Made by a program: the position numbers and the translations under genes. Below are positions 1 through 64,000 of a stretch of DNA of 64,000 nt, piece after piece (within the stretch, counting starts at the first letter, position 1; each line of letters opens with the position of its first letter). The notes beneath the pieces are model-generated. The model saw only the letters and a program-made list of their open reading frames with translations, ran no database searches and was not told the DNA's origin. The DNA is from Rhizobiales bacterium Ga0077537 (GTDB lineage: Bacteria > Pseudomonadota > Alphaproteobacteria > Rhizobiales > Hyphomicrobiaceae), in contig LNEM01000028.1 of assembly GCA_001464955.1 (NCBI GenBank), positions 1 to 64,000 on the forward strand. The letters run 5' to 3'.

Positions 1-207
1 CGCGCCGAGCCCGAGCAGCGTCGCCGTGACGAGGAGGCACGCCGCCTCGCCGACGAGCAGAAGCGCCGCGACGAACAGGTCGCCCGCGAGCGACAGGAAG
101 CCGAGCGCCAGCGCGCCGAGGCCGAGCAGCGCCGCCGTGACGAGGAGGCACGCCGCCTCGCCGAGGAGCAGAAGCGCCGTGACGAGCAGATCGCCCGCGA
201 GAGCCAG
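1..207 (+). repeat. 111-bp tandem direct repeat inside the OmpA-family coiled coil
   Basis: A 111-bp unit (37 codons) starting at base 1 is repeated nearly identically from base 112, and a third, degenerate copy begins at 208. The unit encodes a block of the type RAEPEQRRRDEEARRLA. The array continues to the left beyond the window, so its true copy number is unknown. It is in frame and codes for the coiled coil. Confidence 0.85.
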
Positions 208-687
208 CGCGCCGAGGCAGAACAGCGCCGCCGCGATCAGGAGCGCCAGAAACAGGCGGCTGTTCCCACGCCCCCTGTGACGGAGCGGCCGCGGACCGGC
301 AACCCGGTGGTGGACGCCTGCCAGGATGCGCTCTCGAAGGTGACGCGCGAAGGCACGATCAACTTCAAGCGCGCCAGCTTCGACCTTGATCCCGATAGCT
401 TCACGACCTTGAACCGCCTCGCCATCGCCGCCAACGACTGTCCGGATCTGATCGTCGAGATCGAAGGTCACACCGACAGCGAGGGGACGCCGGAGCGCAA
501 TCAGCGCCTGTCGAACCGGCGCGCCGATGCCGTCAAGGACTACCTCGTGAAAGCGGGTGTGTCCGTCAGCCGCCTGATCGCGATCGGCTACGGTCAGTCG
601 CGGAACATCGCGACGAACGACACGGCAGCGGGCCGCGCCCAGAACCGCCGCATCGAGTTCGTCGTCAAAATGCGTGGCGATCGCTGA
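1..687 (+). CDS. OmpA-family outer-envelope protein, C-terminal part (5' end outside the window)
   Basis: The reading frame is open from the first base, so the start lies upstream of the window. The first 85 or so residues are a highly charged Glu/Arg/Gln-rich coiled coil with a 37-residue repeat. After a short Pro-rich linker, residues about 98-228 form an OmpA-like peptidoglycan-binding domain. Its signature runs from IEGHTDSEGTPERNQRLS to RRADAV, followed by IGYGQS and a final NRRIEF block. In this family these residues bind diaminopimelate of the cell wall, so the protein probably tethers the outer membrane or another envelope part to peptidoglycan. Two small membrane-protein genes follow on the same strand. 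The domain assignment is firm. The missing N-terminus leaves the anchor type (beta-barrel, lipoprotein or inner-membrane helix) open. Confidence 0.85.
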   Translation, partial: RAEPEQRRRDEEARRLADEQKRRDEQVARERQEAERQRAEAEQRRRDEEARRLAEEQKRRDEQIARESQRAEAEQRRRDQERQKQAAVPTPPVTERPRTGNPVVDACQDALSKVTREGTINFKRASFDLDPDSFTTLNRLAIAANDCPDLIVEIEGHTDSEGTPERNQRLSNRRADAVKDYLVKAGVSVSRLIAIGYGQSRNIATNDTAAGRAQNRRIEFVVKMRGDR

Positions 688-723
688 GCCGGGCACCGGG
701 GCGGTCACATCGGAGCTTGAACC

Positions 724-831
724 ATGGGTTACCTGTTCCTGCAGCTCATCTGGTACGTGGCGATTGCCTTCGCCTTGGGACTGATCGTCGGTTGGGCGAC
801 ATGCAGCCGGGCCGAGAGCGGCAAGCGCTGA
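724..831 (+). CDS. 35-residue single-pass membrane protein, function unknown
   Basis: The ATG at 724 follows a CGGAG site about 8 bases upstream. The product is one membrane segment, from YLFLQLIWYVAIAFALGL to about residue 26, followed by a short polar tail ending in AESGKR. It lies between the OmpA-family gene and the helix-hairpin-helix gene, with gaps of 36 and 39 bases, so the three are likely co-transcribed. Like the N-terminus of the next protein, its helix ends in a Cys-containing, Trp-containing segment. I do not recognise a family. The evidence is the SD site, a hydrophobic composition not expected by chance, and the tight spacing. Confidence 0.6.
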   Translation: MGYLFLQLIWYVAIAFALGLIVGWATCSRAESGKR

Positions 832-870
832 CCAGCAACACGATTGCGCGTACGGGGGAGTTGAGATCGT

Positions 871-2895
871 ATGACCGCTTATACTTGGCAGACGCTGCTG
901 TTGCTCTCTGTGGCGTACTTCCTCGGGTGCTGGATCGCATGCCTTGTGCGCCGCATGATCGCCCGCGATGCGGTGGCCGCACGGACGGCGCCGGCCCTGG
1001 CGCCTGCCGTCGCGATCCCGGCCGCGCCGGCACCCCGCCCTGTCGAGCGCGCGCCCACCTCGGCTCCGGTCGCCAACCCGGTTAGGGACGGTTTCCGTCG
1101 AGCCGATACCCTCGAGCCCTTGCCGCAGTCGGCATCGCGGCCGGTGCCGGCCGCCAAGCCAGCCCCGACGCCGACGGCACCGGCCGCCAGCGACACCGTC
1201 TCGCGCTTCGAGCGCGCCCTGACCGGGCCTGCCGCATCTGAGCCGCCCGTCCGACCGGTGGCACCGGGTGCGCCGACCGGGCCGATCGTGGCCCCATCGA
1301 CGCGCATCGACGACCTGAAGCGGATCAGGAACATCGATGGCCGCATCGAAGCCGAACTCCGCAAGCTCGGCATCACGAGCTACAGCCAGATCGGCGCCCT
1401 GAAGCCCGCCGACGTGGCCCGGATCAATCAGGTCCTCGGCACCAAGGCCCGCATCGAGCAGGAGAACTGGATCGAGCAGGCGCAGATCCTGGCCGCCGGC
1501 AAGGACACCTTCTATTCGAGCCGCCTTGCCCGCGGCGAGATCGCGGGCGCCACCCCGATCGCCGACGAGGGCCCCCGCGGAAATCCGCCGGTGACCCGAC
1601 CGGCGCCGACGACAGTGGCACGCGTCGAGCCACCTCAACCGATTGCGCCCCCGGCGCCGCCTGCTGAGCCACCGAAGGCACCGGCTGCAGCCGCACCCCG
1701 GATCGCACCACCAGCCCAGCCCGCCGAGCCGGCGCGGACTGTGACAACGGTCGAATCAGCGGCAGCAGCCGCGGCTGCCCTCGCTGCCGCAGCAGCCGCG
1801 GCCAGGAGCGTGGCGCCGAAGGCCGAGGCAACGCCGCCCGCGCCTTCCAGCACGTCTCAGCCGGATGTGTCGGGCAAGGCCGCATTCGCCGGACCGCGCG
1901 AAATTGCGCCGGTCACGGTGACGTCCACCGGCTCGGCCTTGCCGAGCCCCTTGCCCCCGATCGAGCAAGGCGTGAGCGCCCGCGACGATCTCCAGCGCAT
2001 CAGGGGCATCACGCCGGAAATCGAGCGGATGCTGCAGACGCGCGGCGTCGCGCGCTTTCGCCAAATCGCCGAGTGGAGCCGCGACGACACCGACCGTTTC
2101 GATCGCATGTTGGGGCTCCAGGGCCGCATCCAGCGGGAGAACTGGATCGAGCAGGCCGAACTGTTGTCGCGCAATCGTGGCACCGGCAGCGGCTCCGGCA
2201 GCGCCGCCTCTCTCCCTGACCGCACCGACGGCCAGCCTCGCGCCGGACTTCCCGTGGGACGCGTCCTGGCCGTGTCCGCCCCGGTACCAGAGACTCCGCC
2301 GGCCCGCCCGGCACCAGCGTCCGACACGGCATCGGCAGCGGCCGCCGCATCCACGTTCTCCACGCCGATCAGCAGGCAAGAGCGGACCGAACGACCTGAC
2401 CCTGCTCCCGAAGCACCGTCAGCGGACACTTCGGCACCGAGACCGAACCGCCTCGTCGACGCCATCCGCGACCGAGATCAGCGTGCCGATACCGAGCGTG
2501 ATCCCCGCGAATCGCGCGAGCCTCGTGAGCAATGGGAGCCGCGTGAGCCTCGCGAACCGAGAGAGCCGCGCAACGAGCGGACGGACCTGTCGGGATTACG
2601 CTCCGTACGCTCCGAAGCGTTCCGGGGGGGCGATGCCGCACCAGCCGGCGCCGCCCACGACCTGAAGCGCATTCGCGGCATTGGCGTGTTGATCGAGAAG
2701 AAGCTCAACTCGATGGGCATCACGCGCTATGAACAGGTCGCGGAATGGACCGTGGCCGATATCGAGCGCGTCAGCCGCGTTCTCGACTTCAAGGGCCGCA
2801 TCGAACGCGAGAACTGGGTCGAGCAGGCCCGAATACTCGCATCGGGTGGGCAGACGGAATTCTCGCGGCGCGCCGACCGGGGTGATCTCGGCTGA
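871..2895 (+). CDS. Membrane-anchored protein with three NuoE-tail-type helix-hairpin-helix modules
   Basis: The ATG at 871 has a GGGGGAG site 10 bases upstream. Residues about 5-27 are a membrane anchor, followed by a long Ala/Pro-rich linker. Three homologous modules of about 65 residues lie near 147-212, 371-435 and 596-660. Each has the pattern DDLxRIRxI, then IExxLxxxGI, then QIxxW, and ends in GRIxxENWIEQA. This is the helix-hairpin-helix-like module known at the end of alphaproteobacterial NuoE and in proteins often annotated as 5'-nuclease-like. The linkers between modules are Ala/Pro-rich, and one has an EPRE repeat near residues 547-570. Nothing indicates nuclease activity; a scaffold role at the inner membrane is an inference. 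The gene probably forms one transcription unit with the two envelope genes upstream. Confidence 0.8.
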   Translation: MTAYTWQTLLLLSVAYFLGCWIACLVRRMIARDAVAARTAPALAPAVAIPAAPAPRPVERAPTSAPVANPVRDGFRRADTLEPLPQSASRPVPAAKPAPTPTAPAASDTVSRFERALTGPAASEPPVRPVAPGAPTGPIVAPSTRIDDLKRIRNIDGRIEAELRKLGITSYSQIGALKPADVARINQVLGTKARIEQENWIEQAQILAAGKDTFYSSRLARGEIAGATPIADEGPRGNPPVTRPAPTTVARVEPPQPIAPPAPPAEPPKAPAAAAPRIAPPAQPAEPARTVTTVESAAAAAAALAAAAAAARSVAPKAEATPPAPSSTSQPDVSGKAAFAGPREIAPVTVTSTGSALPSPLPPIEQGVSARDDLQRIRGITPEIERMLQTRGVARFRQIAEWSRDDTDRFDRMLGLQGRIQRENWIEQAELLSRNRGTGSGSGSAASLPDRTDGQPRAGLPVGRVLAVSAPVPETPPARPAPASDTASAAAAASTFSTPISRQERTERPDPAPEAPSADTSAPRPNRLVDAIRDRDQRADTERDPRESREPREQWEPREPREPREPRNERTDLSGLRSVRSEAFRGGDAAPAGAAHDLKRIRGIGVLIEKKLNSMGITRYEQVAEWTVADIERVSRVLDFKGRIERENWVEQARILASGGQTEFSRRADRGDLG

Positions 2896-3020
2896 AGCGA
2901 TCGGGTCTCGCGGCATGCAACGGCTGTTGTGGATAGCCGATCGCGCCACTTGATGGGCACCGGCGCTGAAACCGGAGGTGTTGGCCTGACCACGGTCCGA
3001 CGCAAGGCGGGAGCCGTCGC

Positions 3021-4694
3021 ATGAGCTCTGGGCACCACGGGCGCGATGCACCGCACCTCATTCCTGCCTTCGCCGACATCGACCTGCTGATGACGGATGC
3101 GGCACTCCGCGATGCGCTGCGGCGGGAAGGCAGCGTAGACGTCACGGATCGATCACCGCTCGCTGACTTCGCGCGCCAGTGCGGCTCCGCCGACCGGTTC
3201 GAACTCGGCCGGCAGGCGAACGCGTGGCCGCCGGTTCTGCGGGCCTTCGACGCCGACGGACGCCGCCGGGATTTCATCGAGCACCACCCTGCCTACCACG
3301 AACTGATGCGGACGGGCGTCGCGGCCGGCCTCGCGTCCGGATCGTGGATGAAGATGTCGGCGAGCGCCCCCGCGACGGGAAGTACCGCCAATGTCGAACG
3401 CGCCGCGCGCCTCTATCTCGCAGCGCAGGCGGACGCCGGTCACGTCGTCCCTCTGGCCATGACCAACGCCTCCGCCTCCGCGCTGCTCCGGTCAGCCGAT
3501 CTGGCCGAGGCCTGGCTGCCGCGTATTCTGAGCCCCGACTACGACCCGCGCTCTATTCCAGCCCCGGCGAAACGCGGCGCGACGATCGGGATCGCAACGA
3601 CGGAGCGACAGGGCGACACCTGGGGCAAAGACGTCGCCACATCCGCCGTGCCAGCCGCAGCGCCGTCGACGGGCGAGTTTCTCCTGAACGGTCACAAGTC
3701 GTTCGTTGCCGCCCCGATGAGCGATGCCTTTCTCGTGCTGGCCCGCGCACCGGGCGGCGTATCGTGCCTCTTGTTGCCGCGCCTCCTGCCGGATGGTCGC
3801 CTCAACGGCGTCGCCATTCGGCGCCTGAGGGAAACGCTCGGCAATCGCTCGACGGCCGTGGCGGAGATCGAACTCGATCGGGCGCACGCTTGGCTCGTCG
3901 GCGAGGAAGGGCACGGCACTGCGGTGCTTGCCGATGCGGAGGCTTTGCTCCGTCTCGATGCCGCGGTGATGGCCGCCGGCCAGATGCGCCTCACGCTGGC
4001 CACTGCCCTGCATCACGCACGGCATAGGCGCGCTGGCGGACGCCTGGTCGTCGAACAGCCGGCCCTGACCGAGGTTTTCGCCGACATCGCGCTCGACGTG
4101 GAGGCATCGACGGCGCTGACGTTCCGCCTGGCCCGCGCCGTCGACCAGCGCGACCGACCGGCCGAGGCGGCGTTCGCGCACCTCATGACGCCTGTGACGA
4201 AGTACTGGGTGTGCAAGATCGCGCCGGCCGTCGCAGCCGAGGCCATGGAATGCCTCGGCGGTAGTGGCTGCTGTGAGGAAGGGCTCGCCGCACGCGTCTA
4301 TCGCGATGTCCCTGCCACGGCCCTGTGGTTGGGGCCCGGCAATCTCATGGTGCTGGATGTCGTGCGGATGCTGCAGCATGAACCCGAGGTTGTGGCCCTG
4401 GTTCTCGAGCATCTTGGCGAAATCGCAGCCCGCGACCCACACCTCGGCGCCGGCATGGCACGCATCGAGGCAATACTTCAGGACCCGCGCGCGATCGACC
4501 GTCGCGCCCGGCAGCTCGTCGAGACGCTCGCCATCGTGGCTGCTGGCGTGGTCCTCCGCCGCCATGGGCCCCAGCCGCTCGCTGACGCCTTCATCGCAAG
4601 CCGTCTTTCCGGACTGCCGCGCATGACTTACGGCCAAGGCATCGACTGGGTCGATGCACGCGCCATCGTCGATCGCGCCTTTCCGGCCGTCTGA
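3021..4694 (+). CDS. AidB-like acyl-CoA dehydrogenase family flavoprotein
   Basis: The 557-residue protein aligns by eye along its whole length with Escherichia coli AidB (541 residues), the alkylation-stress flavoprotein of the acyl-CoA dehydrogenase superfamily. Shared landmarks are the early FELGRQAN block, the HPAYHELM block, the middle TERQG and NGHKSF segments, LGNRS, and the late MECLGGSG and LMVLDVVRML blocks. In AidB the proposed catalytic base is the Glu of a WEGSGN motif. Here the corresponding segment is WLGPGN, with Leu at residue 437, so dehydrogenase chemistry is doubtful. The TEKQGGSD flavin-site motif is also changed. It ends 9 bases before the convergent ppx. The family call is strong; a DNA-repair or FAD-binding role is by homology only. 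Confidence 0.82.
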   Translation: MSSGHHGRDAPHLIPAFADIDLLMTDAALRDALRREGSVDVTDRSPLADFARQCGSADRFELGRQANAWPPVLRAFDADGRRRDFIEHHPAYHELMRTGVAAGLASGSWMKMSASAPATGSTANVERAARLYLAAQADAGHVVPLAMTNASASALLRSADLAEAWLPRILSPDYDPRSIPAPAKRGATIGIATTERQGDTWGKDVATSAVPAAAPSTGEFLLNGHKSFVAAPMSDAFLVLARAPGGVSCLLLPRLLPDGRLNGVAIRRLRETLGNRSTAVAEIELDRAHAWLVGEEGHGTAVLADAEALLRLDAAVMAAGQMRLTLATALHHARHRRAGGRLVVEQPALTEVFADIALDVEASTALTFRLARAVDQRDRPAEAAFAHLMTPVTKYWVCKIAPAVAAEAMECLGGSGCCEEGLAARVYRDVPATALWLGPGNLMVLDVVRMLQHEPEVVALVLEHLGEIAARDPHLGAGMARIEAILQDPRAIDRRARQLVETLAIVAAGVVLRRHGPQPLADAFIASRLSGLPRMTYGQGIDWVDARAIVDRAFPAV

Positions 4695-4703
4695 GGCCGC
4701 CCA

Positions 4704-6245
4704 TCAGGGTGTATGCCGGATCTCGGCACGGCAACCGAACAGCTCGGCGAGTGACGCGAAGCGCCGCTGCAGCCGCTCGCCCTCGAGATTCTGGTGCGCC
4801 CTGGGCAACGTGAGGACAAGCCTGTCACCCTCGAACCGGATCGGTGTTTCGTCGATCGTGCCGGGCATGCCGATCGAAAGCATGTGAGCTGCCCTGATAG
4901 CCGCGCCGACGATCCGGGCTCGCCGATAGAGCCGCCGCGGCACGAGCGCCTTGAGTCGCTCGGAGAGTTCGTCGCTCTGCTCCGTCTCGCCGGGGCCCGT
5001 ATGGCGAAAGTAGACTGTCAACGCCAGGAAAACCCGTCCCGGATGATCGATCCCGTTGAGTGCCGCGTGCGCGATCACGTTGAGCGACTGCTCTCCGCGA
5101 TAGTCCGGCATCGCCCGCCAGCCGATATCGGAGAGAAGGCAGGCGGCATGGCGGAGACGGCGATCGTCTTCCGTTTCCTTCGGGCCCGGCGTCTCGAACA
5201 GCGCGTCGGTCCACGTACAGAGTTCGTGTGCATGTTGGAGCGAGCGGGAGCGAAGCCGCGCATAGTCCTCGGCGAACGCGATCAAGGGGTCCTTCCGCCT
5301 CTCGGATTCCGAGAGAAGCGCATAAAGCAGCCCTTCCCGGACGCCGAACACCGAGAACACGACCTCGGACGGCTGCATTCGCTGCACCAGCCGCTCGAGG
5401 ACGGCGGCGCCGAACGGCAGCACCTCCCGCCGGGCCCGCGACACCTGCGCTCCGCCTTTCAGATCGTTGAGGCGTTTCGCCTTGCGGATCGCCTCGGAGA
5501 CGTTGAGAGCCTCACGCGCCGAAAGGCGGTAGCCGTGCATGACGCGCAGCGGATAGTCGACCGTGGCCATGTGCAATTTGCCGAGCGCGCGCCACGTCCC
5601 GCCGACGGCGAAGAACGTCCGTCCGCGACCCTCACCGATCCACGGAAGCGACGCGATCTGACTGTCGATGATCTCGACGGCGCGGTCGATCCGTCCACCG
5701 GCCTGATCGATGAGCCTGAGACCGCCCAGCGGCAGCGTCGCTGCAGCCCTGTGCCGTCCCCCGACGACGTCGATCAACTCGAGACTGCCGCCGCCGAGGT
5801 CACCGGCGACGCCATTCGGATTTCGGAACCCCATCTCGATCCCGAACGCGGCGAGTTCCGCTTCCCGCTCGCCGGAAAGGACCACGATGGGCTCGCCGAG
5901 CTGCGCCTCCGCAGCCTTGATGAATTCGGTCCCGTTCGACGCCTCGCGCACCGCGGCCGTAGCGATCGCCTTGATGTTCTTGACCTGCAGGTTGCGCGCG
6001 ATGCCCTTGAACCGTCTGAGCGCACCGAGCGCACGCTCGACGCCCTCCGCGCTGAGCCGCCCTGATGAGACGAGCCCCCGGCCGAGCCCGCACGGCACTT
6101 TTTCGTTGAAGAGTGGCACGGGGCTGCGCACCGCCCCCTCGTAGACGACAAGACGCACCGAATGCGATCCGATATCGATCACCCCGATGGGTTCGAGCTC
6201 GGCGAGCCTGCCCTTGCGGCCTTGCATGCTGCCGTGATCAGCCAT
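4704..6245 (-). CDS. ppx: Exopolyphosphatase (Ppx/GppA family)
   Basis: This 513-residue protein hydrolyses terminal phosphates from polyphosphate or converts pppGpp to ppGpp. The N-terminal actin-like ATPase fold shows the phosphate loop DIGSHSVRL at residues 24-32 and the second loop GDLGGGSLEL near residue 150. Both are family hallmarks. The C-terminal part has a helical, HD-like region with HAALNGIDH. It begins 20 bases after the polyphosphate kinase stop on the same strand, the usual ppk-ppx arrangement that couples synthesis and breakdown of polyphosphate. The start ATG gives a normal family length. Confidence 0.93.
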   Translation of the reverse strand: MADHGSMQGRKGRLAELEPIGVIDIGSHSVRLVVYEGAVRSPVPLFNEKVPCGLGRGLVSSGRLSAEGVERALGALRRFKGIARNLQVKNIKAIATAAVREASNGTEFIKAAEAQLGEPIVVLSGEREAELAAFGIEMGFRNPNGVAGDLGGGSLELIDVVGGRHRAAATLPLGGLRLIDQAGGRIDRAVEIIDSQIASLPWIGEGRGRTFFAVGGTWRALGKLHMATVDYPLRVMHGYRLSAREALNVSEAIRKAKRLNDLKGGAQVSRARREVLPFGAAVLERLVQRMQPSEVVFSVFGVREGLLYALLSESERRKDPLIAFAEDYARLRSRSLQHAHELCTWTDALFETPGPKETEDDRRLRHAACLLSDIGWRAMPDYRGEQSLNVIAHAALNGIDHPGRVFLALTVYFRHTGPGETEQSDELSERLKALVPRRLYRRARIVGAAIRAAHMLSIGMPGTIDETPIRFEGDRLVLTLPRAHQNLEGERLQRRFASLAELFGCRAEIRHTP

Positions 6246-6265
6246 TCTGCGGTACCCGCATGTCG

Positions 6266-8512
6266 CTAGGTCCTGCCGCGAAACTTCACGCGCGGCGGGA
6301 AGCTTCCCGCCAGCGAGTGGCCGCGGCCGGATAGCGATGGATTGGTCATGAAGTAGGTGTGGGCGTTGAACGCCTCCTCACCGGGTCCGGGCACGATCCG
6401 CTGGCAGGAGCCGTCGCCGAGCAAGCTCCAGCTCTGCTGGTTGTCTTTGAGGTTGGCGACCATGATCTGATCGAGGATCTGCTCGTGAACCGTAGGATTG
6501 TTGACGGGAACCATCGCTTCGACGCGACGGTCGAGATTGCGCGGCATCATGTCGGCGGAACTGATGTAGACCAGTGCGCGCCGGTCGGGAAGCCCATGTC
6601 CGTTACCGAAGCAGTAGATCCGCCCATGCTCGAGGAAGCGGCCGACGATGCTCTTCACGCGGATGTTCTCGGAGAGCCCCGGCACGCCGGGCTTCAGGCA
6701 GCAGATGCCGCGAACGACGAGATCGACCTGCACGCCGTCACGGCTCGCCTCATAGAGCGCATCGATGATCTGGGCGTCGACGAGCGAGTTCATCTTGCCC
6801 CAGATGGCCCCCGGGCGCCCGGCCCGCGCATGCTCGGCCTCGGCCCGGATGTGCTGCAGCATGCGCTGACGGATGCCGCGCGGACTGGCGGCGAGCACCT
6901 CGAGATCGGCCGGCTCGGCATATCCGGTGACGAAATTGAAGATCCGCGTCACGTCCCTCGCGATGGCCGCGTTGGCGGTGAAGAACGAGAGGTCCGTATA
7001 GACCCGTGCCGTCTGCGGATGATAGTTGCCGGTGCCGATGTGGCAGTAGCTGACCACCTCCGAGCCTTGGCGGCGCACGACGAGCCCGAGCTTTGCGTGC
7101 GTCTTGAGTTCGATGAACCCGTAGACCACATGCACGCCCGCGCTTTCGAGGTCCTTGGCCCAGCGGATGTTGGCCTCCTCGTCGAAGCGTGCCTTGAGCT
7201 CGACCACCGCTGTCACCGACTTGCCCGCCTCCGCCGCCTCCTTCAGCGCGCGCACGATCGGACTGTCCGTCGATGTCCGATAGAGCGTCCACTTGATGGC
7301 CATGACTTCCGGGTCCTGCGCCGCCTGCCGCAGGAACTGCACCACGACGTCGAAGGACTCGTAGGGGTGATGGACGACGATGTCCTTGGCGTTGACGGCG
7401 GCAAAGCAATCGCCGTCGTACTCGCGGATGCGCTCCGGAAAACGGATGTTGAACGGACGGAACAGCAGCGCGGGACGATCGGCCACGATCAGCTGCCCGA
7501 GGTCGGCGAGACCGAGCATCTCTTCCTTGACCCGCACGTCGGCCTCTTTGACCTTGAGCTGGGTCGTGACGAACGAGCGCAGCTCCGCCGGCATCGTCGC
7601 TTCGACCTGCAGTCGGATCACCGAGCCGCGCTTCCGTCGCTTGAGGGCGCTCTCGAAGAAGCGGACGAGGTCTTCCGCCTCTTCCTCGACTTCGATGTCG
7701 CTGTCGCGAAGCACCCGAAACGCGCCCTGGCTGGCGATCTTGTAGCCGGGAAAGAGACGGTCGGCGAAATGCGCGACCAGGGTCTCGACCGGAATGAAAC
7801 GGATCGCGCCGCTCGTCACCGCGACGGTGTCCTCCGCGTCCGGCTGCGGCAGGCGCACGAACCGCTTGAGTTGCGCCGGCAGCGGCATGATGGCGTGCAT
7901 CAGCGCCCCGGTCTTGTCCTTCTTCAGTTCGAGCCCGAGTGTGAAGCCCTTGTTCGGAATGAACGGAAACGGATGCACCGGATCGACGGCGATCGGCGTA
8001 AGCACGGGAAAGACGTTTGTCAGGAAGTAGTCGTCGAGCCAGACCAGTTCGGCGGCCGAAAGCCGAGACGGTTCGACGACCTCGATGCCGGCGCCGGACA
8101 GCGCCGACCTGAGCTCGAGCCATGCCGCCTGCTGGCGCGAGGACAGATCCGAGACGAACCGGTTGATGGCGGCGAGCTGCTGTTCGGGCGTGAGACCGTC
8201 CTGACTGACGGTACGCACCTTGGCGACCACCTGTCCATGCAGCCCCGCCACACGCACCATGAAGAATTCGTCGAGGTTCGACGCCGAAATCGACAGGAAC
8301 CGGAGACGCTCGAGCAGCGGATGCCGGTCGTTGAGCGCTTCCTCGAGCACTCGGGCATTGAACTGGAGCCAGGACAGCTCGCGGTTGTAGAAGCGTTGTG
8401 GCGTGCCCTGGAGCGGAGACGGCTGCGCGATCGCTACAATCGGCTTGCTCGTCGTGCGGGTTGCCCGGGTGCGGGTAGCAGGCATCGAACGGCGTTTCGT
8501 CGTCTTGGTCAC
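6266..8512 (-). CDS. ppk1: Polyphosphate kinase 1
   Basis: The enzyme polymerises the ATP gamma-phosphate into polyphosphate. It shows the N-terminal block [16 protein letters not shown] and [10 protein letters not shown], and the catalytic domain with RFDEEANI and KTHAKLGLV, whose phosphorylated His is about residue 472. The second catalytic block is [10 protein letters not shown]. The frame stays open upstream to 8656, but I place the start at the GTG at 8512, because GGAGCGAG lies a few bases upstream and the residues before it are Arg-rich and unlike PPK. An ATG at 8485 is the alternative. It is co-directional with ppx, 20 bases away. Confidence 0.93.
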
Positions 8513-8774
8513 CGGCCTCGCTCCAACCCATCTGCTCCGACGGCTGCGCCGGGGGCACGACACGTCCCGACGGCCGGCCCACGACATGGCATGCGTCCGT
8601 GAACCGAGTATGGCACGGCCGTCGCGACGCGGCCAATTCCGGCCAGCCGGCAGCACGGCGCCCCTGCCGGCACCAACCCCGTCAGGACTCGGAGATTTGC
8701 GTTAACGAGCCATGAAAACGGCAACGGTCAGGCCGACAGCCGCTCGCCGGCAGCGAGTAGCCGCTCCGCTTCCG

Positions 8775-10025
8775 TCAGCCGTAGGTCCTCTCGTCTGCGA
8801 TCACCTTGCCGTCGTTGGGCAGGCTCCCGAGTGCGACGAGTTCCACGGTCGCTCGAAGTTTGGTGGCCGCCTGAACCGAGTCACCGATCTTCTCGGCGAG
8901 CCCCGCCACCGGCGATCCGGCCTCTGCCTTCAGCGTCATGACATCCTGTTCGCCTGCTCGCCCGACGACCAGGCGCAGCCGCCCGAGTTCGGGATGCCGG
9001 CGCGCCACTTCGGCCACCTGTTCGGGATGCACGAACATGCCCTTCACCTTCGTCGTCTGGTCCGCCCGCCCGAGCCAGCCCTTGATGCGCAGATTGGTGC
9101 GCCCACAAGGACTCTCGCCTGCGAGAATGGCCGACAGGTCGCCGGTCGCGAGACGGATCATGGGATAGTCCCGGTTGAAGCACGTAACCACGACCTCGCC
9201 GACTTCCCCGTTGGGGACTGGATCCCCGGTCCCAGGCCGCACGATCTCGACGATCACTCCCTCGTCGACGATCATGCCCTCGACGGTGCCGTCCGGTCCC
9301 GGGCTCTCGTAGGCGATGAGACCGACGTCGGCGGTCGCATAGCACTGGAACACGGCGACGCCGCGCTCGGCGTACTCCTTGCGCAGCGACGGGAAGAGCG
9401 CCCCGCCGCCGACCATGGCGCGCTTGATCGAAGAGACGTCCTTGCCCGCCTCTTTCGCCTTGTCGAGCAGGATCTTGAGGTAATCGGGAACCCCGACGTA
9501 GACGGTCGGTTTCAGCCGCTCGATGGCCTCGAGCTGCTGTTCGGTGTTGCCCGGTCCGGCGGCGATCACCGTGCAGCCGAGCGCGCGCGCACCGGCGTCG
9601 AGGATCCATCCCCCCGGCGTGAGATGGTATGCGAAGGTGTTGTGCACCACGTCCGTCCCCCGGACGCCCATGGCATAGAGCGCCCGCGCCGACCGCCACC
9701 AGTCGCGGCCGAGCCCCTCGGGCTCGAAGATCGGCCCGGGTGACATGAACGTCCGGCCGAGCCGCCCAGGCTCACGCGTGGCGAAGCCACCGAACGGCGG
9801 CCGATGCGACTGGAGATCCTTGAGCGACGACTTTCGCAGAAGCGGCAGCTTGGCGAGATCGTCGCGGCTCTCGACGGACGCGAGGTCGCAACCCTGCAGG
9901 TGAGCGGCCCAGCCGTCGCACTGAGCAACGGTATTCTGCAGAAAGCTGGCGAGAAGACCGAACTGCGCAGCTTCCCGCGCCTCGTGCGGACGGGTCTCGA
10001 GTTGGTCGAGATAGGGCTCCGTCAT
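8775..10025 (-). CDS. Phenylacetate-CoA ligase-like (PaaK family) adenylate-forming enzyme
   Basis: The 416-residue protein resembles PaaK and related aryl- or acyl-CoA ligases: an N-terminal helical part, the middle AFAYHLTPGGW block, the substrate and adenylate region YVGVPDYLKILL and VGGGALFPSLR, the YATADVG motif near the adenylation site, then RLATGDLS and the C-terminal lobe with KVKGMFVHP. The start ATG at 10025 has GGAGGAT about 8 bases upstream, which favours it over an upstream ATG at 10124. It leads the region with the transporter genes 10.5-18 kb on the same strand but is separated from them by an opposite-strand small gene. The substrate is probably a carboxylic acid imported by the adjacent ABC system, which is an inference. 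Confidence 0.8.
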   Translation of the reverse strand: MTEPYLDQLETRPHEAREAAQFGLLASFLQNTVAQCDGWAAHLQGCDLASVESRDDLAKLPLLRKSSLKDLQSHRPPFGGFATREPGRLGRTFMSPGPIFEPEGLGRDWWRSARALYAMGVRGTDVVHNTFAYHLTPGGWILDAGARALGCTVIAAGPGNTEQQLEAIERLKPTVYVGVPDYLKILLDKAKEAGKDVSSIKRAMVGGGALFPSLRKEYAERGVAVFQCYATADVGLIAYESPGPDGTVEGMIVDEGVIVEIVRPGTGDPVPNGEVGEVVVTCFNRDYPMIRLATGDLSAILAGESPCGRTNLRIKGWLGRADQTTKVKGMFVHPEQVAEVARRHPELGRLRLVVGRAGEQDVMTLKAEAGSPVAGLAEKIGDSVQAATKLRATVELVALGSLPNDGKVIADERTYG

Positions 10026-10225
10026 CGATCCTCCCTGCCTTTCAAGCGCCCCGGAACGGTCGGGGCCGTCGGATGTGTCACCGTTGAGCGGGATTGAAGC
10101 GCCCGGTAACGGTTGGTCAAGCATTACATGGCGTCAACCCAACAAAGCGCTGCAGGCACTGCTAAAACTTGTCTGCATCGGGCAACGGGCTCGAAAGCAA
10201 CCGCAACCGGCCTGGGAGGCTGAAC

Positions 10226-10462
10226 ATGAGTGGTACCAGTCTCGTCATTCTGGCGATGTACTCGACGGTCAATGTCGTATCCCCGGCGTCGGCCATGACG
10301 CCGGAAGAGATCCCCTATCTCCTCGCGCTGCTGATGGCTGCCGCGGCACTGACCTGCATTGCCTCGTTCGCCCATTACGCGCCTCCGTCCCGTTCGTCGG
10401 CGAAAGGCGCATCGCTGCACAAGATCCGCCGCTTTTCAGGCCCGCGCGAGCGTCGGGCCTGA
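10226..10462 (+). CDS. Small membrane protein of unknown function (78 residues)
   Basis: The ATG at 10226 has a GGGAGG site 6 bases upstream. The product has two hydrophobic stretches (residues about 3-23 and 28-47) and a basic, polar C-terminus ending in RERRA. The first stretch ends in PASAM and could be a signal peptide instead of a membrane helix. It lies between the divergent ligase gene and the convergent livF, in a region otherwise read on the minus strand. I know no family for it. The strong SD site and hydrophobic profile support a real gene. Confidence 0.55.
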   Translation: MSGTSLVILAMYSTVNVVSPASAMTPEEIPYLLALLMAAAALTCIASFAHYAPPSRSSAKGASLHKIRRFSGPRERRA

Positions 10463-10498
10463 TCCCGCGACATCGGCCGGCCCCGCACAGGGCTCCTG

Positions 10499-11335
10499 TC
10501 ACGCGAGCCAGCGCTTCCGCCGCTTGTAGTGCTTCACGTCGCGGAAGCTCCTGCGCTCTCCGCCGCCGCCGGTCCCGAGATAGAATTCCTTGACGTCGGC
10601 GTTGTCGCGCAGCGCCGACGCTTCACCATCGAGCACCACGCGCCCGCTCTCCAGGATGTAACCGTAGGTCGCGTACTTGAGCGCCATGTTCGTATTCTGC
10701 TCGGCGAGCAGGAATGAGACGCCGTCCTTGGCGTTGATGTCTTTCACGATCTCGAAGATCTGCTCGACGATTTGCGGCGCGAGACCCATCGAAGGTTCGT
10801 CGAGCAGCACCATCGTCGGATTGGCCATGAGCGCGCGCCCGATGGCGCACATCTGCTGCTCGCCGCCCGACGTGTATCCGGCCTGCGAGGTGCGCCGCTC
10901 CTTGAGCCTTGGGAAATAGGCGTAGACGCGCTCGAGCGAAGCCGCGATGGCAGCCCGCCCGTCGCGGCGCGTGAACGCGCCTGTCAACAGGTTCTCCTCG
11001 ATCGTGAGATGTCCGAAGCAGTGCCGGCCTTCCATCACCTGGATGCAGCCACGCTTGACGAGTTCGTTCGGCGTCAGACTGTCGATCCGCTCGCCCTTGA
11101 AGGTGATCGAGCCCTTCGTCACTTCACCGCGCTCGGCCTTCAGCAGATTGGAGATCGAGCGGAGAGTGGTCGTCTTGCCGGCCCCGTTCGCGCCGAGAAT
11201 AGCGACGATGCCGCCCTGCGGCACGTTGAGCGACACCCCCTTCAGCACCAGGATGACGTGATCGTAGATCACCTCGATGTTGTTCACTTCGACAATGTTG
11301 GGCTTCGTCGGAGTGCCGGCGGTGGCGACTGTCAT
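10499..11335 (-). CDS. livF: Branched-chain-type ABC transporter ATP-binding protein (LivF-like)
   Basis: This is the second ATPase of a LIV/HAAT-family importer. It has a Walker A GANGAGKTTT, the ABC signature YTSGGEQQM and a Walker B VLLDEPSMGLAP, followed by the H-loop-equivalent AEQNT block typical of LivF. The ATG at 11335 is chosen over an upstream in-frame ATG at 11422, whose extra residues look like random Cys/Pro-rich sequence. The C-terminus carries a basic tail (KHYKRRKRWLA) longer than in ordinary LivF. Its position at the end of the set livG-livH-livM-binding protein-livF, close to two CoA ligases, suggests import of an aromatic or fatty acid more than an amino acid. Confidence 0.9.
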   Translation of the reverse strand: MTVATAGTPTKPNIVEVNNIEVIYDHVILVLKGVSLNVPQGGIVAILGANGAGKTTTLRSISNLLKAERGEVTKGSITFKGERIDSLTPNELVKRGCIQVMEGRHCFGHLTIEENLLTGAFTRRDGRAAIAASLERVYAYFPRLKERRTSQAGYTSGGEQQMCAIGRALMANPTMVLLDEPSMGLAPQIVEQIFEIVKDINAKDGVSFLLAEQNTNMALKYATYGYILESGRVVLDGEASALRDNADVKEFYLGTGGGGERRSFRDVKHYKRRKRWLA

Positions 11336-11433
11336 TGCGGTATCCGGGATCGAAAGCTTCGTAGATGGATGGCAAGTCGAAGGGCAGCCGGCCGGACATG
11401 ACGTCCGGAGCCGGCTGCCCATCCCCCCCGGGA

Positions 11434-12750
11434 TCAGTCCGGCTTCGAGCAGTCACGCGGCGTGATCTTCTTCTCGACCGCGTACTTCGCCGACTGTTCG
11501 GCAACGAGCTTGTCGAGCACGTCACGGTCGGCCGTGTAATAGTCCGAGATCACCTTCCACTCCTTGCCGTCCCACTGCTGCACCCGGGCGACGTCGGCGC
11601 CCTGGTGGTCAGAGCACGACAGCTTGAGCGGCTTCATCATGCCCTCGAAACCGGCCTCCTTGATGCGGGCTTCCGTGATGTCGAGGTTCTCGAAGCCCCA
11701 GCGCACCTGCTCGCCCGTCATCGGCTTGTTGCCGTACTTCTTCATCGCTGTGCGGATGGCCTCCGTACCGATGAAGGAGTTGATCAGGCCGCGGTTGTAG
11801 AGGACCTGGCCAAAATCGTCCTTGGCAAGGCTCTTGCCCTTGTCGATGAGGTGCTTCTTGATTTCGGCATGAACGCCGAACTGGCCGGGACCGTGCTGGA
11901 GCATCAGCGCCTTGTAGCCCTTGGCGCCGTCGCCGGCCGGCAGGACGTCGGGCTCCGCGCCGGACCACCAGATGCCGATGATCTTGTCACGCGGGAAGGC
12001 AACGGCGGCAGCTTCCTTGATCGCCGTGCCGTTCATCACGCCCCAGCCCCACAGCAGCACGTAATCGGGCCGGTCCTGGCGGATCGACAGCCACTGCGAC
12101 TTCTGCTCGACACCTGGGTGCGTCACGGGAACGCCCTTGAAGACGAAGCCGTGCTTGGCGGCCAGCGCCTCGAGGGCCGGGATCGGCTCTTTGCCGTAGG
12201 GGCTGTCGTGATAGACGAGCGTGATCTTCTTGCCCTTGAGCTTGTCGAGCCCGCCGAATTCCTTAGCGACGTGTTGCACGGCGACGCTCGCGCCGGTCCA
12301 GTAGCTGCCCATGGCGATGAAGTTCCACGGGAACACCGCGCCGTTGCGGCTCTCGGATCGCCCGTAGCCGAGCGTCAGCAGCGGGATCTTGTCACCCGGC
12401 GCCTTCTCGGTGAGTGCGAAGGTGATGCCGGTCGAGAGGGGCGACACGTAGGAGGCGCCTGTCGCACCCTTGCCCTTCAGGCGCTCGTAGCACTCGACAC
12501 CCTTGTCGGTGGCGTAACCGGTTTCACACTCTTCGAAGCCGATCTTGACGCCGTTGATGCCGCCATCGCGATCATTGAGAAGCGCCAGATAGTCGACGCC
12601 GCCGTTGGCGAACGGCACGCCGTTCACGGCGTAGGCGCCCGTCCGATAGGACAGGACCGGAATGAACTGCTCGCCACCCTGGGCGAGCGCCGGTGCAACC
12701 GACGCGAGAGACGCGCCGATGACGACGGACGCTGCAACAAGTTTCTTCAT
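11434..12750 (-). CDS. ABC transporter periplasmic substrate-binding protein (LivK-like)
   Basis: The 438-residue protein begins with a signal peptide (MKKLVAASVVIGASLASVAP, cleaved after ALA near residue 23) and has the type I periplasmic binding-protein fold of the HAAT family. Visible landmarks are GVDYLALLND near the start, VSPLSTGITFAL, YGRSE and a conserved Cys pair near the C-terminus. An excellent AGGAGG site lies upstream of the start. It is 98 bases from livF and 127 bases from livM. In related clusters such proteins bind aromatic acids or branched amino acids; the sequence does not reveal the ligand. Confidence 0.9.
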   Translation of the reverse strand: MKKLVAASVVIGASLASVAPALAQGGEQFIPVLSYRTGAYAVNGVPFANGGVDYLALLNDRDGGINGVKIGFEECETGYATDKGVECYERLKGKGATGASYVSPLSTGITFALTEKAPGDKIPLLTLGYGRSESRNGAVFPWNFIAMGSYWTGASVAVQHVAKEFGGLDKLKGKKITLVYHDSPYGKEPIPALEALAAKHGFVFKGVPVTHPGVEQKSQWLSIRQDRPDYVLLWGWGVMNGTAIKEAAAVAFPRDKIIGIWWSGAEPDVLPAGDGAKGYKALMLQHGPGQFGVHAEIKKHLIDKGKSLAKDDFGQVLYNRGLINSFIGTEAIRTAMKKYGNKPMTGEQVRWGFENLDITEARIKEAGFEGMMKPLKLSCSDHQGADVARVQQWDGKEWKVISDYYTADRDVLDKLVAEQSAKYAVEKKITPRDCSKPD

Positions 12751-12877
12751 GTCCTTCCTCCTCTTTATTGCACAGCCGGTTGGACGGCCCCGCTGCGCGG
12801 TCGTGCGGAGCGTTGATTTTCTGTCTTACCGCCTCGAGAACGCACCGCTGCCTTCGAGATGGCTTCCGAAAATTGGC

Positions 12878-13981
12878 TCAGTAGGGGAATGGCCACAGCC
12901 TGAGTTTTTCTTTCGCGAGACTGACCAGCCTTGCGAATCCGTGTGGCTCCTTGATGAGCAGGAAGCAGATCAACGAACCGAAGATGATGAACTCGAGATG
13001 CGAGATGGTCTCCGTCGAGAGCGGCACGCCCAGTTCCGACGGCACGACGTTCAGGAAGATCGGCACCATGAGGATGAACCCGGCGCCGAGGAACGAGCCG
13101 AGGATCGAGCCGAGCCCGCCGATGATCACCATGAAGAGAAGCTGCAGCGACCGGTCGATGGAGAACGCCAGCGGCTCCCAGGCCCCGAGATACACGAACG
13201 CCCACAGGGCACCGGCGACGCCCACCATGAACGACGAGACGGCGAAGGCCGACAGCTTGGCGAAGAACGGCCGGATGCCCATCAGCTCGGCGGCGATGTC
13301 CATGTCCCGGATCGCCATCCACTGGCGTCCGATGGCGCCGCGCACGAGGTTCTTGGCGACGAAGGCGAAGAACACGACAAAGGCGAGGCAGAACAGATAG
13401 CGCTCGATCGGCTCGTCGACGACCCAGCCAAAGACGTTGAGCTCCGGCGCGCTGACCGAGCCCGACGGCGCATAGTTGGTGAACCATTTCACGCGCAGGA
13501 ACAGCCAGTCGAAGAAGAACTGCGCGGCGAGCGTCGCGACGGCGAGATAGAGCCCCTTGATACGCAGCGACGGGATGCCGAACAGCACGCCCACGATGGC
13601 CGAGCACACACCTCCGAGCAGGATCGACGGCAACACGGGAAGCGCCGGCAGTCCGATCTCCGGCATCCCGGTGCCGAACTTGTAGGCCATGTAGGCGCCG
13701 ATCGCCATGAAGGCCCCGGAACCGAGCGAGATCTGTCCGCAATAGCCGATCAGGATGTTCACGCCGATCGCGGCGAGCGACAGGATCAGGAACGGCAGCA
13801 GAATGGCACGCAGCAGATACTCGTTGCCGAAGGGCCAGACCGCGAAGTGCGCCAACAGCGGAATGCCGACGAACGCGAACACAAGCAGCGCGCCGAGCGC
13901 AATGCGGTCCTGCCGGAGCGGCAGCATGGCCATGTCGGCCGAATAGGTCGTCTTGAACTGGCCGGTCTCGCGGTAGAGCAT
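12878..13981 (-). CDS. livM: Branched-chain-type ABC transporter permease (LivM-like)
   Basis: This 367-residue inner-membrane permease has about nine hydrophobic segments. It shows the LivM signature blocks YCGQISLGSGAFMAIGAY near residue 80 and GIPSLRIKGLYLAVATLA, plus the cytoplasmic EAA-like loop RQWMAIRDMDIAAELMGI that contacts the ATPases. The start ATG at 13981 has a GAGGAGGG site and lies 11 bases from the livH stop. The open frame continues upstream, but through livH in a different frame. It pairs with livH to form the translocation pore. Confidence 0.92.
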   Translation of the reverse strand: MLYRETGQFKTTYSADMAMLPLRQDRIALGALLVFAFVGIPLLAHFAVWPFGNEYLLRAILLPFLILSLAAIGVNILIGYCGQISLGSGAFMAIGAYMAYKFGTGMPEIGLPALPVLPSILLGGVCSAIVGVLFGIPSLRIKGLYLAVATLAAQFFFDWLFLRVKWFTNYAPSGSVSAPELNVFGWVVDEPIERYLFCLAFVVFFAFVAKNLVRGAIGRQWMAIRDMDIAAELMGIRPFFAKLSAFAVSSFMVGVAGALWAFVYLGAWEPLAFSIDRSLQLLFMVIIGGLGSILGSFLGAGFILMVPIFLNVVPSELGVPLSTETISHLEFIIFGSLICFLLIKEPHGFARLVSLAKEKLRLWPFPY

Positions 13982-13992
13982 GACGGCCCTCC

Positions 13993-15087
13993 TCAGATGC
14001 GCTCGATGATCTTTTCCCCGTAAAGGCCTTGCGGCCTCACGAGCAGGACGGCCAGCGCCAGCACGTAGGCGAACCAGTATTCGATGCCGCCTCCGATGAG
14101 CTCGCCCAGATAGATTTCGGCGAGCTTCTCGCCGGCCCCCACGATGAGGCCGCCGACGATCGCGCCCGGCACCGACGTGAACCCGCCGATGATGAGCACC
14201 GGCAGCGCCTTGAGCGCCAGGAACACGATCGAGAACTGCACGCCTAGCTTCGTGCCCCACACCGTGGCAGCCACCAGCGCGACGATGCCGGCAACCAGCC
14301 AGACGATGAACCAGATCCACGAGATGGGGATGCCGACCGACTGGGCCGCGGCATGGTCGTCCGCGACCGCGCGCAACGCCCGCCCGGTCTTCGTGTACTG
14401 GAAGAAGGCGGCGAGCGCGACGACGAGGATTGCCGCGATCAGCCCGCCCCACACGTCGAGCTTGTTGACCAGGATGCCGCCCGGAAACATGCCTTCGCCC
14501 AGGATCCAGGCATCTGTCGGAAAAAGGCGGAGCGGATAGACGCCCGAGCCGAACACCATCTGCGCCAGCCCTTCCAGGACGAACGTCGCGCCGATCGTCG
14601 ACATGAAGAGCGTGAGGCCGTCCTGATTGAGCAGCGGCCTGAGCACCCACTTCTCGATCACGAAGGCGCAGAGCGCCATGACCGCGCCGGAAAAGAGGAT
14701 CGCGAGCGGGATCGCAACAATGTTCGCGACGCCGAGGCCCGTGAGGTAGTCGAGCGAACGGACGAGCGCGAGGCCCGCCACGAGCACCATCGCGCCCTGC
14801 GCATAGTTGAAGACGCCGGACGCCTTGAAGATGAGGACGAAGCCCAGCGCCACCAGCGAGTAGAGGACGCCCGACAGGAGCCCGCCGACCAGGATCTCGA
14901 GAAAGCCTCCCGGATTGTCGATGGCGCGGGACGCGAGATAGCCGAGAAACACGGCGGTGACAGCCGCAAGAGCGACGTGAACGATGGTGTCCACCACCGA
15001 TCGCCGATCGCCGCGCAGCAGCACGAACATCAGTCCCGCGAGGACTGCTCCGATGCCGCCCGGAATTGCAAAGCTCAAACCCGACAT
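13993..15087 (-). CDS. livH: Branched-chain-type ABC transporter permease (LivH-like)
   Basis: This 364-residue inner-membrane permease carries the LivH hallmarks GGLLSGVLYSLVALGFVLIF, FNYAQGAM and the loop RALRAVADDHAAAQSVGI that docks the ATPases. The N-terminus adds two extra hydrophobic stretches (about residues 5-25 and 35-50) before the canonical start of LivH, longer than the roughly 290 residues of the textbook protein. The stop lies 11 bases before livM, so the two permeases are certainly co-transcribed. Confidence 0.92.
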   Translation of the reverse strand: MSGLSFAIPGGIGAVLAGLMFVLLRGDRRSVVDTIVHVALAAVTAVFLGYLASRAIDNPGGFLEILVGGLLSGVLYSLVALGFVLIFKASGVFNYAQGAMVLVAGLALVRSLDYLTGLGVANIVAIPLAILFSGAVMALCAFVIEKWVLRPLLNQDGLTLFMSTIGATFVLEGLAQMVFGSGVYPLRLFPTDAWILGEGMFPGGILVNKLDVWGGLIAAILVVALAAFFQYTKTGRALRAVADDHAAAQSVGIPISWIWFIVWLVAGIVALVAATVWGTKLGVQFSIVFLALKALPVLIIGGFTSVPGAIVGGLIVGAGEKLAEIYLGELIGGGIEYWFAYVLALAVLLVRPQGLYGEKIIERI

Positions 15088-15132
15088 GCCTGGCCCGTTA
15101 CCCTGTTGCTTCGCCGGTTGCGCGTGACGGCT

Positions 15133-16047
15133 TCAATGCGAGACGCCGAGATAGGCGTCGATGACTTTCGGATCGGCCTTCACCTGATCCGGCGTACCGT
15201 CCGCGATCTTGCGCCCGTACTCGAGCACCACGACGCGATCGGACAGATCCATCACCACGCCCATGTCGTGCTCGATCAGCGCGATTGTGGTGCCGAGATG
15301 CTGGTTGATGGTGATGATGAAGCGGCTCATGTCCTCTTTCTCTTCGAGGTTCATGCCCGCCATCGGCTCGTCGAGAAGCAGCAGCTCGGGCTCCATCGCG
15401 AGGGCGCGGCCGAGTTCGACGCGCTTCTGCAGGCCATACGGCAGCTTGCCGACCGGCACCTTGCGGATGTGCTGGATCTCGAGGAAATCGATGAGCTTCT
15501 CGACCACTTCGCGGTGCCGCATCTCCTCGTTGACGGCCGGCCCGAACCGGAGCGCCTGCCAGAGAATGCCGCGCTGCATCTTGAGCGTGCGCCCCGCCAT
15601 CATGTTGTCGAGCGTCGACATGCCCTTGAACAACGCCACGTTCTGAAACGTCCGCGATATGCCGGAGCTGGCGGCGAAGTAGGGCCGCATCTCGCGCCGC
15701 TTTTCGCCCTTGAACGTGATCACGCCCTGCTGCGGAAAATAGAAGCCGTTGATGACATTGAGCATCGACGTCTTGCCGGCGCCGTTCGGGCCGATGATGG
15801 CGCGGATCTCACCCTTTCGGATATCGAACGACACGTCGGAAATCGCCCGCACACCACCGAACGACAGTGAAACGTTCTCGACCGAGAGGATCACCTCCCC
15901 CGTCCGCCGGGCTCGATCCTCCCGGCTGCCGGCGCCGCCGGCCGCCCGGGCCGCCGCCACGGCAAGGCCACTCGCCTCGGCCGGCTGAGTGGATGCGGCA
16001 GTGGAGCCAGCCGCAGGGGCAACCGGCATGACGGTGTTCGAGCTCAT
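15133..16047 (-). CDS. livG: Branched-chain-type ABC transporter ATP-binding protein (LivG-like)
   Basis: This is the first ATPase of the importer. Walker A is GPNGAGKTSM, the signature region reads LPYGLQKRVELGRAL (a degenerate LSGGQ, common in this subfamily), Walker B is LLLLDEPMAGMN and the H-loop is IEHDMGVVM. An N-terminal extension of about 50 Ala/Gly/Pro-rich residues precedes the ABC domain and is unusual. The start overlaps the stop of the upstream acyl-CoA synthetase gene by ATGA, so the two are translationally coupled. That ties the ligase to the transporter. Confidence 0.92.
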   Translation of the reverse strand: MSSNTVMPVAPAAGSTAASTQPAEASGLAVAAARAAGGAGSREDRARRTGEVILSVENVSLSFGGVRAISDVSFDIRKGEIRAIIGPNGAGKTSMLNVINGFYFPQQGVITFKGEKRREMRPYFAASSGISRTFQNVALFKGMSTLDNMMAGRTLKMQRGILWQALRFGPAVNEEMRHREVVEKLIDFLEIQHIRKVPVGKLPYGLQKRVELGRALAMEPELLLLDEPMAGMNLEEKEDMSRFIITINQHLGTTIALIEHDMGVVMDLSDRVVVLEYGRKIADGTPDQVKADPKVIDAYLGVSH

Positions 16048-18029
16048 TCCGCAGCCTCTTTCAGGGTCGCGGCCGTCGACGGGAAGGTCGGGACATCGAC
16101 GATATCCACGTCGCCCTCGATCTTCCCCTTGCGGCCATCCTCGTAGGTGACTTCGACCGAGATGTGGGCCTGGCGCGATCCGTCGTAGAGCGCCGTGATC
16201 AGCGCACCGTAGCGGTCCGCGATGAAGCCGCGCCGGACTTTCTGTGTCCGTGTCAGCTCGCCGTCGTCGGCGTCGAGTTCCTTGTGCAGGATGAGGAACC
16301 GGGTGACCTGCGATCCGGAAACCAGCGGCTCGCCGGCGAGCGACCGGTTCATCTCTTCGACCCGCTTCAGGATCATGTCCTTGACCTGCGGGTTCGCTGC
16401 GAGTTCCTGATAGCTCGCGTAGATCACGTTGTTCCGCTCGGCCCAGTTGCCGACGCTGACGAGATCGATGTTGATGAAGGCCGTCGCGAAATCGCGACCA
16501 TTGCCGAACACCACCGCTTCCTTGACTTCGGGATAGAACTTGAGCCGGTTCTCGACGTACTTCGGAGCGAACAGCGCGCCGGAATTGAGCCGCCCGACGT
16601 CCTTGGCGCGATCGATGATCCTGAGATGCCCCTTGGCGTCGATGAATCCGGCATCACCGGTCCGCACCCAGCCCTCCGCTGTTTTCGTAGCGGCGGTGGC
16701 CTCGTCGTTTTTGAAGTACTTGTGGAACACGCCGGGGCTCTTGAAGAGCACCTCGCCGGTTCCCTCCTCGATCCTGATCTGAACGTCGGGACCGGGCTTG
16801 CCGACCGTCTCCGGGAAGACCTCGCCATCCGGCTGCAGCGTAATGAAGACGCTGGCTTCGGTCTGGCCATAGAGTTGCTTCAGGTTGATGCCCAGCGAGC
16901 GGAAGAACGAGAACAGCTCCGGCCCGATGGCCTCGCCCGCCGTGTACGCAACGCGCAGGTTGGAGAACCCGATCCGGTTTCGCAACGGCGCATAGACCAG
17001 CAGGTCGCCGAGTCCATAAAGCATCCGATCCACGAGGCCGACCGGCTTCCCGTCGAGAACGTTCTCTCCGGCCCGCCGCGCAACCTTGAGGAAGTAATGG
17101 AACATGCCCTTCTTGATCGCGCCGGCGTCCTCCATGCGGACCATGATCTGGGTCAGCATGGTCTCGAACACGCGCGGCGGGGCAAAGAAGTAGGAAGGCC
17201 CGATTTCGCGCCGGTCGTCGATGGCCGTTTCGGGGCTTTCCGGGCAGCACACCGTGAGCCCACCGGCGAACGCCTGACCATAGGAGAAGATATGGTCTCC
17301 GACCCAGGCCATCGGCAGGTAGGCGATCATCGTGTCTTCCGGTGTGAACCGGTCGAAGATGTTGGCGTTTCGCCCTGAAATGACGACGTTGTCGTGGGTC
17401 AGCATCACGCCCTTGGGCCGCCCGGTCGTCCCCGACGTATAGAGCATGACCGACACGTCGGCGCCCTTGCCGGCTTCGACCCCCGCCATCCACGCGGCCG
17501 CCGCGCCGGGATCGGCCGCAAGCTTCGCGCGTCCGGTCTTCTGCAGGGCTTCGATCGATGTCAGTCGATCCGGGTCGTAGTCTTCGAGCCCTCTCGGATC
17601 ATGATAGACGATGCGAGCCAGTCGCGGCAGTCGATCGGCGATCGACAGCAGCTTGTCGGTCTGCTCCTGATCCTCGACGACGGCGAAGCGGACCTCGGCG
17701 TGGTCCAGCACGTAGGCCATCTCGTCGGCGACGGAGTCCTGATAGAGCGGCACTGGAATGGCACCGAGACTCTGGGCGGCCGTAAAGGTCCAGTAGAGAT
17801 GGGGGCGGTTGTCGCCGATGATGGCGACCGTGTCGCCCTTGCCGAGGCCGAGCGCCTGAAGGCCGAGCGCCAGCGCGCGGACTTCCTCAAGAACCTCGCT
17901 CCAGGTCCAGGTCTGCCAGATTCCGAGCGTCTTCTCGCGGAACGCCGAGCGTGTCGCGAACACCTGTGCGTTGCGCACGAGTAGCTTCGGCACGGTATCG
18001 GGGTTCGCCTGGGGTTGCCCAGCGTTCAC
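16044..18029 (-). CDS. AMP-dependent acyl-CoA synthetase (long-chain fatty-acid-CoA ligase family)
   Basis: The enzyme activates a carboxylic acid to its CoA thioester through an acyl-adenylate. The P-loop YTSGTTGRPKGVML lies near residue 200, the YGQTEAS adenylation motif near 390, and the TGDAGFID / IIDRAKD region near 480. I start it at the GTG at 18029, because GGGAGGAAG lies 7 bases upstream and the product then begins VNAGQPQAN. The open frame runs on to 18131 but without an SD site. The size (661 residues) fits the FAA1-like class found with LIV-type transporters. Its stop overlaps livG, so the imported acid is probably activated at once. Confidence 0.9.
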   Translation of the reverse strand: MNAGQPQANPDTVPKLLVRNAQVFATRSAFREKTLGIWQTWTWSEVLEEVRALALGLQALGLGKGDTVAIIGDNRPHLYWTFTAAQSLGAIPVPLYQDSVADEMAYVLDHAEVRFAVVEDQEQTDKLLSIADRLPRLARIVYHDPRGLEDYDPDRLTSIEALQKTGRAKLAADPGAAAAWMAGVEAGKGADVSVMLYTSGTTGRPKGVMLTHDNVVISGRNANIFDRFTPEDTMIAYLPMAWVGDHIFSYGQAFAGGLTVCCPESPETAIDDRREIGPSYFFAPPRVFETMLTQIMVRMEDAGAIKKGMFHYFLKVARRAGENVLDGKPVGLVDRMLYGLGDLLVYAPLRNRIGFSNLRVAYTAGEAIGPELFSFFRSLGINLKQLYGQTEASVFITLQPDGEVFPETVGKPGPDVQIRIEEGTGEVLFKSPGVFHKYFKNDEATAATKTAEGWVRTGDAGFIDAKGHLRIIDRAKDVGRLNSGALFAPKYVENRLKFYPEVKEAVVFGNGRDFATAFINIDLVSVGNWAERNNVIYASYQELAANPQVKDMILKRVEEMNRSLAGEPLVSGSQVTRFLILHKELDADDGELTRTQKVRRGFIADRYGALITALYDGSRQAHISVEVTYEDGRKGKIEGDVDIVDVPTFPSTAATLKEAAE

Positions 18030-18377
18030 GATCGTCTTCCTCCCTGATGCGTCGGGATCGCTGGCAACAGTCGTTACGACTGCCACTGCGGTCTCTTGTT
18101 CCTCGATTTGCGATCGAGGTTTGCGCCACATACCGCGCGCCGTTCGCTGACGAACTCGTCAGCGCGGGAGCGCGGGAGCGCCGGAACGTTTATCTGGCCT
18201 TCGGTCTCGAGGCCGCTTGTCGCCGACGTATACCTTGTGCGACGGAACGCACAACACGCCGCTGGACAGACTGGGCGCGCGAAGTATGGTATTCTCGACC
18301 ACACGAAATCCTCGAACGCCTCAACATAGCATGCCTGCGTGCAACCGTCGCGAAACGCGTGCGCAGGATCGCTGTCG
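18030..18377. other. Intergenic region between the ligase/transporter operon and the Crp/Fnr gene
   Basis: No convincing gene is seen in these 348 bases. The region should contain the promoter of the minus-strand ligase-livGHM operon. It holds two inverted repeats: a 7-bp-arm repeat at 18101-18119 (CCTCGAT and ATCGAGG, 5-base spacer) and a stronger one at 18145-18164, listed separately. Confidence 0.5.
18145..18164. promoter_or_regulatory. Perfect 9-bp-arm palindrome, candidate operator of the ligase/transporter operon
   Basis: CGCTGACGA and TCGTCAGCG are exact inverted arms separated by AC. The site lies 116-135 bases upstream of the ligase GTG start. There is no T-run on either strand and it is over 200 bases beyond the Crp/Fnr stop, so an operator is more likely than a terminator. 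The regulator is not identified. Confidence 0.45.
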
Positions 18378-19061
18378 TCAGTCGCCTTCGTAAGTGGACA
18401 GCCGCTCGATATCTTTCACCGTCAGGCCAGCCCGCTCGACCTTGAGAAGCTGCGCCTCCTCGAGTGTCCTGAGGCTGCGCCCGACGATCTGCCGCGAGAG
18501 CCCCGCCAGCATCGCGAGCTCTTCCTGCGTAATGTCGATGTGCTGCCCGACGCCGGGATAGAGCACCGGATTGAATAGCCACGCGATGTTGCGCGCCACC
18601 CGCGCCGTCGGATCGTGCAGCCGGTCGTGCTCGATCGTCGCGATGAACTGACCCATCCGTTCGTTGAGTTGCGTGACGAGGAACTTGTTGAAGCCGACGC
18701 TATGGTCGAAGAGCCACATGAACGTCGGCCGGCTCATCATGGCGAGGCGCGTGTTCCTGAGCGCCACGAGATCATATTTGCGCGGCTCGTCTTTCAGCAC
18801 CGAGCCTTCACCGAGCCAACCGCCCGCTCCGATGCCGGCAAAGGTGATGGCCTTGCCCGTTGCCGAGATGGCGCCGATCTTCACGAGGCCGCTTACCACG
18901 CCCGTCCAGTGATCAAGCTTGTCGCCCCGATGGCAGATGTAACTTCCGGCAGCGAAATGCCGCTCGCTCACCCCGCGTCGCGCGCGCTCTGCCTCGTCGT
19001 CGGTCAACATGTCGGCCCAGAACGCCAGTTCCCGAAGCTCGGCTTTCGCACGGCTCGCCAT
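18378..19061 (-). CDS. Crp/Fnr-family transcriptional regulator
   Basis: The 227-residue protein has an N-terminal cyclic-nucleotide-binding-type beta-barrel (GSYICHRGDKLDHW, then GWLGEGSVL) and a C-terminal winged helix-turn-helix (QEELAMLAGLSRQIVGRSL, then the LLKVERAGLTV wing). No Fnr-type Cys cluster for an iron-sulfur centre is visible. The ATG at 19061 is preferred to one at 19082 because AAGGAAG precedes it. It lies upstream of the ligase-transporter operon on the same strand and is divergent from the Baeyer-Villiger monooxygenase, so it may control either. That is inferred from position only. Confidence 0.85.
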   Translation of the reverse strand: MASRAKAELRELAFWADMLTDDEAERARRGVSERHFAAGSYICHRGDKLDHWTGVVSGLVKIGAISATGKAITFAGIGAGGWLGEGSVLKDEPRKYDLVALRNTRLAMMSRPTFMWLFDHSVGFNKFLVTQLNERMGQFIATIEHDRLHDPTARVARNIAWLFNPVLYPGVGQHIDITQEELAMLAGLSRQIVGRSLRTLEEAQLLKVERAGLTVKDIERLSTYEGD

Positions 19062-19316
19062 GGCGGGCTTCCTTGCTGACATGAGACGACTGGATACCTG
19101 ATCAAATTGCCCGGATCGCCCCGCTGTAGCAAGCGCTGGATCGGCCTGTCGGTGATCCCCGCCAGCTGGTTCCGGAGGCGGGGTGCCCAGGCGATGGGGA
19201 CCCATCTGCCGGGGGCGCGAGCAGGCGGGAACCGGTCCACCATCCGACATTGCGCGAGGGCCCTCCCCATGCCTAAATGTCCGGACAAGATCGAAACGTG
19301 TTCGAGGGAACCGCCC

Positions 19317-20939
19317 ATGTCGAGAGATGTCTCCGGCGCCGAAAACCTGGACGTCGTCATCATCGGAGCCGGCGTCGCCGGCCTCTATGCCATCCACAAA
19401 CTGCGCCAGAACGGGCTCAAGGTCCGCGCCTACGAGCAGGGCAGCGACGTCGGTGGCACCTGGTACTGGAACCGCTATCCCGGCTGCCGCTGCGACGTGG
19501 AGAGCCTCGAGTACTCGTTTTCATTCTCGCCCGAACTCGATCAGGAGTGGAGCTGGCCGGAGCGCTACGGCAACCAGGGCGAGATCCTGAAGTACGTCCA
19601 GCACGTCGCCGACCGCTTCGACCTGCGCCGCGACATCCAGTTCGACACCCGCATAACGTCGGCGACGTTCGACGAGGCGACGAACCGCTGGACGGTCACC
19701 ACCGACAATGGCCAGACGATCACGGCCCCCTATTGCATCATGGCGACCGGCAACCTCTCCACGCCGAGAAAGCCGGACATCAAGGGCATCGATAGCTTCA
19801 GGGGCAAGTGGTACCACACGGGCCTCTGGCCCCATGAGGGCGTCGACTTTACCGGCCTCCGCGTCGGCGTGATCGGCACCGGCTCGTCGGGCGTCCAGTC
19901 GATCCCGCATATCGCGAAGCAGGCGCGCCAGCTCTTCGTCTTCCAGCGAACGGCCAATTTCTCGCTTCCCGCCCAGAACGGCCCCTTGGACCCCGTCAAG
20001 GAGGCACGCCACAAGGCCGAATATCCCGAGCGGCGCGCAGGCGCCGTGAACACGCCCTTCGCCATCGCCGGCTATCCGCCGCCGACAAAATCTGCGCTGG
20101 AAGTTTCCGCCGAGGAGCGCAACGCCACATATGAGCGCAAATGGCAGGAAGGCGGCTCCATCAGCTTCCTCTATGCCTACACCGACCTCCTCACGAGCAA
20201 GGAGGCGAACGACACGGCGTCGGAGTTCGTGCGCAACAAGATCCGTTCGATCGTGAAGGACGCCGAAACGGCCGAAGCGCTCTGTCCGAACGACCACCCG
20301 ATGGGCACCAAGCGCCTGATCCTCGATACGGGCTACTACGAGACCTACAATCTCCCGCACGTGAAGCTGGTCAACATCCGCAAGAACCCCATCGCCGAGA
20401 TCACCGAATGGGGGATCAGGACCGCCGACGGCCAGTCATTCGAGCTCGACGCCATTGTCTTTGCGACGGGCTTCGATGCCATGACCGGCGCCATGAAGGA
20501 GATCGAGATCAAGGGCCGCGGCGGCGTCACCATCGGCGACAAATGGAAGGACGGCCCGCAGACCTATCTGGGCGTCATGGTTGCCGGCTTCCCGAACATG
20601 TTCATGGTCACGGGCCCCCAGAGCCCCGGCGTGAAAAGCCAGATGATCTTCTCCTGCCAGCAGCACGTCGACTTCATCGCCGATGCGATCCGCCACGTGC
20701 GCGACCGCCAGATGCGCCGGATCGAGCCGTCGCGCATGGCGGAAATGTCCTGGGTCCAGCACAACAACGAGGTCGCGAATTCGACGCTCTATCCGCTGGC
20801 CAACAGCTGGTACATGGGCGCCAACATCCCCGGCAAACCGCGCATTTTCATGCCGTACGTGGGCGGCGTGAACAACTACGTGAAGAAGTGCGAAGAGGTC
20901 GTGGCCAATGGCTACGAAGGTTTCGAGATGTCGGCCTGA
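19317..20939 (+). CDS. Baeyer-Villiger monooxygenase (cyclohexanone monooxygenase-like, class B flavoprotein)
   Basis: This FAD- and NADPH-dependent enzyme inserts oxygen next to a ketone to form an ester or lactone. The first Rossmann motif GAGVAGL is at residues 17-23. The class fingerprint FxGxxxHTxxWP is present as F-RGKWYHTGLWP at about 161-172, and the second Rossmann motif GTGSSG near 190. The ATATGFD-type block (FATGFDAMTGA) and the C-terminal NSWYMGAN motif also match. The ATG at 19317 follows GAGGGA, and upstream in-frame ATGs lack this. It is divergent from the Crp/Fnr gene and near CoA ligases and a luciferase-like monooxygenase, which suggests catabolism of a cyclic or terpenoid ketone (inference). 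The length of 540 residues is typical. Confidence 0.92.
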   Translation: MSRDVSGAENLDVVIIGAGVAGLYAIHKLRQNGLKVRAYEQGSDVGGTWYWNRYPGCRCDVESLEYSFSFSPELDQEWSWPERYGNQGEILKYVQHVADRFDLRRDIQFDTRITSATFDEATNRWTVTTDNGQTITAPYCIMATGNLSTPRKPDIKGIDSFRGKWYHTGLWPHEGVDFTGLRVGVIGTGSSGVQSIPHIAKQARQLFVFQRTANFSLPAQNGPLDPVKEARHKAEYPERRAGAVNTPFAIAGYPPPTKSALEVSAEERNATYERKWQEGGSISFLYAYTDLLTSKEANDTASEFVRNKIRSIVKDAETAEALCPNDHPMGTKRLILDTGYYETYNLPHVKLVNIRKNPIAEITEWGIRTADGQSFELDAIVFATGFDAMTGAMKEIEIKGRGGVTIGDKWKDGPQTYLGVMVAGFPNMFMVTGPQSPGVKSQMIFSCQQHVDFIADAIRHVRDRQMRRIEPSRMAEMSWVQHNNEVANSTLYPLANSWYMGANIPGKPRIFMPYVGGVNNYVKKCEEVVANGYEGFEMSA

Positions 20940-20998
20940 GCATCGCCACGCAACCGGCCGGGCCGCGAACATGGCTCCGGCCGACGCCGTCGCATGAC

Positions 20999-21829
20999 TC
21001 AAGCGACTTCGTCGCACCACACGCGAAAGCCTTCGAGCGTGTTCGGGCCGAAGGTGGTGATCATCGCCACGTCGGCCGCGTCCCGCCCTCTGGCGATCAG
21101 GACCCGCCCGATCCTCGGTACGAGATTGCGCGGATCGAACGTGTACCACTGCCCATCGAGGTAGGCCTCGAACCAGGCGGCAAAATCACCCGGCGGAAAC
21201 GGCGGCGCCATTCCGGCGTCGCCGAGATACCCGGTGCAGTAGCGGGCGGGAATGTTCAACGCTCGACAAAACGCCACCGCCAGATGCGCGTAGTCACGGC
21301 AGACGCCGACGCGTTCCTGGTAGGCTTCCGACGCTATACGCGTGGGCCTCGCATGCTGGTAGCCGAAGGCGATGTGTGCATGCGCGAACTCGCAGATGGC
21401 CTGCACGCGCCCCCAACCCGGCGTCGCATGACCGAAGAGTGTCCACGCGAGATCGAGCAGCTTGTCGGAATCGCAAAAGCGGCTCGGCAGGAGGAAGACG
21501 AGCGTCTCGTTAGGCAGGGCCTCGACCGGGATCTGGCCGGCCTGCGGCGCGACCCGGTCCGGCAGGCCGGAATCGGAAACGATGGTGTCGGTCCAAATGC
21601 GAACCTGCCCGGCCGGGGCCAGGATGCGGGTGCACCAGTTCCCGAAACCATCGCGGTACCCCGAAATCGGAACGGACGGGCTGATCAGGATATGATCGGG
21701 CGCCATCAGATCCGAAACCCGCGAGAAGTGCACATTGAGCATCAGAATCGCCGGGGTAGGCTGGGGAAAGGCGTAACGAAGCTCGTAGCCGACGCGCTGT
21801 TTCACGCTGCACTCGCTGTTTGCCGTCAT
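20999..21829 (-). CDS. Transglutaminase-like family protein without the usual active-site His
   Basis: The 276-residue protein has an N-terminal beta-rich domain (YELRYAFPQPTPAILMLNVH) followed by a transglutaminase-like papain fold. The catalytic Cys block is ERVGVCRDYAHLAVAFCRAL, and the Asp block is TFDPRN near the C-terminus. Where classical members have HAW, this protein reads FAAWFEAYL, so the catalytic His is replaced by Ala. From memory, alphaproteobacterial relatives read FSAW here, so the loss may be a subfamily trait. Such proteins usually act as cysteine peptidases or amide-bond enzymes; the substrate is unknown. It converges with the monooxygenase gene and is divergent from mmsA. 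Confidence 0.8.
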   Translation of the reverse strand: MTANSECSVKQRVGYELRYAFPQPTPAILMLNVHFSRVSDLMAPDHILISPSVPISGYRDGFGNWCTRILAPAGQVRIWTDTIVSDSGLPDRVAPQAGQIPVEALPNETLVFLLPSRFCDSDKLLDLAWTLFGHATPGWGRVQAICEFAHAHIAFGYQHARPTRIASEAYQERVGVCRDYAHLAVAFCRALNIPARYCTGYLGDAGMAPPFPPGDFAAWFEAYLDGQWYTFDPRNLVPRIGRVLIARGRDAADVAMITTFGPNTLEGFRVWCDEVA

Positions 21830-22007
21830 GTCCGGATCGGACCCGTCACCCTACGCGGAATGCGACAGGGCAGCGGCAATTCGTTTCGCTTGGCTCGGGC
21901 GGCTCGACCACAGATCGCGAACATTCGACCGATCCGCCTCGTTGGACGCTGGAGCGAACTCGGCCTAGAATTCCCGCCGATTGCGGATGTAACGCGCGAG
22001 GGCGGAG

Positions 22008-23507
22008 ATGGCTGCAGAACTCACACATTTCATCGGAGGCAAGCACGTCAAGGGAACGAGCGGCCGTTTCGCCGACGTTTTCTGGCCCATGACAGGTGAG
22101 GTGGCTGCCCGCGTGCCCCTCGCCTCGAAAGCCGAGATCCGCGCCGCCGTCGAAAATGCCCGGGCCGCGCAGCCGGCCTGGGCCGCCGTCAATCCGCAGC
22201 GCCGGGCGCGCGTGATGACGAAGTTCGTCGACCTCCTCAATCGCGACATGGACAAGCTCGCCGATAGGCTGGCGCGCGAGCACGGCAAGGTGATTCCCGA
22301 CGCCAAGGGCGACATCCAGCGTGGTCTGGAAGTGGCGGAGTTTGCGACCGGCATCCCCCACCTCCTGAAGGGCGAGTACACGGAAGGCGCCGGCCCGGGC
22401 ATCGACGTCTATTCCATGCGCCAGCCGCTCGGCGTCGTCGCTGGCATCACGCCGTTCAACTTCCCGGCCATGATCCCGATGTGGAAATTTGCCCCCGCCA
22501 TCGCCTGCGGCAATGCCTTCATCCTGAAGCCGTCCGAGCGCGACCCTTCCGTGCCGCTCATGCTGGCCGAGCTGATGCTCGAGGCGGGCCTGCCACCAGG
22601 CATCCTCAACGTCGTCAACGGCGACAAGGAAGCCGTCGACGCCATCCTCGACGACGAGGACATCCAGGCCGTGGGCTTCGTCGGCTCGACACCCATCGCG
22701 GCTTACGTCTATGCGCGCGGCGCGGCGAGCGGCAAGCGCGTGGCCTGCTTTGGCGGCGCCAAGAACCACATGATCGTGATGCCGGACGCCGACCTCGACC
22801 AGGCCGCTGACGCGCTGATAGGCGCCGGCTACGGCTCGGCGGGCGAGCGTTGCATGGCCGTTTCGGTGGCGGTCCCGGTCGGCCAGAAAACGGCCGACGC
22901 CCTCGTCGAGCGCCTCATCCCGCGCATCGAGGGCCTGAAGATCGGCCCGTCGACCAGCCTCGACGCCGACATGGGGCCACTCGTCACCCGCGCCCACCTC
23001 GACAAGGTGAAGGGGTACGTCGCGACCGGCGTGAAGGAAGGCGCGAAGCTCAAGGTCGACGGCCGTGACTTCCGCATGCAGGGCTACGAGCAGGGTTTCT
23101 ACATGGGCGGCTGCCTCTTCGACGAGGTGACGCGCGACATGCGCATTTACAAGGAAGAGATCTTCGGCCCCGTGCTCTCGGTGGTGCGCGCGAGGGACTA
23201 TGATGAGGGCCTCCGCCTCGCCATGGACCATGAATACGGCAACGGCGTCGCCATCTTCACCCGCGACGGCGACACGGCCCGCGATTTCGTCGCGAAGGTG
23301 AATATCGGCATGGTCGGCGTCAACGTGCCGATCCCCGTGCCGCTCGCCTACTACACGTTCGGCGGCTGGAAGAAATCGGCGTTTGGCGACTTGAACCAGC
23401 ACGGCCCGGATTCGATTCGCTTCTACACCCGCACCAAGACCGTCACGAGCCGCTGGCCGAGCGGCGTCAAGGAAGGCGCCGAGTTCTCGATACCGGTGAT
23501 GAAGTGA
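22008..23507 (+). CDS. mmsA: CoA-acylating methylmalonate-semialdehyde dehydrogenase
   Basis: This 499-residue aldehyde dehydrogenase oxidises methylmalonate semialdehyde (and malonate semialdehyde) to propionyl- or acetyl-CoA, a late step of valine and inositol breakdown. It shows the NAD site ITPFNFPAMIP, VGFVGSTPIA, the catalytic Cys282 in AGERCMAVSVA and FGGWKKSAFGD near the end. The absence of the usual Glu in the GGKN-type block (here FGGAKNHMIV) is characteristic of this CoA-dependent class. GAGGG lies just upstream of the ATG. It is divergent from the transglutaminase-like gene and followed after 69 bases by a flavin enzyme. Confidence 0.93.
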   Translation: MAAELTHFIGGKHVKGTSGRFADVFWPMTGEVAARVPLASKAEIRAAVENARAAQPAWAAVNPQRRARVMTKFVDLLNRDMDKLADRLAREHGKVIPDAKGDIQRGLEVAEFATGIPHLLKGEYTEGAGPGIDVYSMRQPLGVVAGITPFNFPAMIPMWKFAPAIACGNAFILKPSERDPSVPLMLAELMLEAGLPPGILNVVNGDKEAVDAILDDEDIQAVGFVGSTPIAAYVYARGAASGKRVACFGGAKNHMIVMPDADLDQAADALIGAGYGSAGERCMAVSVAVPVGQKTADALVERLIPRIEGLKIGPSTSLDADMGPLVTRAHLDKVKGYVATGVKEGAKLKVDGRDFRMQGYEQGFYMGGCLFDEVTRDMRIYKEEIFGPVLSVVRARDYDEGLRLAMDHEYGNGVAIFTRDGDTARDFVAKVNIGMVGVNVPIPVPLAYYTFGGWKKSAFGDLNQHGPDSIRFYTRTKTVTSRWPSGVKEGAEFSIPVMK

Positions 23508-23576
23508 TGGACATGATGCGCGTCCAGCGAGGGCGCGCCGGATTGACGAAAACAAACTCCAGAACACGAGGGACCC

Positions 23577-24599
23577 ATGAAGTTCGGCACCTTTCTGCTG
23601 CTGCAATCGCCTACAGCGCGGTCATCGGAAGAAATCTTTGCGCGTGGCGTACGGATTGGCCAGGCCGCGGACCGGCTCGGCTTTGACAGCATCTGGTTCG
23701 CTGAGCATCACTTCTCGACTTACGGGTATCTGTCCCGCCCGCTGATGCTGGCGACCCACATCGGCAGCCGCACCGAACGCATTCGCGTCGGATCGGGTGT
23801 GGTAGTGCTCCCGCTGCATCACCCGTTGATCGTCGCCGAGGAAATTGCGACGGCAGATATCCTGACCGGCGGACGCCTCGATGTGGGCCTCGGGCGCGGC
23901 TACCAGCCTTACGAGTTCGAGCGCCTCGGCATGTCTCTCGACGACAGCCGGACGCGGTTCGAGGAGGGCGTGGATATCCTGCTCAAGGCGTTCTCAGGAA
24001 AGCCGTTCGCCTACGAAGGGAAGCACTTCCGGTTCGGCGAGACGTCGATCTTCCCCCTGCCCATGCAGAAGCCCTACCCGCCGCTCTGGGTCGTCGGACA
24101 GAGCGAGGAATCGATCGTCGCCACCGCGCGGCGCGGCTTCAACCTGATCTCGGGCGGCTTCGGTGTTCCGATCGAGCGGCTGCGGGAATTCCGCTCCAAG
24201 CTCGACGGCATGATCGATCCGGCCCTGAAGGCGCGGATGCAGGTCTCGACCCAGCGCCCGGTCTACGTGACGACGGACGAGTCGGAGCTGCCCGCCATTC
24301 TGGAAGAGGCCCGCTGGAACATGCGGGTGACCCTGAGCCTGCGTCGCGGTGTGGAGCGCGTGGAAGGTGGTCGCGCGATTGCCGTGCCGGGCGACGACGA
24401 GCCCACGGACCAGGAACTGCTCGACAAGTACTTCATCATGGGAACGCCGAAGACCTGCATCGCCAAGCTGCGCGAACTGCAGGATGCGGTGAATATCAAT
24501 CAATTCAATGCGAGCTTCTGGTTCGGTGACGTTCCGGAGGCGAAGGTCATGCGCTCCATGGAGCTGTTCGCCAAGGAGGTCATGCCCGCGTTCCGCTGA
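23577..24599 (+). CDS. Luciferase-like (LLM class) flavin-dependent monooxygenase
   Basis: The 340-residue TIM-barrel protein begins MKFGTFLLLQ and has the bacterial-luciferase blocks ADRLGFDSIWFAEHHF, RIRVGSGVVVLPLHHP and GRLDVGLGRGYQP. Members use FMN supplied by a reductase, or F420, to oxidise small organic molecules. The AEHH motif and GRGYQPYEFERLG are typical of FMN-using members near aromatic or alkanal degradation genes. It is co-directional with mmsA (69-base gap) and has a GAGGG site. The substrate is unknown. A second, more F420-type member lies at 35.7 kb. Confidence 0.85.
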   Translation: MKFGTFLLLQSPTARSSEEIFARGVRIGQAADRLGFDSIWFAEHHFSTYGYLSRPLMLATHIGSRTERIRVGSGVVVLPLHHPLIVAEEIATADILTGGRLDVGLGRGYQPYEFERLGMSLDDSRTRFEEGVDILLKAFSGKPFAYEGKHFRFGETSIFPLPMQKPYPPLWVVGQSEESIVATARRGFNLISGGFGVPIERLREFRSKLDGMIDPALKARMQVSTQRPVYVTTDESELPAILEEARWNMRVTLSLRRGVERVEGGRAIAVPGDDEPTDQELLDKYFIMGTPKTCIAKLRELQDAVNINQFNASFWFGDVPEAKVMRSMELFAKEVMPAFR

Positions 24600-24659
24600 G
24601 GGCTACGGCACGGCAACCGTGAGTAGCGGTCACGGAAACGGACTGGAACCACCCCCTCT

Positions 24660-24802
24660 GCGTCCCCGGCCGGAGCGCGCCAGCGCGCAGAGCCGGGGTC
24701 GCTTCGGGCGACATCGAGAGAAACGCCAGCCAAGCGATCCCGGGTCTCCGCTCGCGCCTTCGGCCCGCGCGTCGCCCGGGAACGCAAGGGGAGGCGGAGG
24801 CC
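24660..24802 (+). repeat. Dispersed intergenic repeat, copy A
   Basis: The gap from 24600 to 24928 (329 bases) holds no gene but contains a block that recurs in reverse orientation at 37571-37716. Shared blocks include GCGTCCCCGGCCGGAGCGCG, AGCCGGGGTCGCTTCGGGCG, AAGCGATC followed by GGGTCTCC, and GCGCGTCGCCCGGGAA. The centre is more divergent than the edges. It is probably a rhizobial-type intergenic element; no coding potential is seen. Confidence 0.75.
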
Positions 24803-24928
24803 GATACCGGGGCGCCCAATAGGCGCGATCAACCGAACTCACGAACCTGCCCGCCTCACTCGCATCCCCGGCGACGTTGGGCTAAATTTGACCGCAGACA
24901 GCACCACATCACCGAGGACAAGACCGCC

Positions 24929-26368
24929 ATGCCTACACCCACGCCGAACACCGATCCGATCTGGTCCTTCGTCGACGCGAAGCGCGAACCGTTCGTCGGG
25001 CTGTCGGATCGTGTGTGGAGCATGCCTGAAATCGCCTACACGGAACACCGCTCGGTGGCCGAGCACGTCGCCATGCTCAAGGCCGAAGGCTTCCGCATCA
25101 CCGAGAACCTGGCCGGCATCCCGACCGCCGTCATGGGCGAGGCGGGAACGCCCGGCGAAGGCCCTGTGATCGCGATCCTCGGCGAGTACGACGCACTCCC
25201 GGGTCTGAGTCAGGTTGGCGGCCTCGCCGAGCCGAAGCCGCTCGAGTCCGGCGGCCACGGCCACGGCTGCGGCCACAACATGCTGGGCTCCGCAGCCCTC
25301 CTTGCGGCAACGGCGGTGAAGGACCTGCTCGCGGAAAGCGGCATGAAGGGCCGTGTCCGCTACTACGGCTGCCCGGCCGAGGAAGGCGGCGCGGCGAAAG
25401 GCTTCATGGTCCGCTCCGGCTGCTTCGACGACGTGGACGTCGCGATCTCTTGGCATCCGGCCGCGTTCAACCGCGTCGACGAGGCCCAGTCGCTCGCCAA
25501 CATGCGCATCGATTTCACGTTCCACGGCCGCGCCTCGCACGCCTCGGCCTCGCCCCACCTCGGCCGCTCGGCGCTCGACGCAGTGGAACTCATGAGCGTA
25601 GGCGTGCAGTACCTGCGCGAGCACATTCCGCAGGACAGCCGCATCCATCACGCCATTCTCGATACGGGCGGCGTCGCGCCGAACGTCGTGCAGGCCCGCG
25701 CCAAGGTGCGCTACGCGGTACGCGCCCGCGATCTCGTGGCGCTCAATGCGCTGGTCCCCCGCGTCAAGGCGGTGGCCGAGGGCGCGGCCCTGATGACCGA
25801 GACCAAGGTCGAGATGCAGGTCGTCTCTGCGGTCTCGAACCTGCTCTACAACACGCCCCTCTCCAATGCGATGCAGCGCGTCTTCGACCGCGTCGGCGGG
25901 CCGGGTTTCGATGCCGCCGACCACGAGTTCGCGCGGAAGATCCAGGCCACGCTCGGGCCCGAGGACATCGCGTCCGCGTTCCGCAAGGTCGGCATCGAAC
26001 CACATCCGGAGCCGCTCTGCGACTACGTGCTGCCGATCGACCAGCGCGGCGAGGCGATGATCGGCTCGACAGATGTGGGCGACGTGAGCTGGAAGGTGCC
26101 GACCGTGCAGGCGCGGATCGCGACCCACGCCATCGGCACGCCGGGCCACTCGTGGCAGATCACGTCACAGGGCGTCGTGCCGGCGGCCCACAAGGGCATG
26201 GTACACGCGGCCAAGGTGATGGCCGGCACGGCCATGAAGGCTCTGCGCTCGCCGGCGCTGATCGCCGAAGCGAAGGCGGACCACAAGAAGCGCACCGGCG
26301 GCCGCCCGTATGCCTGCCCGATCCCGGATGACGTGAAGCCGCCAATCACGCCGAAACCGGCGGCGTGA
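24929..26368 (+). CDS. M20-family amidohydrolase (AbgB-like)
   Basis: The 479-residue zinc peptidase-family protein resembles AbgB, the p-aminobenzoyl-glutamate hydrolase subunit, and related amidohydrolases. Metal-binding blocks are ILGEYDALPG, GHGHGCGHNMLG (residues about 110-120) and the acidic AEEGGAAKGFM near 152. The dimerisation domain carries FHGRASHASASPHLGRSAL, a feature of the amidohydrolase branch of M20. A TDVGDVSW block near residue 375 and TPGHSWQ match AbgB-type proteins. The ATG follows GAGGA about 10 bases upstream. It converges with a DMT transporter gene. The substrate is unknown; no abgA or abgT partner is next to it. Confidence 0.88.
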   Translation: MPTPTPNTDPIWSFVDAKREPFVGLSDRVWSMPEIAYTEHRSVAEHVAMLKAEGFRITENLAGIPTAVMGEAGTPGEGPVIAILGEYDALPGLSQVGGLAEPKPLESGGHGHGCGHNMLGSAALLAATAVKDLLAESGMKGRVRYYGCPAEEGGAAKGFMVRSGCFDDVDVAISWHPAAFNRVDEAQSLANMRIDFTFHGRASHASASPHLGRSALDAVELMSVGVQYLREHIPQDSRIHHAILDTGGVAPNVVQARAKVRYAVRARDLVALNALVPRVKAVAEGAALMTETKVEMQVVSAVSNLLYNTPLSNAMQRVFDRVGGPGFDAADHEFARKIQATLGPEDIASAFRKVGIEPHPEPLCDYVLPIDQRGEAMIGSTDVGDVSWKVPTVQARIATHAIGTPGHSWQITSQGVVPAAHKGMVHAAKVMAGTAMKALRSPALIAEAKADHKKRTGGRPYACPIPDDVKPPITPKPAA

Positions 26369-26402
26369 GGGCATTTGCGCTCGGGGTAGCGGCGAGCTGC
26401 GC

Positions 26403-27275
26403 TCACCCCTCCCCGGTCCGCCTCGGTGCGAGTTGCACCATGAGTGTGGCAAACAGGATGAGCGCCGCGCCGGCCCAGCCGATCAGCGCCAGCCGCTCGC
26501 CGAGGAACAGCCACGCGCCGAACGCCGCGAACAGCGTCTCGGTCGAGACGATGATCGTCGCCTCGGAGGGCCCGGTGTAACGGAGCGCGATCGAGAACAT
26601 CGTGAAGGTGAGGGCACTCGACAGGAGGCCCACGTACGCGATCTCGACCCAGGCGTCGGCGAGCTTGGCCGGCGACACGGTCTCGACAGCGGGCGTCAGG
26701 GCGCCGGCGACCGCAGCAACGACGACGAACTGGAGCATCGTGAACGCGATGGGCCGCCCCACGACGGCTGCCCGTCCGACCAGCACGACGTGCAGCGCCC
26801 AGAACACGGCCGAAAGCGCGACGAGCGCGTCACCGGGCGAGAACGCCGCGAGCGTCCCGCCACCGAGCAGCCACATGCCGGCGAACGACAGCGCCACCGC
26901 CAGCCAGACGATTGGGGGCGGTCGCCGCGAGAGTAGCCCCCACGCGATGAACGGCGTCACGACGACATAGAGCGCCGTCAGGAAACCCGTGTTCGTCACG
27001 GTCGCCGTGACGAGCCCCCACTGCTGCAGAATGGCTGCGGTGACGAACGCCAGCCCCGCCGGCAGGGCCGCCCGCGACACCGCCGCCCAGCCCGATCCGG
27101 CAGCCCGCATCTCGTAAAGCGCCAGCGGCATGAGCGCGAGGCTCGCCAGCAGGGCGCGCGCGGCGACGAACTGCACGGGCCCGATGTGCTCCATCGCCGA
27201 CTTCTGGAACAGGAAGGCGAACCCCCAGATGGCGGCGGCGAACAAGAGCAGCAGATCGGCGTGGAGACGGCGCAT
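26403..27275 (-). CDS. EamA/DMT-family inner-membrane transporter
   Basis: The protein is about 290 residues with ten hydrophobic segments arranged as two EamA repeats. The first begins near AAIWGFAFLFQKSAM, the second near FWALHVVLVG, and the characteristic LRYTGPSEATIIVSTETLFAA block is close to the end. Members export metabolites or take up small solutes; the substrate is not predictable. The start is uncertain: ATG 27275 gives the canonical N-terminus, while an ATG at 27302 is directly preceded by GGGAGG with no spacer. It is divergent from the DUF486 gene. Confidence 0.85.
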   Translation of the reverse strand: MRRLHADLLLLFAAAIWGFAFLFQKSAMEHIGPVQFVAARALLASLALMPLALYEMRAAGSGWAAVSRAALPAGLAFVTAAILQQWGLVTATVTNTGFLTALYVVVTPFIAWGLLSRRPPPIVWLAVALSFAGMWLLGGGTLAAFSPGDALVALSAVFWALHVVLVGRAAVVGRPIAFTMLQFVVVAAVAGALTPAVETVSPAKLADAWVEIAYVGLLSSALTFTMFSIALRYTGPSEATIIVSTETLFAAFGAWLFLGERLALIGWAGAALILFATLMVQLAPRRTGEG

Positions 27276-27395
27276 GGTGTGCCCGCATAGCCGCGTTGCC
27301 ATCCTCCCGCAAGCAACCCGTTGCACCGATCGGACTTCCGATGCGTTATCCACCCGCGAGACGCCATACAACGATCACTGCAGCAGAGGACCACG

Positions 27396-27755
27396 ATGTC
27401 GATGGGGACGATGGGAGCTTACCTGACGCCGATCCTGCTTCTCGGCGCATCGAACGTCTTCATGACGCTCGCCTGGTACGGGCACCTGAAGTTCAAGGAG
27501 CACCCGTTGTTCGTCGTGATCCTCGTGTCCTGGGCGATCGCGTTCGTCGAGTATTGCCTCGCGGTCCCGGCCAATCGCTATGGCCACGCGGTCTATTCGG
27601 CCGCCCAACTCAAAACCATTCAGGAAGTGATCACGCTGATCGTCTTTGCAGGGTTCTCCGTGCTGGTTCTGAAGGAGCCGCTCGGCTGGGCGCACGCCGT
27701 GGGCTTCAGTCTGATCGCAGCGGGCGCAGCGGTCGTCTTCCTCGGCCGCGGCTAG
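27396..27755 (+). CDS. DUF486 / small DMT-family membrane protein
   Basis: The 119-residue protein has four hydrophobic segments and the DUF486 blocks MTLAWYGHLKF, SWAIAFVEYCLAVPANR and EVITLIVFAGFSVLVLKE. The family is a half-length relative of drug/metabolite transporters and probably dimerises; its function is not known. AGAGGA lies upstream of the ATG at 27396, which fits the family length better than an ATG 75 bases earlier. It converges with the DUF423 gene, 16 bases away. Confidence 0.85.
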   Translation: MSMGTMGAYLTPILLLGASNVFMTLAWYGHLKFKEHPLFVVILVSWAIAFVEYCLAVPANRYGHAVYSAAQLKTIQEVITLIVFAGFSVLVLKEPLGWAHAVGFSLIAAGAAVVFLGRG

Positions 27756-27771
27756 CTCGTTTGCACCGCGC

Positions 27772-28137
27772 TCAGGCGCGGCTGCCGGCGATGGCCGAAA
27801 CCGTGAGCAACACCCAGCCAACGATCAGCATCGATCCGCCGGTCGGCGCCGCCATTGAAAAGAGGCGCTGACCCGAATAGGCCCGGAGCCCGATATCGCC
27901 GGCAAAGAGCACGCCGCCGACGATCCAGACCGCGATCGCAAGCGCGGCTGCGGGTCGCCACAATCGCGCCCCGTCGAGCAGCGAGACGACGCCGACCACA
28001 GCGAGCGCATGCACGAGCAGCATGCTCGACGCGCTGACGAGTGCCGGCCCTTGCACGGAATGGGCAGCAAGCGCGGCGGCGATGACGCCGGCCGCCCCCA
28101 TCAACCCCGCGATGACAAGCGCGACGCTCGCCATCAT
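27772..28137 (-). CDS. DUF423-family small membrane protein
   Basis: The 121-residue protein has four membrane segments and the DUF423 pattern [18 protein letters not shown] near the start and [14 protein letters not shown] in the middle. Its function is unknown. The ATG at 28137 overlaps the kdsA stop as ATGA, so it is translationally coupled to kdsA; a second ATG is the next codon. The coupling to a lipopolysaccharide sugar gene is of interest but may be only packing. Confidence 0.85.
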
Positions 28138-28988
28138 GCGCCGACGAGCCCCTTCGCGACTTTGTCGAGCGCCATCAGGCCGCGAAGCAGCCCCTCGAAG
28201 TCCTTGAGCGGCACCATGTTGGGCCCGTCCGACGGTGCCTTGTCGGGGTCGGGATGCGTCTCGATGAACAGCCCCGCGACACCGACCGCCACCGCAGCCC
28301 GCGCCAGAACGGGCACGAACCGCCGGTCGCCACCGGACGACGTGCCTTGCCCGCCCGGTTGCTGCACCGCGTGCGTGGCATCGAAGATCACCGGCGCACC
28401 CGTCTCCGCCATGATCGGCAATCCGCGCATGTCGACGACGAGCGTATTGTAGCCGAACGACGCACCCCGCTCGGTCACGAGCACGCGGCTGTTGCCGGAC
28501 CCGGTGACCTTGGCGACGACGTTCTTCATGTCCCACGGCGCGAGAAACTGACCTTTCTTGATCTTTACCACGCGGCCGGTCTTCGCCGCCGCGATCAGGA
28601 GATCGGTCTGCCGGCAGAGGAACGCCGGGATCTGCAGAATATCGACGACCGGTGCAACGCGTTCGCACTGCCACGTCTCGTGAACGTCGGTGACGATGGG
28701 CAACCCCAGGCTCTCGCGGATCTCGGCGAACACGGAGATTGCCGTCTCGAGCCCGACGCCCCGCTTCCCCGCAAGCGACGTGCGGTTCGCCTTGTCGTAG
28801 CTCGTCTTGTAGACGAGCCCGATGCCGAGGCGCCCGGCGATCTCCTTCAGCGCCGATGCCGTCTCGAGCGCATGCGCGCGGCTCTCCATCTGGCATGGTC
28901 CAGCGAGCACGGCGATCGGCCGGTCCTGCGCAAATGTGACGGTGCCGACGGTGACGGCCGCATCCGGCCGGTCGATGGTGCTGCTCAT
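28134..28988 (-). CDS. kdsA: 3-deoxy-8-phosphooctulonate synthase (KDO-8-phosphate synthase)
   Basis: The enzyme condenses phosphoenolpyruvate with arabinose 5-phosphate to KDO-8-phosphate for the lipopolysaccharide core. It shows LAGPCQMES at residues 29-36, [62 protein letters not shown] and [17 protein letters not shown]. The Cys32 in GPC marks the metal-dependent class; Escherichia coli KdsA has Asn there. The ATG at 28988 has GAAGGGGG upstream and gives 284 residues, the usual length. An upstream open frame is unlike KdsA. Confidence 0.95.
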
Positions 28989-29055
28989 GGTGCCCCCTTC
29001 GTCTCGCCGCGCAGCGTGCCCTCCCACGGGCGTCGCAGCGCGCCTGCGCCTGACC

Positions 29056-29508
29056 TTAGGGCGATTTGGGCCCCTTGCCGACCGGCTTGGCGTCGCGGCT
29101 GGCGATCTCCTTGTAGCGCGGAAGATCGTCGTGGACGTCGAACCAATCGACGCGCTCGCCGATGTGGGCATGTCCGGTCGGCGGGAACTTCGCCGGATCG
29201 TCGAGCGTGCCGTGGAACAGGTGCACTTCCTTCGGCCAGCGGGAGCCGGCGTAGGCCATCGGCGAGCCGCAGGTGGGGCAGAAGTAGCGGTTGACGCCCG
29301 GTGAAGACTGATAGACCGACGGTGTCCCCTGCAGGTAATGGAACTGATCGATATCGACCCCGACGTAGGTCGCGACAGCGGACGAGACTGCCCGTCGGCA
29401 GCTCTCGCAATGGCAGTGCATGACCCATTTCGGTTTGCCGGAAAACTCGTAGGCGATGGCCCCGCACAGGCAGTGCCCTCGGGTAGCATCCGTCTTCGGC
29501 TCGCTCAT
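29056..29508 (-). CDS. GFA / CENP-V-type zinc-binding protein
   Basis: This 150-residue protein belongs to the family of glutathione-dependent formaldehyde-activating enzyme (GFA). It has the zinc ligand set [18 protein letters not shown] and [10 protein letters not shown]. Most members do not act on formaldehyde, and the true reaction of this one is unknown; some relatives are S-(hydroxymethyl)glutathione synthases or lyases. AGAGGAAT precedes the ATG at 29508. It lies 67 bases upstream of kdsA on the same strand. Confidence 0.87.
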
Positions 29509-29627
29509 GGCGATCAATTCCTCTGGCTTTATACATCGTCGCGCACAGTCCGGCCGAGAGTAACGCACGCCCGGGCGGCTTGTCGCCGTCACCATCGTAC
29601 ATGGTTGAGCGTGACGCCGCGGCGGCC

Positions 29628-31742
29628 TCAATCGATGACGATGAGCACACCGGTACGCGCGATCTGGTGAGGTTGCACGAGGGGCGGCGGCGGTGGCGAA
29701 GGGGGCGCGGCCCGGCGGCCACGCCGTCTGACCTCCCGGCGCGGCTCCGGTGCCTTGGCCTGTTCGGCCGCGACCGGCGGATCGAGCACCACGTTCTGGC
29801 CAACGAAGGCGGCGTAATCGCCGAGTTCCATGAATCGCTGCCGCTCGAAATCGTGGCGGATCCCGTCCGTGACGCTCCCTCCGGAGTTGCAGAGCGCCAC
29901 GATACGCTCCCGCCCCGCCGCATTGAAACGGAAGAAATAGCCGTCCTTCGGCTTGGGAAAGACCAGCTCCGTGCCGGCCTTCAAGAGGCCGTTCGTCTCG
30001 AAATCATTGGGAAAGATCACGGTCCCGCGTCCCTTCCCGTCGACACTCACGACCGTCAGATGACAATCGCGATCCGTCGCGACTGTAAGGACCAGCCGGT
30101 CCCCGACCTTGTAGCGCACCTTGTCGGGATGGAGAGCGAGGATCGGTGGCCGGTTCTCGATCCGGGAAGGCGGTTCGCTTCGAGCCGCCGGTCCGTCAGG
30201 GCCGCCGAGGGCCCCCTGCAGCGTCGGCCGCATCTCCTCGAACGCCTGTCGCGGCACCAGGCCGGTGACGAGCCGGAGCGCCGCCGACCGCCGCGCCCCC
30301 TCCGCGCCGGCCGCAATCTCGAGGAGTTGACCGACGCCGATGCGGAGTTCGGCCGCAGCACGCTCGCCGTCGACCGGGCGCTCGTGGAGTGCAGCGAGTA
30401 GCGCCAGACCCGCCGTTTCCGGAATGGGCCCCTCGCTGGAGCCCGTCACGCGCCCCCAAGCTTTGCGCCGCGCGGCCTCGTCCTTGGCGAGCGCGGCGGC
30501 GAGCCCCTCGCCGGCCGTTCCCGTGAGCGCGATGGCACCGCCAGCCGCGCGGCAATTCGGGCACCAGGCCTCCGGACCAAATCGGACACCCGACACCGAG
30601 ATCGCTTTGGACGGCGCGTTGGGCTGCCGATCCATCCGCATCCCGTCAGCGGAAGCGGCGAACACACCGTGAAGCCCGTTCGGCAACGTGAATGTGACCA
30701 AACTCCCCGCCGTAGAACTCGATCCGTCCAGAGCCTGGACAGGCGCTGCCGTCTCGGACCGCGTCACCCAAATCGGCCCGTGAAGCGCCTCGGCCCGGCT
30801 GACCGTCACCTTGGGATCGCCGTCTCTCGAGCTACGGCTCTCGGCCGTCATTCGGCTGTCGTTCGACACTTTGAGCAAGCGTTCGAGGTCGCCGATCGTT
30901 AGAGGCAGCCCGAGCACGTCGTAATAGGCCGGTGCCGCCAGCACCCGTGCCGCGAACCAGTCGGCCCGGACGGCCGGTGTGGCTGTCCCGAAAGTCTCGC
31001 CCAGTGCCTCGCCAACGCCGCCGCCGGCCGCCGCGACGATCTTGTCCCAGTGCTCCTCTTGCCAACCGATGGCGTCGAGTTGGAACGCAAAGACGGTCGA
31101 TGACGGATCGATCGCCGTCACGGCGACGGGATCGGACTTCCAGCTGAGGCTGTTCACGACGCCCGGGACGGCGCGCCGGACAACATCAAGGTCGGGTTGC
31201 GGCAGGCAACTGTCGGCAAGGTGCGCCACCGAAAGGAAGCGCAGCGTGCGCGCCTTGTCACCCGATTTGGCCGCGTACGCGGCGATCCGATCTCCGACGT
31301 CGCTCCCGGCCGTCGGCGATGCAGTGCACGCCGGACGATCTGGCAATTGCTCGATCCACGCCCTGACCGCCGCGATGTCCTCGCGCGAGGGTCCTTTCGG
31401 GCCGACACTGCCGGTGGGTGACTGAGGCGGCATGATGCGCTGCAGCATTTGCACATAGAGCGGCGAACCTTCCGGATTGCCGGGCGCGACGAGGTGGGGC
31501 TGTCGGGCGAGCCGCTCGAGGTCGAGAATGTTGCCGAGCGCGGGCGCCGGAACGCCGGCATCGCCGGATTGATGGCAGTCGGCGCAATGGCGAGCGAGCA
31601 CGTCGTGGGCGGCCGCCGACGCGGGGGCATCGGGCCGCGCCTGGAGTTGGTCCGCGGCCCAAGCTTGATCGCCAACCGCAACTCCCCAAAGGGTCACGGC
31701 AACGATTGCCAGTCTGGCCATCGAAACCGGACAGCGCTTCAT
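29628..31742 (-). CDS. Periplasmic multidomain protein: N-terminal cytochrome c with C-terminal DUF4384 domain
   Basis: The 704-residue protein begins with a basic N-terminus and hydrophobic stretch (signal peptide, ARLAIVAVTLWGVAVG) and a c-type haem motif CADCH at 53-57. A cytochrome c fold follows, with MPPQSPTG as a candidate distal Met region. A long middle part has no clear domain but contains CPNCRAAGG. Near residues 540-630 there is a DUF4384-like domain (YKVGDRLVLTVATDRDCHL, then TVIFPND), and the tail is rich in Pro and Arg. DUF4384 is usually found next to proteases or in secreted proteins. The ATG at 31742 follows GGGGG. A cytochrome b561-type gene ends 137 bases upstream, so the two may form an electron-transfer pair. 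Confidence 0.72.
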   Translation of the reverse strand: MKRCPVSMARLAIVAVTLWGVAVGDQAWAADQLQARPDAPASAAAHDVLARHCADCHQSGDAGVPAPALGNILDLERLARQPHLVAPGNPEGSPLYVQMLQRIMPPQSPTGSVGPKGPSREDIAAVRAWIEQLPDRPACTASPTAGSDVGDRIAAYAAKSGDKARTLRFLSVAHLADSCLPQPDLDVVRRAVPGVVNSLSWKSDPVAVTAIDPSSTVFAFQLDAIGWQEEHWDKIVAAAGGGVGEALGETFGTATPAVRADWFAARVLAAPAYYDVLGLPLTIGDLERLLKVSNDSRMTAESRSSRDGDPKVTVSRAEALHGPIWVTRSETAAPVQALDGSSSTAGSLVTFTLPNGLHGVFAASADGMRMDRQPNAPSKAISVSGVRFGPEAWCPNCRAAGGAIALTGTAGEGLAAALAKDEAARRKAWGRVTGSSEGPIPETAGLALLAALHERPVDGERAAAELRIGVGQLLEIAAGAEGARRSAALRLVTGLVPRQAFEEMRPTLQGALGGPDGPAARSEPPSRIENRPPILALHPDKVRYKVGDRLVLTVATDRDCHLTVVSVDGKGRGTVIFPNDFETNGLLKAGTELVFPKPKDGYFFRFNAAGRERIVALCNSGGSVTDGIRHDFERQRFMELGDYAAFVGQNVVLDPPVAAEQAKAPEPRREVRRRGRRAAPPSPPPPPLVQPHQIARTGVLIVID

Positions 31743-31879
31743 TCGACCCCCGCTACGCAACGCAAATGCCGGATTGCGGCTTCTGCGTTCCGGTCGCCTC
31801 CATCAAACAAACCCCGTCCGATCCCGCAAGCGCACGAAAGCCACAACGGCCGCCCGATCGGGCAAAGAGCGAGGCTCCC

Positions 31880-32602
31880 TCAGAGGATTTTGCCGCCAGC
31901 CGCGACTATTCCGCCGAGCACGACCCCCGCGGCCACGACGAGGCAGGCGAGTGCCAGCAACGGGCTCGCCAACCGTGCTTCCGGCTCGTCCTCGTAGGAC
32001 CGGGCCTCCTTGCGCCCGGTGATCATCGCGGCGACGAGGTTTTCGCCCTTCCAGACCCGGTAGGCGATATTGGCTCCGATATGGAGGCCGATCACCCACA
32101 GCAGGATGTCGAACAGCCAGATGTGCCACTTGGTGGCGAGCGCCCACGCCTCGTCCGACACCTTCCCTGAAAGCGGTCCGCCGGCGATCGACGTGTGGTC
32201 GTCGTAGGAGAACAGCCCGAGCACCCCCATGGCGCCGACCATTCCGAGCATGACGATCACGACCGCCCCGCCGAGCGGGTTGTGGCCAAGGAAATGGCGC
32301 GGCCGCCGCAGCACGAAATCGATGCCGTAGCGCGCCGCCGTCCACGGCCACGCGACGAACGAGGTGAAGCGCGCCGTCGACGTCCCGACGAAGCCCCACA
32401 GCACGCGCCACACGACGAGGATCAGGATCGCGTAGCCGTTCCAGGTGTGCCAGACGAGGCCTTCGTCGCCCCAATTCCGCGACACCCACGCCATCAGGAT
32501 GAGCAGGGCGAGCGTCCAGTGGAAGAGCCGCGTCGGCACGTCCCAGGCCCACACCACGCGCGACGCCGCACGCGGCGCATGTTCGGTCGTCTCTTGCTGC
32601 AT
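31880..32602 (-). CDS. Cytochrome b561-type membrane protein
   Basis: The 240-residue inner-membrane protein has about five or six hydrophobic segments. The b561 / Ni-hydrogenase-type cytochrome b landmarks are WDVPTRLFHWTLALLIL with a haem His, LVWHTWNGYAILILVVWRVLWGF, and a late HIWLFDILLWVIGLHIGANI. The His residues fit haem b ligation. It probably passes electrons between the quinone pool and a periplasmic cytochrome, here likely the multidomain cytochrome c downstream. The N-terminus to the first His is short, as in this family. Confidence 0.87.
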   Translation of the reverse strand: MQQETTEHAPRAASRVVWAWDVPTRLFHWTLALLILMAWVSRNWGDEGLVWHTWNGYAILILVVWRVLWGFVGTSTARFTSFVAWPWTAARYGIDFVLRRPRHFLGHNPLGGAVVIVMLGMVGAMGVLGLFSYDDHTSIAGGPLSGKVSDEAWALATKWHIWLFDILLWVIGLHIGANIAYRVWKGENLVAAMITGRKEARSYEDEPEARLASPLLALACLVVAAGVVLGGIVAAGGKIL

Positions 32603-32632
32603 GCGTGTCCCCCGCTCCTCGCGTCCCCGCGC

Positions 32633-33361
32633 TCAGGAATAGATCATCCGCCGTGTCATCCCGCCGTCGAGGATGATCTCGGCGCCCGTCAGGAATCCTT
32701 GCTCCCCGGACAGCAGGAACGCTACGGCCGCCGCCACGTCCTCGGGCGTGCCGACCCGGCCTGCGGGATGTTGAGCATGGTCGGACGCCTTGAGCGGGCC
32801 CCATTTCCCCGTATCGATCCAGCCCGGCGAGATGCAGTTGACGCGCACGTCCGGCCCGAGCGTCACCGCGAGCGCATGGGACAGCGCCACCACGCCGCCC
32901 TTCGACGCCGAATAGGCGAGCGTGTCGGGCTCCGACATGTGGGCCCGCGTCGACGCGATGGCGACCATAGCGCCTTTACGCCGCCTGAGTTCGGCCTCCG
33001 CCTCGCGTGCGAGCAGGAACAGCGCCGTGAGATTGACGGCGAGCACGCGGTTCCAGGCGTCGAGACTGGTTTCCGAAAGGGCACCATTGGCGTTGATGCC
33101 CGCATTGGACACGATGGCGTCGATGCGGCCTGTGGCGGCCAGCGCTTCCGCGACGACCCGTTTCACGCCCGCCTCGACGCCGATATCGGCCGCGACGACG
33201 GTGCCCCCAGCCGCGCGCACCAGATCCGCACCATCGCCCGTCTCTATATCAGCGGCGACCACGTGCCAGCAATCGCGCGCCAGCCGGAGCGCGATCGCCG
33301 CGCCGATGCCGCGAGCGGCGCCCGTGACGATGGCCGTTTGCCTGTCCTGCGTCTCGATCAT
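32633..33361 (-). CDS. Short-chain dehydrogenase/reductase (SDR)
   Basis: The 242-residue classical SDR has the cofactor loop TGAARGIGAAIALRLA, the NAG motif in VSNAGINANG, Ser in VAIASTRAH and the catalytic pair YSASKGG. An acidic residue after the second strand (AADIETGD) favours NAD over NADP. The C-terminus DGGMTRRMIYS is typical. It oxidises or reduces an alcohol or ketone; the substrate is unknown. It is divergent from the CoA-transferase gene and just downstream of the cytochrome genes. No clear SD site precedes the ATG at 33361. Confidence 0.87.
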   Translation of the reverse strand: MIETQDRQTAIVTGAARGIGAAIALRLARDCWHVVAADIETGDGADLVRAAGGTVVAADIGVEAGVKRVVAEALAATGRIDAIVSNAGINANGALSETSLDAWNRVLAVNLTALFLLAREAEAELRRRKGAMVAIASTRAHMSEPDTLAYSASKGGVVALSHALAVTLGPDVRVNCISPGWIDTGKWGPLKASDHAQHPAGRVGTPEDVAAAVAFLLSGEQGFLTGAEIILDGGMTRRMIYS

Positions 33362-33511
33362 GGCCGCATGGTATAGCCGCGAAGCATCGCGCTGGCGACG
33401 CCCGGGGCCGGTCACGATCCTGCGAGGGCGTGCGGAGCATATCGAGGGTTGGCGACAGGCCCCTGCCCGTCCTAGGCTTTGCCGGTCTTCCCCCGTCAGC
33501 GGAGCCACCCC

Positions 33512-34690
33512 ATGGACAAAGCCCTCGCAGGCCTGCGCGTCATCGACATGACGCACAATCAGGCCGGCCCCGCCTGCGCCCAGATGCTGGGCTTCCTCGG
33601 CGCCGACGTGATCAAGCTCGAGGAGCCCAAGGGCGGCGACGTCGCCCGGGCCCAGAACAACGACGAGCTGTTCTTTCTGGTCTTCAATGCCAACAAGCGA
33701 TCGTTGACCCTGAACCTGAAGACAGACGAGGGCAAGGCGCTGTTCCGCCGTCTGATCGCGCAATCCGACGTGCTCATCGAGAACTTCGGCCCCGGCGCCC
33801 TCGACCGCCTCGGCCTCGGCTGGTCCGAACTCGAGAAGGTCAACCCGCGCCTGATCTACGCCACCATCAAGGGCTTCGGCACCTACGGCCCCTACGCCCA
33901 CTTCAAGAGCTTCGAGCCCATCGCCCAGGCCATGGGAGGCGCCATGTGCGTCACGGGCTTCGAGGACAGCCCCCCGACCTACAATTGGCCCGCGATCGGC
34001 GACAGCGGCACGGGGATGCACATGGCCATCGCGATTCTGGCGGCGGTCAACCAGCGCCACACGACCGGCAAGGGCCAGCACGTCGAGGTCGCCATGCAGG
34101 ACGCCGTCCTGAACCTCATCCGTATCTCGCTCCGCGAGCACCAGAGGAACGGCGTCCCCACCCGCACCGGCAACCAGCTCGGCCAGACCGTTCCCGGCAC
34201 CACTTACCGCTGCGCGCCCGGCGGCCCGAACGACTATGTCTACATCTTCGCCCAGCCCCAGATGTGGTCGGCCGTCTGCAAGGTCCTCGGCCGCCCCGAG
34301 CTGGAGACGAACCCGCTCTTCAAGTCCAACGACGACCGCTGGCGGAACCGCGCCGCCCTCGAGGCCATCATCACCGAATGGACGATGCAGCGGCCGAAGC
34401 ACGAGGTCATGCGCCTGATGGGCGACGCCGGCGTGCCCTGCGGCGCCTGTCAGGACACCGGCGAAGTGATGACCGATCCGCATCTGCGCGCGCGTGAGAT
34501 GATCGTCGAGGTTGACTACCCGCCGCGCGGCACGTTCATGACCGTCGGCTGCCCCCTGAAGCTGTCCGCCTCGCCCGTCGAGATCGAGCGTCCGCCCATG
34601 CTCGGCGAACACACCGGGGCCCTGCTCGCCGAGTTGTGCGGCGTCACGCCGGACGAGCTGACAACGCTGAAAGCAAAGGGTGCCATATGA
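33512..34690 (+). CDS. Class III CoA-transferase (CaiB/BaiF family)
   Basis: The 392-residue protein carries the family N-terminus LAGLRVIDMT and AGPACAQMLGFLGADVIKLE, and the middle IGDSGTGMH with the catalytic Asp164. The glycine-rich GKGQHVEVAM follows. The enzyme moves CoA between two carboxylic acids, for example from succinyl- or formyl-CoA, and the exact acids cannot be told. The ATG at 33512 has GGAG upstream. Its stop overlaps the start of the next gene as ATGA, and two more co-directional catabolic genes follow, so it heads an operon reaching the enoyl-CoA hydratase. Confidence 0.9.
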   Translation: MDKALAGLRVIDMTHNQAGPACAQMLGFLGADVIKLEEPKGGDVARAQNNDELFFLVFNANKRSLTLNLKTDEGKALFRRLIAQSDVLIENFGPGALDRLGLGWSELEKVNPRLIYATIKGFGTYGPYAHFKSFEPIAQAMGGAMCVTGFEDSPPTYNWPAIGDSGTGMHMAIAILAAVNQRHTTGKGQHVEVAMQDAVLNLIRISLREHQRNGVPTRTGNQLGQTVPGTTYRCAPGGPNDYVYIFAQPQMWSAVCKVLGRPELETNPLFKSNDDRWRNRAALEAIITEWTMQRPKHEVMRLMGDAGVPCGACQDTGEVMTDPHLRAREMIVEVDYPPRGTFMTVGCPLKLSASPVEIERPPMLGEHTGALLAELCGVTPDELTTLKAKGAI

Positions 34691-35655
34691 CCAGCCCGCG
34701 CCTGCGCATCGCCGTGACCCGCGCTCTGCCCGAGCCGGTGATGGATCGCTTCCGCGCCCTCCATGACATCTGGGTCAACCCGGACGACCGCGTGTTGACA
34801 CCCGATGAGTTGCAGGCGGCGGCCTCCGGGGCCGACGGCCTGATCGTCACGGCCTTCGACCGCTTCGACGCCAAGGCCATCGCGGCGCTCGCCCCGCATG
34901 TCCGCTTCGTCGCGACCTACTCCGTCGGAAACGAGCACATCGACCTCGACGCCGCCCGTGCGCGCGGCCTCGCCATTCTCTCGACGCCCGACGTGCTGAG
35001 CAACGCCGTGGCCGAGACGGCGATGCTTCTCATGCTCGGCGCCGCCCGCCGCGCCCACGAGGGCGACCGCATGCTCTACGAAGGCCGATGGACCGGCTGG
35101 ACTCCGACCCAGCTCATCGGCCGCGAGATCACGGGGAAGCGCCTCGGCATCCTCGGCATGGGCCGCATCGGCGAAACAATCGCCCGCCGCGCCCGTGGCT
35201 TCGACATGACGGTGCACTACCACAACCGCTCGCGTCGCCCGCCCGAGGCCGAGGCCGGCGCCACCTATCACGCCACACCCGACGACCTGCTCGCCGTGAG
35301 CGACGTCCTCGTGCTGGCGGCTCCCTCGAGCAAGGCCACCCGCCGCATCCTCGACACCACGCGCATCGCGCGCCTTCCGGCCAGCGCCATCGTCGTCAAC
35401 ATCGCCCGTGGCGACCTGATCGACGACGACGCGCTGATCGCCGCTCTGCAGTCGGGCCATCTCGCATCGGCCGGCCTCGACGTGTTCGCTGGCGAGCCGC
35501 GCCTCGACCCGCGCTATCTCGCCCTGCCGAACGTATACCTGCAGCCGCACCAGGGCAGCTCCACCATCGAGGCCCGACTCGCCATGGGTGACATCCTGCT
35601 CTCCGGCATCGACGCCGTGATGGCTGGCCGCACCGCCGTCAATCGCCTCGTCTGA
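34687..35655 (+). CDS. D-2-hydroxyacid dehydrogenase (glyoxylate/hydroxypyruvate reductase type)
   Basis: The 322-residue protein has the Rossmann loop GILGMGRIGETIARRA near residue 150, the catalytic Arg in NIARGDLIDD, Glu in DVFAGEPRLDP and the His in LQPHQGSST. It reduces a 2-keto acid or oxidises a D-2-hydroxyacid with NAD(P). The start ATG lies within the stop of the CoA-transferase gene (ATGA), so the two are translationally coupled. The HNRSRR after the second strand favours NADP. The substrate is unknown. Confidence 0.88.
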   Translation: MTSPRLRIAVTRALPEPVMDRFRALHDIWVNPDDRVLTPDELQAAASGADGLIVTAFDRFDAKAIAALAPHVRFVATYSVGNEHIDLDAARARGLAILSTPDVLSNAVAETAMLLMLGAARRAHEGDRMLYEGRWTGWTPTQLIGREITGKRLGILGMGRIGETIARRARGFDMTVHYHNRSRRPPEAEAGATYHATPDDLLAVSDVLVLAAPSSKATRRILDTTRIARLPASAIVVNIARGDLIDDDALIAALQSGHLASAGLDVFAGEPRLDPRYLALPNVYLQPHQGSSTIEARLAMGDILLSGIDAVMAGRTAVNRLV

Positions 35656-35682
35656 TCTGCGAACGCCAAGAGGAATGCCGCC

Positions 35683-36555
35683 ATGAAATTCGGCCTGCGC
35701 TATTGCAACACCGGCGCCTACGTCGACCCGACCAAAGCCGTGGCGCTTGCCCAGGCGGCCGACGAGGCCGGCTTCGAATCCCTATGGACGGTCGAGCACA
35801 CCGTCGTCCCGGCCGGCTACGGCTCCACCTACCCCTACGCCGACGGTGGCAAGATGGCGGGCGGCAACGACGCCATCCCGCTCCCCGATCCGCTCATCTG
35901 GATGGCTTACGTCGCCGCCGCGACGAAGCGCGTGAAGCTCGGCACCGGCATCATGATCCTGCCGCAGCACAATCCCGTAGTCGTGGCGAAGCAGGTGGCG
36001 AGCCTCGACCATCTTTCCAAGGGCCGCATCCTGCTCGGCATCGGTGTCGGCTGGCTGAAAGAGGAATTCGACGCCCTCGGCGTGCCCTTCGACGATCGCG
36101 GCAGGCGCACCGACGAATATATCCGCGTACTCCGCGAACTCTGGGGTTCCGAAAAGCCCTCCTTTGACGGCGAATTCGTGAAGTTCCGCGACGCCTATTG
36201 CCGCCCGCAGCCGGTGAAAGGCCACGTGCCCATCATCGTCGGTGGCCACTCACCTGCTGCCGCCCGCCGCGCCGGCAAGCTGGGCGACGGCTTTTTCCCG
36301 GCTCGCGGCGCCCCGGTCGACCTGTTCGAGATCGCCCGCAAGGCCGCCCGCGACGCTGGCCGCGACCCTGACGCCCTCGAGATCACGGTCAGTCTCCCCG
36401 AGCGACTGGAGGATATTCCGGCCCTGGCAGCGCTCGGCGTCAAACGCGTCCTCGTTCCCGTGTCGCCCATGGCGGGCCTCGCGACCGTCATCGCGACGCC
36501 GGACGACGCCCTCAAGTGGCGCGACACCTTGGCCCGCAACGCCGATCCCGCATGA
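35683..36555 (+). CDS. LLM-class F420-dependent-type oxidoreductase
   Basis: The 290-residue TIM-barrel protein begins MKFGLRYCNTGAYVDP and has LGTGIMILPQHNP, SKGRILLGIGVGWLKEEFDALG and IIVGGHSPAAARRAG, the pattern of probable F420-dependent luciferase-like enzymes. Whether F420 is present in this organism cannot be seen here, so FMN is also possible. AGAGGA lies upstream of the ATG. It follows the hydroxyacid dehydrogenase by 27 bases and precedes the enoyl-CoA hydratase by 97 bases. Confidence 0.85.
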   Translation: MKFGLRYCNTGAYVDPTKAVALAQAADEAGFESLWTVEHTVVPAGYGSTYPYADGGKMAGGNDAIPLPDPLIWMAYVAAATKRVKLGTGIMILPQHNPVVVAKQVASLDHLSKGRILLGIGVGWLKEEFDALGVPFDDRGRRTDEYIRVLRELWGSEKPSFDGEFVKFRDAYCRPQPVKGHVPIIVGGHSPAAARRAGKLGDGFFPARGAPVDLFEIARKAARDAGRDPDALEITVSLPERLEDIPALAALGVKRVLVPVSPMAGLATVIATPDDALKWRDTLARNADPA

Positions 36556-36652
36556 CGCCCGGCCCTTGACCGGCCGAGCAGCCTCGCCAATGAATAGCGC
36601 CGACCGACGGCATGGCCCCCTGGCCAGTCGCAGAACCGGCAGGAGGCCACGC

Positions 36653-37447
36653 ATGGATTTCGGCACGACGAAGATGATCGCCAAGAAGGAAGGCGGCATA
36701 GGCTGGATGATCTTCAACCAGCCGGAGAAGCGGAACGCGGTCTCCTACGAGATGTGGGTCGCCATCCCGAAGATCATCGAGCATTTCGAGGCCGATCCCG
36801 AGGTACGCGGCATCGTTCTGATGGGCGCCGGTGACAAGGCGTTCGTCTCGGGCGCCGACATCTCCGAGTTCGAGGAAAAGCGCGGCAGCGCCGACGCCGT
36901 GAAGGTCTACAACGCCGCCGGCGATCACGCGGCAGCCGTTGTGCAGGCCGCCACCAAGCCGACCATCGCCATGATCCGGGGCATCTGCATCGGCGGCGGG
37001 CTCGGCATGGCGCTCAACACCGACGTCCGCATCGCGAGCTCGGACTCGATCTTCGCCGTCCCGGCCGCCCGCCTCGGCCTCGGCTACCGCTACGGCGGCA
37101 TGAAGCGCCTCGTCGACGTCGTCGGCCCGTCCTACGCCAAGGAGATCTTCTTCACGGCCCGCAAGTTCGACGCCGCCGAAGCTCACCAGATGGGCCTCGT
37201 CAACCGCGTCGTCGCGCCCGACCAGCTCGAAGCGTTCGTGAAGGACTACACCTCGCGCATCGCCGAGAACGCACCGCTGACCATGAAGGCGGCCAAGATG
37301 GCCATCGACGCCGCCACTCACGACGAGTCGAAGCGCGACCTCGCCGCCGTCAACGGCATGGTCGACACCTGCTTCGGCAGCGAGGACTACATCGAAGGCC
37401 GCCGCGCCTTCATGGAGAAGCGCAAACCCAAGTTCCAGGGCCGCTGA
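36653..37447 (+). CDS. Enoyl-CoA hydratase/isomerase family protein
   Basis: The 264-residue crotonase-fold protein shows KRNAVSYEMW, the oxyanion-hole blocks FVSGADISEFEEKRG and RGICIGGGLGMALNTDVRIAS, and RLGLGYRYGG. The Glu usually needed for hydration (in the block after the second oxyanion hole) is not obvious in PAARLGLGYRYGGM, so it may be an isomerase or hydrolase. AGGAGG is 7 bases upstream of the ATG at 36653. A good terminator follows at 37473-37503, ending the operon that begins with the CoA-transferase. Confidence 0.88.
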   Translation: MDFGTTKMIAKKEGGIGWMIFNQPEKRNAVSYEMWVAIPKIIEHFEADPEVRGIVLMGAGDKAFVSGADISEFEEKRGSADAVKVYNAAGDHAAAVVQAATKPTIAMIRGICIGGGLGMALNTDVRIASSDSIFAVPAARLGLGYRYGGMKRLVDVVGPSYAKEIFFTARKFDAAEAHQMGLVNRVVAPDQLEAFVKDYTSRIAENAPLTMKAAKMAIDAATHDESKRDLAAVNGMVDTCFGSEDYIEGRRAFMEKRKPKFQGR

Positions 37448-37472
37448 ACCCGCGCCTACTCCACTTGAACAG

Positions 37473-37503
37473 AGGCCGGATCGCAAACGCGGTCCGGCCT
37501 TTT
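37473..37503 (+). terminator. Rho-independent terminator after the enoyl-CoA hydratase gene
   Basis: AGGCCGGA and TCCGGCCT form an 8-bp stem with an intervening loop, followed by a run of four T. It starts 26 bases after the stop codon. Confidence 0.8.
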
Positions 37504-37570
37504 GCGTTTCGTGCCGGCGAGGTGACCATCCGCCCCCCCACCCATGCCTTACCGGGCGACGCGCTCTTGA

Positions 37571-37716
37571 GCCTCAGCCTCTCCACTTGCATTCCCGGGC
37601 GACGCGCGAGCCAACGGCTCGTGCGGGGAGACCCAGGATCGCTTGCGTGACGATGGCGGCGAAATCGCCCGAAGCGACCCCGGCTCTACGCGCGGGCGCG
37701 CTCCGGCCGGGGACGC
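37571..37716 (-). repeat. Dispersed intergenic repeat, copy B (inverted relative to copy A)
   Basis: The 363-base gap 37448-37810 holds a terminator, this repeat and a hairpin repeat, but no gene. Read on the minus strand, this block matches 24660-24802, sharing GCGTCCCCGGCCGGAGCGCG, AGCCGGGGTCGCTTCGGGCG, AAGCGATC, GGGTCTCC and GCGCGTCGCCCGGGAA. It also has an extra partial copy of the GGGCGACGCGC motif at 37554-37564. Confidence 0.75.
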
Positions 37717-37743
37717 AATAGGGGCGGAATTGGCACCCACATC

Positions 37744-37765
37744 CCCTCTCCCCTTGGGGAGAGGG
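37744..37765. repeat. Perfect 10-bp-arm hairpin of a widespread intergenic repeat type
   Basis: CCCTCTCCCC and GGGGAGAGGG are exact inverted arms with a two-base TT loop, followed by TTAGGGTGAGGGGG. This sequence type is common between genes in many proteobacterial genomes. It lies just after the selenoprotein gene stop (37811, minus strand) and could serve as its terminator on that strand, although no T-run follows. Confidence 0.7.
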
Positions 37766-37810
37766 TTAGGGTGAGGGGGCTTCGCTCGTCAGAACGACCA
37801 CCGCTCGCCA

Positions 37811-38338
37811 TCACGCCTTGCGCAACAGCAGCGCCTCGAGTTCCGCCACGGTCGCGCGTGCTCGCGCTTCGAGCCCCGCATCGCCCGCGTTGCTGATCGG
37901 ATGCTCGATCACCGAGAACGGATAGCCCGGCATGCCGAGCACCTTTGCCATCAGCGTCGCCGCCGAGACGAACCGTGTCGTCATCACGCCCACCGCCGGG
38001 ACGCCCTGACGCTCTGCCATGATGCTGTCGTGCAAACTGCACGATGAACAGGAGCCTCAGTCTCCGATGCCGGTGACCGCCGCGTGCCACTGGCGGATCT
38101 CGTCGACGATGTGCTTGTCGGCCGGCGCGCTGTAGTTCGACTTCGTCCGCATGACGATGCGCGCGACCCCGTGCTCCTCCTGCAGGATGCGGCCGAGGTG
38201 TCCGAAATACTCTTTCGTCCCCTCCTTGCCGTTGGAGATGAAGCCGATGGTCGTACCGCGCAGGGAAAGCAGCCGCTGAGCCGCCTCGCCCGTCGCGGGC
38301 TTGGCCTCGTTGGTCGGATCGAGAACGCGAAGGGTCAT
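37811..38338 (-). CDS. UGSC-family selenoprotein (in-frame TGA read as selenocysteine)
   Basis: The frame from ATG 38338 to TGA 37811 encodes 175 residues with one internal TGA at 38059-38057, codon 94. Around it the product reads GIGD-U-GSCSSCSLHDSIMA, the UGSC motif of a known but uncharacterised (seleno)protein family in which a Cys- or Sec-Gly-Ser-Cys pair is probably a redox site. Downstream, in the same frame, about 80 codons are open and protein-like (RQGVPAVGVMTTRFVSAATL). AAGGAGCG lies upstream of the start. A bSECIS-type hairpin follows the TGA, listed separately. A partner gene of unknown function ends 26 bases upstream. Treating the TGA as a stop would give a 93-residue fragment ending exactly before the motif. 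A random nonsense mutation cannot be excluded, but the motif and hairpin make it unlikely. Sec incorporation needs selA, selB, selC and selD elsewhere in the genome. Confidence 0.85.
38028..38059 (-). promoter_or_regulatory. bSECIS-like hairpin directly after the selenocysteine TGA
   Basis: Read on the minus strand, 12 bases after the TGA (38059-38057) comes TCGTGCA, a 3-base loop GTT and TGCACGA, a perfect 7-bp stem at 38044-38028. The loop starts 19 bases after the TGA and its first base is G. These values fall within the known requirements for bacterial SECIS elements (loop at roughly 16-37 bases, G at the start of the loop). The element lies inside the coding sequence, as bacterial SECIS does, and would bind SelB. 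Confidence 0.7.
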
Positions 38339-38364
38339 GAAAAGCGCTCCTTGGGAGAGATTTC

Positions 38365-39429
38365 TCAGGCGGGCTTGGCCGGCTCGGGCCCGCAATCGAC
38401 GCAGGCGCCGATCGGCACCGTGACGGCCTTGGTCTTGTGTCCCATCCAGGGCGGGATCACCGCGCCGAAGCCGCCGGCCGGACCGCCGGCCCCGACGACG
38501 AGCAGGTGCTCCGGGCTTTCGAGCGCCGTGTAGACGCTCTCGCCCCGGTCGCGCACCACCGCGCCCTTGCCGACCTCGCCCCATTCCTTGCGCTGGATGC
38601 GGGCCCGCTCGTAGAGGAAGCGGCCGATATCGGCCTTCGACCATCCGGCCGCCTGCAACTGGTCGCGAAGCTGCTTCGGCACGACGATGCAGTAGTTGCC
38701 CCCATAGATCGAGTAATGCCGCTGGTTGCCGCGCATCTCGGCGGCAAACGTTTCGAGCAGTTCTTCCGGCTCGTGCGTCCACTCGTTCATGAGTTGCCGC
38801 GGCCCCATGGCCGCCATCACCGTGACGGCGGACAGCCCCGCCGGCACCCCGCGCATCTGCGCGAGCGGCGTCCAGGTCATGTCCTCCTCGTCCTCGGCGA
38901 TGCAGTACGAGTACTTGCCGGGGTGCCCGAGCGTCGACCGGTCGATGGCGCCGGGGCGCACGTCGAGCACGTTGATGAGCCCGAGGCGGATCGCACGCCC
39001 GATCGAGGCCGTCGCCCGGTCGCTGTTGGCAAGCGCGTTGAACCCGCCCGACGCCCCGATCTCCTTGCGGATCGGCCCGTTGATGATCACGAGAACCGCG
39101 CACCCGCCCGTGGACGACGTCGTCCCGTGGAGCAGGAATTCCTCTTTCAGCATCCCCTGCCAGGCCGCCACCACGACCGGGAAATGCATCGGCAGGCAGC
39201 CGGCCATGACGGCGTTGATGGCGATCTTCTCGGCCGTGATCGCCTGCTCGCGCACCGGCTCGATACCGATGAGCTGATCCGGCGTCATGCCCGCCCAGTC
39301 GAGGCACGCGAGCACGGCGGCCTCCGTCGGCGGCACCACGGGGAGACCGTCGGTCCAGCCGTTGGAATGGTAGAGTTCCTGGGCGGCCATGAGGTCATCG
39401 ACCTCGTAAGTGCGGGACGTGAGCGGCAC
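38365..39429 (-). CDS. Protein of unknown function, upstream partner of the UGSC selenoprotein
   Basis: I do not recognise the family of this 354-residue protein. The GTG start at 39429 has AAGGAGCC seven bases upstream and is preferred to an ATG at 39519. Visible features are a conserved-looking N-terminus (HSNGWTDGLPVVPPTEAAV), Gly/Ser-rich blocks (TTSSTGGCAVLVIING, and GGNYCIVVPKQL), LLVVGAGGPAGGFGAV, and a CVDCG Cys pair six residues before its end that could be a redox or metal site. No signal peptide or membrane helix is seen. It ends 26 bases before the selenoprotein start on the same strand, so the two likely work together. A palindrome at 39485-39502 lies upstream as a candidate operator. 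Confidence 0.75.
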   Translation of the reverse strand: MPLTSRTYEVDDLMAAQELYHSNGWTDGLPVVPPTEAAVLACLDWAGMTPDQLIGIEPVREQAITAEKIAINAVMAGCLPMHFPVVVAAWQGMLKEEFLLHGTTSSTGGCAVLVIINGPIRKEIGASGGFNALANSDRATASIGRAIRLGLINVLDVRPGAIDRSTLGHPGKYSYCIAEDEEDMTWTPLAQMRGVPAGLSAVTVMAAMGPRQLMNEWTHEPEELLETFAAEMRGNQRHYSIYGGNYCIVVPKQLRDQLQAAGWSKADIGRFLYERARIQRKEWGEVGKGAVVRDRGESVYTALESPEHLLVVGAGGPAGGFGAVIPPWMGHKTKAVTVPIGACVDCGPEPAKPA

Positions 39430-39484
39430 GGGCAGGCTCCTTGCGGCGGCCAGAAGGCGACATGAGAAACTGCCAGCCGACACA

Positions 39485-39502
39485 ACATGATAGTCATCAT
39501 GT
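39485..39502. promoter_or_regulatory. Palindromic candidate operator upstream of the UGSC operon
   Basis: ACATGAT and ATCATGT are exact inverted arms separated by AGTC, 56-73 bases upstream of the GTG start at 39429. The position and form fit a dimeric transcription factor such as a GntR-type regulator. The regulator is not identified. Confidence 0.45.
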
Positions 39503-39676
39503 GGATACCCGCGCAACACTTGCCGATCGTTCCGGACCCGACTTCTTCCAACGAAACAAACTTTGGATTAGTATAGATTCTAAGCTGGCATCCGTTGCAC
39601 GGCTCATCGCACAATGATAATGGACCAAATAAATCATACTTGAATATGCCGATCAAATTAATCAGGGGGCAGAGAG

Positions 39677-39898
39677 ATGAGGTCGATAGCAGACGGATTT
39701 ACAGGTCCCTTGACGATGGCGCTGGTAGCAACAATGGCACTAGGCTCATTGTATTGGATTTGGGTGGCTGTAAAGCTCGGCAGCTTCGCAATGTTTGTTA
39801 TTGGGGTGCTAGGACCCTCCGTGATAATTACAGCCCCGATTGGAGCTTACATGATGTTTTTCGGAATACCGAACTGGATACACTCATTATTCGGCTAG
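39677..39898 (+). CDS. Small two-helix membrane protein in an AT-rich island
   Basis: The 73-residue product is strongly hydrophobic, with membrane segments near residues 13-32 and 38-62 and a GPLTMALVATMALGSLYW block. GGGGGCAGAGAG lies just upstream of the ATG. The gene sits in a stretch from about 39530 to 39960 that is clearly more AT-rich than the rest of the window, which suggests horizontal acquisition. No family is recognised. An overlapping frame in the same region (39595-39936) is polar and looks like a shadow. Confidence 0.55.
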   Translation: MRSIADGFTGPLTMALVATMALGSLYWIWVAVKLGSFAMFVIGVLGPSVIITAPIGAYMMFFGIPNWIHSLFG

Positions 39899-40026
39899 AA
39901 AACAGTTCTGCCCCATGGTGGAGATCGGTAGCGTAGATTCAATCTCTTCGCTACCTGCCATGCAGATCCAGAAGCCGGCTGGCTATGTCAATATCAGCCA
40001 CCGAGCCTCGGCGATCCAGCGGTGCC

Positions 40027-40746
40027 CTACCGCCCCTTGGCCTTCCGCCACGCTGCGAACTCGACCTTGCTGTTTGGATCCGTCGCCGGATAGAGCCCCC
40101 GGATCGAGCGCCCCTCGAGCACCTTCTCCGTGGCGAAATCCTCGTAGGCCGTCATCTCCACGGCCTCGTCCGCGATCTCGTCGGCGAGATGCGCCGGAAT
40201 GACGACCACACCGTCGCCGTCCCCCACGATCACGTCGCCCGGAAACACCGGCGCATCACCGCACGCGATCGGCACGTTGGTGTCGATGGCGTGGTGCAGC
40301 GTCAGGTTGGTCGGCGCCGCAGGCCGCGTGTGGAACGCCGGAATGTCGAGCCGCGCGATCTCCGCCGCATCACGGAACCCGCCGTCGGTGACGATGCCCG
40401 CGACGCCCCGCTTCATGAGGCGCGTGACCAGGATCGAACCCGCCGACGCCGCGCGCGGGTCCTTGCGGCTGTCGATGACGAACACGTGCCCGGGCGGACA
40501 GTCCTGCTCCACGGCCTTGCGCTGCGGATGCTCGGGATCGTTGAACACGGTCATCGGGTTCAGATCCTCGCGTGCCGGGATGTAGCGCAGCGTGAACGCT
40601 TCCCCGACCATGGTCGGCTTCGACGGATCGAGCGGCATGACGCCCTGGATCATCTGCACGCGAAGACCGCGCTTGAAGAGCGCTGTCGTGATGGTCGCCG
40701 TCGAAACGGTCTTGAGCTTGTCGCGGGTGGCGGGTTTGAGTGCCAT
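40027..40746 (-). CDS. RraA-family protein (possible aldolase or ribonuclease-activity regulator)
   Basis: This 239-residue protein belongs to the RraA / 4-hydroxy-4-methyl-2-oxoglutarate aldolase superfamily. It shows GEAFTLRYIP, the metal/substrate block GVAGIVTDGGFRDAAEI and VIVGDGDGVVVIP. Family members outside Escherichia coli are often class II aldolases and not RNase E inhibitors. The Gly-Gly-Phe-Arg-Asp motif with Arg and Asp matches the aldolase active site. It lies 49 bases after the AraD-type dehydratase on the same strand, so a role in sugar-acid breakdown is more likely than RNA regulation. Confidence 0.87.
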   Translation of the reverse strand: MALKPATRDKLKTVSTATITTALFKRGLRVQMIQGVMPLDPSKPTMVGEAFTLRYIPAREDLNPMTVFNDPEHPQRKAVEQDCPPGHVFVIDSRKDPRAASAGSILVTRLMKRGVAGIVTDGGFRDAAEIARLDIPAFHTRPAAPTNLTLHHAIDTNVPIACGDAPVFPGDVIVGDGDGVVVIPAHLADEIADEAVEMTAYEDFATEKVLEGRSIRGLYPATDPNSKVEFAAWRKAKGR

Positions 40747-40795
40747 ATGACGCCTCGAATGAAATGATCTGCGGTCTGGGCTCGGAACCGGAACG

Positions 40796-42535
40796 CTAGT
40801 TGATGCTCGGCTCGTCCACCGGCGCGCCGAAGCCCGTCTCGAGGAAATCAAAATCGCAGCCCTCGTGCGCCTGCTTGATGTGCTGCGAGAACATCCAGCC
40901 GTAGCCGCGCTCGTAGCGGGGCTTCGGCGGCGGCATAGCGGCGCGGCGGCGGGCCAACTCCTCCTCGCTCACATCGAGCGTCAGCGTCCGCGCCGGCACG
41001 TCGAGCGTGATCCGGTCGCCCGTCTGAACGAGCGCCAGAGGCCCGCCGACATAGCTCTCGGGCGACACGTGCAGGATGCAAGCGCCGTAGCTCGTCCCTG
41101 ACATGCGCGCGTCCGAAATGCGCACCATGTCGCGCACGCCCTGCTTCACGAGCTTGGTCGGGATCGGGATCATGCCCCACTCCGGCATGCCCGGCCCACC
41201 CTGCGGCCCCGCGTTGCGCAGCACCAGCACGCTGTCCGCCGTCACCGGCAGGTCCTCGCGGTTGATCTCTTTCTTGAGCTGCTCGTAGGTGTCGAACACG
41301 TAGGCCGTGCCCGAATGCTTCAAGAGCCGTCCCTCGGCCGCCGACGGCTTGATGACGCAGCCGTCCGGCGCCAGGTTCCCCTTCAAGAGCGCCAGCGCGC
41401 CTTCCTTGTAGATGGCGTTGTCGACCGTCCGGATCACGTCGTCGTTGTAGACCTCCGCCCCTTCGAGACTCTTGGCCCACGGCTCGCCGGTCACCGTGAT
41501 CTGCGTCAGATCGAGCATCCCTGTCAGCCGCGACATCAGGCCGAGAAGTCCGCCCGCATAGTAGAAATCCTCCATCAGGTACTTGTCGCCCGACGGACGT
41601 ATGTTGGCGATCACCGGAACCTTGCGGCTCGTCCGGTCGAAATCCTCGAGCGACACCGGATGCCCGGCACGCCGGGCCATGGCGACGAGATGCACCACGG
41701 CATTGGTCGAGCAGCCCATCGCCATCGCCACCGTGATGGCATTCTGGAACGCCTGCGCCGAGAGGATCTTCGCCGGCGTCAGGTCCTCCCACACCATGTC
41801 GACGATCCGCCGCCCGCAGGCCGACGCCATGCGCACGTGGTTGCTGTCCGCCGCCGGGATCGACGAGGTCCCCGGCAGGCAGAGCCCGAGCACGTCGGCG
41901 AGTGCCGTCATGGTCGCGGCCGTCCCCATGGTCATGCACACGCCGTAGCTGCGTGCGATGCCCATTTCCATCTCGCCCCAGTCCTTGGTCGAGATGTTTC
42001 CGGCCCGCCGCTCGTCCCAGTATTTCCAGGCGTCCGAACCCGAGCCGAGCACCTTGCCGTGCCAGTTGCCGCGCAGCATCGGCCCGGCCGGCATGAAGAT
42101 CGCGGGCACGCCGGCACTCGTCGCGCCGAGGATCAGCCCCGGCGTGGTCTTGTCGCAGCCGCCCATCAGCACCGCGCCGTCGATCGGATGCGAACGGATG
42201 AGCTCTTCCGTCTCCATGGCGAGGAAGTTGCGATAGAGCATCGTCGTCGGCTTGACCTTCGACTCCGAAAGCGAGATCGCCGGCAGCTCCACCGGGAACC
42301 CGCCCGCCTGCAGGATGCCGCGCTTCACGTCGTCGACGCGATGCTTGAAGTGGGCGTGGCACTGCGCCAGATCGGACCACGTGTTGATGATGCCGATCAC
42401 GGGCTTGCCCGCGAACTCCTCGACCGCGTAGCCGATCTGGTTCATGCGGCTGCGATGCCCGAACGAACGCAGGTCGTCGGGCGCGAACCAGCGCGCGCTG
42501 CGCAATTCGGCGGGGGATTTCTTTTTCGTGGTCAT
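40796..42535 (-). CDS. araD: IlvD/Edd-family dehydratase, L-arabinonate dehydratase type
   Basis: This 579-residue iron-sulfur dehydratase removes water from a sugar acid, probably L-arabinonate or a related aldonate, giving a 2-keto-3-deoxy acid. Landmarks are NTWSDLAQCHAH with one cluster Cys, LMGGCDKTTPG with another, GSGSDAWKYWDERR, and MGTAATMTALADVLGLCLPG with the third. SDARMSGTSYGACILHV closes the active site. The symbol follows the AraD subfamily of IlvD/Edd proteins, not the epimerase of the same name. It precedes the RraA-family gene, which could supply an aldolase step. Confidence 0.87.
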   Translation of the reverse strand: MTTKKKSPAELRSARWFAPDDLRSFGHRSRMNQIGYAVEEFAGKPVIGIINTWSDLAQCHAHFKHRVDDVKRGILQAGGFPVELPAISLSESKVKPTTMLYRNFLAMETEELIRSHPIDGAVLMGGCDKTTPGLILGATSAGVPAIFMPAGPMLRGNWHGKVLGSGSDAWKYWDERRAGNISTKDWGEMEMGIARSYGVCMTMGTAATMTALADVLGLCLPGTSSIPAADSNHVRMASACGRRIVDMVWEDLTPAKILSAQAFQNAITVAMAMGCSTNAVVHLVAMARRAGHPVSLEDFDRTSRKVPVIANIRPSGDKYLMEDFYYAGGLLGLMSRLTGMLDLTQITVTGEPWAKSLEGAEVYNDDVIRTVDNAIYKEGALALLKGNLAPDGCVIKPSAAEGRLLKHSGTAYVFDTYEQLKKEINREDLPVTADSVLVLRNAGPQGGPGMPEWGMIPIPTKLVKQGVRDMVRISDARMSGTSYGACILHVSPESYVGGPLALVQTGDRITLDVPARTLTLDVSEEELARRRAAMPPPKPRYERGYGWMFSQHIKQAHEGCDFDFLETGFGAPVDEPSIN

Positions 42536-42583
42536 ACGAGCCTCGGCGGAAAGCGGAGCGTGATGATCGAAACGGATCGGCCG

Positions 42584-43930
42584 TCAGACGGCCGGCGACG
42601 GGAATGCGCCACGGTCGGCCTCGAAGGCGCGGCCGATGCGCAGCGCCAGCGCGTCGTCGAGACGGCGCACGACGATCTGCAGGCTCATCGGCAGCCCCCC
42701 GGAGGAAACCGCGGTCGGCACGGCGAGCGCGGCGAGGTTCATGTAGTTGACCCACCGCGTGTAGGACGCCATCGGCGCCCGCGTCTCGTCCACGTCGGCG
42801 ACCGGCATGGCCGGGAACGGAATGGTCGGCAGCACGATGGCGTCGACCCGGTCGATGGTCCGGAGGAACTGTGCGATGGCCTTCTCGCGCGCCGCCAGCA
42901 TCTGGATGTACTGCGCCGCCCCGATCGCTTTGCCCGAGAGCATGCGCGTGCGGATCGGATCGGCGAGCCCCGACTCCGGATCGTCCGCCAGCGCCTGCCA
43001 GTTGGCGTAGCATTCGGCGGCGATGAACTGGCCGCAGAGGTTGCCCCACGTCTCGATCGAGCCGCCGAGCCGGATCGGCTCGACCCGCGCGCCCAGCGCC
43101 TCGAGACGCGCCACCGCCGCCGAGAAATCAGCCCTCACTTCGTCGCTGAGTAGCGGCAGGTCGGCATCGGCCATTCGCCCGATCCGCAGCCCTTTGATGC
43201 CGCGCTCGAGATCCGGCATCGGATCGACCGGCGTCACGCCGATCGTCGTCGGATCCCCCGCGTCAGGCCCCTGCATCACGGCGAAGAGACGCGCCGCCGT
43301 CGTCACGTCGCGCGCCAGCGGGCCGATCGAATCGAGAAGTTGCGACAGCGGCGCCACGCCGGCCCGCGACACGCGCCCGACCGATGTCTTGAGGCCGACG
43401 CAGCCGCAAAGCGCCGCCGGAATGCGCACCGACCCGCCCGTATCCGTGCCGAGCGCCGCCGGCACCAATCCCGCGCCGACCGCCACGCCCGATCCCGACG
43501 ACGACCCGCCCGGGATGCGATGCACCTGCCGGTCCCAGGGGTTCCACGGCGTGCCGACCGTCACGTTCGTGCCGTAGCCGCCGAAGGCGTACTCGACCGT
43601 ATGCGTCTTGCCGGGCACGATGGCCCCGGCCGCGCGAAGCCTCTCGACCACCGGAGCGTCGCGCTCGGCAGCCGGCGCATTGCGCCGCGTGAGCGAGCCG
43701 CACCCCGACACGACGCCGCCGACGTCGATGATGTCCTTGACGCCGATGGCCATGCCTTCGAGCGGACGCCGCGTATCGCCGGCGGCCTGACGCGCATCGG
43801 AGAGCGCAGCCTCGGCCATGGATGTGTCGGCCGTGATGCGCACGAAGGCGTTGAGCTTGGCGTTTTCGCGCTCGATCAGATCGAGGCTGGCGCGCGTGGC
43901 GGCCACGGTGCTGGAGGGCTTGGCGGACAT
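42584..43930 (-). CDS. Amidase-signature family hydrolase
   Basis: The 448-residue protein has the Ser-Ser-Lys catalytic set: Lys65 in GVKDIIDV, the Ser cluster 143-145 in GGSSSGSGVAVGAG and the nucleophile Ser167 in TGGSVRIPAALCGCVGLK. It hydrolyses an amide or carbamoyl bond; related proteins include AtzF-type and GatA-like amidases, but no gatB or gatC is nearby. The ATG at 43930 starts just before the recognisable family sequence; the open frame upstream is Pro/Arg-rich. It lies 112 bases after glmM on the same strand and 48 bases before araD. Confidence 0.88.
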   Translation of the reverse strand: MSAKPSSTVAATRASLDLIERENAKLNAFVRITADTSMAEAALSDARQAAGDTRRPLEGMAIGVKDIIDVGGVVSGCGSLTRRNAPAAERDAPVVERLRAAGAIVPGKTHTVEYAFGGYGTNVTVGTPWNPWDRQVHRIPGGSSSGSGVAVGAGLVPAALGTDTGGSVRIPAALCGCVGLKTSVGRVSRAGVAPLSQLLDSIGPLARDVTTAARLFAVMQGPDAGDPTTIGVTPVDPMPDLERGIKGLRIGRMADADLPLLSDEVRADFSAAVARLEALGARVEPIRLGGSIETWGNLCGQFIAAECYANWQALADDPESGLADPIRTRMLSGKAIGAAQYIQMLAAREKAIAQFLRTIDRVDAIVLPTIPFPAMPVADVDETRAPMASYTRWVNYMNLAALAVPTAVSSGGLPMSLQIVVRRLDDALALRIGRAFEADRGAFPSPAV

Positions 43931-44042
43931 CGGGATCGACGGGCTCCGGACATAGGGCGCCGATACGACAGGCGCACCGGCTGGGTGGGAGCCGCTATCT
44001 GAGCACGTCGGCTGGCGGGACGCCACCCGTTCCCGGGGCCGG

Positions 44043-45398
44043 TCAGGCCGCCTGCGCGGCCTTCCGGACCGCATCGACGATGTCGTCGACGATCGTCGCC
44101 ACCATGGTCTCGTTGTCACCCTCGGCCATGACGCGGATCACCGGCTCGGTCCCCGACGGCCGGATGACGAGCCGGCCGCTCGTGCCGAGCTTCGTCTTGG
44201 CCCCTTCGATGACCGACTTGACGCGTGCGTCGTCGAGCGGGCGGCCCTCCGAGTAGCGCACGTTCTTCAGGATCTGCGGCAGCGGATCAAAGCGCTTACA
44301 CACCTCGCTGACGGGCTTTCCCGTCGTAACGACCGTCGCCAGCACTTGCAGCGCCGAGACGAGACCATCACCCGTCGTCGTGAAGTCCGAAAGCACGATG
44401 TGGCCGGACTGCTCGCCGCCCACGTTGTAGCCGTGCTTGCGCATGTGCTCGACCACGTAGCGGTCGCCGACGGCCGTCCGCGCCAGCGAGAGACCGATGC
44501 CGCCGAGATATCGCTCGAAACCGAGGTTGGACATCACCGTCGCGACGACGCCGCCGCCGGCGAGCTTCCCGCGCCGGTGCCAGCTCTCCGCGATCACGGC
44601 CATGATCTGGTCGCCGTCGACGATGCGCGCCTTCTCGTCGACGATCACCACCCGGTCCGCGTCGCCGTCGAGCGCGATGCCGATATCGGCGCGCACTTCC
44701 CGCACCTTGTCAGCGAGCGCTTCCGGCGAGGTCGAGCCGCATTTGAGGTTGATGTTGCGGCCGTTCGGCTCCACGCCGATGCGGATCACTTCCGCGCCGA
44801 GCTCCCACAGCGCTTCCGGCGCCACCTTGTAGGCGGCCCCGTTGGCGCAATCGACCACGATCCGGAGCCCGTCGAGCCTGAGGTTCTTCGCGAGTGTCCG
44901 CTTGGCGAACTCGATGTAGCGCTCCTGGGCGCTCTCGATCCGCGTCGCCCGTCCGATCTTGTCGGGCGTCGCCATGAGCTGGTCGCTCGGCGCCTCGATC
45001 AGCGCTTCGATCTCGGCTTCCATCTCGTCCGACAGCTTGTAGCCGTCCGGATCGAAGAACTTGATTCCGTTGTCCTCATAGGGGTTGTGCGAAGCCGAGA
45101 TCATGACGCCGAGGTCGGCGCGCATCGATCGGGTCAGCATCGCGACGGCGGGCGTCGGCATCGGGCCGAGCAGGAACACGTCGATCCCGACCGCCGTGAA
45201 ACCCGAGAGCAGCGCGCTCTCGATCATGTAGCCCGAGAGCCGCGTGTCCTTGCCGATCACGACGCGATGCCGATGACTGCCGTTGCGCGAGAAGACGTGC
45301 CCGGCCGCCATTCCGGCCTTGAGCGCGATCTCGGACGTCATGGGTGCCCGGTTGGCGAGCCCGCGAATACCATCGGTGCCGAAGTAGCGGCGCGACAT
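44043..45398 (-). CDS. glmM: Phosphoglucosamine mutase
   Basis: The enzyme converts glucosamine 6-phosphate to glucosamine 1-phosphate for UDP-N-acetylglucosamine and hence peptidoglycan and lipopolysaccharide. The N-terminus [13 protein letters not shown], the phosphoserine loop VMISASHNP with Ser103, the metal loop DGDADR near residue 245, and the C-terminal [15 protein letters not shown] phosphate loop are diagnostic. At 451 residues it has the normal length. The common ftsH-folP neighbourhood is not present; the amidase gene follows instead. Confidence 0.95.
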
Positions 45399-45627
45399 CT
45401 GAAACTACCCCTCGTGACTGCGATCGGCCCAGCATCGAGACGCGTTACACGTTGGCTCGGACCCGAGACTTTGCCGAGCAAGGTTGCATCGGCACAACGC
45501 CCGCCTGATCCGATTCCCTATACCATGAACCCGACCGGCATGAACCGTCCCGCCATGACCTATCCGCACATTCGTCGGTCCGCACGTGCCGTACGATTTG
45601 ATCCTTAATCGGACGATAGTCCCGTCC

Positions 45628-46620
45628 TCAGGTCCGCCGGATGACGAGCGACAGCCCGGGCTCGAGAAAGGCGTCCGGGATGGCCGGCTTGATCCGCTTC
45701 AGCATCCGCGCCCAGCGCCCGTTGGCCGACATGCGATAGCGCGCGCCATAGAGTGGGTTGGTCGCCGAGTGATGCCCGACCATCGAGTTGACGATATCGA
45801 GTTCGGGAAGCGGAGCCATGGCGAGTTCGAACTCGTGATAGCTGAGGCCCCGGCCCCACCGGGCGAGCACCTCCCGGCTGCCGGCCGCCTGGGTATCTCG
45901 CCCCGCCATCGCCGCCTGAAACCCGGGACGCGGGCTGAAGCGGGCGTAGTCCATGGCGAGATCGTCAGGGAGCCAGTGGAAGAACGGCAGGCAAGACGTG
46001 TGGAAATCGAGGAAGTGCAACCGGTTCGGGGCCTCGACCACCGCACACATTTGACCCGGGGCGAGCAATCGCCAGGATTGCGCGAGCGTCGCCAGACGCT
46101 CCTCGATCGTCATGTGCTCGAGACTGGCCCAGTAGACGATGAGATCGAAGCTTCGGCCACCGAACGCTCGCTCGATCTCGACTGCGCTCAAGGTGAGCAC
46201 TTCGGCATCGAGGTCGAACAGCTCGAGCCGCCGTCGTGCGACATCCACCGCCGGCGCATCCACGTCGACGGCTGTGACCCTGGCTCCCTGCTCCGCCAGC
46301 GCCAACGTGCTGGCCCCGGTGCCACACCCGATCTCCAGAACGCGCGCCCCATCGAGCGGCAGTGCGGCGTTGAGCCAGGGAATGTACCAGCGCCGATCGT
46401 GATCTAGCCGCCCTGTCATGTGATCCGCGAGATCGGCCGCGCCGGCATCCGTGTCGAGGTAACCGGCGTCCTCCCGGGCGAAGAACTGCGTCCTGAGACT
46501 TTTCTCCAGCGCAGCGCAGCGCTCCGGATCCATTGGAGTGAACCGGGTCATCAGCTTGGGTTCAGGCTTCGGGCCGAGTAGTCTTGCCCCGAGCCGCTTC
46601 CACATCTCCGAAACAGACAT
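45628..46620 (-). CDS. Class I SAM-dependent methyltransferase
   Basis: The 330-residue protein has the SAM-binding loop VLEIGCGTGASTLALAEQG, the acidic end of strand two (VTAVDVDAPAV), and YWASLEHMTIEE at motif III. The long C-terminal half lacks a recognised substrate domain. GGAAG lies upstream of the ATG at 46620, favoured over other starts in the same frame. It may methylate a polyketide, lipid or sugar, but the substrate is unknown. It is divergent from the SnoaL-like gene. Confidence 0.85.
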   Translation of the reverse strand: MSVSEMWKRLGARLLGPKPEPKLMTRFTPMDPERCAALEKSLRTQFFAREDAGYLDTDAGAADLADHMTGRLDHDRRWYIPWLNAALPLDGARVLEIGCGTGASTLALAEQGARVTAVDVDAPAVDVARRRLELFDLDAEVLTLSAVEIERAFGGRSFDLIVYWASLEHMTIEERLATLAQSWRLLAPGQMCAVVEAPNRLHFLDFHTSCLPFFHWLPDDLAMDYARFSPRPGFQAAMAGRDTQAAGSREVLARWGRGLSYHEFELAMAPLPELDIVNSMVGHHSATNPLYGARYRMSANGRWARMLKRIKPAIPDAFLEPGLSLVIRRT

Positions 46621-46803
46621 GCTAGACTTCCGCACAACAATCGAGACCAGTCTCCGCCAGATGACGAGAGACTCCACCTGTCTTCGATGTGAGCAGAAAT
46701 TAGCCCTCCCCCACCTGGGGTTGGATCAAATCGACGGTGCCACGAGGCGCATTTCCCAACCCACTTCCGATCAGGCGCACCACCGAGCCCAAGGAGCGAA
46801 GCG

Positions 46804-47268
46804 ATGACCCTATCCCCGATGCTGGCCAGGTTCTCTCAGGCGGTCGAAAGCGGTAACGGCGACGCCCTTGCGGATCTGTTCACAGCCGATGGCATCTACG
46901 ACGACTACTTCTTCGGCCCCTCTGAGCCCGGCCGCGCCGGCATCCGTGACATGCTGGCGCACTTCTACGAGGGCGGCGAGCGCTTCAGGTGGGAGTTCTT
47001 CGACCCCGTCTCGAACGGCTCGTTGGGCTACGCCAGCTATCGCTTCAGCTACACGTCGAAGCTCCCCGAGGCGAAAGGCGCCCGCGTCGTGTTCGAAGGC
47101 ATCAGCCGTTTCGAACTCGATGACGGTCTGATCCGCCGCTACAGCGAAGTCTTCGACCGCGGCATGGCACTCGCGCAGCAGGATTTCGCCGCAGAGCGCC
47201 TGAAGAAGATCGCTCTCAAATACGCCACGCGCCTGAAGGATCGTCCCGCGGCGAAGGGACACCTTTGA
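46804..47268 (+). CDS. NTF2/SnoaL-like small protein
   Basis: The 154-residue protein fits the cone-shaped NTF2-like fold, with the N-terminal helix LARFSQAVESGNGDALADLF, TADGIYDD and FEGISRFELDDGLIRRYSEVFDRG near the end. Such proteins bind small hydrophobic molecules as isomerases, hydrolases or carriers; the present one cannot be assigned. AAGGAG lies about 8 bases upstream of the start. It is followed by the DUF2235 gene after 67 bases. Confidence 0.8.
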   Translation: MTLSPMLARFSQAVESGNGDALADLFTADGIYDDYFFGPSEPGRAGIRDMLAHFYEGGERFRWEFFDPVSNGSLGYASYRFSYTSKLPEAKGARVVFEGISRFELDDGLIRRYSEVFDRGMALAQQDFAAERLKKIALKYATRLKDRPAAKGHL

Positions 47269-47335
47269 GGCAGCCACGCCAGGTGGTCCCCACCGGACAT
47301 CTGTGGTGACGCGGGGAACCGGGGGAGGTTCGAGC

Positions 47336-48481
47336 GTGAAGCGTCTGCTGTGCTTTTTCGACGGCACCTGGAACGTCCCGGACGGACGCCAGGAAGTCAC
47401 CAACGTCGTCAAGCTGACACGCATCGTGCCGGCTGTCGGAACCGACGGCGTTCGCCAGACGCTCCGGTATATCGAGGGCATCGGCACCGACCCCGGTGAC
47501 AGCGACTACGCCGCCTTTCTCGAAGGCGTCGTGGGCATCGGCATCGAGCTCCGCATCCTCGAAGCCTATCGCTTTCTCGCCGACCGCTATGCCCCAGGCG
47601 ACGAGATCTACATTTTTGGCTTCTCCCGGGGAGCCTTCCAGGCCCGCAGTCTCGCCGGCCTGATCGGCCTGACCGGCCTCTCTCGCCCGGGCGACGACAA
47701 CGCCGCCGATGCCGTCTGGGAGGCCTATCGTCGGCACCGCACGAGCCCCGACCCATCGGCCCTCGAACGCGTCCGGGCCTCAGGGCCGAGCGACGTCCGT
47801 ATCCGCTGCCTCGGCGTCTGGGATACAGTCGGCAACCTGGGTGTCCCGGTGATCGGGCACGCCGGGGTTTACGACACCACGTTCCACGATACCGCCCTTG
47901 GGCCGAACGTGGACGTCGGCCTCCACGCCCTTGCGATCGACGAGCCGCGCGGCCCGTTTCGACCGACCATGTGGACGAGACCACAGTCGGCGCCGCCACC
48001 GATTGGCCAGCACACCGAGCAGGTCTGGTTCGCCGGCAGCCATGCCAATGTCGGCGGCGGCTTTCCGGACGCGTCGTTGTCCGACATCTCGCTCAACTGG
48101 ATGGCCGAGCGTGTCGCAGCCACAACCGGGCTGTCGCTCGACCTGGATCACCTTCGCCGTTGGACATCGCCTGATCCGCTGGGTGAACTCGTCTCCCCGA
48201 CGACGGACGGCATCTATCGTGTGAGCCGAGCCTTTCCGTTCGTTCGCCTGATCCACCAGAACCCGCGCGGCGTTTCCCCGTGGCGGCGGTCGGTGATGGG
48301 GATGGCCCGCACGAGCCGGCTCCCGTCGGGACTGCACACGGTGGGCGAGAGCCTTCACCCGTCGGTTGTTGCCCGCTACGGCCGCAAGGCACCGCTACGC
48401 TACGACACAACTGCGCGGAAAACGCTGTATCGTCCACGCCCCGTGGCCGCTGCGATCGAGCGGCCCGACGCCCGCACTTGA
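47336..48481 (+). CDS. DUF2235-family alpha/beta hydrolase (Tle1-like phospholipase fold)
   Basis: The 381-residue protein begins LLCFFDGTWN and carries the nucleophile elbow IFGFSRGAFQAR with Ser97, then CLGVWDTVGNLGVP and, in the last third, QVWFAGSHANVGGG with the likely His. This is the pattern of DUF2235, which contains type VI secretion phospholipase effectors (Tle1) and housekeeping hydrolases. No secretion genes are near. The GTG at 47336 has GGGGGAGG 7 bases upstream, and I prefer it to the GTG at 47303. Function beyond lipid or ester hydrolysis is open. Confidence 0.85.
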   Translation: MKRLLCFFDGTWNVPDGRQEVTNVVKLTRIVPAVGTDGVRQTLRYIEGIGTDPGDSDYAAFLEGVVGIGIELRILEAYRFLADRYAPGDEIYIFGFSRGAFQARSLAGLIGLTGLSRPGDDNAADAVWEAYRRHRTSPDPSALERVRASGPSDVRIRCLGVWDTVGNLGVPVIGHAGVYDTTFHDTALGPNVDVGLHALAIDEPRGPFRPTMWTRPQSAPPPIGQHTEQVWFAGSHANVGGGFPDASLSDISLNWMAERVAATTGLSLDLDHLRRWTSPDPLGELVSPTTDGIYRVSRAFPFVRLIHQNPRGVSPWRRSVMGMARTSRLPSGLHTVGESLHPSVVARYGRKAPLRYDTTARKTLYRPRPVAAAIERPDART

Positions 48482-48512
48482 CAGCCACCTGAGCCCCGGA
48501 CCACTTCGCGCC

Positions 48513-49277
48513 ATGATCAGCCCTGCCGCCCCCACCACTGCCCCGAGCGTCGACCAATCCGAGGTCGACCGCTTTGCCCGCATCGCCGGCGAGTGGTGGG
48601 ACCCGAAAGGCAAGTTCGCGCCGCTTCATCGGCTGGGGCCGGCCCGGATGTCGTTCCTGCGCGACCGGATCGCAGGCCACTTCGGCCGTCCCCTGCCGGC
48701 ATCACGCCCGTTGGCGGGTCTGTCCATCCTCGATATCGGCTGCGGCGGCGGCCTCGTGGCGGAACCGCTGACCCGTCTCGGCGCACGCGTGACCGGGATC
48801 GACCCCGCCGCCGACAACATCGCAGCCGCCACGACGCACGCGGCGACCTCCGGCCTCGAGATCGACTATCGGGCCGTGACGGCGGAGGAATTGGCCGCCT
48901 CCGGCGCGAGCTTCGACGTCGTCCTCTGTCTCGAGGTGGTGGAGCACGTGACCGACCCGGCTGCTTTCATCGCGCTCGCCGCGTCGCTGACCCGTCCCGG
49001 CGGTCTGGTGCTGGCCTCGACGATCAATCGCACCATGAAGGCATGGCTGCTCGCCATCGTCGGTGCCGAGTACGTTCTGCGTTGGCTGCCGGCCGGCACG
49101 CATCGCTGGGACCGTTTCGTTACACCGGACGAGATGGCGAGGCACATGTCGGCCGCCGGCCTGTCGCGCATCTCTTTCGAGGGAATGGTCTACGATCCCC
49201 TCGGCGATCGCTGGTCTCTTTCGTCCGATACGGACGTGAACTACTTCGCCGCCGCTGCGCGACCCGAGGCGATCTGA
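48513..49277 (+). CDS. ubiG: Ubiquinone biosynthesis O-methyltransferase UbiG
   Basis: The enzyme catalyses both O-methylation steps of ubiquinone synthesis. It shows the family N-terminus VDRFARIAGEWWDPKGKFAPLH, the SAM loop ILDIGCGGGLVAEPLTRLG, GIDPAADNI, and EVVEHVTDPAAFI. The C-terminal THRWDRFVTPDEM and GMVYDPL match UbiG. The start ATG at 48513 is chosen at the usual N-terminus; an open frame upstream overlaps the DUF2235 gene. At 254 residues it has the normal size. It converges with secA. Confidence 0.93.
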   Translation: MISPAAPTTAPSVDQSEVDRFARIAGEWWDPKGKFAPLHRLGPARMSFLRDRIAGHFGRPLPASRPLAGLSILDIGCGGGLVAEPLTRLGARVTGIDPAADNIAAATTHAATSGLEIDYRAVTAEELAASGASFDVVLCLEVVEHVTDPAAFIALAASLTRPGGLVLASTINRTMKAWLLAIVGAEYVLRWLPAGTHRWDRFVTPDEMARHMSAAGLSRISFEGMVYDPLGDRWSLSSDTDVNYFAAAARPEAI

Positions 49278-49312
49278 GGGCCGCGTCGATCTCGAGCGCG
49301 TCCGCTACCGCC

Positions 49313-49337
49313 GCGATCAGCCTTCGCGGCTGATCGC
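49313..49337. terminator. Bidirectional hairpin between convergent ubiG and secA
   Basis: GCGATCAGCC and GGCTGATCGC form a perfect 10-bp stem with a TTCGC loop in the 79-base gap between two stops. There is no T-run on either side, so a factor-independent terminator of weak type is inferred from position. Confidence 0.55.
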
Positions 49338-49356
49338 AAGCTTGCGGCCGCCGACG

Positions 49357-52611
<3,255 letters not shown>

Positions 52612-53019
52612 GGGGCGGAGCCTCGAATGGTTTGGCCCGCCACCGGCGGCCGGAGCGGGCTCGACACCGGCCCGACGCGTTCCGGTTGAGCTGGTCGGCA
52701 CGAAGCGCCGTGATTGGTCCCGAAGGAGCATCAGGGCGCCGGCGACCGGCCGTAGCCGGAAAAACGCCAGGGGCGATCCGGTGTGACCGGATGGGCGAAG
52801 AGATAAGGACGGGACCCCTGACTGTCAACGCGACGCGTGGGGTAACCGTGCTGCGTCCCACCATCTGTCCGTGCCTTCGGCGGCGCTGCCGGGACCGATC
52901 TGCGAGCCATCGGGTCTCAATTTCGTCACCTGCAGGAGGTTTCGCTTGGCGAAAGCGGAGAGAAGGCGGTACCACCCGCCGTGCCGCCGACCGACACCAC
53001 AGGACTTCGAGGAGCTGAC

Positions 53020-53907
53020 GTGCAATCGACCCGACGCATCAATGGGCCATCCCTCTTCGCCAGCGTCGCGCTGTTGGCCATTGTGGCCGGCGCCCCTGTC
53101 GCTCTGGCTCAGGACCAGGTCGTGGCCACCGTCAACGGCCGCCCGATCACCGAAGCAGACGTGCGGCTCGCGGAGAGCGAGATCGGCAACGATCTGGGCA
53201 CGCTCCCGGTCGAACAGCGCCGCCGCGTGCTTGTCGAGTACTTGATCGAGAACGCGCTCTTCGCCGAGGCTGGTGAAAAGGAGAAGCTCGACACCGGACA
53301 GTCGTTCGATGAGCGGATGCGCTACTGGCAGCGCCGCGCTCTCCGCGACGCCTACTTCGACCGCTCGGTGAAAGGCTCGGTGTCCGACGCCGAGGCCCGC
53401 CAATTCTATGACGCCCAGGTGGCGGCTACTCCGCCGCAGGAGGAGGTCCGCACGCGCCACATCCTTGTCGAGACCGAGGAGCAGGCGAAGGAGATCTACG
53501 AGAAGATCGCCCACGGCGAGGACTTCGGCAAGATGGCCCGACAGTTCTCCAAGGATCCCGGCAGCAAGGACGAGGGCGGTGATCTCGGCTACTTCGGCCG
53601 CGGTCGCATGGTGCCTCAGTTCGAAGAGGCGGCCTTCAAGCTGACCAAGGGCGACGTCTCGCTGCCCGTGAAGAGTCAGTTCGGCTGGCACCTGATCAAG
53701 CTCGAGGACAAGCGCCAGCGCTCGGCCCCCCCGTTCGACCAGATCAAGGACCGCATCACGGCCGCCCTCATCCATCGCAAGGCTCAGGAGATCGGCGCCG
53801 GTCTCCGTGGCGCGGCCAAGGTCGAGTTCGTCGACCCCGACCTCCGGGCGCAGGTCGACAAGGAGACGGGGATGCGGCCTGTGCCGACGCCATTCCCGCC
53901 GCGCTGA
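53020..53907 (+). CDS. Periplasmic parvulin-type peptidyl-prolyl isomerase (PrsA/SurA-like)
   Basis: The 295-residue protein has a signal peptide (LFASVALLAIVAGAPVALAQ), a SurA-type N-terminal domain with VVATVNGRPITEADVRLAE, and one parvulin domain from VRTRHILVETEE to FGWHLIKLEDKR with conserved DPGSKDEGGDLGYFG and MVPQFEEAAF. It probably assists folding of exported proteins, which fits its divergence from secA. The GTG at 53020 has GAGGAG just upstream; a GTG at 52981 is less likely. The usual parvulin His and Phe positions are present. Confidence 0.9.
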   Translation: MQSTRRINGPSLFASVALLAIVAGAPVALAQDQVVATVNGRPITEADVRLAESEIGNDLGTLPVEQRRRVLVEYLIENALFAEAGEKEKLDTGQSFDERMRYWQRRALRDAYFDRSVKGSVSDAEARQFYDAQVAATPPQEEVRTRHILVETEEQAKEIYEKIAHGEDFGKMARQFSKDPGSKDEGGDLGYFGRGRMVPQFEEAAFKLTKGDVSLPVKSQFGWHLIKLEDKRQRSAPPFDQIKDRITAALIHRKAQEIGAGLRGAAKVEFVDPDLRAQVDKETGMRPVPTPFPPR

Positions 53908-53955
53908 ACGAACGTCCGTCGCGACTGCGGGATCTGGTGGCACCGGCTCCCGCGG

Positions 53956-55251
53956 TCAGATCTGCCGGCGGGGGGACCGGATGCGGCTCGCCAGCACCTT
54001 GTCGATTCGCCGACCATCGAGATCGATGACCTCGAAACGCCAGCCTCCGGCATCGACGTGTTCGCCGATGCGGGGCAGATGCATGAGGTGAGAGATCACG
54101 AACCCGGCGACCGTCTCGTAGCTGCGGTCGGCGGGCAGGGTCAGTCCGATTTTTTCCGCCATCTCGTCGGCCGGCATCGACCCGGCGAGCAACCACGATC
54201 CGTCGTCTCGCTCTTTCGCCATGAGTTCGTCGCCGTCATCATGCGAGCGAAACACCCCGGCGATTGCCGCGAGAATGTCGGCAGGCGTCACGATGCCCTC
54301 GAAGTCCCCGTACTCGTCGTGGATCAGCGCCATGGGCACGTCGGCTTCCCTGAGGACTCGAAGCACGTCCAGCGCATCGGTCGAATCGGGAACGATGGGC
54401 GCCGTCCTGATGTGGCGGCGGACATCGAGCGGCTTGCCAGAAAGCAGATCCGCAAGCAGCTCCCGCGTCTGCACGACCCCGATGAGCGCGGTGTCCGAGC
54501 CCTCCCCCACTGGCAGGCGTGAGTGCACGGTCGTGGTGAGCCGCACGCGGATATCCTCTTCCGGCTTCGTAATGTCGATCCAGTCGACCTCCCTGCGCGG
54601 CGTCATCAGGCCGACCACGGCCCGGTCGGCCAGCCGCATCACGCCGGCGATCATCTCACGTTCTCCGGCCTCGATGACGCCCGAACGCTCGGCCTCCGCG
54701 ATGATGGTCCGAATCTCCTCGTCCGTGACCTTCGTTTCGTTCTCGGTCGACTGCCCGGCGGCACGGAAGACAAGTCGCGTCGAGGCGTCGAGCAGCCACA
54801 CGGCGGGTGCCGCCAGTCGCGAGAACAGCGCCATTGGCGGTGCCACCTTGCAGGCGATGCCCTCCGGATTCCGCAGCGCCAGGTTCTTCGGCACGAGTTC
54901 GCCGACGATCACAGACAGATACGTGATGACGACGATGACCAGCCCGTAGCCGAGCGGTCCGGCAACAGCCGCCGAAACGCCCGCCGACTGGAGTGCGTCG
55001 CTGGCGCGCAGGCCGAACGCCTCCCCCGAGTAGGCGCCGTTCACGATCCCGATGAGCGTGATCCCGATCTGCACGGCGGAGAGGAAGCGCCCAGGATCTT
55101 CGGCGAGCCGGATCGCGGTCTGCGCACCGGCCACTCCGGCTGCCGCCATCGCCTTGAGCCTCGGTTGACGTGCCGAGACGACCGCCAGCTCCGACAAGGC
55201 GAACATCCCGTTGAGCAGGATGAGACCGGCGACGATGAACAGCTCGATCAC
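53956..55251 (-). CDS. CNNM/CorC-type membrane protein with CBS pair (hemolysin-like family)
   Basis: The 431-residue protein has an N-terminal DUF21/CNNM domain with three to four membrane helices (from VIELFIVAGLILLNG, with ELAVVSARQPRLK), a CBS pair (residues about 205-325, with MTPRREVDWID and PMALIHDEYGDFEGIVTPADIL), and a CorC/HlyC domain. Members move or regulate Mg2+ or Co2+; the older name hemolysin is not supported. The GTG at 55251 gives the usual start. It follows ndvA by 55 bases on the same strand and converges with the parvulin gene. Confidence 0.9.
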   Translation of the reverse strand: MIELFIVAGLILLNGMFALSELAVVSARQPRLKAMAAAGVAGAQTAIRLAEDPGRFLSAVQIGITLIGIVNGAYSGEAFGLRASDALQSAGVSAAVAGPLGYGLVIVVITYLSVIVGELVPKNLALRNPEGIACKVAPPMALFSRLAAPAVWLLDASTRLVFRAAGQSTENETKVTDEEIRTIIAEAERSGVIEAGEREMIAGVMRLADRAVVGLMTPRREVDWIDITKPEEDIRVRLTTTVHSRLPVGEGSDTALIGVVQTRELLADLLSGKPLDVRRHIRTAPIVPDSTDALDVLRVLREADVPMALIHDEYGDFEGIVTPADILAAIAGVFRSHDDGDELMAKERDDGSWLLAGSMPADEMAEKIGLTLPADRSYETVAGFVISHLMHLPRIGEHVDAGGWRFEVIDLDGRRIDKVLASRIRSPRRQI

Positions 55252-55306
55252 GTGGGATTTCCGCCGACGTCCGTCAGCGCCCCCCACAAAACCGCCCGCG
55301 CGACTC

Positions 55307-57091
55307 TCACCGCTGGACGTCCTCCTCGTCATCTTCCGGCACGGTGAAGCCGCCTTCTGCGACCAGCCGCGAGAAGAGCCCGCCCTTCATCACAAGCTCG
55401 CGATAACGGCCCCGCTCGACGATCCGGCCCTCGTCGAGCACGAGAATTTGATCCGCGTTCGAAACGGTCGAAAGCCGGTGCGCGATGATGAACGTCGTAC
55501 GGCCCTTCCGCAACGCATCGAGCGCCCGCTTGATCTTTGCTTCCGTTTCGGAATCGAGCGCGCTCGTCGCCTCGTCGAGGATCAGGATCGGCGCGTCCTT
55601 CAGGATCGCCCGCGCGACCGCGATCCGCTGCCGTTCGCCGCCGGACAGCGACGTTCCCCTCTCTCCGATCACGAACTGATAGCCTTCCGGCTTGCGCATG
55701 ATGAAATCGTGCGCTTCCGCCAGCCGCGCCGCCCGCTCCACCTCGGCATCGCTGGCATCCGGACGGCCGACGCGGATGTTCTCTGCGATGGTCCGGTTGA
55801 ACAGACCCGCATCCTGGAACACCACGGCGATCGCCTGCCTGAGCGACCCGAGCGTGACGTCGGCGATATTGCGCTGGTCGATGCTGATGTGCCCCTGATC
55901 CGGCTCGCGGATTCGTTGCAGGAGCGCCAGCGTTGTTGTTTTTCCCGAGCCCGTTGGTCCAACGAGCGCGACGGTCTCGCCCGGCCGCGCTGTGATGTCG
56001 AGGTCGAACACACCCTGTGCGCCGGGCCCGTAGCGAAACGACACCTTGTCGAAGACGACCTCGCCCCTGACGTTCGGCATGTCGATCGCACCGGGTTTCT
56101 CGACGACCGCGTCCTTCTCGTCCATCAGCTCGAAGAACGTGTTGAGCGTCGGAGCCTGTTGGTTCACCCGGACGACGAAGCCTGAGAGTTGATCGAGCTT
56201 GCCGATCAGAAGGTTGGCGAACCCTACGAACGCCACGATCGAGCCGACACTGATTTCCCCCCGCGACGCCAGCACGGCGCCGACCAGGAAGATCGCGACC
56301 ATCGTGATGGTCGCCGCCGACCGCGTCAGCACGGTGAGCAGGCCCCACCACGTCAGCACGGGATACTGAGCCGACAGGAGCTGCCCCATGATGTCGCGCA
56401 TCGCCTGCATTTCCGCGCCGAGCCGATGATAGCTCTGCACGACCGTGACATTGCCGAGGACGTCGCCGACCCGGCCGTAGACGTTGTTGTGGTACTGTTC
56501 GACGGTGGCCTGCCCGCTCGTCGTCCGCTCGACCACAAAGATGTTGAGCAGCACATAGAGCAGCGCCAGCGCGGCAAGGATGGACGCCATGCGCCAGTCC
56601 ATCGCGATCGCCGTCGGCAGCAGGTAGAGGATACCGATCACCGCCGTGAGCTGCTCGCGAAGGAACGACAGCCACAGCCAGAACAACGCATCGGTGCCGG
56701 CGAGAATGGAGCGCACCACGGCGCCGGAGCCTTTCCGGGCGTGAAAGCTGATCGGCATCTTGATGGCACGCTCGAAGGCACCACTCATCGCCGCGAGGCG
56801 CCTGCGGTGTGAAAGCCGGTCGGCCGCCACGGCGATGACCACGCTCGCCAGGATACCGATCATCCCCAGAACCGCCCACAGACCGATGATGCCGAACGCA
56901 CCTTCGCCCTTGGCGAGAGCATCGACCACCTGTCCGAACAGCTGCTGCTCGATCACCTGAATGATGCCCACCGCCATGCCGGCGACGACCAGTGTCACAG
57001 AAAGCATGCGCTCCGTGGAGAGCATCCCGATCGCGCGCAGATAAATGCGCCAGGCGCCGCTTCTCGACGGCTCGGCAGACGGATTGGTCAT
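55307..57091 (-). CDS. ndvA: Cyclic beta-1,2-glucan ABC exporter (NdvA/ChvA type)
   Basis: This 594-residue half-transporter fuses six membrane helices with an ABC domain. Walker A is GPTGSGKTTT, the signature is LSGGERQRIAVARAIL, Walker B is ILILDEATSALD, and the H-loop is IIAHRLSTV. Family-specific blocks are GEISVGSIVAFVGFANLLIG and LFWLWLSFLREQLTAV, as in NdvA/ChvA. It would export cyclic glucan to the periplasm for osmotic balance and host contact. The partner synthase NdvB is not in this window. It starts 8 bases after the FAD oxidoreductase stop. Confidence 0.9.
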   Translation of the reverse strand: MTNPSAEPSRSGAWRIYLRAIGMLSTERMLSVTLVVAGMAVGIIQVIEQQLFGQVVDALAKGEGAFGIIGLWAVLGMIGILASVVIAVAADRLSHRRRLAAMSGAFERAIKMPISFHARKGSGAVVRSILAGTDALFWLWLSFLREQLTAVIGILYLLPTAIAMDWRMASILAALALLYVLLNIFVVERTTSGQATVEQYHNNVYGRVGDVLGNVTVVQSYHRLGAEMQAMRDIMGQLLSAQYPVLTWWGLLTVLTRSAATITMVAIFLVGAVLASRGEISVGSIVAFVGFANLLIGKLDQLSGFVVRVNQQAPTLNTFFELMDEKDAVVEKPGAIDMPNVRGEVVFDKVSFRYGPGAQGVFDLDITARPGETVALVGPTGSGKTTTLALLQRIREPDQGHISIDQRNIADVTLGSLRQAIAVVFQDAGLFNRTIAENIRVGRPDASDAEVERAARLAEAHDFIMRKPEGYQFVIGERGTSLSGGERQRIAVARAILKDAPILILDEATSALDSETEAKIKRALDALRKGRTTFIIAHRLSTVSNADQILVLDEGRIVERGRYRELVMKGGLFSRLVAEGGFTVPEDDEEDVQR

Positions 57092-57099
57092 GGGCGAGT

Positions 57100-58431
57100 T
57101 CAGGCCTTCCGCGATGGGCTGGCGGGCGGGTTGCCCTTGGCATGCGTCTTCCGGCGGGGATGCTTGATGCGATCCTGCAGCATGAACCAGGCGAACGTAG
57201 CCGGCATGAACCAGGGCGTGCCAGTATAGAGCGGGATGGCCTTCGGCGGCCGGAAGTCGAGCGCCGTTTCACCGGCCGGATCACCGAGGATCTGCTGAGC
57301 GGCCTTGGTTCCCGCCCAGCGGGCCCACACCACACCCGAGCCGCAATAGCCGGTCGCATAGCGCACGCCATCTCGCGAAAACACGCGCGGGATCATGTCG
57401 CGGTTCATGGCGACATGCCCGAACCAGCTATGCGTGATCGGCACGTCCTCGAGGATGGGGAAGATGTCGAGCATCGCCTTGCGGAGGCTCTCCGTCGGCC
57501 ATGCCGGATCGCCGGCGATCGTCCCGTCACGCCCGCCGAACAGGATGCGACGGCCGTCCGGTGACGGCCTGTAGTAGTAGTGCAGCGCCCGCGTCTCGCT
57601 CAGCATGTAGCCCTTGGGGCAAAGCTCTTTCATGAGGTTGTCGGAGAGCGGCGCAGTGGCGATGATCCGGCTCCGCACCGGCACGAGGCGTCGGCGCAGC
57701 CACGGGTCGACCTTGTCCGTGTAGCCGTTCGTTCCCGTGATGACGTGTTGGGCTGTTACGGTCCCGCGTGCGGTCTGCACCTCGTAGCCATTGCCTTCGG
57801 GGCGTATCCCCTCGACGGCCGTCTCGCCGTGCACTTTGGCGCCGGCCGCGAGCGCCAGCCGCAGCATGCCAGCATGGAGCTTCGCCGGGTGTAGCCCACC
57901 GATATCGAGGCGGACGAGCCCGCCGTGATAGAAATCCGTGCCGAGCGCCTGCCGTTGCTCGCCGCGAGACACCGCGAACGCCTCGATCCCGAGCGTACGC
58001 ACGAGGCGCTCGCCTTCCCGTGCCAGGTTGTCGTAGTCGGATTGCTGCGACGCGCCGGTGAACCGCCCCGTCAGCTTGAAATCGCAGTCGATGTTCTCGT
58101 CGGCGATGAACTGCGCGAGGCTTTCGCGGGCCTCCTTCGCTTCACGCTCGATGCCCACCGCCCGCTGCGTACCGAACTTCGCCTCGAGCTCCTTGAACCC
58201 GGGCCTGAGGCTGCCGCTAGCGATACCGCCGTTACGCGTCGACGCGCCCTCGCCGGGCCGCTGCCGGTCGAACACTTGCACAGAGCGTCCGGCCCGCGCC
58301 AACGTGATGGCCGCCGACAGCCCGGTGTAGCCGGCGCCGACGATCACCACGTCGCAACGGCTCGCCACGTCGGTTCTGGGCAGGATCGCGGGAGGCGCCG
58401 CCTCCCACCAATAGGGATCGTTTCGGATCAT
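57100..58431 (-). CDS. FAD-dependent oxidoreductase (DAO family, PuuB-like)
   Basis: The 443-residue flavoprotein has the N-terminal VVIVGAGYTGLSAAITLARAG, ERQRPGEGASTRNGG-like DRQRPGEGASTRNGGIASG, and GYCGSGVVWARWAGTKAAQ near the end. This matches the group of gamma-glutamylputrescine oxidase and amine/amino-acid oxidases. The conserved ASTRNGG block binds FAD. The start ATG at 58431 gives MIRNDPYWW, common in this group. It is followed within 8 bases by ndvA, so co-transcription is likely though no functional link is clear. Confidence 0.87.
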   Translation of the reverse strand: MIRNDPYWWEAAPPAILPRTDVASRCDVVIVGAGYTGLSAAITLARAGRSVQVFDRQRPGEGASTRNGGIASGSLRPGFKELEAKFGTQRAVGIEREAKEARESLAQFIADENIDCDFKLTGRFTGASQQSDYDNLAREGERLVRTLGIEAFAVSRGEQRQALGTDFYHGGLVRLDIGGLHPAKLHAGMLRLALAAGAKVHGETAVEGIRPEGNGYEVQTARGTVTAQHVITGTNGYTDKVDPWLRRRLVPVRSRIIATAPLSDNLMKELCPKGYMLSETRALHYYYRPSPDGRRILFGGRDGTIAGDPAWPTESLRKAMLDIFPILEDVPITHSWFGHVAMNRDMIPRVFSRDGVRYATGYCGSGVVWARWAGTKAAQQILGDPAGETALDFRPPKAIPLYTGTPWFMPATFAWFMLQDRIKHPRRKTHAKGNPPASPSRKA

Positions 58432-58572
58432 GTGTTCTCGCCCACGACGACGGCAGTCCGGCGACGGCCAGCATCGAGGCGGCCGCTCCGCTTTCACCTT
58501 AGCCGCGGACGGCGATCCCGCGAAAGGGGCGAGTTCGTCGGTTGCCTCGCCACCATTCGCGCGGCGCTACGG

Positions 58573-59115
<543 letters not shown>

Positions 59116-59266
59116 GTTCGCTCTCCGTTAGCTGTTGATATTGAAGCTGTGCTTCGGCAATCCGACCGCACCTACACACACGAGCCGCTCGACTAGGGAC
59201 TCGGGGAGCGCAGGAATGCGTCAGCCCGCCGCAACATGCTCGAATCTGGCGAATCGCGGCGGCGAG

Positions 59267-60517
59267 TCAAGAGTAACGAGTGGCAGCGGCCGTAATATTC
59301 GTCGAACCGGCGCGCTCCACCCTTGCTGCCGAGCCTGCGAGGCTCGTTCCCAGCACCTCGTCGTAGACCGAAAGCGTCGCGTGTTGCATGGCCTCCACGG
59401 TGAATCGTGCCGCCACGTGACGCCGCGCCCGTGCCCCGAGCACCATCCGTACCTCAGGCGCCAGTTCGAGAGCCGTGCCGAGAGCACCGGCCAGCGCTTC
59501 CGGATCGCCGGGCGGCACGAGCCAGCCGGTTGCCGCCTCGCCCGGTCCATCCGACCCGGCTGCGATGACGGTTTCTGCCGGCGCCCCGATATTGGTGGCA
59601 ATCACGGGGCATCCCATGGCCTGCGCCTCAGCAGCCGACCGGCCGAACGCTTCCGGCTCCGTCGACGCCACGACCGCCACATGCGCCACGGCGAGCGCCG
59701 CCGCGATATCCGCCACATGGCCAGGCATCCGCACCCGGTCGCCGAGCCCGAGTGCGTCCGCCCGCTGCCTGAGTTCAGCCGCATACGCCGTCCGCCCCTG
59801 GTCGTCGCCGGCCAGCACCAGAACGGCATCGCCGAGCCGCCTCGCTTTCGCCAGCACGGCCGCAGCCTCGATCAGAACCCGCTGCCCCTTCCAGCTCGTG
59901 AGCCGGGCCGCCTGCAGGATGACCCGTTGCCCGGGCCCTATACCCCAGGCCTCGGCCAGCACGCGCTGCCGCTCAGCCCCGATGCCCGCTGGATCAAACA
60001 GCTGGAGATCCACCCCCCGGTGGATCACTCGGAGCCGATCGTTGGTCGTCCCGTAGCGGCCCTGGATCAATTGCGCCGTATAGGCGGAGTTCGCGATCAC
60101 CCGATCGCCCCGGGCCATGACACTGTTGTAGAGCCGCTTCAACGCCCCGCGCTCGGCGTAGGCCCCGTGATAGGTCGTGACGAACGGCACGCCCGCCCGC
60201 CGGGCGGCGAACAGCCCGCTCCACGCCGGCGCCCGGCTCCGCGCATGGACGAGACCGATCCCTTCGTCGCGAATGATCCGGCCGAGCGCCGCCGCGTTCT
60301 GCAGCATCCGGAAGGGAGATTTCGTCGCCGCCGGAAAACGGATCAGCTCTCCGCCGCGCGCAGCGACCTCCGCTTCGAGCCGCCCCCCCTCCGTCGCGAC
60401 CAGCGCCCGCGCACCTGCAGCCGCCAGCGCCGAGACGATCTCGAGCGTCGACAGCTCCGCCCCGCCGGTGTCGAGGTTCGGGATGATCTGGAGTATGGTC
60501 GGCCTGTCTCGCCTCAC
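59267..60517 (-). CDS. Glycosyltransferase family 4 (GT-B fold)
   Basis: The 416-residue protein begins TILQIIPNLDTGGAEL, a typical GT4 N-terminus for cell-wall or lipopolysaccharide glycosyltransferases. The C-terminal half shows GHVADIAAALAVAHVAVVAS and the EX7E-type motif EPEAFGRSAAEAQAMG, followed by GCPVIATNIGAPAETV. It transfers a sugar from a nucleotide donor to a lipid or glycan acceptor; the sugar is unknown. The GTG at 60517 has GAGGGGAG upstream. Its 5' end faces the hydrolase gene, with a 33-base divergent gap. Confidence 0.88.
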   Translation of the reverse strand: MRRDRPTILQIIPNLDTGGAELSTLEIVSALAAAGARALVATEGGRLEAEVAARGGELIRFPAATKSPFRMLQNAAALGRIIRDEGIGLVHARSRAPAWSGLFAARRAGVPFVTTYHGAYAERGALKRLYNSVMARGDRVIANSAYTAQLIQGRYGTTNDRLRVIHRGVDLQLFDPAGIGAERQRVLAEAWGIGPGQRVILQAARLTSWKGQRVLIEAAAVLAKARRLGDAVLVLAGDDQGRTAYAAELRQRADALGLGDRVRMPGHVADIAAALAVAHVAVVASTEPEAFGRSAAEAQAMGCPVIATNIGAPAETVIAAGSDGPGEAATGWLVPPGDPEALAGALGTALELAPEVRMVLGARARRHVAARFTVEAMQHATLSVYDEVLGTSLAGSAARVERAGSTNITAAATRYS

Positions 60518-60550
60518 CTGCGGGCTCCCCTCTCGCGCGGACCGTTGCGT

Positions 60551-61357
60551 ATGCCCCCAGCCGAACCGCAATTCGTCACCGTTGGCCATGGCGCCGATTG
60601 CCGCCGCATCGCGACCCTGGTGAACGGCGGCCCGCAGCGGACCGGCGCTGGTCTGGTGTGGCTCCCGGGCTTCAAGTCCGAGATGACGAGCACCAAGGCG
60701 AGCGCCCTCGCGGACTGGGCGACGGCGCACCGGAAGCCGATGACGCGCCTCGACTATTCGGGCCATGGCCAGTCGCCGGGCCGTGTCGAGGACGGCAGCA
60801 TCAGCCGCTGGCTCGCCGAGGTCCGCCACGTCTTCGAGACCGTGACGCAAGGCCCCCAGATCGTCATCGGCTCCAGCATGGGCGGCTATCTGGCGCTCCT
60901 GCTGTTGCGCGCCCTGATGCGAGACGCGCCGACCGAAGCCACCCGCATCAAGGCCCTGATCCTGGTCGCCCCCGCCTGGGACATGACCGAGCGTCTCATG
61001 ACTCCGCGCCTCACCGCCGAGGCCCGGCGCCAGTTGGCCGAGGCGGGCGTCTATCTGCGGCCATCCGCCTATGGCGACGGGCCCTATCCGATCACCCGCC
61101 ATCTGCTCGAGGATGGCCGGCGCCACCTGATCGGTACGACACCCTTCGATCCGGGCCGCCCGGTGCAAATCCTCCATGGCCTGCAGGACCCGGACGTGCC
61201 TTGGGAGCACACCCTTGATCTCGTCGCCCACCTCGATGGCGACTGGACGCACGTCCACGCCGTCCCCGAAGGCGACCATCGCCTGTCCCGCCCCGAAGAC
61301 ATCGAACTTCTTCTGAGGGTTGTTTCCGAGGCATCAGAAGCGACGGACGGCGCGTGA
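60551..61357 (+). CDS. Alpha/beta hydrolase (ABHD10-like)
   Basis: The 268-residue protein has VWLPGFKSEM, DYSGHGQSPG, the nucleophile elbow VIGSSMGGY with Ser109, and the late HGLQDPDVPW and EGDHRLS blocks that supply Asp and His. The DYSGHG pattern matches ABHD10-type thioesterases and related esterases. It may cleave acyl thioesters or esters; the natural substrate is unknown. It is divergent from the glycosyltransferase and is followed by a matrixin gene. Confidence 0.85.
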   Translation: MPPAEPQFVTVGHGADCRRIATLVNGGPQRTGAGLVWLPGFKSEMTSTKASALADWATAHRKPMTRLDYSGHGQSPGRVEDGSISRWLAEVRHVFETVTQGPQIVIGSSMGGYLALLLLRALMRDAPTEATRIKALILVAPAWDMTERLMTPRLTAEARRQLAEAGVYLRPSAYGDGPYPITRHLLEDGRRHLIGTTPFDPGRPVQILHGLQDPDVPWEHTLDLVAHLDGDWTHVHAVPEGDHRLSRPEDIELLLRVVSEASEATDGA

Positions 61358-61514
61358 CGGCAAGCACCGAGCTGCCGCAAGTGTCCCACGCGCCACGGAT
61401 GACGGGGAGATGGTCCGCTGCGACACTCAACGGCGTTGCCCCACGCGATGCAAAAGCAGACATTCACCTGATCTGATTACGCAATCGCACGTCGGCAGGG
61501 GGATCTCGAGCATC

Positions 61515-62270
61515 ATGCAGCGGCCCGGCATCGGGGTGCGGCTGAAACTGACCGCGGCAGCGATAGGCACGCTCATCGCTGTCTCCGGAGCTGCGTGGGC
61601 AACCTCGCCAGCGGTGGTCCATCCCCCGGTCTATCGCTGGCTCGAGATCGGCGACGCGAAGGTGCGCTGGCAGATGCCGCGCGATGGATCGCGGCTGACG
61701 GTGACCTACGCGGTCCTCGACACGGAACGGGCCACGTCGACGGCCATCAATTGCGGCCGCATGTCACCGCCCGACCGGATCGCCGCCGATCCGCGCATCG
61801 GTCCAGACGGCATCGCGAAAGCCGCTCGCATCGCGCTCGATCGCTGGGAGCGCGTTGCGCCGTTCACGTTCGTGGCGACGAACGACGTCCAGTCGGCCGG
61901 GATTGTTATTGGCGCGCAGGCGGATCCGGTGGGTTATGCGTTCACCGACCTGCGTCTCGGGACGCACGATCCCGGCGCAACTCACCGCTTCATCGTTGCT
62001 GCATCGATCTGCCTCAACCCGGAGCGCCGCTGGAAAGTCGGCTTCGATGGCAATCTGGCGAGCTATGATCTCGTTCACACCATCGCCCACGAGATCGGGC
62101 ACGCCCTCGGCCTCGATCATCCCGGACCTCGCGGTCACCTGATGTCGTTCCGTTATGACGAAACTGTGCGCGGGCTCACCGACGGCGACATCGCTGGCAT
62201 TCGTACGCTCTACGGCATCACGACGCCGGCAACTCCGGAGCGGCACGTCGTTGGTCCCGCCCGCGATTGA
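61515..62270 (+). CDS. Secreted matrixin-type metalloprotease
   Basis: The 251-residue protein has a signal peptide (KLTAAAIGTLIAVSGAAWA) and the zinc site HEIGHALGLDH: His192, Glu193, His196 and His202, then Met210 in LMSFRY, the met-turn of matrix-metalloprotease-like enzymes. The middle part (WERVAPFTFVATND) fits the fold, and a pair of Cys residues could form a disulfide. It probably degrades envelope or extracellular protein. Bacterial matrixins are rare and mostly uncharacterised, so no substrate is named. The start follows GGGGGATC by 10 bases. Confidence 0.87.
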   Translation: MQRPGIGVRLKLTAAAIGTLIAVSGAAWATSPAVVHPPVYRWLEIGDAKVRWQMPRDGSRLTVTYAVLDTERATSTAINCGRMSPPDRIAADPRIGPDGIAKAARIALDRWERVAPFTFVATNDVQSAGIVIGAQADPVGYAFTDLRLGTHDPGATHRFIVAASICLNPERRWKVGFDGNLASYDLVHTIAHEIGHALGLDHPGPRGHLMSFRYDETVRGLTDGDIAGIRTLYGITTPATPERHVVGPARD

Positions 62271-62419
62271 ACTCCGCAATTCCCCCTTGGTCTACCCCCA
62301 GCCGTGATCTCTGACACGGCGCTGTCGGCTGGAACCTCTCCGCGGATGACGCGTTGTTTGGGGGCAGGCCAGAACGGCCATGCGCACAAAATAATGATAG
62401 CATCATGAGGAGTTTAGTC

Positions 62420-62824
62420 ATGACCAAGATCGCCGTTCCGATGCTGGTTCTCGCGCTCGCCGCGACGCCCGCACTGGCGCAGACGACGACCACGCAACCG
62501 GCCCCGTCGCAGGCTCCGAGCGCAGTTTCCCCGTCGACGTCCGCCGGCTCTGTGAGCACTCCCGTGCTCACAGAGGATCAGGCCAAGGCGTGGATCAACA
62601 AGCCGGTCTACTCGAGCGACAACAAAAATCTCGGCGAGGTCGCGGCTTTCGCTCGCGAGCCGTCCGGCAAGGTGACCGAGATGCACGCTGACATCGGCGG
62701 CTTCCTGGGCCTCGGTGAGACGCGCGTCCGCGTTATGCCGGCGCAGTTCAAGCTGGCGGGTGACCGCGTGATCGTGAACATGACGGCTGAGCAGGCCAAG
62801 GCTCTGCCGAAACTTCCCAAGTAA
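62420..62824 (+). CDS. Secreted PRC-barrel domain protein
   Basis: The 134-residue protein has a signal peptide (MTKIAVPMLVLALAATPALA), a Gln/Thr/Ser-rich linker, and a PRC-barrel-like domain (AWINKPVYSSDNKNLGEVAAF, then GFLGLGETRVRVMPAQF). PRC barrels bind other proteins or act as adaptors. Strong GAGGAG site 7 bases upstream of ATG 62420. A perfect 11-bp hairpin terminator follows at 62862. Function in the periplasm is unknown; such genes are common in rhizobia. Confidence 0.85.
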   Translation: MTKIAVPMLVLALAATPALAQTTTTQPAPSQAPSAVSPSTSAGSVSTPVLTEDQAKAWINKPVYSSDNKNLGEVAAFAREPSGKVTEMHADIGGFLGLGETRVRVMPAQFKLAGDRVIVNMTAEQAKALPKLPK

Positions 62825-62861
62825 ACTGAAGTCTTCATCGCACGAACAAAGCAGAATGATT

Positions 62862-62889
62862 GCCCCCGCAAGCTGACCCTTGCGGGGGC
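62862..62889 (+). terminator. Hairpin terminator after the PRC-barrel gene
   Basis: GCCCCCGCAAG and CTTGCGGGGGC form a perfect 11-bp stem with a six-base loop, 37 bases after the stop. No T-run follows, but the strong stem and position favour a terminator. Confidence 0.75.
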
Positions 62890-62999
62890 GTCTGGTACAC
62901 GATCAATCGGCCAATCGGCCGCGCCATGACCGCTGCAACAGCAAAATCAGAACAGGACCGGCTAAGCAGCGAATGCGTGGTCCGCCCGGGAGCTGTTCG

Positions 63000-63741
63000 A
63001 TCGACGCCTGGCGGAACCGTCCGATCGAGGGCGAGCATCCGTATGTCTATCTCGACGGCATCGTGATGAAACGCACGTGGGCCGGCGAGGTCCGCGGCGA
63101 TCGGCGTCAACGCCGAGGGCTATCGCGACATTCTGGGCATCGTCGAGGGCGCCAAGGAGGACAAGGCGGGCTGGTCGGGGTTCCTGAAGCACCTGAAGGA
63201 GCGCGGCCTGAAGGGCGTGCGGTTGATCATTTCCGACGCCTGCATCGGGCTTGCCGAGAGCGCGGCCGAGTTCTACCCCGATGCAGGCTGGCAAAGGTGT
63301 GTGGTCCATTTCTACCGGAACGTCTTCTCCCACGTGCCGCGTCCGAAGATGCGCGAGGCGGCCGCGATGCTGAAGGCCATCCATGCCGCCGAGGATTTGG
63401 GCGCCGCCCAGGAAAAGGCTCGGCACGTGGCAGCCAAGCTGCGCGACCAGCGGCTCACACGGGCCGCGGAGCTCGTCGAGGCGTCGATCGCGGAGACGTT
63501 CGGCTACTACGCTTTCCCCGAGGAGCACTGGCGGCGGATCAGAACCAACAATCCGCTGGAGCGCATCCTGCGCGAGATCCGCCGACGCACGCGCGTCGTC
63601 GGCGCGTTCCCCGACGGGCAGTCGGCGCTGAATCTGGCCGCCGCCCGCCTGCGCCACGTCGCCGGCACCGAATGGTCGACCAAGAGGTATCTGAGCATGG
63701 ACCTGCTGAAGGATCACCAATCCACCAACGCCATCGCCTGA
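63000..63741 (+). pseudogene. IS256-family transposase remnant (5' truncated, frameshifted)
   Basis: The frame starting near 63000 reads IDAWRNRPIEGEHPYVYLDG and TWAGEVR, the middle part of an IS256-type (mutator) transposase. About 63095 the frame shifts by one and continues as AIGVNAEGYRDILGIVEGAK and on to ISDACIGLAESAAEFYP, WQRCVVHFYRNVFSHVP and the end AGTEWSTKRYLSMD. Compared with the family as I recall it, the NVSLLV segment (about 17 bases net) is missing at the shift and the N-terminal 40% is absent. The catalytic Asp of the C-terminal part (ISDACIGL) is kept. The element is therefore dead. A 3'-end sequence with GAAAGAAACTGGACACTACC near 63780-63800 is the likely right inverted repeat. 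Confidence 0.85.
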
Positions 63742-64000
63742 GCCCGGGCCGGACGCCGCTCAGGCGAAATCGAATGTGCGAAAGAAACTGGACACTACCA
63801 ACCCGAGAGTCGGGGAACAGCCGCACCCCACTAGGTCAATGAGCGCAAGCAAGGTCGCTCAGGCTTCGATCTCGTCAAAAGTATGCTCGCAGCGCATCTC
63901 CATGCGGATTTGACCCGATATCCAGGGTAGCCACTGGCGTCCATGACCACCTGCGGAAATCACCGACGAGCGCAACGGGACCCAGGCTTTAGACGGGTCG
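63742..64000. other. Right flank of the IS256 remnant and unassigned end of the window
   Basis: After the transposase stop come the probable IS end (to about 63800) and then about 200 bases without a firm gene. On the minus strand an open frame enters from outside at 64000 and stops at 63859 (last residues near EMRCEHTFDEIEA), which may be the end of a gene continuing outside the window. Its family is not recognised. Confidence 0.35.

Follow-up and report, generated by a model that had tools for sequence, protein, structure and literature searches.

The closest described systems are the glycine/sarcosine/betaine and D-proline reductases, whose subunits GrdB and PrdB perform selenolate chemistry on C-N bonds (PMC13188914, PMC10838667), and a GrdB-like complex of Cloacibacillus, FarB/FarE, that has been proposed to cleave the C-F bond of monofluoroacetate (PMC10838667). 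The UGSC proteins were described in 2008 among marine and freshwater selenoproteins and counted at the time among the commonest selenoproteins of environmental samples, chiefly non-marine ones (PMC2398784). As to partners, the literature gives only one fusion to a domain called 'Unknown_1' (PMC2398784). A review from 2026 still lists UGSC as uncharacterised and groups it with the Trx-fold proteins (PMC13188914).

We analyzed a stretch of 64,000 nucleotides (positions 1 to 64,000 of contig LNEM01000028.1 of Rhizobiales bacterium Ga0077537), hereafter called the window, which contains a further member of this family. The features of the locus are as follows.

37811..38338, minus strand: UGSC family selenoprotein gene, 175 codons, Sec predicted at codon 94 (PF24696, NF041046, translation, dN/dS)
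38057..38059, minus strand: TGA codon in frame, putatively read as selenocysteine (translation, TGA conservation in relatives)
38346..38351 (within a few bases), minus strand: Shine-Dalgarno-like AAGGAG ahead of the UGSC start (sequence)
38028..38044, minus strand: bSECIS hairpin, 7-bp stem TCGTGCA/TGCACGA with loop GTT (sequence; conservation and covariation in 55 sequences)
38365..39519, minus strand: partner gene P of an unnamed family, start at 39519 or nearer 39435, adjoining or fused to UGSC across phyla

The UGSC frame begins with ATG and ends with TGA; its only internal TGA is codon 94. A preliminary description of this DNA had proposed one frame running from 38338 to 37811 with this TGA as its only interruption, and translation indeed gives 175 residues, with the motif GD-U-GSCSSC around codon 94, where UGSCSSC corresponds to UxxCxxC. 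The assignment to the UGSC family made there was borne out by a match to Pfam PF24696 of 163.1 bits, for a gathering cut-off of 25. Like the other members, the protein possesses the UGSC motif with Sec or Cys at the site; unlike those of the NCBI equivalog NF041046, it scores 111.7 bits (with Cys in place of Sec) against a cut-off of 125, and we therefore consider it as a member of the family outside NCBI's strict group.

We then surveyed UGSC genes in 395 genomes, comprising the source genome and its relatives, and obtained 33 genes in 16 genomes. Exactly one in-frame TGA was present in 29 of the 33 genes and none in 4, which excludes a sequencing error. The part of the gene located 3' of the TGA yielded dN/dS values of 0.14-0.39 against seven relatives, indicative of purifying selection and in agreement with the protein-like character ascribed to it earlier. 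Relatives ending at the same TGA without the downstream half had been named as a finding that would overturn the selenoprotein reading; the opposite was found, as relatives retain this half and display Sec or Cys at the site. Since TGA is also used as a true stop elsewhere in the genome, for example as the last codon of the UGSC gene itself, the codon has not been reassigned genome-wide.

The machinery for selenocysteine insertion, whose absence would likewise have spoken against the gene, is complete in the source genome: selA, selB and selD were each found above their curated cut-off, and a tRNA-Sec gene (selC) above the Rfam cut-off, also recognized by ARAGORN, with anticodon TCA. Among the 16 UGSC genomes, full selA was found in 10 and selA fragments in 3, which are fragmented assemblies. 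G271, whose sole UGSC copy is of the Cys form, has no selA, and none was found in G065 (83% complete) and G359 (94% complete) despite their TGA-type UGSC copies. G137, with Cys-only UGSC, does carry selA, and full selA is present in 3 of 20 genomes of the same family devoid of UGSC.

In bacteria, a bSECIS element is a hairpin downstream of the UGA with its loop about 16-37 nt away and an early G. A stem TCGTGCA/TGCACGA with loop GTT was found exactly where the preliminary description had placed it, the stem beginning 12 bases and the loop 19 bases past the TGA. The folding of the RNA that had been proposed as a check showed the single-sequence fold to be ordinary (z = -0.12). All seven pairs also survive in 1316 of 20000 (6.6%) synonymous recodings of the window gene, so that the hairpin in one sequence proves little. 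Among 55 distinct sequences of the Sec type, 34 have all six outer stem pairs intact; in 500 synonymous recodings this number averaged 7.2 and never exceeded 14. Within this Sec-type set, 24 sequences have G-C and 23 have C-G at pair 20-26; both bases change together, in step with Cys/Trp and Leu/Phe/Val substitutions in the protein. The Cys-type sequences (n=6) retain three to five of the seven pairs, and several subfamilies without the main stem show, as judged by eye, another hairpin close by. The hairpin is thus conserved and covarying, and protein-coding constraint is insufficient as an explanation. Its GTT loop 19 nt past the TGA and its covariation are those of a bSECIS element.

One could assume that the TGA is a real stop, the UGSC gene being a broken pseudogene or its downstream half a chance open frame. 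Indeed, the normal code reads TGA as a stop, other genes of this DNA end with it, and the hairpin is ordinary when folded alone. This explanation is nevertheless extremely improbable in view of the conserved TGA, the purifying selection downstream of it, the covariation in the hairpin and the full Sec machinery. Altogether, these sequence data support the selenoprotein reading of the preliminary description and confirm 37811-38338 on the minus strand as one whole recoded gene, with selenocysteine predicted at TGA codon 94. That description had overlooked the gene P upstream, a second UGSC copy in the genome and the relationship to GrdB/PrdB.

The second UGSC gene of the source genome lies at L108:7960-8475 on the plus strand (contig C30:729959-730474). 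Its Sec is again at codon 94, and one stem pair of its hairpin is swapped (TCGTGGA/TCCACGA).

P is located directly upstream of UGSC in the window, its stop codon 26 bp ahead of the UGSC start, and matches nothing in Pfam or NCBIfam. In loci found through UGSC alone, P lies alongside in 26 of 30; it is not within 1.5 kb of UGSC in L036, which lies at a contig end, L041, L043 and L047. Conversely, in public genomes a UGSC domain was found beside or fused to P in 33 of 36 loci detected through P alone. Both gene orders occur, P-UGSC and UGSC-P, together with many single-chain fusions; UGSC and P share one chain in loci from Chloroflexi, Proteobacteria and Acidobacteria. From these order swaps and fusions we infer, as a strong sign, a function common to UGSC and P. 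No conserved operon extends beyond P, the recurring neighbour types varying among loci. Two cysteines of P, C80 and C178 (numbering of the 356-residue reading), are kept in most members. It may be, as a guess, that P is the 'Unknown_1' domain fused to UGSC in the literature.

Some members of this set deserve mention in their own right. The fused-form relatives L079 and L080 have neither Sec nor Cys at the active site, and the UGSC-P fusions L079:3177-4862 and L085:7299-9038 start with an apparent signal peptide. In two loci from Poribacteria (L062, L063), P is present and no UGSC domain was found nearby. We also considered P as a relative of GrdE (hhalign, 0.1% against one GrdE-type protein) and as a relative of UGSC itself (no similarity in profile comparison), and rejected both. 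Searching the sequences of solved structures with the UGSC and P profiles gave no meaningful match, and a model of a natural UGSC-P fusion (pLDDT 87.3) retrieved nothing convincing in a fold search that barely probed the P part.

A flavoprotein gene similar to thioredoxin reductase recurs in the neighborhood. The second UGSC locus of the source genome displays the order TrxR-like flavoprotein, UGSC, P, and such genes adjoin UGSC or P in L049, L050, L051, L069 and L081-L083 and lie 1.1 kb off in L076; none is adjacent to the UGSC locus of the window. All those inspected at the sequence level show a CxxC, and genes of this kind with CxxC flank UGSC in the second locus of the source genome and in L049, L050, L069 and L081-L083. 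As the scanned ones match TIGR01292 below the cut-off, we call them TrxR-like and not proven thioredoxin reductases. The other recurrent neighbours belong to acid and CoA metabolism and to uptake. A CaiB/BaiF CoA-transferase abuts P or UGSC in L025, L027, L040, L056, L064 and L065, an enoyl-CoA hydratase abuts UGSC in L043 and L047, and peptide-type, TctC and TRAP binding proteins occur near UGSC/P loci. In the window, the opposite strand carries genes for a CoA-transferase, a 2-hydroxyacid dehydrogenase, an LLM-type oxidoreductase and an enoyl-CoA hydratase, none of them more than 5 kb away. In one Chloroflexi genome (L070-L075), many paralogous UGSC-P fusions stand amid genes for family-5 extracellular binding proteins, as if each paralogue served a different imported substrate.

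Two alternative functions have to be weighed against these neighbours. UGSC and P could detoxify an electrophile, a metal or a metalloid that is bound by the Sec. Selenocysteine is strongly nucleophilic, and heavy-metal handling has been proposed for some selenoproteins of unknown role (PMC13188914). However, no metal, arsenic or mercury families stand among the neighbour tallies listed, and acid/CoA metabolism and uptake are found instead, which makes this role unlikely. The CoA-transferase and hydratase neighbours would suit a non-reductive reaction on an acyl-CoA, such as an isomerisation, an elimination or a lyase reaction with Sec as nucleophile or base, and the predicted fold resembles, at a common alpha/beta level, that of PurE and other non-redox enzymes. 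We hold this for improbable as well, given that the UxxC pair and the TrxR-like neighbours indicate redox turnover.

The AlphaFold model of the window UGSC protein (pLDDT 93.3, pTM 0.87) alternates strands and helices over ten elements, Sec94 being positioned where a helix begins. The thioredoxin order beta-alpha-beta-alpha-beta-beta-alpha is not seen in this model, and the domain search gave no Trx-family hit among the matches listed. The predicted structure of UGSC is thus an alternating alpha/beta fold, against the thioredoxin-like fold of the literature. Structure matches obtained with Foldseek and VIA-align comprise common alpha/beta folds only. The best of them (Z 11.7; 132 residues, 3.0 A) is 8s7v_H, one chain from the activation complex of methyl-coenzyme M reductase; it ties with a designed protein and was therefore not taken as function.

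This fold bears on a further possibility, in which UGSC would have a thioredoxin-like fold and act as a general thiol-disulfide oxidoreductase, with P as its protein substrate. The UxxC motif and the TrxR-like neighbours agree with it, and UGSC is placed among proteins of thioredoxin-like fold in the review and in the 2008 paper (PMC13188914, PMC2398784). On the other hand, the topology of the model and the missing Trx-family match speak against it, as do the constancy of P as partner and the catabolic neighbours. We regard this possibility as rather unlikely.

A relationship of another kind emerged from profile comparison. With hhalign, UGSC residues 72-150 aligned to a profile of twelve GrdB/PrdB-family proteins, taken from the same genomes, with a probability of 92.5% over 70 columns, the Sec of UGSC falling on the Sec/Cys of GrdB/PrdB. 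Eight column shuffles and one reversal stayed at or below 0.5%, and 88.2% remained after the motif had been masked. The GrdB/PrdB-family proteins found mostly stop at a TGA just before the UxxC motif, after which the frame continues. UGSC is thus a probable distant relative of the GrdB/PrdB Sec domain, as judged by profile alignment. As a PF07355 match to UGSC (46 members) is not listed at E <= 1 and GrdE/PrdA (PF09338) was not found in the source genome, we do not file UGSC as a GrdB/PrdB member.

The source genome also has two PF07355 genes with an in-frame TGA in a UPVC motif, L092 (C25:127208) and L093 (C9:261789), which are probably further selenoproteins. CaiB/BaiF CoA-transferases, already noted as neighbours of UGSC-P, are also found close to GrdB/PrdB-like genes in L090, L091 and L109.

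We propose, with about an even chance of being right, that UGSC and P form a two-component Sec-dependent reductase working like GrdB/PrdB, with UGSC as catalytic subunit and, most likely, an imported organic acid as substrate. The model builds on what the sequences show, namely the recoded gene with its hairpin, a complete Sec machinery, P as constant partner, neighbours that recur and a profile resembling that of GrdB/PrdB. From there we infer that the two proteins form a complex and that the selenolate attacks as a nucleophile, as well as the class of substrate and the path of the electrons. SelB, directed by the hairpin, would insert selenocysteine at the UGA to give the full-length selenoprotein. 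A transporter would import the organic acid, which the CoA-transferase may activate. Within the alternating alpha/beta domain, Sec94 and Cys97 would constitute a redox pair, and by analogy with GrdB/PrdB the selenolate would attack a small organic acid or its CoA thioester, bound or polarised by P, at a polarised carbon-heteroatom bond. The resulting Se-S bond could be re-reduced by the TrxR-like flavoprotein or another thiol system. Several observations count against the model: the missing PF07355 match of UGSC, a partner P that does not resemble GrdE, the failure to find GrdE/PrdA in the source genome, a window locus with no TrxR-like gene next to it and with its CoA-transferase and hydratase on the other strand, the four UGSC loci without P, and the fused relatives L079 and L080 with neither Sec nor Cys.

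With a constant, unannotated partner P, another predicted fold and a link to GrdB/PrdB, a family labelled 'function unknown' can now be put to the test as a two-protein enzyme. Genes such as this one are split and hidden when automatic annotation halts at UGA. More tentatively, and at somewhat less than even odds, UGSC/P could stand for an unrecognised class of Sec-dependent GrdB/PrdB-like reductases across Proteobacteria, Chloroflexi, Acidobacteria and others, which would split a carbon-heteroatom bond of organic acids taken up by the cell, or of their CoA esters, and would rely on a partner unrelated to GrdE/PrdA and a dedicated TrxR-like flavoprotein as electron donor.

A parallel can be drawn with the glycine/sarcosine/betaine and D-proline reductases (GrdB/PrdB, PF07355). 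UGSC shares with them the UxxC motif, extended to UxxCxxC, located after a strand and before a helix, which itself is followed by a GIPTV-like strand, as well as a Sec in register by profile alignment and, presumably, a two-subunit arrangement. It differs from them in being smaller than GrdB, in having no direct Pfam match and in its partner P, which is unrelated by sequence to GrdE/PrdA. FarB/FarE of Cloacibacillus, likewise encoded by two genes and Sec-dependent, is a substrate complex related to GrdB whose operon includes a transporter (PMC10838667); unlike UGSC/P, it consists of direct GrdB/GrdE homologues in anaerobes.
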